IMG/VR virus record: IMGVR_UViG_3300029319_000070
Location: 1-35,105 of that record
Origin: a virus
Length of the DNA: 35,105 nucleotides
Direction: 5' to 3' (one strand)
In this document: positions 1 through 35,105 of the stretch, piece after piece
Numbering within the stretch: position 1 is the stretch's first letter
Layout: each line of letters begins with the position of its first letter
The notes under the pieces: generated by a model
Databases searched by the model: none
Told to the model about the DNA's origin: nothing
The model's input: the letters and a program-made list of their open reading frames with translations, nothing else
Program-made: the position numbers and the translations under genes

Positions 1-1
1 A

Positions 2-2281
2 GCAGACTTTCGTCAAACCACACAAGGTGGTGGCACAGGTGCTGCACCAACATTATCGAGTGCATTGCCATCATTTGGCACAGGCACAGGTCCTTTGGTA
101 AGAGAGCAGCTTGACAGGTTGAGACCAGGTTCTGGAATTGCTCCAGTTGCACAGACTGCTCAAGGACAAAGAGTTTCACCAACACAATTAGACTTTGGTC
201 TTGGTTTAGGATTAGATGATCCATTTGGATTAGGTTTTAACACGGCAGGCTTGATTGAAAGTGCAAGAGATGTTCAGAGAATGAGAGGTCCTCAACAGTT
301 TGTTCAAGAGGCTAGATCAACTAGTGGAGTAGTGCCAGGTGCTAGGGGTACTTTACCAGATGCAGATCCTTTAGCTGGTGATGTCATAAAAGCAATTAGA
401 TCAGGTGCAGCAGGATTACCATTTTCAAGAAATCCAGGTGCATTGAAGCAAGGAAGAGAGGATTTAACAACTGAAGTCATAAAGAGTTTACCAACTTCAG
501 GTCGTATCACACCAGATAATTTAGCTCCTGCAATATTTCCATCATTAGATGCTGGTATTGGTGCAATAGACAGACAATTAGAATTATATTCAAGAAACAA
601 TATTAACACACCAGAAGCATTGGCAAACACATATTTAGGTAGTGGAAATAAAGAAAACAGTCCTGAAAACAGAGCTGGTTACATAGATGCCATTAAGAGT
701 GTTGCAGGTGAAAGTTTCAATTTAGGTAATCCAGCAACCAGAGATGCTATAAAGAATGCTATTGTCAATCAGGAGTTTGGTTCAGCAGGTGCAAATGTAA
801 TGGCTGAAATGAGACGTGGCACTGATGCTTCTATTTTAGATGGACTAAATTTAGGTCAATTAGCACTTAATCAACCATTAAGATCAGACGTAAATCAGTT
901 AGGCACGTTAGATCCAATAGCACAGACACGAACAACATTATCACCTCCTCCAGCAGGTTTTGAAGAAGCAGTTGGTACACCTGGTGCTTTAAGACAGGGT
1001 GATAGAATAGTTGCACCAGGCACAGCACAATTTGAGTTTACCACAAGAGGTATAACGCCAAAAGAACAGAGAGAGTTAAGAGAGCTTCGTCAAATTGATG
1101 ATGATGAATTTGCACCCACATTAACATCTGGAACAACTGGAACAGCTCCAGTTGGCACTCAAGGAGCAGGATCAAGAGGTGATATTGTAAGACCTAATGT
1201 ACCTATATCTAGAGGTATGCAAGATCTAACAGGTGAGGATGAGCGACTAATTGCACAAGAAATTTTTGGCACAGGTCAGATAGCTGGTATGGATGAAAGT
1301 ACATTTAGATCGTTATCTAACGAAGCTCAACAAAAAATATTAAGTGATATAGCTAGTGCTGATATGGGTACTACATTTACTGCACGAGATCCAGAACCAA
1401 ATAGAGGTAATGTTGTAGGTCAAGGAGTTCCTGTTGATACTGTATTTGATATTGACACAAGATTTGATCCTATAACATTAGATGACAGATTAACGACAGT
1501 ATCTCCTGATACTTTATCTAGAATTGGTCGTGAACAGAGAGTAGATGATGCAAACACATTTAGACAAAATGTTCCTGATGCAGCTAGAATATTTGGTGGT
1601 AGAACAATAGACACCACACCAACTACGACAACTAATTTAGCTAGAGGTCCTGAACAATCAATTGTAGGTGATGATGAAGCTTTTGCTGAATTAAATATTG
1701 GTGACATTCAAGGTGATGTAACTCAAGAGAGAGTTGCCGACATATTAAACAGACCAGATCGTTTTAAAGATACATTTAAGATTGGTGATGTTGAGTTTCC
1801 GAACTTAATTGCAACATTGGCTAACAAAGTTGGAACAATGTTTGATAGAAGATTGTTTGATGCGATTGTAACCAAGGGATTGGATGCAGTAGTTGATCCT
1901 GATACTGGTAGAATAATAGGTGCAAAAGACGAATTTGGTAACTTGATAGAAGGTCGTGATTTAGAGCAATTTGAGTTAGGTGATGATAACGATCCAGTAA
2001 CAAAATTTTTAAAGAAAGCTACAGAAGATGAAAAGGAAGAAGAAGACAAGCCACCTAATGTACTTGGTGGTGGCACACCAACTCCAGTTACAAGACCTGT
2101 AAGACCAACAGTTGTTCCTTCTAAATTTCCTCAATCAACTGCAAGTTTTACTCCTGTTGGCTTTGATGCTGGTAATCTAAATGAATTAATAGCTAGAATT
2201 ACAGGTATTAGGTCACCAAGAAGAATGCAAGAGGGTGGTACTGTAGCAGCAGTGGATAGATTTTTATCTAGTGTAGCATGA
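2..2281 (+). CDS. Large unrecognised virion-type protein, 5' end outside the window
   Basis: The reading frame is open to the left edge of the window (codons from base 2), so this is the C-terminal 759 residues of a longer protein; a TTG at 65 is probably not the true start. The protein is rich in Gly, Thr, Pro and Asp, has low-complexity stretches, and shows no catalytic motif that I recognise. It ends with a short tag, RRMQEGGTVAAVDRFLSS, whose MQEGG core resembles the Met/Lys-x-Gly-Gly motifs of several other proteins in the window. Its stop overlaps the terminase start by four bases (ATGA), so the two are probably co-translated. The position suggests a structural or ejected internal protein, but this is inference. 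Function unknown. Confidence 0.85.
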   Translation, partial: ADFRQTTQGGGTGAAPTLSSALPSFGTGTGPLVREQLDRLRPGSGIAPVAQTAQGQRVSPTQLDFGLGLGLDDPFGLGFNTAGLIESARDVQRMRGPQQFVQEARSTSGVVPGARGTLPDADPLAGDVIKAIRSGAAGLPFSRNPGALKQGREDLTTEVIKSLPTSGRITPDNLAPAIFPSLDAGIGAIDRQLELYSRNNINTPEALANTYLGSGNKENSPENRAGYIDAIKSVAGESFNLGNPATRDAIKNAIVNQEFGSAGANVMAEMRRGTDASILDGLNLGQLALNQPLRSDVNQLGTLDPIAQTRTTLSPPPAGFEEAVGTPGALRQGDRIVAPGTAQFEFTTRGITPKEQRELRELRQIDDDEFAPTLTSGTTGTAPVGTQGAGSRGDIVRPNVPISRGMQDLTGEDERLIAQEIFGTGQIAGMDESTFRSLSNEAQQKILSDIASADMGTTFTARDPEPNRGNVVGQGVPVDTVFDIDTRFDPITLDDRLTTVSPDTLSRIGREQRVDDANTFRQNVPDAARIFGGRTIDTTPTTTTNLARGPEQSIVGDDEAFAELNIGDIQGDVTQERVADILNRPDRFKDTFKIGDVEFPNLIATLANKVGTMFDRRLFDAIVTKGLDAVVDPDTGRIIGAKDEFGNLIEGRDLEQFELGDDNDPVTKFLKKATEDEKEEEDKPPNVLGGGTPTPVTRPVRPTVVPSKFPQSTASFTPVGFDAGNLNELIARITGIRSPRRMQEGGTVAAVDRFLSSVA

Positions 2282-3750
2282 CCAATTTACAATATGCTGA
2301 GTATTTAAGTGATGAAGAGTTACAAAAAGTAGCTCCTTTACTTAAAAGACTGAAAAAACTTGAGGACAGATCCGAGTCTCAAGATAATTTTTTAAATTTT
2401 GTAAACAAGATTTGGTCTGGTTTCATTGAGGGTAAGCATCACAAAATATATGCAAATAAATTACAACAAGTTGCAGATGGTAAAATCAAGCGTTTAATTG
2501 TTAATATGCCACCTAGACATACCAAGTCTGAGTTTGCAAGTTTTTTATTTCCTGCATGGCTTATGGGCAAACGACCAGATTTGAAGATAATACAAGCAAC
2601 ACACACGGCAGAACTTGCTGTAGGTTTTGGTCGTAAAGTTAAAAACTTAATTGATAGCGAAGACTTTAGAGATATATTTCCTGACATAAAATTAGCATCA
2701 GATGCAAAGGCTGCTGGTAGGTGGTCTACAAATGGTGGTGGTGAATATTACGCTGTTGGTGTTGGAGGTGCTTTAGCTGGAAGGGGTGCTGATTTATGTA
2801 TTATTGATGATCCTGTATCAGAACAAGATGCGTTAAGCCCAACAGCTCTTGATGGTATTTATGAGTGGTACACATCTGGACCAAGACAAAGATTGCAGCC
2901 AGGTGGATCAATTATTATCGTAATGACACGTTGGGGTATTAAAGATTTAACTGCAAGAGTATTGCAAAAGCAAACAGAAGGTGGTGCTGATAGGTGGGAT
3001 GTCGTGGAGTTTCCTGCCATATTTCCTGACACTGGTAATGTATTATGGGAAGAATATTGGTCAAAAGAAGAACTAGAGGCTGTTAAATCTTCAATACCTG
3101 TGTCAAAATGGAACTCGCAGTATATGCAAAACCCTACTGCTGAAGAAGGTGCAATAATAAAAAGGGAGTGGTGGAATGTTTGGGATAGTTCTCAACCACC
3201 TGTCTGTTCATACATCATACAATCATACGACACAGCTTTCACGAAGACTGAGCGTTCTGATTATAGTGCTATTACTACTTGGGGTATTTTTACACCTGTT
3301 GAAGGAGAAGGAGATGCCATCATCTTGCTTGATGCCGAAAAAGGAAGATGGGACTTTCCAGAGCTTAAAGAAAAAGCACACGAATTGTGCGAAGCATATG
3401 ATCCTGACATGATATTGATAGAGCAAAAAGCTAGTGGCACACCATTAACACAAGAGCTTAGACGTATGGGAATACCTGTAACTCCGTTCACACCAAGTAA
3501 GGGTGCAGATAAGTTTGCAAGAATGAATGCTTGTGCTCCAGTGTTTGAAAGTGGTATGGTATGGAGACCAGATGCTAATTTTGCAGAGGAGGTTGTTGAG
3601 GAATGTGCCAGTTTTCCTCATGGAGATTTTGATGACTTGGCAGATTCGATGACACAGGCTATACTAAGATTTAGACAGGGTGGTTTTATCACTACTCCTG
3701 ATGACGATGAACAAGAACCAGTTTATAGAAGAAAAATGGAGTATTACTAA
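2278..3750 (+). CDS. terL: Large terminase subunit (DNA packaging ATPase and nuclease)
   Basis: This is the motor that pumps phage DNA into the prohead through the portal and cuts the concatemer. The N-terminal ATPase domain shows a degenerate Walker A (PPRHTKSE, residues 78-85) and a Walker B strand ending in Asp-Asp (LCIIDD, about 173-178). The C-terminal RNase H-like nuclease domain has its three acidic motifs: Asp318 in QSYDTAF, Glu382 in ILIEQKASG, and the DFDDLADS cluster at 450-457. The length of 490 residues is normal for the family. The start is fixed by the ATGA overlap with the upstream gene. No small terminase subunit is recognisable nearby; one of the small genes or a gene outside the window may fill that role. 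Confidence 0.97.
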   Translation: MTNLQYAEYLSDEELQKVAPLLKRLKKLEDRSESQDNFLNFVNKIWSGFIEGKHHKIYANKLQQVADGKIKRLIVNMPPRHTKSEFASFLFPAWLMGKRPDLKIIQATHTAELAVGFGRKVKNLIDSEDFRDIFPDIKLASDAKAAGRWSTNGGGEYYAVGVGGALAGRGADLCIIDDPVSEQDALSPTALDGIYEWYTSGPRQRLQPGGSIIIVMTRWGIKDLTARVLQKQTEGGADRWDVVEFPAIFPDTGNVLWEEYWSKEELEAVKSSIPVSKWNSQYMQNPTAEEGAIIKREWWNVWDSSQPPVCSYIIQSYDTAFTKTERSDYSAITTWGIFTPVEGEGDAIILLDAEKGRWDFPELKEKAHELCEAYDPDMILIEQKASGTPLTQELRRMGIPVTPFTPSKGADKFARMNACAPVFESGMVWRPDANFAEEVVEECASFPHGDFDDLADSMTQAILRFRQGGFITTPDDDEQEPVYRRKMEYY

Positions 3751-4175
3751 TGCCAGGACAACTAGATAAAAATTTAAAAAAAGCAGTTAAAAATATAAAA
3801 GTATCTGATTTTTCGAAAATCAAAGAAATAGAAATGGACCCAGAGATAGTTAAGATTGCTAAAGAAATGGGTAAGCGAATACAGAAGAAAGAAATGGGTG
3901 GTGAAGTTATAGACATGACTAAATCACAACCTGTTAGCATGATGGAAGAAGGTGGATCAGCCATATCCGACTCTGACAGGCAAAGAATTAGAGAGATGTT
4001 AGGTAGAGGAGATCCAGCAGGTGCAAAAAAAATGATATTCCAAAAAAAGGGAATGGGAATGTCAGAATCTGACGTTAAAAGAATGGAAGAAATGTTAGGT
4101 AAAGTTAAAACAAAAAAAATGAACATGGGTGGTGTTGTGCCAGGTCGTGGTGGTAGTTTCAAAGGTGTGAGATAG
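3750..4175 (+). CDS. Small basic protein with Gly-Gly motifs and C-terminal GRGGSFKGVR tag
   Basis: This 141-residue protein overlaps the terminase stop (TAATG). It has a helical, Lys-rich N-terminus and an internal imperfect repeat: SDSDRQRIREMLG at about 73-85 and SESDVKRMEEMLG at about 105-117. It carries three Met/Glu-Gly-Gly motifs (KEMGGEVIDMTKS, MMEEGGSA, MNMGGVV) and ends in the tag GRGGSFKGVR, which is nearly identical to the end of the next gene. The same GG-x-V-x-D-M-T-K-S string recurs at the end of the gene starting at 4447. I do not recognise a named family. Its position between terminase and portal, where nothing is normally needed, suggests a head-associated role, but that is inference. 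Confidence 0.85.
   Translation: MPGQLDKNLKKAVKNIKVSDFSKIKEIEMDPEIVKIAKEMGKRIQKKEMGGEVIDMTKSQPVSMMEEGGSAISDSDRQRIREMLGRGDPAGAKKMIFQKKGMGMSESDVKRMEEMLGKVKTKKMNMGGVVPGRGGSFKGVR
4113..4172 (+). repeat. C-terminal tag repeat, copy 1
   Basis: This encodes the last 20 residues of the gene starting at 3750. It is 17/20 identical at the protein level to copy 2 at 4385-4444, with only conservative changes or changes in the linker. Several codons differ synonymously (Arg CGT versus AGA, Phe TTC versus TTT, Gly GGT versus GGA). The resemblance is therefore kept at the protein level and is not a fresh DNA duplication. Confidence 0.85.
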
Positions 4176-4447
4176 TGTCTAAATACAAAAGCAAAAGGAT
4201 CGCTGGAGAGCCTGGTACTGTATCTTATCGTGGTTACAAGATATATAATAATAAAGGCGAAGAAGGAGCACCTTATTTAATTTATTCACCTGGTCAATCA
4301 AATCCAGATGATGCTGCTGAAACACTTAGAGATAGTAAAGCACTTATAGATGGTTTTTTAGGTAAAAAGTTTGGTGGTGTTATAAAAAAAATGAATATGG
4401 GTGGAGTTATTTCTGGTAGAGGTGGTAGTTTTAAAGGAATTAGATAA
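4175..4447 (+). CDS. Small protein with C-terminal GRGGSFKGIR tag
   Basis: This 90-residue protein starts with GTG overlapping the upstream stop by one base (TAGTG). The first 65 residues form a small Tyr-rich region (GTVSYRGYKIYNNKGEEGAPYL then SNPDDAAETLRDSKALIDGF) that looks like a compact beta/alpha fold. It is followed by KKFGGVIKKMNMGGVISGRGGSFKGIR-type sequence at residues 64-90. The last 20 residues match the end of the preceding protein almost exactly, whereas the bodies of the two proteins are unrelated. This makes the tail look like an appended tag. Function unknown. The downstream gene starts in a TAATG overlap, so translation is probably coupled. Confidence 0.82.
   Translation: MSKYKSKRIAGEPGTVSYRGYKIYNNKGEEGAPYLIYSPGQSNPDDAAETLRDSKALIDGFLGKKFGGVIKKMNMGGVISGRGGSFKGIR
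4385..4444 (+). repeat. C-terminal tag repeat, copy 2
   Basis: This encodes the last 20 residues of the gene starting at 4175 (core MNMGGVISGRGGSFKGIR). It matches copy 1 at 4113-4172 in protein sequence while using different synonymous codons. Confidence 0.85.
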
Positions 4448-4875
4448 TGTCAGACGAAGCAGATAGAAGAAGAGCTTACGCAGAGTTGGCAGGAAGAGGG
4501 CAACCAGTTCCTGGCAAAAACTTTGGTAAGATAAAAGCTGGAAAGAGAGTTACAGATCCACCTCCAGTAAAACCTATTGATATGACTAAGATGAAACAGT
4601 TGAAGTTGTTAAAGGTAGGTGGTCTTGCATCTGCTGATCCTTTTGGAGATTTGTCAAGAAAAGAAGCTGCTGCACTCATGAGAAAAATGAAAAGCATGGG
4701 CAGACCTAAAAGATTAAGAACAAAACCATCAAGATTATCAGTTCAAGGTGCAAGTATAGTTACTCCCAAAGGTATGAACATACAGAAAAATATGATTATG
4801 CCTAAGATGATGAAAAAGGGTGGAGTTGTAGATATGACTAAATCAATAATTATAAATCCAGTAACAGGAGAGTAA
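4447..4875 (+). CDS. Small basic protein with Gly-Gly and DMTKS motifs
   Basis: This 142-residue Lys/Arg/Met-rich protein is translationally coupled to the upstream gene (TAATG). It contains KVGGLASADPFG near residue 57, a predicted helix with LSRKEAAALMRKMKSMG, and a C-terminal KKGGVVDMTKS segment followed by a short hydrophobic end. The VVDMTKS string repeats the VIDMTKS of the gene starting at 3750, and IDMTK also occurs once internally. No known domain is recognised. It belongs to the group of Gly-Gly-motif proteins between terminase and portal. Confidence 0.82.
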   Translation: MSDEADRRRAYAELAGRGQPVPGKNFGKIKAGKRVTDPPPVKPIDMTKMKQLKLLKVGGLASADPFGDLSRKEAAALMRKMKSMGRPKRLRTKPSRLSVQGASIVTPKGMNIQKNMIMPKMMKKGGVVDMTKSIIINPVTGE

Positions 4876-4876
4876 T

Positions 4877-5554
4877 ATGACAAAAAAAAATGATAGACAA
4901 CCTGGTGTAAAAATGGGACCAAAAATACCTGGTGTAATCAAAGATCCTGTAAAGGTTAAACCTATACCAATGAGTGTTTTAAAAAAGATTATGGGTACTG
5001 ACGTTCCGTTAGCAATAAAAAAGAAAGATGGTGGTTTAGCAGAAGCTATTGAGAAAGTAAAAGCTAAAGGAATGCAAGGTGGTGGTGAGGCAAAATCTGG
5101 AGGTAAAGCAGTTTCCATAAAAACACCAACTGGTAGAAGAAAGATGGCAGAAATAAGAAAAATTATGCCAGGTGCTTCTGTAGATGAAGTAAAAGAATTT
5201 GGTTTAAAAGCAGGGATACTTAAGATGGAAAGAGGTGGTGAAGCAGGCAAAGGTGGCGACTTAATTAGAGTTATGAAAGAACTTGAGATTATGGAAAGAC
5301 CAGATAAAGAAAAAGCAAAGTTTGCAGGTAGAAGAAAGATGTTGAAAAAATTGATAGGTAAAAAAGAGGGTGGTGAAGCAGTTCCACCAAAATTTAAAGG
5401 CTTTTCAAAACTACCTGAGTCTGTGCAACAAAAGATGAACCCTGAACTTGCTGAGAAGTTTGGTATGGGTGGAGATGTTAAAGCTAAAAAAAGTGGGAAT
5501 ATATGTCGTGGAAGAGGCATAGCAAGACCTGGAACTGGATTTACAATAAGGTAG
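4877..5554 (+). CDS. Lys/Gly-rich protein with many Gly-Gly motifs and C-terminal RGRGIARPGTGFTIR tag
   Basis: This 225-residue protein starts one base after the previous stop, preceded by an AGGAG ribosome site. It carries at least seven Gly-Gly motifs in a Lys/Met/Glu setting (KKKDGGLA, GMQGGGEA, KSGGKA, MERGGEAGKGGD, KKEGGEA, GMGGDV) spaced through predicted helices. It ends in CRGRGIARPGTGFTIR, a longer version of the GRGG...FKG-R tag of the two proteins upstream. Length and composition suggest a flexible, DNA- or capsid-contacting protein. An open antisense frame of the same length lies opposite but shows no gene-like features. Function unknown; it sits directly before the portal gene. 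Confidence 0.85.
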   Translation: MTKKNDRQPGVKMGPKIPGVIKDPVKVKPIPMSVLKKIMGTDVPLAIKKKDGGLAEAIEKVKAKGMQGGGEAKSGGKAVSIKTPTGRRKMAEIRKIMPGASVDEVKEFGLKAGILKMERGGEAGKGGDLIRVMKELEIMERPDKEKAKFAGRRKMLKKLIGKKEGGEAVPPKFKGFSKLPESVQQKMNPELAEKFGMGGDVKAKKSGNICRGRGIARPGTGFTIR

Positions 5555-5558
5555 TATT

Positions 5559-7958
5559 ATGGCAATTGAAAAGGTAAATGGAGTAGAGAATGTTGAAGCA
5601 CCTCAAGGTGTTACAGCTATCGAAATAGAAGAGCAGCAAATTGCACCAAATATTACAGAGATGGATGATGGCTCTGTTGTTATTGGTGAGGTAGAAGAAG
5701 AGATTGCTCCAATACAAGTGCCTTTTAATGCTAATCTTGCAGAATTTATCGATGATGCTGAACTAGGTCGAATATCTTCTGAAATGGTAAATGAAGTTCA
5801 AGAGGATATTAACTCACGAAAAGAGTGGGAAGATCAATATAAAGGTGGATTAGAATTACTTGGTATGAACTATGAAGACAGAGCAGAGCCTTTTGAAGGT
5901 GCTTCTGGTATTGTTCATCCGTTACTTGCTGAATCTGTAACGCAGTTTCAAGCACAGGCTTATAGAGAATTATTACCTGCTGGAGGTCCTGTTACTACAG
6001 CCATCATAGGACAAGAAACTCCTGAAGTATTAGCACAGGCTGAACGTGTTAAAAATTTTATGAATTATCAAATAACTTACGAAATGGAAGAATATGATCC
6101 TGAACTTGATCAAATGTTATTTTATCTTCCTATCGTTGGTTCATCATTTAAAAAAGTTTATTTTGACCCTACGTTGCAAAGGGCAGTTTCAAAGTTTGTT
6201 CACGCAGAGGACTTAATTGTCCCTTACAATGCGACAGATCTTAAAACTGCTACGAGGATTTGTCATGTCATTCGCATGGACTCGAATGAAGTAAGAAAGT
6301 TGCAACTATCTGGGTTTTACAAAGATATTGAGTTACCTACGTCTGACTCTGATGGAGTTGATTATAACGAGGTAAGAGAAACAATTAAAGATATTGAAGG
6401 CATACATTCAGAATCAAGTTATAACGAAGAACTTACATTATACGAAATACACACCGATTTAGATCTGCCAGGTTTTGAAGATCAAAACCAAATGGGAGAA
6501 AATACTGGATTGAAAATGCCTTATATCGTTACAATCGTGGAGAAATCTGGTGAAGTATTATCGATCAAAAGGAATTTCAACGAAACCGATCCGTTACGCA
6601 GTAAAATACCTTACTTTGTACACTATAAGTTTTTGCCTGGTCTTGGTTTTTACGGCTTTGGTCTTACACATATGATTGGTGGCTTATCCAGAGCATCAAC
6701 ATCAATACTTAGACAATTAATAGATGCAGGAACATTATCTAATCTACCTGCTGGATTTAAAGCAAGAGGTGCTCGTATAAGAGATGATGAGACACCTCTT
6801 AATCCTGGAGAGTTTAGAGACGTTGATATGGTTGGTATGGATTTACGTCAAGCCATTATGCCATTGCCATTCAAAGAGCCATCACAAACTTTGTATTCGT
6901 TACTCGGTACTTTAGTTGATTCAGGTAGACGTTTTGCTTCAATGGCTGATATGAAAGTAGGTGAAATGCAAGGTAACGCACCTGTAGGCACAACAATGGC
7001 TATTATGGAACGTGGTACAAAAGTGATGTCTGCTATACATAAACGTCTGCATTATTCACAAAAAGTAGAGTTTAAAATACTTTCAAGAATATTTGCAATG
7101 GGCACGCCTATTTATCCATATCAAGTGCCAGGAGCTCCACCACAAATTAAACAATCTGATTTTGATCAAAGAATAGATGTCTTGCCAGTATCAGATCCAA
7201 ACATATTTTCTATGTCGCAAAGAATAGCTTTAGCTCAAACACAATTACAACTAGCTCAAAGCAATCCAGAGATACATGGACCTAATGGTATGTATCAAGC
7301 TTATAGAAAAATGTATGAGGCATTGGGTGTGACTAATATTGACACGATATTGCAGCCTCCCCCACAGCCAATGCCCATGAATCCAGCAAAAGAAAATCAA
7401 GAGGCATTAAGGGGTGCAAGATTACAAGCGTTTCCTGAACAAAATCATCAAGCACATATATCTGCACATTTAGCTATGATTGCTACACCGATTGCACAGT
7501 CAAATGCAGCGATTGTAATGACATTGCAAGGTCACATATCTGAACACATAGCTATGATGTCTGAGATACAAGCTCAACAGGAAATTACAGCTAATATGAC
7601 ACCTGAAGAGCAGGCGATTATGCAACAAGATCCAATTGCTATGCAACAAATCCAAGCTAAGATAGCATCGAGAGCTGCTGAAATATCAAGTGAAGTAAGT
7701 GAGCAATATGCACAATCAATTACGCCACCACCTACTGAAGATCCTCTTGTTTCTATAAGAAAACAAGAGTTAGCGTTAAGAGGGCAGGAAGTAGCTCAAA
7801 GACAACAACAATTTGAAGTAGAGCAAGAGTTTAAAAAGGAAAAAGAAAGAAACGATGTTTTACTTGATCAACAAAGACTTGATCAGCAAGAAGAAATAGC
7901 CAATCAAAATGATCAAACAAAGAGGGATATAGCCACTCTGAAAGAAATGAAAGGATAA
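5559..7958 (+). CDS. Portal protein
   Basis: The portal forms the dodecameric ring at the capsid vertex through which DNA enters and leaves, docking terminase during packaging and the tail adaptor afterwards. At 799 residues it fits the large portals of podoviruses of the P22/T7 type. Supporting sequence includes the segment GLGFYGFGLTHMIGGLSRAS (about residues 362-381), followed by a helix and LPAGFKARGARI, a pattern typical of portal stem/clip regions in marine phages. The C-terminal 150 residues are Gln/Glu-rich, as in portals with a C-terminal helical barrel. The N-terminal 60 residues are acidic. The start follows a four-base gap after the upstream gene. Confidence 0.9.
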   Translation: MAIEKVNGVENVEAPQGVTAIEIEEQQIAPNITEMDDGSVVIGEVEEEIAPIQVPFNANLAEFIDDAELGRISSEMVNEVQEDINSRKEWEDQYKGGLELLGMNYEDRAEPFEGASGIVHPLLAESVTQFQAQAYRELLPAGGPVTTAIIGQETPEVLAQAERVKNFMNYQITYEMEEYDPELDQMLFYLPIVGSSFKKVYFDPTLQRAVSKFVHAEDLIVPYNATDLKTATRICHVIRMDSNEVRKLQLSGFYKDIELPTSDSDGVDYNEVRETIKDIEGIHSESSYNEELTLYEIHTDLDLPGFEDQNQMGENTGLKMPYIVTIVEKSGEVLSIKRNFNETDPLRSKIPYFVHYKFLPGLGFYGFGLTHMIGGLSRASTSILRQLIDAGTLSNLPAGFKARGARIRDDETPLNPGEFRDVDMVGMDLRQAIMPLPFKEPSQTLYSLLGTLVDSGRRFASMADMKVGEMQGNAPVGTTMAIMERGTKVMSAIHKRLHYSQKVEFKILSRIFAMGTPIYPYQVPGAPPQIKQSDFDQRIDVLPVSDPNIFSMSQRIALAQTQLQLAQSNPEIHGPNGMYQAYRKMYEALGVTNIDTILQPPPQPMPMNPAKENQEALRGARLQAFPEQNHQAHISAHLAMIATPIAQSNAAIVMTLQGHISEHIAMMSEIQAQQEITANMTPEEQAIMQQDPIAMQQIQAKIASRAAEISSEVSEQYAQSITPPPTEDPLVSIRKQELALRGQEVAQRQQQFEVEQEFKKEKERNDVLLDQQRLDQQEEIANQNDQTKRDIATLKEMKG

Positions 7959-7961
7959 ATT

Positions 7962-8294
7962 ATGGTTAGTTCAGTCAGAGAAAAGATTAATCAGGTAGAA
8001 AAACAAAAAAAAATAAATAGGAGAATTGCAAAACTAATACAAGATGATATGGATTCTTCTTTTATTTCAGTAGATAGTTTCAACAATAAAAATCAAAAAC
8101 TTGAAGAAGAGGTTACAAATGCCACTGAAGAAAGGCAAGAGCCAGAAAACAATCAGCCAGAACATAAGGAAGTTGAGGTCAGAGAAATATCCACAGAAAC
8201 AAGCAGTAGCGATAGCATTAAACAAAGCAGGCAAAAAAAAGTCAAAACTGCAAAGCCAAAAAAGAAAAGTAAAAAAGCCAGTAAAAAAGAGTAA
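7962..8294 (+). CDS. Small highly charged protein overlapping the next gene out of frame
   Basis: This 110-residue frame starts three bases after the portal stop. Residues 1-60 are charged and predicted helical ([16 protein letters not shown]...); the last 58 residues overlap the gene at 8119 in another frame and become Lys/Ser/Glu-rich low complexity ([13 protein letters not shown]). No family is recognised. Without it, 160 bases after the portal would be empty, which is unusual in this compact genome, so the 5' half is probably coding. The overlapped 3' half may be only a by-product of the conserved frame at 8119. Confidence 0.5.
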
Positions 8295-8358
8295 TGGTGG
8301 TATAATTAAAAAGTTTTCTGATATAGCAAAACCTCAAAAATTTAAAGGGATATTTTAA
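8119..8358 (+). CDS. Small conserved phage protein of the [13 protein letters not shown] type
   Basis: The chosen start is ATG 8119, preceded by a purine-rich AAGAGG site; a TTG eighteen bases upstream is in frame but less likely. The 79-residue product begins [19 protein letters not shown] and continues through [16 protein letters not shown] recognise this as a short motif widespread in marine phages and other large viruses. Its function is not known to me. The C-terminus adds [11 protein letters not shown] and ends in KFKGIF, another version of the Gly-Gly plus F-K-G tag seen upstream. About 176 bases are shared with the gene starting at 7962 in a different frame. Its stop overlaps the next start (TAATG). 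Confidence 0.85.
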
Positions 8359-8840
8359 TGGACCCAGCAACCATAGGTGTAGCAATTACGGCAGCCAATA
8401 CAGCGTTCAACGCAATAAAGCGTGGATTTCAGGCAGGTCGTGAAATTGAATCTATGGGAAAAGATTTAGGACGCTGGATGTCAGCGTTAAGTGATATTGA
8501 TAATGCAGAAAAATCTGCAAAAAATGCTTCACCACTTAGAAAATTATTTAAAGGTAATGAAATAGAAGCAAGTGCAATAGAGGCTTTTACAGCCAAAAAG
8601 AAACTTGAAGCCCAGCGTCAAGAGTTAAAGACCTTCATAAATTTTCACTATGGACCTAAATCTTGGAATGAGATTTTGGAAATGGAAGCTAATATTAGGC
8701 TTCAAAGAAAAAAAGAAATATATGACAGACAACAATTTGTAAGAAAAATATGGGAATACATAGGATACTTTGTATTATTTTGCACAGTAATTGGTTTCTT
8801 GTTTTTTCTTGCTTGGGTTTACAAAGAGAGTAGGAGATGA
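8358..8840 (+). CDS. Protein with single C-terminal membrane anchor
   Basis: This 160-residue protein has a soluble, helix-rich body with many Ala, Lys and Glu residues. A strongly hydrophobic segment at about residues 131-155 (IGYFVLFCTVIGFLFFLAW) is followed by a short charged tail, KESRR. There is no N-terminal signal, so a tail-anchored topology with the body in the cytoplasm is likely. It lies next to two other membrane proteins (8837 and 9646), so a role in lysis timing or membrane interaction is plausible but unproven. The start overlaps the preceding stop, and the end overlaps the next start (ATGA). Confidence 0.85.
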   Translation: MDPATIGVAITAANTAFNAIKRGFQAGREIESMGKDLGRWMSALSDIDNAEKSAKNASPLRKLFKGNEIEASAIEAFTAKKKLEAQRQELKTFINFHYGPKSWNEILEMEANIRLQRKKEIYDRQQFVRKIWEYIGYFVLFCTVIGFLFFLAWVYKESRR

Positions 8841-9157
8841 CACAGAAAAAACTACAAAAAGATTCTATCCTTAATCAATACGATCTCGATGGTGACAACA
8901 CAATCACAGACGAAGAGCTTCAAAGAGCAAAAGAAATAAAGGAGACAGAAACAAAATTACGAAAAAATCTTGCTCAATTAAGAATGGCAAGATACACACT
9001 TATAGGAATGGGAGTATTCACACTTGCAATGTTTATAGTACCAATAGAACGAGTAGAAGCTTTAGCAGATATAAGTAATTTGTTTTACATTTCAGGAGCA
9101 GGTATTGTTGGTACATATATGGGTACATCAGCATACATGGCAAAGAATGGTAAATAA
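8837..9157 (+). CDS. Membrane protein with an EF-hand calcium-binding loop
   Basis: This 106-residue protein contains a complete 12-position EF-hand loop at residues 16-27 (DLDGDNTITDEE): acidic residues at positions 1, 3, 5 and 12, Gly at 4 is replaced in register by the usual flexible residues, and Ile at 8. The loop is flanked by helical sequence. Two hydrophobic segments follow, about residues 52-70 (YTLIGMGVFTLAMFIVPI) and 80-101 (ISNLFYISGAGIVGTYMG). The arrangement of a soluble Ca2+-binding head on two membrane helices resembles a small holin-like protein. EF-hands occur in some marine phage proteins, but a role here is inference. It overlaps the upstream gene by four bases. Confidence 0.88.
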   Translation: MTQKKLQKDSILNQYDLDGDNTITDEELQRAKEIKETETKLRKNLAQLRMARYTLIGMGVFTLAMFIVPIERVEALADISNLFYISGAGIVGTYMGTSAYMAKNGK

Positions 9158-9442
9158 ATGGCAAAAAAAGATCCAAAAATTGGTACAGGCAAAAAGCCTA
9201 AAGGTTCAGGTAGAAGACTCTATACTGACGAAAATCCAAAAGATACTGTTAGAATTAAATTTGCAACTCCTGCTGATGCTCGTGCAACAGTTGCAAAAGT
9301 TAAAAGAATTAATAAGCCTTATGCTAGAAAAATTCAAATCCTTACTGTCATGGAGCAGAGGGCAAAAGTAATGAAAAAAGCAGAAGTAGTTAGAATTGCT
9401 AAATCTGCAAAAGAGTCACTTAAACGTGCAAGAAAAAAATGA
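9158..9442 (+). CDS. Small basic conserved phage protein (GSGRRLYTDENPKDT type)
   Basis: This 94-residue basic protein starts immediately after the previous stop. The core GSGRRLYTDENPKDTVRIKF followed by ADARATVAKVKRI and RKIQILTVMEQRAKVM is a sequence pattern I associate with a conserved uncharacterised protein in marine phages. The second half is predicted alpha-helical and very Lys/Arg-rich, which would suit nucleic acid contact. The function is unknown to me. It overlaps the next gene by four bases (ATGA). Confidence 0.85.
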   Translation: MAKKDPKIGTGKKPKGSGRRLYTDENPKDTVRIKFATPADARATVAKVKRINKPYARKIQILTVMEQRAKVMKKAEVVRIAKSAKESLKRARKK

Positions 9443-9636
9443 CTGTATTTATGCTCATGTGTTATTTAAATGAAGTATTTAATGGTGGTGTGTATTTTCA
9501 AAACATTAATGATTGTTTATATTACTCAAAAAGATTAAGTAATCAAAATGCTGACATAGCGATTAATGTTGAAAAGTATGAATGTATGTGTAAACTCATA
9601 CCAAATATTGATCCAAAAAAAGTGAAGGTATATTAG
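9439..9636 (+). CDS. Small Cys-containing protein
   Basis: This 65-residue protein begins with a short hydrophobic stretch (MTVFMLMCYLNEVF), contains CLYYSKRLSNQN and ends with YECMCKLIPNI. The four Cys residues and hydrophobic N-terminus could mean an exported disulphide protein or a metal site, but no family is recognised. The start sits in an ATGA overlap with the preceding gene. It lies just before the holin gene and shares its transcript direction. Confidence 0.7.
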   Translation: MTVFMLMCYLNEVFNGGVYFQNINDCLYYSKRLSNQNADIAINVEKYECMCKLIPNIDPKKVKVY

Positions 9637-9645
9637 GAGGTAGCC

Positions 9646-10023
9646 ATGTTACAAGCACTTATAGGTCCTGTCACAGGACTTTTAGATAAATTTATTCCAG
9701 ACGCAGACAAAAAAGCAGATCTCGCTCATAAGATAGCTACCATGTCTGAAAGACACGCACAGGAATTAGCACTTGCTCAAATAGAAGTTCTGAAAGAAGA
9801 TGCTAAAGGCAACTGGTTTCAAAGCTCGTGGAGACCCCTTATTGGCTGGATTTCAGGTCTATCTCTTGGAATAAATTACATGGTAGCACCAATTTGTGCA
9901 GGTTTTGGTATCACAATTCCACAAGCAGATATGTCTGTTATGATGCCCTTGATGTTTGGTATGCTAGGAATTGGTGGAATGAGATCTTTTGATAAGCTTA
10001 AAAAAACAGATACAAAAAAATGA
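9646..10023 (+). CDS. Holin of the 3TM (GTA/phage) type
   Basis: Holins permeabilise the inner membrane so that lysozyme can reach the cell wall. This 125-residue protein has an amphipathic helical N-terminus (residues 1-55), then the family-typical segment WFQSSWRPLIGWISG at 57-71 entering a first membrane span (about 63-87) and a second near 96-112. The pattern matches the holin family I know as GTA_holin_3TM (Pfam PF11351, from memory). A strong ribosome site, AGGAGG at 9635-9640, fixes the start. Unusually, the lysozyme gene lies more than 23 kb downstream rather than beside it. Confidence 0.85.
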   Translation: MLQALIGPVTGLLDKFIPDADKKADLAHKIATMSERHAQELALAQIEVLKEDAKGNWFQSSWRPLIGWISGLSLGINYMVAPICAGFGITIPQADMSVMMPLMFGMLGIGGMRSFDKLKKTDTKK

Positions 10024-10175
10024 ATCAAGAAAAAGAAGTTAAAATTTGTTGGATTCACAAAATAGCCATGAAAGAAATTGAACATGAAGAACCGATACCG
10101 ACCATAGGAGTGTATAAATACAAAGAATATAAATGTCCTATGTGTGCTAACTTGTATGAAGAAGAAGAATTGTAA
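10020..10175 (+). CDS. 51-residue protein with a probable zinc-binding Cys/His site
   Basis: This short frame starts in an ATGA overlap with the holin gene and ends with TAA at 10173-10175. The product has an N-terminal Cys-x2-His pair (ICWIHKIA) and a C-terminal Cys-x2-Cys pair (KCPMCANLYEEEEL). Together these could form a single zinc-ribbon-like site. The tight overlaps on both sides and the paired metal ligands argue that it is a real gene despite its size. The function is unknown; small zinc proteins in phages often bind nucleic acid or a host protein. Confidence 0.7.
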   Translation: MNQEKEVKICWIHKIAMKEIEHEEPIPTIGVYKYKEYKCPMCANLYEEEEL

Positions 10176-10176
10176 G

Positions 10177-10368
10177 ATGGATGGAGTTAAACTAGCAGAG
10201 CATTTGTATAAGAACATACGTCAAAGAAAAGAACAATTAAGTGAGTCTTTGGCTGATGGAGCGATAGGATCTATGGAAGACTATCGAGCAATAACAGGTG
10301 AAATACGAGGTCTAACCTGGATTGAAGAAGAACTAAGAACCTCGATGAAAGGTATAGAAGATGACTAA
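10177..10368 (+). CDS. Small helical phage protein
   Basis: The start is taken at ATG 10177, one base after the upstream stop; an upstream in-frame ATG at 10144 would overlap the neighbouring gene by 32 bases. The 63-residue product (KLAEHLYKNIRQRKEQL ... GSMEDYRAITGEIRGLTWIEEEL) is predicted to be two long helices. It is similar in pattern to a small conserved protein often found near holin or head genes of phages. Its function is unknown. It overlaps the co-chaperonin gene by eight bases. Confidence 0.78.
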   Translation: MDGVKLAEHLYKNIRQRKEQLSESLADGAIGSMEDYRAITGEIRGLTWIEEELRTSMKGIEDD

Positions 10369-10843
10369 AAAGTTGTATGTGCCAAATCGGATATTGGCAC
10401 AAAAAGCTAAAGCAGTTAATCCGACCCCAAAAGCTATATCAAAAGCTTTTGATAACAAAGAAGAAGCCAATGAAAATTCTAAAGATCCATCAAAGTTAGA
10501 TGTGTCTGTATTAGAAAGATTACCTCAACCAACAGGATATAGAATACTTGTTATTCCATACTATTTGTCTGAAAAAACAAAAGGAGGAATAATTATTCCT
10601 GATGCAACTAGAGATCGTGAGTCTTTTGCAACAGTCGTAGCTTACGTTGTTAAACTAGGTCCTGATGCCTATCAAGATTCTGATAAATTCCCAAATGGAG
10701 CATACTGTTCTGAGAAGAATTGGGTGCTTATGGGCAGATATGCTGGAAATAGGTTTAAAGTGGATGGTCTTGAGCTAAGAATTATAAATGACGATAATAT
10801 TATAGCAACAATACTTGACCCAGCAGATATTTCATATGTATAG
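10361..10843 (+). CDS. GroES-like co-chaperonin with N-terminal extension
   Basis: Residues 53-160 align in pattern with the 10-kDa co-chaperonin fold: PTGYRILVIPYYLSEKTKGGIIIP at 57-80 corresponds to the start of GroES with its mobile loop and the GGI contact that docks on GroEL. The segments VAYVVKLGPDAY, WVLMGRYAGNRFKV and IINDDNIIATILDPADI follow the remaining strands. An additional 50-residue Lys/Asn-rich N-terminus has no GroES counterpart. Phage co-chaperonins such as T4 gp31 redirect host GroEL to fold the capsid protein, and this gene lies immediately before scaffold and capsid genes. No GroEL is present, so the host chamber must be used. Confidence 0.88.
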   Translation: MTKKLYVPNRILAQKAKAVNPTPKAISKAFDNKEEANENSKDPSKLDVSVLERLPQPTGYRILVIPYYLSEKTKGGIIIPDATRDRESFATVVAYVVKLGPDAYQDSDKFPNGAYCSEKNWVLMGRYAGNRFKVDGLELRIINDDNIIATILDPADISYV

Positions 10844-10854
10844 TGGAGGTAATC

Positions 10855-11763
10855 ATGAATGAAGTACAAGAAAATAAAGTAGAAGAAGTTTCTAACGAAA
10901 ACGAATTTGTAGTTGAGCTTGATGAAAATCAAGAAGTCGCTAAACAAGAAACTCAATCTGAAAATAAAGAACAGACAATTGTTCGCACTGAAGAGTCTGA
11001 CGAACATGAATCTTACAGTGAAAAAGTTCAAAAAAGGATAGATGCACTTACTGCAAAAAGAAAAGCTGCAGAAGATGATGCAAACAATGCCATTAATTAT
11101 GGTAAACAAGTTGAGGAAGAAAACAAGAGACTCAGAAGACAACTTGAAACCTACACAAATGGTTATACCAATGAGTTTGATACACGGATTCAATCTCAGG
11201 AAGCACAGGTCAAACAATTGTTAAAGGAGGCTTATGATGCTCAAGATGTTGAAAAAATTGCTGAAGCAAACTCTGCTCTCACTCAAGTCAATATTGAAAA
11301 AGAAAGACTTAGAGTCCTCAAGCAACAAAGAGAGCAAGAAAGAGCAACTCAAACAAATGAGGGACAAAGCAGTCAAACGCAACAAGTAAAGCAACCATCA
11401 ATTGAGGACAATCCAAAGATAAAAGCTTGGATTGCTAGAAACCCCTGGTATGGTAAAAATGATGAAATAGAAAAAAATCTAGCCTTGATGTTAGCTGATA
11501 AAAAGGTATCAACGATGTATGATGCTACAGATGACAGGTATTATGAAGAAATAGACAAAGAAATGGCTAAATTATTCCCTTCAGATCAGAGCAATGGTGC
11601 TATCGCCCAAACTGTTGCACCTGTAAATGGCAGAGCTTCTGTCAAAACTGGGCGTAAACAGAGAGTAGTCCTTACAGAAAGTGAGAGACGAACTGCTGAT
11701 AAACTTGGTGTGCCATATGAAAAATATGCACAGCAAAAAATAAAACTTCAAAAAGGAGCATAA
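10855..11763 (+). CDS. Head scaffolding protein
   Basis: The start at ATG 10855 is decided by the GGAGGT ribosome site at 10845-10850; an in-frame GTG at 10843 is unlikely. The 302-residue product is acidic at the N-terminus, then forms a long coiled-coil-type region (about 60-190) rich in Glu, Lys, Arg and Gln. It ends with a basic segment (GRKQRVVLTESERRTADKLGVPYEKYAQQK). This composition and the location just upstream of the capsid gene are typical of podovirus scaffolding proteins, which template the procapsid and exit before or during packaging. The identification rests on composition and position, not on a catalytic motif. Confidence 0.8.
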   Translation: MNEVQENKVEEVSNENEFVVELDENQEVAKQETQSENKEQTIVRTEESDEHESYSEKVQKRIDALTAKRKAAEDDANNAINYGKQVEEENKRLRRQLETYTNGYTNEFDTRIQSQEAQVKQLLKEAYDAQDVEKIAEANSALTQVNIEKERLRVLKQQREQERATQTNEGQSSQTQQVKQPSIEDNPKIKAWIARNPWYGKNDEIEKNLALMLADKKVSTMYDATDDRYYEEIDKEMAKLFPSDQSNGAIAQTVAPVNGRASVKTGRKQRVVLTESERRTADKLGVPYEKYAQQKIKLQKGA

Positions 11764-11764
11764 G

Positions 11765-12226
11765 ATGGCTGATAGATCAAATCGAGAGTCTGCAACTCGT
11801 GAAAAACAGGAAAGAAAACTTGATTGGAAGCCACCTTCAACTCTTGATGCACCCGAAGCTCCTGTAGGGTATAAACACAGGTGGATAAGAGAACGTGTAA
11901 TGGACTATGATGATAAATCAAATGTCTTTAAGCGAAGAAGAGAGGGATATGAATTAGTCCGTGCAGATGAATATCCTGACTTTGAAACACCAACAATCGA
12001 TGAAGGTAAAAATGCTGGAGTAATTGGTCAAGGTGGTTTGTTACTTGCACGAATACCAGAGGAAGTTGCTGACAGTAGAAATGAATATTTCCGTAAAAAA
12101 ACTTCAAATCAAATGGCAGTTTATGATCAGGAGTTGGCAAGCCAGCCCGAATCTTCTGCTGGAAGGATCTTAAAACCAGAAAGAAAATCACAAGTTCGAT
12201 TTGGTGGAAAGAAAAGTGATAATTAG
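11765..12226 (+). CDS. Conserved phage protein between scaffold and capsid genes
   Basis: This 153-residue charged protein starts one base after the scaffold stop. It contains LDWKPPSTLDAPEAPVGYKHRWIRE followed by RRREGYELVRADEYPDFE and a Gly-rich turn (GVIGQGGLLLARIPEE), and ends in a basic tail, VRFGGKKSDN. I recognise this pattern from marine phage genomes at the same position, but no function is known to me. Its position suggests a head-assembly or virion role. Confidence 0.8.
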   Translation: MADRSNRESATREKQERKLDWKPPSTLDAPEAPVGYKHRWIRERVMDYDDKSNVFKRRREGYELVRADEYPDFETPTIDEGKNAGVIGQGGLLLARIPEEVADSRNEYFRKKTSNQMAVYDQELASQPESSAGRILKPERKSQVRFGGKKSDN

Positions 12227-12245
12227 TAATTTTAAGGAGACTTAA

Positions 12246-12830
12246 ATGGCAAATCAAGATGCTGCTTTCGGTATGCGTCCTGTCAAGATGATAGGTGGAG
12301 CACCTTATTCTGGTGGACAAAGCCGATATAGAATCGCTGCCAATTACGGAACAAATATTTTTCAAGGTGACATGGTAATGCAAGTCACTGGTGGAGGTAT
12401 TGAAGTTCATGCCGATGGTGGAACTGTTCCAATAGTTGGAGTATTCAATGGTTGTAGGTTTACTGACCCAACCACGAAAAAGGAAACTTTTTCAAACTTT
12501 TACCCTGCAAGTACAAATGCGTCAGATATTGAAGCCTTCATAATCGATGATCCAAATGTCGTTTTTGAAATTCAAGCAGATGCTGCATTTCCAGTTGCAG
12601 ATCTTTTAGGCAACTTTGACATAGTATATACCACTTCTGGTTCAACCACTACTGGTATTTCAGGTGCAGAGTTAGATGTAACAACAGGTGCGACAAACAC
12701 TAATCTTCCGATCAAAGCGATTGATATATCTCAAGATCCTGAGAATAGTGATGTTTCATCAGATGCTACCAACGTCTTGGTTGTGATTCAAAATCACATC
12801 TTTGGTGTTAAGGGTGCAGGATTAGCGTAA
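12246..12830 (+). CDS. Probable capsid decoration (head) protein
   Basis: This 194-residue, beta-rich protein begins MANQDAAFGMRPVKMIGGAPY, an N-terminus typical of a virion protein family seen next to capsid genes in marine phages. The body is rich in Gly, Thr, Asp and Ala, with few Lys and no hydrophobic span. A clear GGAG site precedes the start. Lying directly upstream of the major capsid protein, it is best read as a decoration or cement protein that binds the outside of the expanded shell, though this is inferred from context. Confidence 0.72.
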   Translation: MANQDAAFGMRPVKMIGGAPYSGGQSRYRIAANYGTNIFQGDMVMQVTGGGIEVHADGGTVPIVGVFNGCRFTDPTTKKETFSNFYPASTNASDIEAFIIDDPNVVFEIQADAAFPVADLLGNFDIVYTTSGSTTTGISGAELDVTTGATNTNLPIKAIDISQDPENSDVSSDATNVLVVIQNHIFGVKGAGLA

Positions 12831-12843
12831 GGGAGATTAGATT

Positions 12844-13752
12844 ATGGCTATATCAAGAGCACAACTAGTTAAAGAACTAGAACCTGGTCTTAACGCTTTA
12901 TTCGGCATGGAATATGATCGTTATGATCAAGAGCATACTGAAATTTATGAAACAGAAACTTCAGATCGAGCTTTCGAAGAAGAAGTAATGTTATCAGGAT
13001 TTGGTAATGCTCAAACTAAATCAGAAGGTGCTGGTGTTGTATTTGACGATGCAAACGAAGTATATACTTCACGTTATACAATGGAAACTATTGCATTAGC
13101 TTTTGCACTTACAGAAGAGGCAATGGAAGACAACTTGTATGATCAACTCGGTAGAAGATATACAAGAGCGTTGGCAAGATCAATGTCGCATACTAAGCAG
13201 GTAAAAGCTGCTGCTACATTAAACAATGCTTTCGATTCAAGCTTTACTGGAGGCGATGGTAAAGAACTATGTGCTACAGATCACCCATTAGGTGGTGGTG
13301 GTACATTCAGAAATGAGCCATCAGTTGCAGCAGACTTGAATGAAACATCATTAGAAAATGCCTTAATTGATATTTCTAATTTTGTTGATGAAAGAAATAT
13401 GATTGTAGCATTAAGAGGAATGAAATTAATTATTCCACCTGCACTACAGTTTGTTGCTGATAGACTACTTGAGTCAACATTAAGAACAGGTACTTCTGAC
13501 AATGATGTTAACGCAATTAAAAATATGGGTATGTTACCAGAGGGTTATACAATTAACCACTTCTTAACAGACACAGATGCGTTTTTCATTAAGACAGATG
13601 CACCTAATGGCTTCAAGTATTTTGAAAGAACACCATTAAGTACAAGTATGGAAGCTGATTTCGATACTGGTAACATGAGATACAAAGCTAGAGAGCGTTA
13701 TGCCTTTGGTTTTTCAGATCCAAGATGTGTGTTCGGATCACCAGGAGCATAA
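12844..13752 (+). CDS. Major capsid protein (HK97-type fold expected)
   Basis: This 302-residue protein follows a GGGAG site. Features expected of an HK97-like shell protein are an N-terminal helical arm with many acidic residues, the segment FALTEEAMEDNLYDQLGRRY, the ARSMSHTKQVKAAATLNNAF spine helix (about 112-131), a Gly-rich loop (LGGGGTF), and a beta-rich C-terminal axial domain ending in RYKARERYAFGFSDPRCVFG. There is no long N-terminal delta domain, which agrees with a separate scaffold gene. Two stem-loop terminators follow at once, as is common after the most abundant virion transcript. Confidence 0.9.
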   Translation: MAISRAQLVKELEPGLNALFGMEYDRYDQEHTEIYETETSDRAFEEEVMLSGFGNAQTKSEGAGVVFDDANEVYTSRYTMETIALAFALTEEAMEDNLYDQLGRRYTRALARSMSHTKQVKAAATLNNAFDSSFTGGDGKELCATDHPLGGGGTFRNEPSVAADLNETSLENALIDISNFVDERNMIVALRGMKLIIPPALQFVADRLLESTLRTGTSDNDVNAIKNMGMLPEGYTINHFLTDTDAFFIKTDAPNGFKYFERTPLSTSMEADFDTGNMRYKARERYAFGFSDPRCVFGSPGA

Positions 13753-13773
13753 GCGAACAATTGTTCGTTTTTT
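13751..13773 (+). terminator. Stem-loop 1 after the capsid gene, also a 14-base palindrome
   Basis: The perfect palindrome CGAACAATTGTTCG (13754-13767) can fold as a 5-bp stem with an AATT loop and is followed by six T residues, giving a weak intrinsic terminator. The same 12-base core occurs elsewhere in the window (26463-26474 and 30043-30054), so it may also be a protein-binding site. Confidence 0.55.
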
Positions 13774-13776
13774 ATT

Positions 13777-13804
13777 AAGGGGTCTTTTCAGACCCCTTTT
13801 TTTT
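13777..13804 (+). terminator. Strong intrinsic terminator after the capsid gene
   Basis: A 9-bp perfect stem (AAGGGGTCT at 13777-13785 with AGACCCCTT at 13790-13798) and a TTTC loop are followed by a run of eight T residues to 13804. This is a classical rho-independent terminator in the + direction and should reduce transcription from the capsid gene into the following virion genes. Confidence 0.9.
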
Positions 13805-13822
13805 GTATATACTTAAAATACC

Positions 13823-13864
13823 TTGACGAAGAATTAACTTCGACAATAGCCTAGACAAGGAGAT
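13823..13864 (+). promoter_or_regulatory. Leader region of the downstream module with inverted repeat
   Basis: Between the terminator and the gene at 13869 lie a TTGACG hexamer (13823-13828) that resembles a -35 box, an inverted repeat CGAAG-AATTAA-CTTCG (13827-13842) and a clean AAGGAG ribosome site (13857-13862). No good -10 box is seen at the right spacing, so a sigma70-type promoter is only possible. Renewed transcription here would make sense after two terminators. Confidence 0.35.
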
Positions 13865-13868
13865 TTAC

Positions 13869-14375
13869 ATGGCTAATTCAACATTCTCAGGTCCTATACG
13901 ATCTGAAAGCACTATTAAAACAATCAGCAAAAATGCAACTACTGGAACAATTACAGAGATTACAACTCTTGGTGGAGCACCAGTGAGTCTATCTGATGGT
14001 GATGTAACTTTAACAAATGCAACTCATAGTGGTAGAGTTTTACTTGTACCAGATGGATCACAAGATAATACATACACATTGCCTGCACCAATAGCTGGAT
14101 CAGTATTTAGATTTGTCTATGCAGGTGGAGCTGCTGATGCAACAGATGCTCTTATAATCACACCTGGTAACACAAACTTTTATATTGGTGGAATCACTCA
14201 TTTAGACACAAACGCAGATAATGCAACTGTGTTTTCTAATGGCAGTTCAAACAGTAGTGTACAATTAAATGTGCCACAAGCATTCGATATTACGATTGTA
14301 GGTAAAGACACAACGAACTATCAAATATTTGGCACTGTTACATCAACAACAGCACCTGCTTTCGCTGATCAATAA
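13869..14375 (+). CDS. Probable virion (head fibre or decoration) protein
   Basis: This 168-residue Thr/Ser/Gly/Asn-rich protein has no charged clusters and a composition typical of beta-rich virion surface proteins. It begins MANSTFSGPIRSES, a pattern I associate with structural proteins in marine phages, and contains a repeated beta-strand rhythm (SGRVLLVPDGSQDNTYTLPAP). It is the first gene after the capsid terminators, with an AAGGAG ribosome site. Its role on the head or neck is inferred from composition and place. Confidence 0.7.
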   Translation: MANSTFSGPIRSESTIKTISKNATTGTITEITTLGGAPVSLSDGDVTLTNATHSGRVLLVPDGSQDNTYTLPAPIAGSVFRFVYAGGAADATDALIITPGNTNFYIGGITHLDTNADNATVFSNGSSNSSVQLNVPQAFDITIVGKDTTNYQIFGTVTSTTAPAFADQ

Positions 14376-14387
14376 TAGGAGAGTAAT

Positions 14388-14789
14388 ATGGCAGACGCAG
14401 TTACCTCTCAAACCTTACAAGATGGTAATCAAATTGCTGTTTTCAAATTTACTAATATCTCCGATGGTTCTGGAGAGAGTGCAGTAAAAAAAGTTGATGT
14501 TTCTGCACTATCCAAAAATGTTCGTGGTGAAGCTTGCACAAGAGTTACTATTGAGAAAATGTGGTGGCAGTGTAATGGAATGAAAGTTAGAATTTTATTC
14601 GATGCTTCTACAGATGACTTTTGTATTGAGCTTGGTGAAAATCAAAGTGGACATCACGACTATACATCATTTGGTGGTTTAGTAAATCCAGCTAGTTCTG
14701 GAGTAACTGGTGATATTATGTTTACGACTGTAGGGCATAGTTCAGCAGATACTTATACTGTTATTATGCAGGTTAGAAAGAGCTATTAA
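14388..14789 (+). CDS. Conserved probable virion protein
   Basis: This 133-residue, beta-rich protein follows an AGGAG site. The sequence MADAVTSQTLQDGNQIAVFKFTNISDGSGESAVKKVDVS, together with the WWQCNG motif near residue 61, belongs to a pattern common beside capsid and neck genes in marine phages. There is no membrane span or catalytic motif. It is probably a minor head or neck component. The stop overlaps the next start (TAATG). Confidence 0.72.
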   Translation: MADAVTSQTLQDGNQIAVFKFTNISDGSGESAVKKVDVSALSKNVRGEACTRVTIEKMWWQCNGMKVRILFDASTDDFCIELGENQSGHHDYTSFGGLVNPASSGVTGDIMFTTVGHSSADTYTVIMQVRKSY

Positions 14790-15073
14790 TGGCTAGGAAG
14801 CAAGATAAACAGCCTCCTAAAACTAAAAAATACTTTCGCTCTACAAAAAGTGGAGCTGGTATGACTAAAGCTGGGGTTGCACGTTATAGACGTGATAACC
14901 CTGGCAGTAAACTTAAGACTGCTGTGACAGGAAAAGTAAAGCCAGGTAGCAAGGCTGCAAAAAGAAGAAAGTCTTTTTGTGCTAGATCTGCTGGTCAAAT
15001 GAAAAAATTTCCAAAAGCAGCAAAAAATCCTAATAGTAGGTTAAGACAAGCAAGAAGACGATGGAAGTGTTAG
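14789..15073 (+). CDS. Small basic conserved protein (KSGAGMTKAGVARYRR type)
   Basis: This 94-residue protein is extremely basic. It contains KSGAGMTKAGVARYRRDNPGSKLKTAVTG, then KAAKRRKSFCARSAGQMKKFP, and ends with RRRWKC. This is a highly conserved family in phages and other large DNA viruses (I know it as DUF6321, from memory). Its function has not been established to my knowledge; the charge and size suggest binding to DNA, for example packaged genome. It opens a cassette of similar tiny basic Cys-containing proteins. Confidence 0.85.
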   Translation: MARKQDKQPPKTKKYFRSTKSGAGMTKAGVARYRRDNPGSKLKTAVTGKVKPGSKAAKRRKSFCARSAGQMKKFPKAAKNPNSRLRQARRRWKC

Positions 15074-15232
15074 ATGACAAGTAAAGAGTTATTAAAAATG
15101 TTGGAAAAACATGAGTCAGTATGCAATGCTAGATTTGATGGTATTAACAATAAACTTAACAAATTAGATACTCGTTTATGGGGTATATATGGAGTTATCA
15201 TAGGAGTTGCAGTTCTTGAGAAGTTTTTTTAA
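15074..15232 (+). CDS. 52-residue coiled-coil plus membrane-span protein (XhlA-like layout)
   Basis: ATG 15074 directly follows the upstream stop, and the frame ends with TAA at 15230-15232. The product begins with a helical heptad-like region (ELLKMLEKHESVCNARFDGINNKLNKLDTRL) and ends in one membrane span (WGIYGVIIGVAVLEKFF). This layout matches small haemolysin/holin accessory proteins of the XhlA type. It could therefore be a second lysis-related membrane protein, or a membrane anchor for neighbours. The stop overlaps the next start (TAATG). Confidence 0.75.
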   Translation: MTSKELLKMLEKHESVCNARFDGINNKLNKLDTRLWGIYGVIIGVAVLEKFF

Positions 15233-15399
15233 TGGTTATGGGCAGGTCACAAATGTCACGTCAAGTGTCAAAACCTCCCCAAAAAAGGAAGTGGAGTAAT
15301 GCGAGGAAACGGAAAATCAATTGCAGAAGACCTAAAGGATTTTCTCAAAAAGCACATTGTGCCGCTAAAAAAAGGAGAAGTTCTAAGAGCAAGAGGTGA
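15232..15399 (+). CDS. 55-residue basic protein with the NCRRPKGFSQKAHC motif
   Basis: The frame starts in a TAATG overlap with the preceding gene and ends at 15399. The product is dominated by Lys and Arg and contains INCRRPKGFSQKAHCAAKKRR at residues 29-49. I recognise the Cys-x2-Pro-Lys-Gly-Phe-Ser-x-Lys-Ala-His-Cys pattern as a motif repeated in many marine phage and large-virus proteins, possibly metal-binding. Its last 101 bases are shared with the gene starting at 15299 in another frame. Function unknown. Its recognisable motif makes it at least as likely to be real as the overlapping frame. Confidence 0.72.
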   Translation: MVMGRSQMSRQVSKPPQKRKWSNARKRKINCRRPKGFSQKAHCAAKKRRSSKSKR

Positions 15400-15484
15400 G
15401 CCACTTAAAGATTGTCCTCAATGTATGAAGAGAAAATATTGGTGTACCTGTTGGAAAGTATTGAAAGGAAGATATTATGCCTAA
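15299..15484 (+). CDS. Small protein with CPQC...CTC cysteine cluster, overlapping gene
   Basis: This 61-residue frame has a good ribosome site (AAGGAAGTGGAG just upstream) and ends eight bases inside the next gene. It has a helical first half (SIAEDLKDFLKKHIVPLKKGEV) and a C-terminal cluster, CPQCMKRKYWCTCW, that could bind zinc. The first 101 bases are also read in another frame by the gene at 15232. The unshared 3' part, which holds the Cys cluster, would otherwise be a gap in a tightly packed region, so I take both frames as probably expressed. Confidence 0.62.
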   Translation: MRGNGKSIAEDLKDFLKKHIVPLKKGEVLRARGEPLKDCPQCMKRKYWCTCWKVLKGRYYA

Positions 15485-15926
15485 AGACGCTTGTTATCAT
15501 AAAGTTAAAGCTCGTTACAGAGTTTTTCCATCAGCTTATGCTTCAGGAGCTATTGCAAAATGTCGAAAGGTAGGAGCAGCTAACTACGGAACTGGTGGCA
15601 AAAAAAAGAAAGCTAAGAAAAAAGCAGAGGGTGGCGTTGTGCAAATGGCTAATGGTGGTGATGTTAAATTTGAAGAAGTTGGAACTACACCAAAATTTGA
15701 TAAAAAAAATATACAAAAAGCCATTAGAAAAGTGGATAAGATGTTAGAGTCTAGACCACCTAGAGCTAAATTTACTGTAGATTCAAAGGGTAATGTGACT
15801 AAAATGTTTAAAAATGGTGGATCTGTTCCTAAACAAAAAAGGAAAAGACCAACCAAAAATCCAAACATCGCAAGAGGTTGTGGTGTTGTAATGAACAATA
15901 AAAGAAAAGTAACAAAGTTTAGATAA
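15477..15926 (+). CDS. Conserved basic protein (KDACYHKVKARYRVFPSAYASG type) with Gly-Gly motifs
   Basis: This 149-residue protein starts with KDACYHKVKARYRVFPSAYA (residues 3-22) and then AIAKCRKVGAANYG, a strongly conserved pattern I recognise from marine phages and giant viruses. After it come Lys-rich linkers and Gly-Gly motifs (AEGGVV, MANGGDV, FKNGGSV). The C-terminal tag NIARGCGVVMNNKRKVTKFR matches the form of the RGRG...F-x-x-R tags in the genes at 3750, 4175 and 4877. It therefore looks like a conserved core module joined to the tag system of this phage. Function unknown. Confidence 0.85.
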   Translation: MPKDACYHKVKARYRVFPSAYASGAIAKCRKVGAANYGTGGKKKKAKKKAEGGVVQMANGGDVKFEEVGTTPKFDKKNIQKAIRKVDKMLESRPPRAKFTVDSKGNVTKMFKNGGSVPKQKRKRPTKNPNIARGCGVVMNNKRKVTKFR

Positions 15927-16207
15927 TGGCTGTTCGTAAAACAAAAGCTGGTCTTGCTCTAAAACGATGGTTCAAAGAAGATTGGAAGGATCAGAGAACT
16001 GGCAAGAAGTGTGGCAGGCAAAAAGGTGAAAAACGAGGCACGCCATATTGTAGACCAACAAAACGTATTTCATCAAAAACACCTAAAACTGCATCTGAGA
16101 TGTCTGCATCAGAAAAAAGAAAACGAATAGCACAAAAGAAAAGATTAGGTCAACCAGCAGGTAAACCAAGAAGAGTGCAAGCAGCAAGGCGTAGAAAGAA
16201 AAAATGA
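15926..16207 (+). CDS. Small basic conserved protein (LKRWFKEDWKDQRTGKKCG type)
   Basis: This 93-residue, Lys/Arg-rich protein overlaps the preceding stop (TAATG). It has the pattern KAGLALKRWFKEDWKDQRTG, followed by KKCGRQKGEKRGTPYCRPTKR and ISSKTPKTASEMS. I associate this with the family I know as DUF5872 (from memory), found in phages and large viruses. The two Cys and the aromatic RWFKEDW box are the conserved parts. The extremely basic C-terminus ends in RRRKKK. Function unknown; nucleic acid contact is plausible. Confidence 0.82.
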   Translation: MAVRKTKAGLALKRWFKEDWKDQRTGKKCGRQKGEKRGTPYCRPTKRISSKTPKTASEMSASEKRKRIAQKKRLGQPAGKPRRVQAARRRKKK

Positions 16208-16755
16208 GTCTAGAGCAAAAAATTTGTGACGAAATAAAAGCTTGGTCTAAATATGCCTTAGAAATTCCTAATGAAAATTACAATAATTTACCATCATGTC
16301 CTTATGCAAAAGCTGCTTGGAAAAATAATAAAGTTGGTTTTGCTGTAAAGACTACGAACAATTATGACATAGTTTATACTTTAATAAATAAATTTCATGA
16401 CTCAAAAGAATTAATCATTGTTATAGATTTATGTTACGAAGACAATACAACTTTCCATAACAATCTTACAAATTTAAATGAATTAATACATCAAAAGAAA
16501 TTTGACCAAAGAGATATTTGGTTGATGGGATTCCACCCTGATGATGACGTTAACGAGCTGATAGATGATGGCTCTTTTGATGAAATTGTTAGTGAGGAGT
16601 ATTCTTTGATATTCGTGCAGCGACTAAGTAAACTTCAAGAAAGTGCAAATAAATTGAAGAAACTTGGATATTATGATAATTATTATAATAGGTACGATGT
16701 TGAAGACATTTATAAACAACGTGAAACTTACTATAGGAGACTAAAATGGCAATGA
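16204..16755 (+). CDS. Conserved phage protein with CPYAKAAW motif
   Basis: This 183-residue acidic protein overlaps the preceding gene by four bases (ATGA). It contains LPSCPYAKAAW near residues 29-39, then alternating strands and helices (ELIIVIDLCYED, DIWLMGFHPDDDVNE, YSLIFVQRLSKLQESANKL) that suggest a small alpha/beta fold. It ends in a Tyr-rich tail. Similar proteins occur in marine phages at comparable places, but no function is known to me. Unlike its neighbours it is not basic. The last ten bases overlap the next gene. Confidence 0.8.
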   Translation: MSLEQKICDEIKAWSKYALEIPNENYNNLPSCPYAKAAWKNNKVGFAVKTTNNYDIVYTLINKFHDSKELIIVIDLCYEDNTTFHNNLTNLNELIHQKKFDQRDIWLMGFHPDDDVNELIDDGSFDEIVSEEYSLIFVQRLSKLQESANKLKKLGYYDNYYNRYDVEDIYKQRETYYRRLKWQ

Positions 16756-16919
16756 GTCCAAGAAAAATGATGGCTATGTCAAAAGATATGGCTAAAGCTG
16801 CAAAAATGATGATGGGTGGCGAAGCAAAAGCAAAAAAAATGAGAGGTGGTGGCATGGCTGCAAAGAAAATGCGTGGTGGTGGCATGGCTAAAAAAATGAA
16901 AAAAGGTGGTAAAGCTTAA
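16746..16919 (+). CDS. 57-residue Met/Lys/Gly-only protein with tandem KKMRGGGMA repeats
   Basis: ATG 16746 lies behind a TAGGAG site (16735-16740) and the frame ends with TAA at 16917-16919, overlapping the next ATG. Fourteen of 57 residues are Met, and almost all others are Lys, Gly or Ala. The sequence contains MMMGGEAKA, two KKMRGGGMA units and MKKGGKA. It looks like a concentrated form of the Met/Lys-Gly-Gly motif that is scattered through other proteins of this phage. It has no recognisable fold; it may be unstructured and bind nucleic acid, membranes or a shared partner. Both junctions are tight, which supports a real gene. Confidence 0.75.
   Translation: MAMSPRKMMAMSKDMAKAAKMMMGGEAKAKKMRGGGMAAKKMRGGGMAKKMKKGGKA
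16833..16889 (+). repeat. Two tandem KKMRGGGMA-coding units
   Basis: Residues 30-38 and 40-48 of the gene at 16746 are the same nine residues separated by one Ala. The DNA differs only by synonymous changes (AGA/CGT for Arg, AAA/AAG for Lys), so the unit is maintained as protein sequence. Confidence 0.8.
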
Positions 16920-17587
16920 TGACTCTTTCAAGTTCCACAAACTTTGAATTAGATGTTGCTGAGTATATTGAAGAGGCTTTTGAGAGATGTGGCTTAGAAG
17001 CTAGAACAGGCTACGATTTGCAAACTGCTAGACGTTCAATGAACATTATGTTAGCAGAATGGGCAAATCGTGGCTTGAATCAATGGACAATAGAACAAAG
17101 AACACAAGCACTTACAAAAGATGATGTCGATTATTCTTTAGCAACAGATATAATTGATATTTTATCAGTTGTTGTAAGGAGAAGTGGAACTGACTTTAGC
17201 ATGAGTAGAATAAGTAGAGATACTTATATAAATATTCCTACTAAATCTACAACAGGCAGACCAACTCAATACTTTCTTGATAGACAAATAACACCAAATT
17301 TAAAAATATATCCAGCTCCTGAAAATAGTACTGATGTTATTGTTTATGATGCTTTAACAAGAATGCAGGATGCAGATACGCAAGTAAATACATTGGAAAT
17401 TCCATTTCGTTTTTTTCCATGTTTAACTGCTGGTTTAGCATACTACATAGCTATGAAAAGAGCACCTGACAGAATACAGTTGCTTAAAACTGTGTATGAA
17501 GAGGAGTTTGAAAGAGCTATGGCTGAAGATAGAGACAGATCTGCATTTAAAGTTAGCCCTCAACTATCATACTATAAGGTTGGATAA
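16919..17587 (+). CDS. Head-to-tail adaptor (connector) protein
   Basis: This 222-residue protein begins in a TAATG overlap. An N-terminal helical bundle (DVAEYIEEAFERCGLEARTG then ARRSMNIMLAEWANRGLNQW) is followed by a beta-rich middle and a C-terminal helix (TVYEEEFERAMAEDRDR). This is the usual layout of podovirus adaptor proteins of the P22 gp4 or T7 gp11 kind, which bind below the portal ring after packaging. The context, at the start of the tail gene block, agrees. Assignment rests on pattern and position. Confidence 0.75.
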   Translation: MTLSSSTNFELDVAEYIEEAFERCGLEARTGYDLQTARRSMNIMLAEWANRGLNQWTIEQRTQALTKDDVDYSLATDIIDILSVVVRRSGTDFSMSRISRDTYINIPTKSTTGRPTQYFLDRQITPNLKIYPAPENSTDVIVYDALTRMQDADTQVNTLEIPFRFFPCLTAGLAYYIAMKRAPDRIQLLKTVYEEEFERAMAEDRDRSAFKVSPQLSYYKVG

Positions 17588-17901
17588 TGGCTTTTGCTAA
17601 AGGTAAATATGCTTATAGAATATCAGATCGATCTGGCTTTCGTTATAGAATTAGAGACATGAGAAAAGAATGGAATGGTAGCATTGTAGGATATGATGAA
17701 TACGAAGAAAAACATCCACAATTAACACCACCTAGAATAAGAACAGATTTAGAAGCTATAAAAGATGCTAGACCTGATGTAAAAGATGATAATAAAAAAT
17801 TTATAGTATATACTAATACTGGTTTAGGTAATTTAGGAAGTTTACTAACAACTTTTAGTGCAACAGCATCAGTAGGTACAGTAACAGTGAGTGTGTCATG
17901 A
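17587..17901 (+). CDS. Small neck/tail structural protein
   Basis: This 104-residue protein starts in a TAATG overlap. The first 50 residues (KGKYAYRISDRSGFRYRIRDMRKEWNG ... YDEYEEKHPQL) have a pattern familiar from short structural proteins between connector genes in marine phages. The C-terminus (TFSATASVGTVTVSVS) resembles the beta repeat of the genes at 20035 and 23846. The gene overlaps the next start by four bases. The exact role is unknown. Confidence 0.72.
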   Translation: MAFAKGKYAYRISDRSGFRYRIRDMRKEWNGSIVGYDEYEEKHPQLTPPRIRTDLEAIKDARPDVKDDNKKFIVYTNTGLGNLGSLLTTFSATASVGTVTVSVS

Positions 17902-18542
17902 GCTTTACATTAACGACATTAACAGCATCTATACAAGAATGGACACAAAACGATGAAGCTACTTTCGTAGCTGAGATACCTTTTTTTATTAAAAATGCAG
18001 AAGAAAGAATACTTAAAGTAGTAGATTTAGATTACTTTAGAAAAAATGTAACTGGTGGTTTGACAACTGGTAATAAATTTTTACAAAAACCAACTGATTA
18101 TTTAGCTAGTTTTTCTTTGTCTTATGTCAAAGACAGTGCCAACGTATTTTTATTACAAAAAGATGTAAATTATATTCAAGAGTTTACTCCGAATCCAAGC
18201 ACAACTGGATCACCAAGATTTTATTCATCATTTGATATTGATAATTTTATAGTAGCTCCTACACCTGATTCTGATTACAGTGTTGAACTTCACTATTATT
18301 ATAGACCAACATCACTTACAACAGATCCATCAGGATCTACTTGGATAAGCACTAATGCACCAGATGCCTTATTATATGGTAGTCTTGTAGAAGCTTACAC
18401 TTTTATGAAGGGTGAAACTGATTTAATACAACTTTATACTGCAAGATTTGCTGAATCAATGAGTAGATTAAAAGTATATGGAGAGGCATTTGAAAACACA
18501 GATGCTTTTAGAGAGGGTTTAGTTAGAATCCCAAAACAATAA
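17898..18542 (+). CDS. Tail adaptor/tubular protein
   Basis: This 214-residue protein has an N-terminal helical segment (TASIQEWTQNDEATFVAEIPFFIKNAEERI) and a beta-rich middle (FIVAPTPDSDYSVELHYYYRP). Its C-terminal helices (DALLYGSLVEAYTFMKGETDLIQLYTARFAESMSRL) are of the type found in phage adaptor proteins that form a twelve-fold ring beneath the first adaptor. With the gene at 16919 it probably builds the short tail neck. No enzymatic motif is seen. Overlap ATGA with the preceding gene. Confidence 0.72.
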   Translation: MSFTLTTLTASIQEWTQNDEATFVAEIPFFIKNAEERILKVVDLDYFRKNVTGGLTTGNKFLQKPTDYLASFSLSYVKDSANVFLLQKDVNYIQEFTPNPSTTGSPRFYSSFDIDNFIVAPTPDSDYSVELHYYYRPTSLTTDPSGSTWISTNAPDALLYGSLVEAYTFMKGETDLIQLYTARFAESMSRLKVYGEAFENTDAFREGLVRIPKQ

Positions 18543-18554
18543 AAAGGTAGCAAA

Positions 18555-19277
18555 ATGAAAAAAAAATTAAAAAGTGTAGCCATAGTTGGGCTAGGCAATA
18601 GTTGTTCTGAATATATAATGAGTAAAATCAGAAGCGAACAATTTGACGAAACCTGGGCTATCAACGCTATTTCTTCCGTAATCTATCATGATAAATGTTT
18701 TATGTTAGATCCAGCCTCAAGATTTTTAGACACACCAAATGCTGGTAAACAAACAAATATAATGTGTGAGAGACTTAAAGCAAAATTAAATATACCCATT
18801 TTTTCTTGCGAGTTAGATAAAAGATGTCCAGATGTGGTTGAATATCCATTACAAGAAGTCTTACAAAAAACTGGATATGCTTATTTAAATAATACTGTAG
18901 CTTATGCAATAGCTTATGCAATTTATAGAGAGGTGCAAGAAATACATCTCTATGGAATTGATTTTACACATAAAAATGTAGCTTTTGCAGAGGCTGGAAG
19001 AGGTTGTTGTGAATTTTGGTTAGCAATTGCAACTACAAAAGGTATTAAAATAAATATAGCTCACAACTCTTCTTTACTAGACACTAATGTTTCTGACGAT
19101 CAAAAGTTATATGGTTATCATAGACTAGATAATCCATTGATTTCTACTGTGTCCAAAGGAAGTTTAATGATTAAAAGAAAATCTAAAAAAGAACCACCAA
19201 ATCCAGTTGATTTACCTAATGTTATTGGTAGAGAAGATATACCTGGCGTAACTTACGAGGAGAAAAAAGATGTTTAA
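18555..19277 (+). CDS. Rossmann-like protein, possible nucleotide-sugar or pterin-type enzyme
   Basis: This 240-residue protein begins with a hydrophobic strand and Gly loop (SVAIVGLGNSCSEY, residues 7-20) typical of a Rossmann-type nucleotide-binding fold. Next come ETWAINAISSVIYHDKCFMLDP and a C-terminal motif, YLNNTVAYAIAYAIY, then EIHLYGIDFTHKN and AEAGRGCCEFWLAIA. This resembles, in pattern only, the DUF115/MptE-like and sialyltransferase-like groups. The last 40 residues are Lys/Pro-rich. It lies among tail genes, so it may modify a virion component or host surface sugar; the reaction cannot be assigned. Confidence 0.7.
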   Translation: MKKKLKSVAIVGLGNSCSEYIMSKIRSEQFDETWAINAISSVIYHDKCFMLDPASRFLDTPNAGKQTNIMCERLKAKLNIPIFSCELDKRCPDVVEYPLQEVLQKTGYAYLNNTVAYAIAYAIYREVQEIHLYGIDFTHKNVAFAEAGRGCCEFWLAIATTKGIKINIAHNSSLLDTNVSDDQKLYGYHRLDNPLISTVSKGSLMIKRKSKKEPPNPVDLPNVIGREDIPGVTYEEKKDV

Positions 19278-19557
19278 TGTTGGAGTATCACAAGCAGGTA
19301 ATGTTAATGTTATGACTTCTGATAAGGGAGGTTTATCAAATGAACAATTAGCTGATTTAGCAGTAGATAAGATAGTAAGCATATCAGACGAAGCACCACA
19401 GCACGTTAGACAACAAGCAAATCAATTTAGAGAACACCTTAAAAAAGTTTTGTATCATTATCTACTCTTGGCAAGAAGAGAAGAGCGTGGTACTATTATC
19501 CAAGCTTTGAGATCAAGTGGTCAAAAAGAAACGGCTGAATACATAAGGAGACTCTAA
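19270..19557 (+). CDS. Small helical phage protein (DKIVSISDEAPQHVRQQA type)
   Basis: This 95-residue protein overlaps the preceding gene by eight bases. After a short variable N-terminus, the sequence LADLAVDKIVSISDEAPQHVRQQANQFREHLKKVLYHYL forms long helices and ends in the QKETAEYIRRL motif. I recognise this as a small conserved protein found near tail genes of many marine and alphaproteobacterial phages. Its function is not established to my knowledge; an assembly role is likely from context. Confidence 0.8.
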   Translation: MFNVGVSQAGNVNVMTSDKGGLSNEQLADLAVDKIVSISDEAPQHVRQQANQFREHLKKVLYHYLLLARREERGTIIQALRSSGQKETAEYIRRL

Positions 19558-19558
19558 T

Positions 19559-20014
19559 ATGGCTATAGCACAAGCAATGTGTACTTCCTTCAAGCAAGAG
19601 TTGTTAGAAGGTGTACACAATTTTAAAAACTCAGGTGGAGATACTTTTAAGTTAGCTCTATATGCAGAAGGTAGTGGAGGTAAATCTAGTACAACTGCAA
19701 CATTAGGAGCAACTACTACTGCATTTACTACAACAGGTGAAGTAGCCACAAGTGGATCTTATTCTACTGGTGGTGGCAGTTTAACAAGAGTTGATCCATC
19801 AACTTCTGGAACAACTGCATTTACAGATTTTAATGATTTAAGTTTTACAACTGCGACAATTACTGCAATGGGTGCATTAATTTATAATAGTTCTGACAGT
19901 AATAAAGCTGTTTGTGTTTTAGATTTTACATCTAATAAAACTTCAACATCTGGAACTTTCACTATACAATTCCCAACTGCTGACGCTTCAAACGCTATTA
20001 TTCGTATAGCTTAA
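19559..20014 (+). CDS. Conserved virion protein (MCTSFKQELLEGVHNF type)
   Basis: This 151-residue protein starts one base after the previous stop. It begins AIAQAMCTSFKQELLEGVHNF and continues as a Thr/Ser/Gly/Ala-rich beta region with TATITAMGALIYNSS near the C-terminus. This is a common pattern for a structural protein in marine phage tail modules. There are no charged patches or membrane segments. It is probably a tail or fibre component; the assignment is from pattern and position. Confidence 0.75.
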   Translation: MAIAQAMCTSFKQELLEGVHNFKNSGGDTFKLALYAEGSGGKSSTTATLGATTTAFTTTGEVATSGSYSTGGGSLTRVDPSTSGTTAFTDFNDLSFTTATITAMGALIYNSSDSNKAVCVLDFTSNKTSTSGTFTIQFPTADASNAIIRIA

Positions 20015-20034
20015 CCGAACAATTGTGAGGTTCT

Positions 20035-20910
20035 ATGGCTAACGGCTGGGGACAAGGCACTTGGGGTGCTGTTGGATGGGGTGGTATAGGCAACACCTCT
20101 TTCGCTGTTACTGGCGTAGCTGGTACATCAGCCGTTGGTGATGAAGGTGCAACAGGTGGTTCAACTGTAATTGAAACTGGCTTAGAGGCTACTGGTGCAG
20201 TAGGCACAGTAATTGCTTTTGCTAACTTTCAATTTTCTGTAACTGGTGTATCTTGTACAACTTCTGTTGGCACTGTTCTTCCTAAAATACCAATTACTGC
20301 TGTAGTAACAGGTGTATCTGCGACCACTGGTTTTTTAACTGGTTGGGGTAATGATACTTGGGGTGCTGGAGTTTGGGGTGGTGGTGTAGCTGCCATACCT
20401 GGTCAAGACATTGTGCCAACTCCAGCAGTGGCAACAGGCTCTGTAGGTTCAGTGACTGTCACTGGTACAGGAACTTTTTCTGTTACTGGTAACGCTGGTA
20501 CAACTGCTGTAGGAAATGCTTTAGCTGCTGCTGGAGCTATTGTAGAAGAAACTGGATTAACTGGCACAATAGGTTTTGGCGATGAATCTGTTGTAGGTAC
20601 TGCCCTTGTTTCTGTTACAGGAAATGCTGGAACTACGGCATTAGGTAGTGAATTTATTACAACTACAACTGGAGCACCTGTTACAACTGTAGTTGGAACA
20701 ACAGCATTAGGTAATGAGACTATTTTAGCTAATGCAGATGTTGCAGTCACATTGTCAGGAGCAACTATTTCTTTAGGAACAGTTGCAATAACTGCCAGTT
20801 CTGTGGTATCGTTGACAGGAGTAAGTGCTACAGGTTCTACTGGTGAAGAGAATGTCTGGGGTTTAATCGTTCCAGATCAAATAGCAAATTGGATTGAAAG
20901 GGTCGCATAA
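20035..20910 (+). CDS. Repeat-rich virion protein (VTGNAGTTAVG repeats, GWG boxes)
   Basis: This 291-residue protein consists mainly of about ten imperfect 20-22-residue units with the core V-T-G-x-(A/S)-G-T-T-x-(V/L)-G, for example SVTGNAGTTAVG, SVTGNAGTTALG and SVTGVSCTTSVG. They are interrupted by two Trp boxes (GWGQGTWGAVGWGG near residue 4 and GWGNDTWGAGVWGG near residue 103). Such repeats suggest a stacked beta structure, as in a tail fibre or tail spike shaft. The C-terminus (WGLIVPDQIANWIERV) is different and may be an attachment point. The same unit appears in the gene at 23846, and a Trp box in that at 24418. Confidence 0.8.
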   Translation: MANGWGQGTWGAVGWGGIGNTSFAVTGVAGTSAVGDEGATGGSTVIETGLEATGAVGTVIAFANFQFSVTGVSCTTSVGTVLPKIPITAVVTGVSATTGFLTGWGNDTWGAGVWGGGVAAIPGQDIVPTPAVATGSVGSVTVTGTGTFSVTGNAGTTAVGNALAAAGAIVEETGLTGTIGFGDESVVGTALVSVTGNAGTTALGSEFITTTTGAPVTTVVGTTALGNETILANADVAVTLSGATISLGTVAITASSVVSLTGVSATGSTGEENVWGLIVPDQIANWIERVA

Positions 20911-22013
20911 TGGCAACATACGTTAATAATTTAAGGTTGAAAGAGATAGCCACTGGTGATGAATCAGGAACATGGGGTACTTCAACCAATACAAATCTTG
21001 AACTGATAGGTGAATCTTTAGGTTTTGCAACAGTACAATTTAGTGGTGATGCAGATCAAACAGAAACAGTTGCAGATGGTTCAACAGATGGAGCTAGATC
21101 TTTATATATAAAAGTCACATCATCAGGTAATTTATCAGCAACCAGAACCTTAACAATTGCACCAAACACTTTAAAAAGAGTTCACATTATTGAAAATGCA
21201 ACTTCAGGTTCACAAAGCATAAATATATCACAAGGTAGTGGTGGTAATGTAACAATACTTACTGGTGAAGTTAAAGCTGTTTATTTAGATGGTGCAGGAA
21301 GTGGAGCAGAGGTAGTAGATGCTTTTACAGATTTATCAATAGCAGGAGCAAATCTAACAGGTACACCAACTGCTCCTACAGCGAGTGCTGGGACTAATAC
21401 AACACAGGTCGCTACCACGGCTTTTGTTACAACTGCTGTTGCTAATGCAGAGCCATTTCCATCAGGAACATCAATGTTGTTTCAACAAACAAATGCACCA
21501 ACTGGTTGGACAAAACAATCAACTCACAACGATAAAGCAGTAAGAATAGTTACTGGATCAGTAGGAACTGGTGGTAGTGTGGCATTTAGTACAGCACTTG
21601 GATCAGGTGCAACTGTTGCTGGAGGTTCAGTCAGTGGTAATCCTGGTAGTAACCTTTCTGTCGCTGCTGGTAATCTAGGTGTGAGTATAAGTGGTAGTAT
21701 AAGTAGTACAACACTGTCAATCAACCAAATACCATCGCACTCACATACGATCTTCGCAGCAACTAACAGTAACCTTTCTAATGTTTCTAACGTAACTGGT
21801 GGTAGAGAACCAGCCTCTAACTCTACAGCTAATAAAAGTACAAGTAATGCTGGAGGTGGTGGTTCTCACAATCACGGACATAATTTGAGTGGAAGTATGT
21901 CAGGTGCTCCATCATTAAGTGGTAATGTTACAGCAGGTAATTTAGCAGTTGGTGCATCTACTGCAGCGATTAATGTTAATTATGTAGATTTTATCATAGC
22001 TAATAAGGATTAA
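20910..22013 (+). CDS. Tail fibre / receptor-binding protein with HxH metal motifs
   Basis: This 367-residue protein starts in a TAATG overlap. The N-terminal half is beta-rich. Residues 149-177 (LTGTPTAPTASAGTNTTQ and VATTAFV) form the well-known phage fibre repeat that precedes a collar or receptor-binding tip. The C-terminal part shows FQQTNAPTGWTKQ and DKAVRIVTG, a pattern of T4 gp12-like collar domains. It then has HSH at 277-279 and H-N-H-G-H at 320-324 in Gly/Ser-rich loops. In T4 gp37 and gp12, His-x-His motifs bind metal ions inside the trimeric needle. It probably contacts the host. Confidence 0.85.
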   Translation: MATYVNNLRLKEIATGDESGTWGTSTNTNLELIGESLGFATVQFSGDADQTETVADGSTDGARSLYIKVTSSGNLSATRTLTIAPNTLKRVHIIENATSGSQSINISQGSGGNVTILTGEVKAVYLDGAGSGAEVVDAFTDLSIAGANLTGTPTAPTASAGTNTTQVATTAFVTTAVANAEPFPSGTSMLFQQTNAPTGWTKQSTHNDKAVRIVTGSVGTGGSVAFSTALGSGATVAGGSVSGNPGSNLSVAAGNLGVSISGSISSTTLSINQIPSHSHTIFAATNSNLSNVSNVTGGREPASNSTANKSTSNAGGGGSHNHGHNLSGSMSGAPSLSGNVTAGNLAVGASTAAINVNYVDFIIANKD

Positions 22014-22014
22014 A

Positions 22015-22320
22015 ATGCAGTTAAAGGTTGAGGAAAATTGCCCTCTCAATAATTTTGAAAAATGCAAACAATTTAAATGTGCATGGTTTGTTCAAATGAA
22101 AGGTACAAATCCAAATGATGGCAAAGAAATAGATGAATTTGCTTGTGCTGTTGCATGGTTGCCAGTTTTATTGGTGGAAAATGCAATGCAATCAAGACAA
22201 GCAGGAGCAGCGATAGAATCATTTAGAAACGAGATGGTAAAAGCCAATGAATCCAATCAAAATCTTTTACAACTATCTAAAATTATAGAATTAAAAAATG
22301 GTAAAAGGTTATCACAATGA
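22015..22320 (+). CDS. Four-Cys conserved phage protein (CPLNNFEKCKQFKCAW type)
   Basis: This 101-residue protein has Cys9, Cys17, Cys22 and Cys44 in ENCPLNNFEKCKQFKCAWF and EFACAVAWLP, a spacing that could hold zinc or an iron-sulphur cluster. The second half, LLVENAMQSRQAGAAIESFRNEMVKANE, is a long helix. I recognise the family from marine phages at the same location, after the tail fibre, but not a function. It overlaps the following oxygenase gene by four bases. Confidence 0.82.
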   Translation: MQLKVEENCPLNNFEKCKQFKCAWFVQMKGTNPNDGKEIDEFACAVAWLPVLLVENAMQSRQAGAAIESFRNEMVKANESNQNLLQLSKIIELKNGKRLSQ

Positions 22321-22913
22321 ATGATATGACGAAGGTTAAAAATCTTACATTTATAAGTTCTTACGAAAAGTTAGCATCAGATGATTATTGTGATAGAATG
22401 ATTGAAAGATTTGAATATTTAGCAGGGAATAGTTCGTTAATGCAAACTAGTGGGTATTTAGGTACAGAACAATATGGAGCACAAAAAAGAAGAGATCTGT
22501 CCATATTTTTTCATGAAAAACATAATGAATCATTAGAATTAGCACAAGAAACCAATGCGATCTTAGATGAGGGTCTAAAATTATATGTAGAGGAATACCC
22601 TTCATTAAAAGTTTGTCATAATTTTTATAGTTTACACGTTAAAGTACAAAAGACTCCACCTAAAGGTGGGTTTCATACTTGGCATTGTGAAAAAGGAGGC
22701 GATTATAATTCAAGAACTTTAACTTGGACAATATATTTAAATGACATACCAGAAGGTGAAGGCGAAACAGAATTTTTAGAATACGGCATTAAAGTACAAC
22801 CCAAAAAAGGAATGGTTTGTTTTTTTCCAGCAGATTGGACTCATACACATAGAGGTAACGCTGTTTATACACATGATAAATATATTGCAACTGGTTGGTA
22901 TAACATTGCTTGA
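22317..22913 (+). CDS. Fe(II)/2-oxoglutarate-dependent oxygenase 1
   Basis: Members of this superfamily use Fe(II), O2 and 2-oxoglutarate to hydroxylate proteins, nucleic acids or small molecules. This 198-residue protein has a GGFHTWHCEKGG segment with a His-x-Glu metal pair (His123, Glu125), then TLTWTIYLNDIPEGEGETEFL. The second site, FFPADWTHTHRGNAV, carries the distal His (176 or 178), and KYIATGWY likely holds the 2-oxoglutarate-binding side. The HxE variant in place of HxD is seen here and is tolerated in some members. The substrate is unknown. The start is in an ATGA overlap with the four-Cys protein. Confidence 0.83.
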   Translation: MNDMTKVKNLTFISSYEKLASDDYCDRMIERFEYLAGNSSLMQTSGYLGTEQYGAQKRRDLSIFFHEKHNESLELAQETNAILDEGLKLYVEEYPSLKVCHNFYSLHVKVQKTPPKGGFHTWHCEKGGDYNSRTLTWTIYLNDIPEGEGETEFLEYGIKVQPKKGMVCFFPADWTHTHRGNAVYTHDKYIATGWYNIA

Positions 22914-22923
22914 AGAGAAAAAA

Positions 22924-23409
22924 ATGGCAAAAATTGTTGATAAATTTTTAGAGGAACAACATTTTAATGATTTAAAAAATCTTGTAACAGGTATTTCTTT
23001 CCCTTGGTTTTTTATTAATAATTTAAATGATGAGGGAAACGAAGATAAAGATTTTTATTTTTATATGTCTCATTTGTTATATGATAACAATCAGCCTACA
23101 AGCAATTATTTTGACGCATTTGTTCCGTTGTTATCAACTATAGGTTATAAGGCATTAATAAGGGTCAAGGCTAATCTTTACCCTAGAACTAAAACATTAA
23201 GACATAATGGTATGCACGTTGATACAGACTATGATCACAAAGGATTTTTGTTTTATTTTAATACTTGTGATAGTAAAACAATTTTAAAGGATATGGAAGT
23301 TGATTGTGTGGCTAATAGAGGAGTATATTTTAACCCTTCTATACTACACTCAAGTTCTTCTTGCACAAATGTTCAAGCTAGATTTAGTTTAAACGTAAAC
23401 TATTTTTAA
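22924..23409 (+). CDS. Fe(II)/2-oxoglutarate-dependent oxygenase 2
   Basis: The start is taken at ATG 22924, after an AAGAG-type ribosome site; a frame extension to 22873 would run inside the preceding gene. The 161-residue product has MHVDTDYD with His98-x-Asp100, a distal His142 in PSILHSSSSC, and Arg153 in ARFSLNVNYF. This is the complete His-x-Asp...His metal triad plus the Arg that holds 2-oxoglutarate. The pattern IRVKANLYPRTKTLRHNGMHVD is typical of phage-encoded members. It does not resemble the first oxygenase in detail, so this is not a simple recent duplication. Substrate unknown. Confidence 0.84.
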   Translation: MAKIVDKFLEEQHFNDLKNLVTGISFPWFFINNLNDEGNEDKDFYFYMSHLLYDNNQPTSNYFDAFVPLLSTIGYKALIRVKANLYPRTKTLRHNGMHVDTDYDHKGFLFYFNTCDSKTILKDMEVDCVANRGVYFNPSILHSSSSCTNVQARFSLNVNYF

Positions 23410-23422
23410 AAGGAGAAAAAAA

Positions 23423-23827
23423 ATGGCAAATATTACATATGTTAAAGAAGGTGAAAATAATAAATCAACCTTAATAATAGATGGTGTGCCAGTAGACTCA
23501 TCTAATTATGGTGTTGATAGTAAAATCCATGCTATTCAATGGAATGGCTCTAAAGGTGAAATAGAATATAATGATGGTACACCTAATAAAGAAATCACAG
23601 ATATATCTTCATATGATTTTGAATCAAAGCACACAACAGAGAAGAAAGCAAATGAAGATGCAGAAGCAAAAGCAGAAGCAGATGAAGTAGCAAAGTGGAC
23701 TTATAAAGAAAAAAGAGCAAACGAATATCCAGGTTTAACAGATCAATTAGACGATATATACCATAATGGTATTGATGGTTGGAAAGCTACAATCAAAGCA
23801 ATTAAAGATAAATACCCTAAAAAATAA
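23423..23827 (+). CDS. Probable tail-fibre-associated protein
   Basis: This 134-residue protein follows an AGGAG site. The N-terminus is beta-rich (ITYVKEGENNKSTLIIDGVPVD, IHAIQWNGSKGEIEYNDG), a linker is Glu/Ala/Lys-rich, and the C-terminus EKRANEYPGLTDQLDDIYHNGIDGWKATIKAIKDKYP is a motif I recognise from short proteins next to tail fibre genes. It is probably a fibre assembly or fibre-tip protein. No catalytic residues are seen. Confidence 0.72.
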   Translation: MANITYVKEGENNKSTLIIDGVPVDSSNYGVDSKIHAIQWNGSKGEIEYNDGTPNKEITDISSYDFESKHTTEKKANEDAEAKAEADEVAKWTYKEKRANEYPGLTDQLDDIYHNGIDGWKATIKAIKDKYPKK

Positions 23828-23845
23828 TAAAAAAAGGGTATTACT

Positions 23846-24418
23846 ATGCCAATAACATCTTTAAAATTTAGACCAGGCATAAATAAAGAAACTACATCTT
23901 ACTCAAATAAGGGTGGTTGGAACGACTGTGATTTAATTAGATTTCGTTTTGGCTATCCTGAGAAATTAGGTGGATGGGAAAAATATGCAGTCAGCACTTT
24001 TTTAGGAACATCAAGAACCTTACATTCTTGGGCAAATTTAGAAGGTGATAAACTTCTAGGATTAGGAACTGAACAAAAATTTTATATTGAACAATCACAA
24101 ACGTACAATGACATTACTCCAATTAGACGTAAAGTTGTTAATGGTGTCGTAGTTTTTGATATTGATGGAAATGCAATTATAACAGTTGTATCAGGAAATG
24201 CTGGTACTGGTGCTATTGGAACAGTTATTATTGAATCAACTTACGAGGTTAAATCAACTAATCCAGAAAATAATTTAAGAATATTAGGAACTACAGAAGT
24301 AGGAACAGTAACAATAAATACCCCACCAACTGCTGCTAACTTAGGTATTACTACAGCAGTTGGAAATGTAACTATATCTATAAGTGATGAATCAGTAGTC
24401 AACGTGGGTGGTACTTAA
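23846..24418 (+). CDS. N-terminal part of a split tail nozzle / stabilisation protein
   Basis: This 190-residue protein contains KFRPGINKETTSYSNKGGW, then DLIRFRFGYPEKLGGWEKY and LHSWANLEGDKLLGLGTEQ ... YNDITPIRR. This is the N-terminal part of a long (about 600-700 residue) tail nozzle protein in related podoviruses, of the P22 gp10 type. After the YNDITPIRR point it departs into beta repeats (SGNAGTGAIGTV) like those in the gene at 20035. Then it stops in a TAATG overlap with the gene that continues the nozzle. The protein is therefore probably the first half of a split gene with a repeat insertion at the split. Confidence 0.78.
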   Translation: MPITSLKFRPGINKETTSYSNKGGWNDCDLIRFRFGYPEKLGGWEKYAVSTFLGTSRTLHSWANLEGDKLLGLGTEQKFYIEQSQTYNDITPIRRKVVNGVVVFDIDGNAIITVVSGNAGTGAIGTVIIESTYEVKSTNPENNLRILGTTEVGTVTINTPPTAANLGITTAVGNVTISISDESVVNVGGT

Positions 24419-25959
24419 TGGCTATTACATTTATAACATCAACTTCAAGCACAACTGTAACTGTAAACGATAGTGGTCATGGAGCTATAGTTGGAGATTT
24501 TGTAACCTTTACTAATGCAAATACAGGCAATACAAGTTTAAATGCACAATTAGATAAAGAACATCAGATTGTTACTGTTCCAGACACAGCTACTTATACG
24601 ATAACACTAAGTGACAACGCTGCTGCTACTTTATCTAGTGCTGGTAGTGCAGATGCAGAATATCAAATAAATACTGGATTAAATACAGTTGTGCCAGGTA
24701 CTGGATGGGGTGCTGGAACATGGGGTGCAGATGGTTGGGGATCAGCTTCAACTGATGTTGTAGGTGGTGGCACAATAAGACTTTGGTCACAAGATAATTT
24801 TGGTGAAGATTTAATCTTTAATGAAAAAGATGGTTTTGTATTTTATTGGGACAAGAGTTTAGGTCTCACAACTAGAGCAAAAAATTTAATAGAATTATCT
24901 GATGCAGCACCAACAAAATCTCGTAAAGTTATTGTATCTGAAAGAGATCGTCATGTAATTTGTTTTGGTGCAAATCCTTTAGGACAAAGTGCTCAAGACA
25001 GGATGCTTATTCGTTTTAGTTCACAAGAAAATCCATTTTTATGGAGTCCAACTGCTACCAACACAGCAGGAAGTTTACGGATTGGTTCAGGATCTGAAAT
25101 AGTTACAGCAGTTAAAACAAGAAGAGAAATGGTTGTTCTAACAGATACATCTGTTCATAGTATGCAATTTATTGGACCTCCATTTACTTTTGGAATACAA
25201 CAACTTGCAGCTAATATCACAATTAGAGGTTTTAATTCAGCAGTTGCTGTTGGTGATGCTGTGTTTTGGATGGGATATGATAGATTTTACGTTTATGATG
25301 GTCGTGTTCAAGTAATTCCTTGCTCCGTAAGAGATCATGTTTTTAATAATTTCAATGAAGTGCAGTCAGATAAAATTTATGCAGGAGTAAATTCAGCTTT
25401 TGGTGAAGTTTTTTGGTTTTATCCATCTAATACTAATTCTATAATGAGTGGTGGAGATGGAGAAAACGACAAATATGTTGTTTATAACTATGATCAAAAA
25501 ATTTGGTATGTTGGTAGTTTAAAGAGAAGTTCTTGGCTTGATCGTGGAGTTTATCAATATCCAATGGCTACTGACTCTAATCTTGTTTATAATCACGAAA
25601 AAGGTAATGATAACGATGGCACGGCATTTACATCTTTTATAGAGTCTAGTCCAATAGACATACAAGATGGTGATCAATTTGTGTTTATTAGAAGAATGAT
25701 ACCTGATGTAAGTTTTGATAATAGTGATGATGATATACCAACAAGTGACAAACAAGCTGTTTTTTCACTAAAAGCACAAAGAAGTCCACATGGTGGTTTT
25801 GTTAAAACATCAACAAATACAGTTACTCCAACAACAGAATTAAATCATTTAAGACTCAGGGGTCGTTCTTTTGGTTTAAGAATAGAGAGCACAACGCAAA
25901 AAGTTAATTGGAGACTTGGAACAAATAGAGTAGATATAAGGCAAGATGGAGACAGATGA
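24418..25959 (+). CDS. Main part of the tail nozzle / stabilisation protein
   Basis: This 513-residue protein begins with a strand-rich domain (STTVTVNDSGHGAIVGDFVTF) that in single-chain relatives follows directly after the part found in the upstream gene. It has a GWGAGTWGADGWG box, then RLWSQDNFGEDLIF, RHVICFGANPLG, a beta-propeller-like rhythm of strands (MVVLTDTSVHSMQFIG, AVFWMGYDRFYVYDGRVQVIP), and a C-terminal barrel region. This layout matches tail nozzle proteins that close the podovirus tail and prevent DNA leakage. Translation is coupled to the upstream half through TAATG. Confidence 0.82.
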   Translation: MAITFITSTSSTTVTVNDSGHGAIVGDFVTFTNANTGNTSLNAQLDKEHQIVTVPDTATYTITLSDNAAATLSSAGSADAEYQINTGLNTVVPGTGWGAGTWGADGWGSASTDVVGGGTIRLWSQDNFGEDLIFNEKDGFVFYWDKSLGLTTRAKNLIELSDAAPTKSRKVIVSERDRHVICFGANPLGQSAQDRMLIRFSSQENPFLWSPTATNTAGSLRIGSGSEIVTAVKTRREMVVLTDTSVHSMQFIGPPFTFGIQQLAANITIRGFNSAVAVGDAVFWMGYDRFYVYDGRVQVIPCSVRDHVFNNFNEVQSDKIYAGVNSAFGEVFWFYPSNTNSIMSGGDGENDKYVVYNYDQKIWYVGSLKRSSWLDRGVYQYPMATDSNLVYNHEKGNDNDGTAFTSFIESSPIDIQDGDQFVFIRRMIPDVSFDNSDDDIPTSDKQAVFSLKAQRSPHGGFVKTSTNTVTPTTELNHLRLRGRSFGLRIESTTQKVNWRLGTNRVDIRQDGDR

Positions 25960-26183
25960 GTAGAAAACTAACACCACCAAATTTTTCTATGCCACCAGAT
26001 GAGTATGATGTGCAGTATTTTAATGAAATGGTTAGGAGTTTAAGTCAACTTGTAACACAATTACAAAATCCAGGTGAGTTAAGAGGAACTAAAATTACTT
26101 TAACTGAATTACCAACAAGTGATACAGGTTTAGAGATTGGTGCTTTATTTAATGATAACGGAACAATTAAAGTTAAGACATAG
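25956..26183 (+). CDS. Small virion protein next to the nozzle (PPNFSMPPDEYDVQYF type)
   Basis: This 75-residue protein begins in an ATGA overlap with the nozzle gene. It contains PPNFSMPPDEYDVQYFNEMVRSLSQLVTQLQNPGE, a helix that looks trimerising. It ends with TKITLTELPTSDTGLEIGALFNDNGTIKV, a short beta segment. I recognise the pattern as a small conserved protein in marine phage tail modules, possibly a fibre base or tail tip subunit. No more precise role can be supported. Confidence 0.78.
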   Translation: MSRKLTPPNFSMPPDEYDVQYFNEMVRSLSQLVTQLQNPGELRGTKITLTELPTSDTGLEIGALFNDNGTIKVKT

Positions 26184-26215
26184 ACGTACAAACAAAATTA
26201 AGGTAACATAAGGCT

Positions 26216-27016
26216 ATGAGTTTAGGAAAATTATTAAAAGATATAGCACCTGTTTTGATTGGAGCTACTTTAGGACCAGGCATTGGAGCACAATTTGGTG
26301 CAAGTCCTTTCATTAGTAGGGCTGTTACTGGAGCATTAACGTCTAAATTAGCTGGTGGTAAAACTAAGGATGCACTTAGAAATGCCTTAATTGCTGGAGT
26401 TGGTGGTGCTGCTTTTGATAAATTTAGTGGTGCAGATCAGGCTGTAACCACTGGTGGAGAGGGAACAATTGTTCGTAGTGGATCAACACAGCCTCCTGCA
26501 AGTAATCCAGAAATCGCTAAAAAAATGGGTGTAAGCTCTGTGCCAACAGAACAAGCATCGCAAAAAATAGCAGAAACATTTAAGCCCAGAACATTTAGTG
26601 CAGAACTCCTAAAATCTGCTGGTGTTGGTGGCGATAATCTCTTTGCTCGTTTACTTAATACACCATTAGGTGAAGGTCTTACAGCAGGATTAATTGCACA
26701 ATTATTAGCTGGTGGTGATGAAGACGAAGATACTAGGACAGCATTTGAAAGGAGACCTTTTGGTCAAGGAGGACCTGGTGGTCAATTAGGTGGTATAACC
26801 TTTGCTAAACAAGGTGGAGAGATGGGATTTCCAAGAAGAACAGGTGGTATTGATCCATCAGAGGGTTCAGGGACAAAAGATGATGTCCCTGCCATGTTAA
26901 TGGCTGGTGAATTTGTTTTGACTAAAGATGCTGTAAAGGGTCTTGGTGATGGTAATTCAAGAAAAGGTATAGAAAGAGCATACGACATGATGGATAAGTT
27001 AGAAGCGAGGGCATAA
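26216..27016 (+). CDS. Internal virion/ejection-type protein with SGTKDDVPAMLMAGEFV domain
   Basis: This 266-residue protein has a Gly/Ala-rich hydrophobic N-terminal region (APVLIGATLGPGIGAQFG, residues 11-28) able to insert in membranes. A disordered Gly/Gln middle carries further Gly-Gly motifs (FAKQGGEMG), and the C-terminal domain holds EGSGTKDDVPAMLMAGEFVLTKDAVKGLG then IERAYDMMDKLE. I recognise this C-terminal domain from many phage virion proteins. Placed after the nozzle and before other ejection-type genes, it is probably packed in the capsid or tail and released with DNA. A copy of the recurrent palindrome lies within it at 26462-26475. Confidence 0.75.
   Translation: MSLGKLLKDIAPVLIGATLGPGIGAQFGASPFISRAVTGALTSKLAGGKTKDALRNALIAGVGGAAFDKFSGADQAVTTGGEGTIVRSGSTQPPASNPEIAKKMGVSSVPTEQASQKIAETFKPRTFSAELLKSAGVGGDNLFARLLNTPLGEGLTAGLIAQLLAGGDEDEDTRTAFERRPFGQGGPGGQLGGITFAKQGGEMGFPRRTGGIDPSEGSGTKDDVPAMLMAGEFVLTKDAVKGLGDGNSRKGIERAYDMMDKLEARA
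26462..26475. repeat. Palindrome copy 2, GGAACAATTGTTCG
   Basis: The inner 12 bases GAACAATTGTTC are identical to the core at 13755-13766 and 30043-30054. This copy lies within a coding sequence, read as Gly-Thr-Ile-Val-Arg, a different frame from the copy at 30042, so protein similarity does not explain it. Confidence 0.7.
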
Positions 27017-27939
27017 TGGCTGTTCAAACTGTAGAAAACATACAAAGATTACCTCCATTTTTAGAGGGTTTGCAAAAAAGATTGTTGCAATCTGCTTTTG
27101 GTATTTTTGATGGTGAAGATCAAACTACACCTGGGCTTCTCGACTCACCTTTAAACTTACCTGGGTTTCAAATATCTGAAATGGACCCATTAAGACAAAG
27201 AGCGATAACTTTAGGTGAAAATTTAGTTGGTTCTTTTAGACCATTTATTGAAGGAGCTAGAGATCAAACACTTGCTGGTCAACAAGCTTTAACATCTGGA
27301 TTACAATTTTTACAACCTGAAGCAATTAAGCAGTTTCAAAATCCTTTTCAACAGCAAGTTATAGATGCTTCCATGAGAGAGCTGAATAGACAAGCTGACA
27401 TGAGAAGAGCTGGTGCTGATGCAGCAGCAGTTAGATCTGGTGCATTTGGTGGTTCAAGAGAAGGTGTGCAAAGAGCTGAAACAGAAAGAGGTTTGCAACA
27501 AGTTAAAGGCGACACTTTATCAAGGTTGTTATCACAAGGTTTTACAACAGCTCTACAAGCAGCTCAGAATGCAGGAAGACTATCTGGTGGTCTAGGACAG
27601 GCTTTTGGTCAATTAGCAGGAACCACAGGTGATTTAGGGCGTTTACAACAAGCATTAGGTCAAGCAGATATATCTCAGCTTTCACAATTAGGTGCATTAA
27701 GACAAGGACAGTCACAAGCAGAATTAGATGCAATGAGAGCAAATTTATTACAACAAGCACAAGAGCCATTTACAAGATTGCAACTAGGGCAAAATTTATT
27801 ACAAGGTATGCCAAGTGCATCAATGCCATCGACATTTCAACAAGCTACAATGCCTAGTGCAAATCCATTTTTACAAGGTATTGGAGCTTATACAACATTG
27901 TCGCAAATTGCACCTTTTGGTGGTACTAAATCTAAATAG
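27016..27939 (+). CDS. DNA ejection protein (NPFQQQVIDASMRELNRQADM type)
   Basis: This 307-residue Gln/Ala-rich, helical protein starts in a TAATG overlap. The central motif NPFQQQVIDASMRELNRQADMRRAGADAAAVRSGAFGGSRE (residues 113-153) is a strongly conserved signature I recognise from virion proteins of podoviruses and other phages. It is followed by long amphipathic helices with repeated Leu-Gln-Gln. Such proteins are carried inside the particle and help DNA cross the cell envelope. No catalytic residues are visible. Confidence 0.78.
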   Translation: MAVQTVENIQRLPPFLEGLQKRLLQSAFGIFDGEDQTTPGLLDSPLNLPGFQISEMDPLRQRAITLGENLVGSFRPFIEGARDQTLAGQQALTSGLQFLQPEAIKQFQNPFQQQVIDASMRELNRQADMRRAGADAAAVRSGAFGGSREGVQRAETERGLQQVKGDTLSRLLSQGFTTALQAAQNAGRLSGGLGQAFGQLAGTTGDLGRLQQALGQADISQLSQLGALRQGQSQAELDAMRANLLQQAQEPFTRLQLGQNLLQGMPSASMPSTFQQATMPSANPFLQGIGAYTTLSQIAPFGGTKSK

Positions 27940-27948
27940 GGTAGTTAC

Positions 27949-29880
27949 ATGGCTCCAAAGCAAACATTATCACAAGGATTAGTAAATCAGTTAGTCCCAC
28001 AAAGAAGTTTAGGCTCAGAATTTTTAAAACAATTAGATAAACAAGCAGATCAAAATCAAGAGTTTTTAAATGTTCTTGGTTTTAAAGATTATACTGGTTC
28101 TCTTGGCAGCCAAGATGCTGACACTCTTCTTGGTAAAGGTGCTTCTATATTAGGTGAAGGTTTTTTAAATATACCTCAAGCATTTGGTAATCTTTACAAA
28201 GAAATTAAAAGTCCAATAGATGCCTTGGTATCAACTACAGGAACTGCATTAACTGATCCATTATTTACCGAACTAGGAAGACAAAAACAAGCACAACGCA
28301 TGGCAACTGAAACAGGTGGCATAGAACTCGGATTGCCAATAGATAAATCTATACCAAGAGGTGCTCTAGGTCCAAGCCCTATTATTGGACAGACTAAGGA
28401 AGAAAGAGAAGCAGCAAAAACTAGAGCTCAAGAAAAAAAATCGCAAATTGATGAATTTGCTATTGGTGCAGGAAAAGACAAAGAGACAACACCTGGCGTT
28501 GATGAAAAATCATCACCACAATTTCAAGACCCTGAAGCAGAAATTGCAAAAATTGCAGCAGAAAAAGAAACTGACATAGCATCAGCACCTGATGAAGATC
28601 TTGATTACACAGATACATATACAGAAGAAGAGCTCAAAGCAGTTACTGATCCTGAAGTAAAAAAGAAGGCTGCTCAAGCACAATTATTTACGGATGCTAT
28701 GAAAGACATAGAAGATATGTATGGTGATGGCACAGAAGTAAGAAAAACAAAAACTATTGATGATTATAAAAAAGATTTTGCAAAGGCAACAGGCATTGAC
28801 ATATCAGGAGAGCCCGACAATAGAGCTGCACTTATGGCACTAGGATTATCATTAATGCAAAACAGAGCTGGTAAAGGTTTTAACTTATCCAACATTCTTG
28901 GCGAAGTTGGTCGTGCTGGTGAGGCAGCATTACCTAAGTTTGAAGCTGCTAGAAAAGAAGCAAGGGCTGGTCAAATAGCTGCTGGTAAGTTTGCACTACA
29001 AGAAGAAAAAGCAGATCGTGCAGCAGAGTTAGCTAAAGCTAAAGAAAAAAGAACTGCACTAGCTAAAGTGGCTGCAGAATTTAGAGGTTATGCTAATAAA
29101 CAGGCACTTGAACAAATGAAACACAGCAATAATTTGCTTATTAAACGACTTGAGTTTGCTGGTAAAGGCGTTGATCCTAAAGGCAAAATCACAGAAGCAC
29201 GATTGTTAAATCAGCCTAACCTTAAAATAAATAAAGGTTATGTAGCTGGTAATAATAACATCGTATTTTTAAACGCTCAATCTGAAGCAAAAGCTCATGC
29301 TGATGCTTATAGAAATGTATTAGAAGCTAAAGACAGTATTAATCAAATGAGAGACTTAACAATAGCGTTAGCTAATAAAGGTGACGCATCTGCTGTTTCT
29401 ATCATTTTAGCTAGAGGTAAAAGATTACTTAAACCTTTAGGTATTGGAAATGATGATTATGCAAAAGACTTTAAGTTAAACAAAGGTGAATTAAATATTA
29501 GTGAAGAAGAACAAGTCAAAATATTACAAAGAAGGCTTATCTCGCAGTACAAAAAGTTTTTAACAAAAGAAACTGGTAATGGAATATCTGAAGGTGATAT
29601 TAAAAGATTACAAGAGTTGCTAGGTAAAATAAGTCCATTAAAACCTTTAGCAGAAAATTTAGAAAACTTTGCACAACTTGAAGTTATTTTTGATGCACCA
29701 CAAAGGACACTTGAAGGTATTTTTAATGAATTTGGACAAAGAAAAAATCACATGAGTGATGAAAGCTATAATGATACTTTAAAAGTTATAAATGACGCTA
29801 TAACTTTTGGAACACAGGGTAAGTATGGTGCGACTGTGGGCGATGATGGATCAATAAACATAGATTTGACGGCAAGATAA
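27949..29880 (+). CDS. Internal virion (ejection) protein
   Basis: This 643-residue, predominantly helical and charged protein has a weak hydrophobic stretch near residue 75 (NIPQAFGNLYKEI). A central domain, DNRAALMALGLSLMQNRAGKGFNLSNILGEVGRAGEAALP at about 288-327, recalls a motif common in large virion proteins of marine podoviruses. Long Ala/Lys/Glu coiled-coil helices follow, then a helical C-terminal half. It lies between two other ejection-type proteins. It is probably an inner core protein ejected with DNA; no enzymatic function is seen. Confidence 0.72.
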   Translation: MAPKQTLSQGLVNQLVPQRSLGSEFLKQLDKQADQNQEFLNVLGFKDYTGSLGSQDADTLLGKGASILGEGFLNIPQAFGNLYKEIKSPIDALVSTTGTALTDPLFTELGRQKQAQRMATETGGIELGLPIDKSIPRGALGPSPIIGQTKEEREAAKTRAQEKKSQIDEFAIGAGKDKETTPGVDEKSSPQFQDPEAEIAKIAAEKETDIASAPDEDLDYTDTYTEEELKAVTDPEVKKKAAQAQLFTDAMKDIEDMYGDGTEVRKTKTIDDYKKDFAKATGIDISGEPDNRAALMALGLSLMQNRAGKGFNLSNILGEVGRAGEAALPKFEAARKEARAGQIAAGKFALQEEKADRAAELAKAKEKRTALAKVAAEFRGYANKQALEQMKHSNNLLIKRLEFAGKGVDPKGKITEARLLNQPNLKINKGYVAGNNNIVFLNAQSEAKAHADAYRNVLEAKDSINQMRDLTIALANKGDASAVSIILARGKRLLKPLGIGNDDYAKDFKLNKGELNISEEEQVKILQRRLISQYKKFLTKETGNGISEGDIKRLQELLGKISPLKPLAENLENFAQLEVIFDAPQRTLEGIFNEFGQRKNHMSDESYNDTLKVINDAITFGTQGKYGATVGDDGSINIDLTAR

Positions 29881-32800
29881 ATGGGTAAAGTTGTTTTAAA
29901 TACGCCACAAGGCAAAGTAAATATCACAATTGCAGGTGATAAACCAACGCTTGAAGAATCAATACAGATTAATAACATTATAAGACAGTCTGGTGCTGGT
30001 CGAAGAGTATCAAAACAAGAGCCAAATGTTGCTGATAAACTCGAACAATTGTTCGATACTAGCACTGGTATAAGAAGTAATGCTTTGCGTTCTGCATTAA
30101 GTGTAGCAGAAACAAATGAAGAAGAAGATGCAATACTTCGTAAATTTGATCTTAATGACGATGATTTTTTAAGAGATAATAGAGGTAGATTAGCTCTTAC
30201 ACCTACTGGTGCAGCTAAGTTTGGACAAGAAACAGATAGAAATATTCTTGTTGATGAAGAAGGTTTTAGTAAGTATGACTTTTCTGATCTTGCAGGCATA
30301 GTGCCAGAATTAGTTGGTGGTGTAACTGGAGCCATAACTGGTCAATTAGCTATACCTATACCTATTGTTGGTGCTGCCATAGGTGCTGGTATAGGAGCTG
30401 GTGGAGGTCAGGCTGTAGAGGAGTTAGGCGAGGCTGTAGCTGGTGTACAAAAACAAGATATTAAAGATATAGCTGGTGATGTGGGTAAAGAAGCAGCGAT
30501 AGGTTTTTTTAGTGATTTAACATTTGGTTTAGCTGCAGGTGCTTTCAGAGCTGTTAGAAGAGGAGTTACGCCAGGTAAAGACCTTACTGCTACTGAATTA
30601 GATACAGCAGGACTGTCAACGTCACCACCAATTGATGAAGCTGGTAATGTAATAAAACCAGCAGATTTTGCAAGATTATCTGCTGATGAAAAGATTGAAG
30701 CTGTTAATCGTGTTGTTACGAAAGAAGATGGCACAGTTGTTCGAGGTGGTTTTGGTGTAAAGCCTACATTGTCAGCTATCAGAGCACCATCTCTTGTAGC
30801 AAGAATACAGGCGATTGGTGAGAAAATATTTAAAACATCAGATAGATTAAAAAATAATAATGATGTTATTAAGCAAGTTATTGACGCTTACAAAGAAAAG
30901 TTTGGTTTAGAAGGAGCTGACGCAGTAGACGTTGGTCAATTACTAAAGCGTGGCATGGTCGATAACAACGAACAATTGATAAAAGCTGAAAAAGATGCAC
31001 AAAGACAAATTATTGAGCAAATGAAAGGTGCAGTAGGTGTTTTCAAAAGAGCTGCTGATGAAAATGGCTCTGTAGATGATGACTTATTTACTATATTTAA
31101 AAGTGCTTCAGATGAATTTGATACGTTTATATCAGGTAAATTTAGAGCTGTTGATGATATTTTAAGAGATGATGCTGGATTAGGTCGTCAAGGTATTATG
31201 TTTATTAATAATTTTGCAGATCATCTTAAAAGAATTAAAAGTGATTATGCTCCACAAATAGCTGCAAGAGATCCTGATGGTAAAGCTTTTCAAAACATAA
31301 TAGATTCTTTTGAATCAATTGGTGGAAAGTTAGATGATGGATTGAAAAAAGATATATCATTTAATCAACTCTACAATTTAAGAAAAACTCTTAGCGATTT
31401 AAGAATGAGTTCAAATGATACTGTAAAACAAGAACTCACAAACGTAAATGGTACAGGTTTATTAGATGAAGTTGACAATATGTTTAAACAAATGGGTGAT
31501 GAAAACAGTCAACTTTTTAGAGATTTATCTGGGAGACTGGGCAATATAGGAGTATCTGTCGATAAGTTTAAAAGAGCTGGTGAAACACTTAGAGGAGCAC
31601 AAGCTGAATTTTTTGAGGGTAAAAGTATTTTAGAAGATCTTTACGCTTCACAAGCAATTAAAAATTTAAGTAGATATAGAACTATGCCAGGTGAGCTTGA
31701 TAAAGCACCTATGAATATTGACATCTACAGAAATATTATTAAACCAAACAACCCACAATTCCTAAAAAGAGCGACAGATTTTTTAAGAGAATTTGGTGGA
31801 AGAGCTGGTAGATCTGGAGATGAAGTTGCAGATGAATTTATTGCAAGAGCAGGTAATCAGTTTTTAGAAGACGCTATAGAGACATCAGGAATCAAAAATT
31901 TTAAGAATGTAAAAGACTTTAATGGCACTAAGTTTGCGATGGCTGTAAAGGGTCTTGGCACAACAGCAAGAGAATTATTCGGTGACAAAACAAATGAAAT
32001 ATTAAAGTTAGCAGATGAGATAGGTGGCGTAAAAATATCAGGTCTGCAAGCCAGAAATGTTTTAGATCAATACAGAGATGCAGTTGGAGAGGGTGGAACT
32101 GAAAGTATAAACGGATTGTTACAAGGAATGGAGGGTCTTGCTGTAACTCAAAGAATTTTAGCTAGAGAGCAGAAAAACAGAATTATTAATAAGTTACAAG
32201 ATGAAACATTAGATTTAGATCCCTTAGAAGCTGCAAGATTTTTAGTACAAAAACAAACTAAAAACTCTGAGATAAAGCCAATAATGAACTATTTTGCTAG
32301 AAATCAAGACAATGCTGCTGAACAAAAAATTAGAGCTTATTATATAAATAGCATGATTGATGACTTTGGTGAGTCTGTAATGACAGATGGTAAGTCATTA
32401 AATGCTTTTGCAGATAGAATTTTAGCTGCTGCAGAAGATGGTAAACTCCGAACAATTTTCCCTGGTGGCGTTGGTGAAAGTATGGAAAAGTTTGGTAAAA
32501 TACTAAAATTCAATGCAAGAGCAGCAGAAGGTGGAGATCTTGTTGCAGCGAATATAGCTGCATCACCATTTCAAAACTTAGGTAAGCTTGCAAAGTTTAC
32601 AATATTAGGTAACAGAATGTTATCACAAAGTTATTATGATGACATTATATCTCAATACAATGGTATAACTCTTAAACAATTTAAGAGACCAGAAGAAAGA
32701 GCAAGAAGCCTTGGATCTATTATTGGTAAAGCTTTAAGTCAATCAACTGGTCAAACAATTGATAACGCTGTAACCGAAGCAGAGGATCAAGTTGATGCTG

Positions 32801-33048
32801 TTTTAGAAAGCTCTGGTGTAAAAAATCAAATAAGAAATGTAACTCAACAGTTAGGACCAGCTATTAATCAAGCAAGAGCAGGAGTAAATCAAGCAAGGGG
32901 TTTAACTGCATCAGCTCCTAATATAAATCCACCAGCATCAGGAACTCAACTTGCTGGTATAAACATATCTAATCCAGCTAATGCTTTCTCTTTGGGTCTT
33001 AGTCCACAAAACATAGCAATAGCACAAAGAACAAGGGGAACTCCGTGA
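29881..33048 (+). CDS. Very large internal virion (ejection) protein with glycine-zipper membrane segment
   Basis: This 1055-residue protein starts directly after the upstream stop. The first 40 residues (VVLNTPQGKVNITIAGDKPT) form a small beta element found at the start of similar phage proteins. A long Gly/Ala/Ile-rich stretch at about residues 139-188 (VGGVTGAITGQLAIPIP, VGAAIGAGIGAGGG) is a glycine zipper likely to insert in a membrane. The rest is long helices. Size and place, next to lysozyme and behind two other ejection proteins, match podovirus internal core proteins that build the DNA-transit conduit. No lytic transglycosylase motif is recognisable. Confidence 0.75.
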   Translation: MGKVVLNTPQGKVNITIAGDKPTLEESIQINNIIRQSGAGRRVSKQEPNVADKLEQLFDTSTGIRSNALRSALSVAETNEEEDAILRKFDLNDDDFLRDNRGRLALTPTGAAKFGQETDRNILVDEEGFSKYDFSDLAGIVPELVGGVTGAITGQLAIPIPIVGAAIGAGIGAGGGQAVEELGEAVAGVQKQDIKDIAGDVGKEAAIGFFSDLTFGLAAGAFRAVRRGVTPGKDLTATELDTAGLSTSPPIDEAGNVIKPADFARLSADEKIEAVNRVVTKEDGTVVRGGFGVKPTLSAIRAPSLVARIQAIGEKIFKTSDRLKNNNDVIKQVIDAYKEKFGLEGADAVDVGQLLKRGMVDNNEQLIKAEKDAQRQIIEQMKGAVGVFKRAADENGSVDDDLFTIFKSASDEFDTFISGKFRAVDDILRDDAGLGRQGIMFINNFADHLKRIKSDYAPQIAARDPDGKAFQNIIDSFESIGGKLDDGLKKDISFNQLYNLRKTLSDLRMSSNDTVKQELTNVNGTGLLDEVDNMFKQMGDENSQLFRDLSGRLGNIGVSVDKFKRAGETLRGAQAEFFEGKSILEDLYASQAIKNLSRYRTMPGELDKAPMNIDIYRNIIKPNNPQFLKRATDFLREFGGRAGRSGDEVADEFIARAGNQFLEDAIETSGIKNFKNVKDFNGTKFAMAVKGLGTTARELFGDKTNEILKLADEIGGVKISGLQARNVLDQYRDAVGEGGTESINGLLQGMEGLAVTQRILAREQKNRIINKLQDETLDLDPLEAARFLVQKQTKNSEIKPIMNYFARNQDNAAEQKIRAYYINSMIDDFGESVMTDGKSLNAFADRILAAAEDGKLRTIFPGGVGESMEKFGKILKFNARAAEGGDLVAANIAASPFQNLGKLAKFTILGNRMLSQSYYDDIISQYNGITLKQFKRPEERARSLGSIIGKALSQSTGQTIDNAVTEAEDQVDAVLESSGVKNQIRNVTQQLGPAINQARAGVNQARGLTASAPNINPPASGTQLAGINISNPANAFSLGLSPQNIAIAQRTRGTP
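30041..30056. repeat. Palindrome copy 3, TCGAACAATTGTTCGA
   Basis: This is a perfect 16-base palindrome inside the large ejection protein gene, read as Glu-Gln-Leu-Phe-Asp. It shares the 14 bases CGAACAATTGTTCG exactly with the copy after the capsid gene (13754-13767). Confidence 0.7.
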
Positions 33049-33491
33049 ATATAGAACAGTTAAGAGACACTCTTAAAATTGACGAGGGCTGTGTAAATTC
33101 CGTGTATTTAGACCATTTAAATTTGAAGACTGTAGGAATTGGACATTTGCTGACAGAGTGGGATGAAGAGTATGATAAACCAGTTGGTACCCCAGTATCA
33201 GAAGAACGTGTCAATGAATTGTTTGATAAAGATGTTCAAGTGACAATAGAAGAGTGCGAACAATTATTCGGTAACTTTAATGATCTGCCAGAAGAAGTGC
33301 AGCAGATTTTAGCCAATATGATGTTTAACCTGGGCAGACCAAGATTGTCCAAATTCAGAAAGCTTTGCAAAGCTGTGGCTGAAAAAAATTGGCAAGAATG
33401 TGCAACTCAGATGTACGATTCGAAATGGAGAATGCAAGTCCCTAAACGAGCAGAGAGATTAATAGAAAGAATGAAAGCTGTAGCTACTTAA
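33045..33491 (+). CDS. T4-type lysozyme (endolysin, GH24)
   Basis: The enzyme cleaves the peptidoglycan glycan chain at the end of infection. The start is GTG 33045, overlapping the upstream TGA. The first 35 residues include TLKIDEGCVNSVYLD and TVGIGHLL. The catalytic set is Glu14, Asp23 and Thr29, with the same spacing (9 and 6) as Glu11, Asp20 and Thr26 of T4 lysozyme. The helical C-terminal lobe includes LANMMFNLGRPRLSKF and WRMQVPKRAERL, also typical. There is no signal peptide, so it needs a holin such as the protein at 9646. It could instead be a virion-associated lysozyme given its neighbours. Confidence 0.93.
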   Translation: MNIEQLRDTLKIDEGCVNSVYLDHLNLKTVGIGHLLTEWDEEYDKPVGTPVSEERVNELFDKDVQVTIEECEQLFGNFNDLPEEVQQILANMMFNLGRPRLSKFRKLCKAVAEKNWQECATQMYDSKWRMQVPKRAERLIERMKAVAT

Positions 33492-33621
33492 CTTTTTTTG
33501 TTCTTGATCTTACTTTGTAACCTTTTTTTTGATATCTTTCTGCGTCTTTTTTGACATAGGTTTCTTTTATTTTTTTTGCATCTTGATATATGTAATATTT
33601 TGTAATCGCTAAATCTTGCAT
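33484..33621 (-). CDS. 45-residue Lys/Tyr-rich protein
   Basis: On the minus strand ATG at 33621-33619 overlaps the stop of the ribbon-helix-helix gene (TGATG), and the frame ends with TAG at 33486-33484, inside the end of the lysozyme gene. The product (MQDLAITKYYIYQDAKKIKE, then TYVKKDAERYQKKGYKV and so on) is basic and probably helical. The tight coupling to the upstream regulator and the lack of other coding in this interval support a real gene. Function unknown; it may work with the regulator. Confidence 0.6.
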   Translation of the reverse strand: MQDLAITKYYIYQDAKKIKETYVKKDAERYQKKGYKVRSRTKKVK

Positions 33622-33833
33622 CAGTCTCTTGTATGTAGATTGTTTATTGCACCTAATCCTAAACTGGTGACTTTATTTTTATATTTATTATATTCCTCTT
33701 TATCAAATTCTCGATCTATTAACAGACCTAATTGTTGTCTTATGTTTCTTCTTTGATGTTCACATATTTTGTTAAGTTTATCATAACTTTTCAAATCTAA
33801 ACCGACTGACTTGAATTTTGTTGTATCTGTCAT
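33621..33833 (-). CDS. Ribbon-helix-helix transcriptional regulator
   Basis: The start is taken at ATG 33833 because a GGAGGT ribosome site lies six bases upstream (on the + strand ACCTCC at 33840-33845); an in-frame ATG at 33854 is less likely. The 70-residue product has the pattern KFKSVGLDLKSYDKLNKICEHQRRNIRQQLGLLIDREF: one beta strand followed by two helices, as in Arc/MetJ/CopG-type dimeric DNA-binding proteins. It is transcribed opposite to the virion genes and could repress its own operon or the neighbouring nuclease gene. The operator is not identified. Confidence 0.8.
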   Translation of the reverse strand: MTDTTKFKSVGLDLKSYDKLNKICEHQRRNIRQQLGLLIDREFDKEEYNKYKNKVTSLGLGAINNLHTRD

Positions 33834-33845
33834 TATACTACCTCC

Positions 33846-34226
33846 ATGACTCATAGATACCCATTTATACCCAAAAAAAACAGAACAAGCAACAATAAGT
33901 ATTTTGCTAAAAAGACATTAGCCTTTGGTTTAAAATTTGATTCGAAGTGGGAGGCAGAAAGATGGGGACAGTTAAAAGCTATGGAAAGAGCTGGTGTTGT
34001 AACTGAATTAGAACGTCAAATAAAATATGATTTAAGTATTAACGATATAAAAATTTGTGATTATATCGCTGATTTTAGATATCTGCAACAAGAAGAAGAT
34101 GGATTTTCAAGGCTAATTATTGAGGATGCAAAAGGTGTTTTAACACCTGAATTTAAATTAAAAAAGAAAATGATGAAAGCTATACATGGTATAGACATAC
34201 ATCTTTCTTACAAAAATAAACGATAA
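33846..34226 (+). CDS. DUF1064-type PD-(D/E)xK nuclease
   Basis: This 126-residue protein has the signature of the DUF1064 family: FDSKWEAERWGQLKAMERAG (Glu37), VTELERQIKYDL, YIADFRYL (Asp76) and IIEDAKGVLTPEFKLKKKMMKA (Asp94-x-Lys96). Together these form the Asp...(Asp/Glu)-x-Lys metal site of the restriction-endonuclease fold. The family is often proposed to resolve branched phage DNA; the cut substrate here is unknown. The ATG has no good ribosome site, and the region before it carries the ribosome site of the opposite-strand gene. The two start codons are 12 bases apart, so their control must be linked. Confidence 0.85.
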   Translation: MTHRYPFIPKKNRTSNNKYFAKKTLAFGLKFDSKWEAERWGQLKAMERAGVVTELERQIKYDLSINDIKICDYIADFRYLQQEEDGFSRLIIEDAKGVLTPEFKLKKKMMKAIHGIDIHLSYKNKR

Positions 34227-34246
34227 TTTCCAGGTACAATCATACT

Positions 34247-34268
34247 AGAGGGGGTCTTTACCCCCTCT
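34247..34268. terminator. GC-rich stem-loop between convergent genes
   Basis: AGAGGGGGT (34247-34255) pairs perfectly with ACCCCCTCT (34260-34268) around a CTTT loop. No T-run follows on either strand, so it is not a classical intrinsic terminator. Lying between the convergent nuclease and ParB-like genes, it may protect 3' ends or terminate with help from a factor. Confidence 0.6.
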
Positions 34269-34360
34269 GTATAAGCCTTATATCAAGAATTTTTTTACTC
34301 ATCTTCTCAATGGTAGTGGCAAATCATCCTGATATAGTAATTTTGCAATTACCATACCAA

Positions 34361-35104
34361 TTACGACCTTTTGCCATAAATCTTTAGTCTTATTCTTTTA
34401 TCAGGACTAGTTTTAAAATTATAAAGTCTTTCAATCATTATAATAAAGTCATCTCTACTACCCTGATTAGTTAACTTAGCAGAAAAGTTTTCTACTCTTC
34501 TTTTAAATATTGACCAGACAAAGGACTTATCATTCATAACTGAAATCATAGCACGAATAAAGTTACCCTTTTTCCATTTATCAAAGTAATTACCTATCCA
34601 TATAATAGCATTGGCTATTTCTTTGGCTTTTTCTAAGTCATGTACTTTAAAACCACCCTCACGAAACTCACGATAATCGTGTTGATCTAAGTAACCTTTA
34701 CCATTTAGCATAGCAAGTGAGTCTGATACACTAAAACCAAAAGCTCTGACAAACCATTCTAAGGTTCTATAATGCTCTGCATCTAACTTAAAATGAGACA
34801 TCATATATTCGTGCATAGTCCATTTACGATTAACCGAGTTCAACTTTCTTATATCTTGAAGAGTTAAACCTTCTTTTATTATATAATGAACTGGCAATCC
34901 TAAAATTTTGTAAGCCTCAAGTCTATGTTGACCATCACATACTTCCATTTTTTCGTTAACAATAATAGGTATATTTAGATCTCTCTCATCTATTTGAGAA
35001 GATAAATCTTTGACATGTTTATCAACTATATCTCTATTGCCTACTAAATATGTAAATATACTATAGTCAGTAGTTACATGAATTTTACTTTTATCTTTTT
35101 TTAC
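34361..35104 (-). CDS. ParB-like DGQHR protein, 5' end outside the window
   Basis: An internal Met at 34948 is not the start: the minus-strand frame is open without stops up to the right edge, adding 52 residues (IHVTTDYSIFTYLVGNRDIV, DLNIPIIVNEK and flanks). With them the ParB/sulfiredoxin-type N-terminal fold becomes complete: a strand giving the target position, a partner-strand region IPIIVNEKMEVCDGQHRLEA with the DGQHR nucleotide-binding motif, then LPVHYIIKEG. A helical C-terminal half of about 150 residues (MSHFKLDAEHYRTLEWFVRAFG and so on) follows. ParB-like proteins of phages bind or nick DNA or hydrolyse nucleotides; the role here is unknown. The orientation places it in another transcription unit. 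Confidence 0.82.
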   Translation of the reverse strand, partial: VKKDKSKIHVTTDYSIFTYLVGNRDIVDKHVKDLSSQIDERDLNIPIIVNEKMEVCDGQHRLEAYKILGLPVHYIIKEGLTLQDIRKLNSVNRKWTMHEYMMSHFKLDAEHYRTLEWFVRAFGFSVSDSLAMLNGKGYLDQHDYREFREGGFKVHDLEKAKEIANAIIWIGNYFDKWKKGNFIRAMISVMNDKSFVWSIFKRRVENFSAKLTNQGSRDDFIIMIERLYNFKTSPDKRIRLKIYGKRS

Positions 35105-35105
35105 T

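Follow-up and report, generated by a model that had tools for sequence, protein, structure and literature searches.

An EF-hand loop fused to a two-helix membrane hairpin, encoded beside lysis genes in two of three phage subfamilies

Background

How phages time lysis is an old question, and no ligand is known to take part in the timing of the established holins. Class II holins, such as the lambdoid S21 protein, are small two-helix hairpins, oriented N-in/C-in and encoded by a gene of the lysis cassette. The protein analyzed here (EF protein) is predicted to be of the same make, and homologues devoid of the EF-hand occupy the holin position before Rz/Rz1. EF protein is however longer, carries an EF-hand, and has no recognized sequence relation to any named holin family, the likeness being one of architecture and gene place at most. 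RcGTA-type holins (PF11351, GTA_holin_3TM) are encoded by a neighbouring gene of the same module, often in translational overlap, but form a three-TM family without EF-hand, of which EF protein is not a member. PHROG 27150, of unknown function, which includes a phiM12 gene product, belongs to the same family as EF protein (EF-hand plus hairpin, E 5e-10); the phiM12 member differs in having a longer N-terminus and a location in the tail cluster.

Calcium is the switch of the endolysin LysGH15, the CHAP domain of which contains an 'EF-hand-like' 12-residue Ca2+ loop (PMC4022735). LysGH15 and EF protein, for which a role in lysis is proposed, would both be phage lysis proteins with a 12-residue Ca2+ loop. 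LysGH15 is in contrast a soluble enzyme, its CHAP loop is short of one flanking helix, and it is neither a membrane protein nor homologous to EF protein. In the literature, consulted mainly as titles and abstracts, no description came up at this level of a membrane protein for phage lysis that bears an EF-hand, and no paper pairing an EF-hand with a pelagiphage was found in it; matches to EF-hand plus holin are endolysin, genome, and review papers, judging by titles and abstracts.

The data reported below suggest that EF protein is probably an inner-membrane protein of the lysis module, made up by a holin-like two-TM hairpin (N-in, C-in) and a cytoplasmic EF-hand, the exit helix of which runs into TM1. 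This degree of confidence applies to the whole reading, lysis hairpin plus EF-hand; whether calcium would promote or delay lysis is close to an even bet.

The EF gene and its surroundings

The stretch of DNA analyzed (35,105 nucleotides; the window) comes from a virus record of 52,675 bases with genes for a large terminase, a SU10-type portal, a major capsid protein, other virion proteins, and an endolysin of the phage-lysozyme type. Features of interest are listed in Table 1. The start of the EF gene sits within the stop of the gene encoding the one-span protein P160, four nucleotides being shared, and the ORF for the 94-aa basic protein begins one base past the EF gene end. This ORF and the one for a 65-aa protein separate the EF gene from the 3TM holin gene. 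The neighbours reported in a preliminary description of this DNA, a one-span protein and a 3TM holin, the latter here assigned to PF11351, are both in place. Elsewhere in the window, a GroES-like co-chaperonin gene (10361-10843; phrog_3188, E 5e-12) lies beside capsid assembly genes, and two adjacent genes of the structural region (22317-23409) have matches to 2OG-Fe(II) oxygenase and to a PHROG annotated as 'DNA endonuclease V'.

Table 1. Position of the EF gene, its domains, and lysis-related or neighbouring genes in the window
Feature	Position	Strand	Remarks
One-span membrane protein P160, 160 aa, PHROG 32327-like	8358..8840	+	Often the upstream partner
EF-hand two-TM hairpin protein (EF protein), PHROG 27150-related	8837..9157	+	ATG start, 106 aa
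12-residue EF-hand loop D16-E27, DLDGDNTITDEE	8882..8917	+	Residues 16-27
TM1, about residues 53-70	8993..9046	+	Prolongs the EF exit helix in the model
TM2, about residues 80-101	9074..9139	+	GIVxxYMG motif conserved; no variation at G96 among 57 aligned sequences
Small basic protein, 94 aa	9158..9442	+	Mobile neighbour, position differs among relatives
65-aa protein, hydrophobic N-terminus and Cys residues	9439..9636	+	Common in the same cassette
3TM holin, PF11351 GTA_holin_3TM, phrog_3427	9646..10023	+	E 7.8e-16
Phage-lysozyme-type endolysin of the window phage	33045..33491	+	Homologue adjoins the EF gene or P160 in some relatives

EF protein contains a single EF-hand loop, running from D16 to E27 and N-terminal to the two membrane helices. 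All the oxygen-ligand positions 1, 3, 5, and 12 are filled (D16, D18, D20, E27), and the loop fits the PROSITE EF-hand pattern. DLDGDNTITDEE is the sole match to this pattern in the 64 plus-strand ORFs of the window (11,990 aa), and zero matches were found in the minus-strand ORFs; shuffling EF protein yields 0.00035 matches per protein. As a single sequence, the protein scores just under the gathering cut-off of Pfam EF-hand_5 (23.0 vs. 25.9 bits, E 5e-5), and when a profile is built from 57 relatives, its positions 7-44 match calmodulin chains at 1e-9. The canonical EF-hand loop of the preliminary description is confirmed. A match to XopAW (E 0.009, 15.9 bits vs. a cut-off of 120) spans the EF-loop region only, and was discarded.

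Conservation of the loop

Relatives were monitored by using as queries the C-terminal halves of three subfamily members (window-type, CRP-1-type, and T4-like-type), in order to keep the loop itself out of the search. In IMG/VR, about 460 or more matching stretches were detected with each of the three queries; the best 80 matches per query, hence the nearer relatives of each, were analyzed. The T4-like and CRP-type sets come from the C-terminal-half query only, and the window-type set also includes contigs found with the full-length query. Among these best 80 matches per query, the ligand positions 1, 3, 5, and 12 are kept in all the 184 full-length distinct relatives, and the motif D-x-[DN]-x-[DN]-...-E in 67/68 T4-like-type, 51/53 CRP-1-type, and 66/67 window-type distinct sequences, the four sequences without the motif being truncated at contig ends. 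Loop positions 2, 7, and 10 drift among relatives. The alignment of 57 sequences shows no variation at D16, E27, Q47, V91, and G96; when 15 highly diverged members are compared, D16 and E27 are among the most conserved columns, and positions 2, 7, and 10 are widely variable. Codons at loop positions 1 and 12 vary synonymously only (GAT/GAC 120/37 and GAA/GAG 119/38, respectively, as counted by a loop pattern which shifts about 12 CRP-type loops out of register by two residues). To judge from this sequence variation, the EF-hand loop is under purifying selection. Loss of the acidic ligands in homologues, looked for because it would speak against the preliminary description, is an exception, the ligands being kept in nearly every homologue.

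Family members identified by tblastn include the roseophages CRP-1, -9, -207, -345, and -810, the Limnohabitans phage DC31, the Sinorhizobium phages phiM12, phiM7, phiM19, and phiN3, the Methylophilales phage Melnitz, the Pelagibacter phage HTVC008M, and the Stenotrophomonas phage DLP_6; relatives reside in Pelagibacter, roseobacter, and OM43 phages. None was found in the plasmids searched. The loop is missing in DLP_6, the sole loss among the members individually inspected. Shorter homologous hairpins devoid of the EF-hand are encoded by two freshwater phages, MW202520 (70 aa) and the Limnohabitans phage DC33, the gene being unannotated in both; when a profile is made from C-terminal halves of EF family members, the MW202520 hairpin matches it at 7e-8 (for a search space of 100,000).

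Calcium levels in the cytoplasm are sub-micromolar; those outside exceed them by orders of magnitude in sea water, and still by a clear margin in fresh and soil water. The preliminary description had appealed to the calcium richness of sea water, and this part of the argument is weakened, as the relatives in the freshwater phage DC31 and in Sinorhizobium phiM12 keep the same loop. The persistence of the loop in phages of freshwater and soil bacteria, as in marine ones, would also be in line with a structural EF-hand, always filled by Mg2+ or Ca2+, which caps a helix or pairs the subunits of a lysis hairpin, calcium being no signal. Position 8, through which loops pair up in known EF-hands, is occupied by I or V in 57/57 aligned sequences, as expected of a paired loop, and makes pairing between subunits plausible. 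Position 12 is however an invariant Glu, which in EF-hands favours Ca2+ over Mg2+, and EF-less homologous hairpins are found beside lysis genes, hence the hairpin does not need the EF-hand. On balance a purely structural loop is unlikely. Calcium binding by a single EF-hand without a partner is usually weak, pairing being required; this counts against the lysis hairpin with a calcium-responsive loop favoured here.

Hairpin and topology

In the AlphaFold2 model a short entering helix (residues 11-15) and the loop are followed by a long helix (25-65), in which the F-helix continues into TM1; TM2 is inside the helix 70-104. The mean pLDDT is 78, the EF part being less certain (block means 61-65) than the hairpin (83-91). 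Both sequence and model agree with the earlier proposal that the EF-hand is joined to two membrane helices. The C-tail is basic and the inter-helix loop slightly acidic (mean net charge +2.2 and -0.5, respectively), which favours a predicted N-in/C-in topology of the two TM helices, with the EF-hand in the cytoplasm. As the EF exit helix is also TM1, the hairpin could be directly affected when calcium binds. No fold search yielded a significant match (calmodulin the best in PDB, E 3.7; best viral match, E 7.3), a result expected for a query consisting of one EF-hand plus a hairpin. A superinfection-exclusion or defence effector was considered and rejected, only weak matches to SLATT 2TM profiles (E 0.002 and 0.011, one member) and no defence context being seen.

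Association with lysis genes

A holin-like or endolysin gene is found within 1.6 kb of the EF gene in 81 of the 84 window-type loci (best-matching contigs), the 'holin-like' classes holB and holC being assigned from size and hydrophobicity; in the remaining three loci the contig ends soon past the EF gene. Restricting the analysis to Pfam-backed classes (PF11351, phage lysozyme, M15) the figure is 71/84. All of the 80 CRP-1-type loci (best 80 matches) feature a M15 peptidase or a u-spanin gene within 1.5 kb. Loci inside a group are related, and these counts are not independent. Gene orders in window-type loci include P160-EF-3TM holin, P160-EF-lysozyme-3TM holin, lysozyme-P160-EF, EF-holB-M15, and others, and linkage to lysis genes does not therefore reflect one inherited order. 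The EF gene, a PF11351 3TM holin gene, and a GH108 endolysin gene are consecutive in CRP-810, as are P160, EF, Rz-like spanin, and M15 endolysin genes in DC31; in one locus (L039) lysozyme, P160, and EF genes are found at an operon end. In CRP-1 the EF gene overlaps the start of a M15-type endolysin gene, followed by that of a lipobox/TM u-spanin. When most of the small CRP-1 proteins were scanned for hydropathy, no two-helix hairpin besides EF protein and the u-spanin was seen in the lysis region, and no 3TM holin was noticed among the proteins scanned.

In MW202520 and DC33 the gene of the EF-less hairpin immediately precedes Rz, in which a frame for the Rz1 lipoprotein is embedded; this is the classical place of holins. 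The endolysin gene comes next in DC33, and one small ORF later in MW202520. DC33 (L348, PQ492659) is filed under Inoviridae, though it is 39 kb long and carries this hairpin/Rz/Rz1/endolysin cassette, in which the embedded Rz1 is unannotated; the taxonomic assignment looks wrong. CRP-207 gp73 (L087:2387-2968) is annotated as 'putative lysozyme', and its translation consists of a N-terminal TM and a long coiled coil; it looks more like an inner-membrane spanin, and the lysozyme annotation wrong.

In many relatives the 3TM holin gene is directly 3' of the EF gene, with an overlap of 1-4 nt. This frequent junction would fit an antiholin, or sensor for lysis inhibition, in which calcium that enters upon superinfection or damage to the envelope would occupy the loop and postpone lysis by restraining the adjacent 3TM holin; a folded, acidic domain preceding TM1 in the cytoplasm could hold back the hairpin. 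Yet some loci feature EF, P160, and endolysin genes and no recognized 3TM holin nearby, and we regard a role as antiholin as quite unlikely. The presence of a 3TM holin in many phages counts, on the other hand, against the lysis-hairpin reading too. At several loci (L072, L056, L060, L063, L071) the 3TM holin gene after or near the EF gene is replaced by that of a 125-130 aa 'MIQFLTPLANLATSF...' protein (phrog_2524, function unknown), possibly an unnamed holin family.

In CRP-1, DC31, and many IMG/VR contigs a P160 homologue is encoded next to the EF gene or close by; in CRP-9 the two are distant. P160, which has one span and a charged region in the cytoplasm, also occurs without the EF gene, and in the cobavirus CRP-4 is found beside spanin-like genes. 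P160 is an unrecognized lysis-module family.

Proposed mechanism

The EF-hand loop is conserved, is fused to the hairpin, and is linked to lysis genes in two of the three subfamilies; gating of lysis by calcium through EF protein is a plausible proposal. The interpretation given in the preliminary description is partly supported: the loop, its fusion to the hairpin, and the lysis module are borne out, calcium gating of lysis and sensing of a membrane breach being proposals. In the low-calcium cytoplasm the loop would be empty, or loaded with magnesium. When the membrane starts leaking, outside calcium would enter and fill the loop, and the filled loop would change the angle or the pairing of the EF/F-helix in neighbouring subunits. 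Hairpins would then assemble, or free a partner holin, leading to abrupt lysis. EF protein may act as co-holin or timing partner in phages which also encode a 3TM holin, and would be one of two holin candidates in those relying on endolysin, P160, and EF protein only. Filling of the loop by the first leak, by which a slow leak could turn into a sudden opening, is the most likely single mechanism; a structural loop constantly filled by metal, or a brake instead of a trigger, fits the same data. The more specific proposal, a ligand-gated holin-like hairpin exploiting the calcium step between cytoplasm and outside as a positive feedback for abrupt lysis, in a large and mostly marine group of phages, is possible but doubtful.

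No Pfam, PHROG, or NCBIfam holin family matches EF protein above cut-off; this counts against the lysis-hairpin reading, and is the reason why the family is not filed as holin, its function being predicted only. If the calcium-gating proposal is true, a calcium loop on a holin-like hairpin would provide lysis with a ligand input, and calcium may have a part in setting the time at which infected cells burst. EF-bearing and EF-less hairpins offer a natural comparison.

T4-like relatives

The lysis setting suggested for the gene in the preliminary description holds for window-type and CRP-type relatives, but not for T4-like ones, in which the gene resides in a tail-hub cluster. In HTVC008M, Melnitz, phiM12/phiN3, and DLP_6 the EF-family gene is located between gp51 and the tape measure gene (gp26-gp51-X-tape measure), and in HTVC008M the annotated lysozyme gene is far away. 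This placement counts against the lysis-hairpin reading. Along with the occurrence of gp26 upstream of the EF-family gene in many environmental contigs, it would suit a tail or virion assembly factor, for instance an aid to the assembly of hub or tape measure that is anchored in the membrane. No family gene was however found between gp51 and the tape measure gene in S-SM1, pf16, and Mendera, an indication that the gene is optional, and not a core tail part. T4 gene 28 has the same position, but its product by inspection features neither a TM hairpin nor an EF-hand; as some T4-like phages moreover lack the gene, homology to gp28 was rejected. Since window-type and CRP-type relatives keep the gene beside lysis genes, a function in tail assembly is very unlikely. 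For the lysis hairpin favoured here, the T4-like placement may reflect late expression from a permissive site, the sole explanation we can offer. A 131-aa protein encoded after gp51 in S-SKS1 looks unrelated to the EF family. Genes for curli secretion (CsgG) and adenylate/guanylate cyclase are found near the tape measure and EF genes in Melnitz and HTVC008M (L083, L350).
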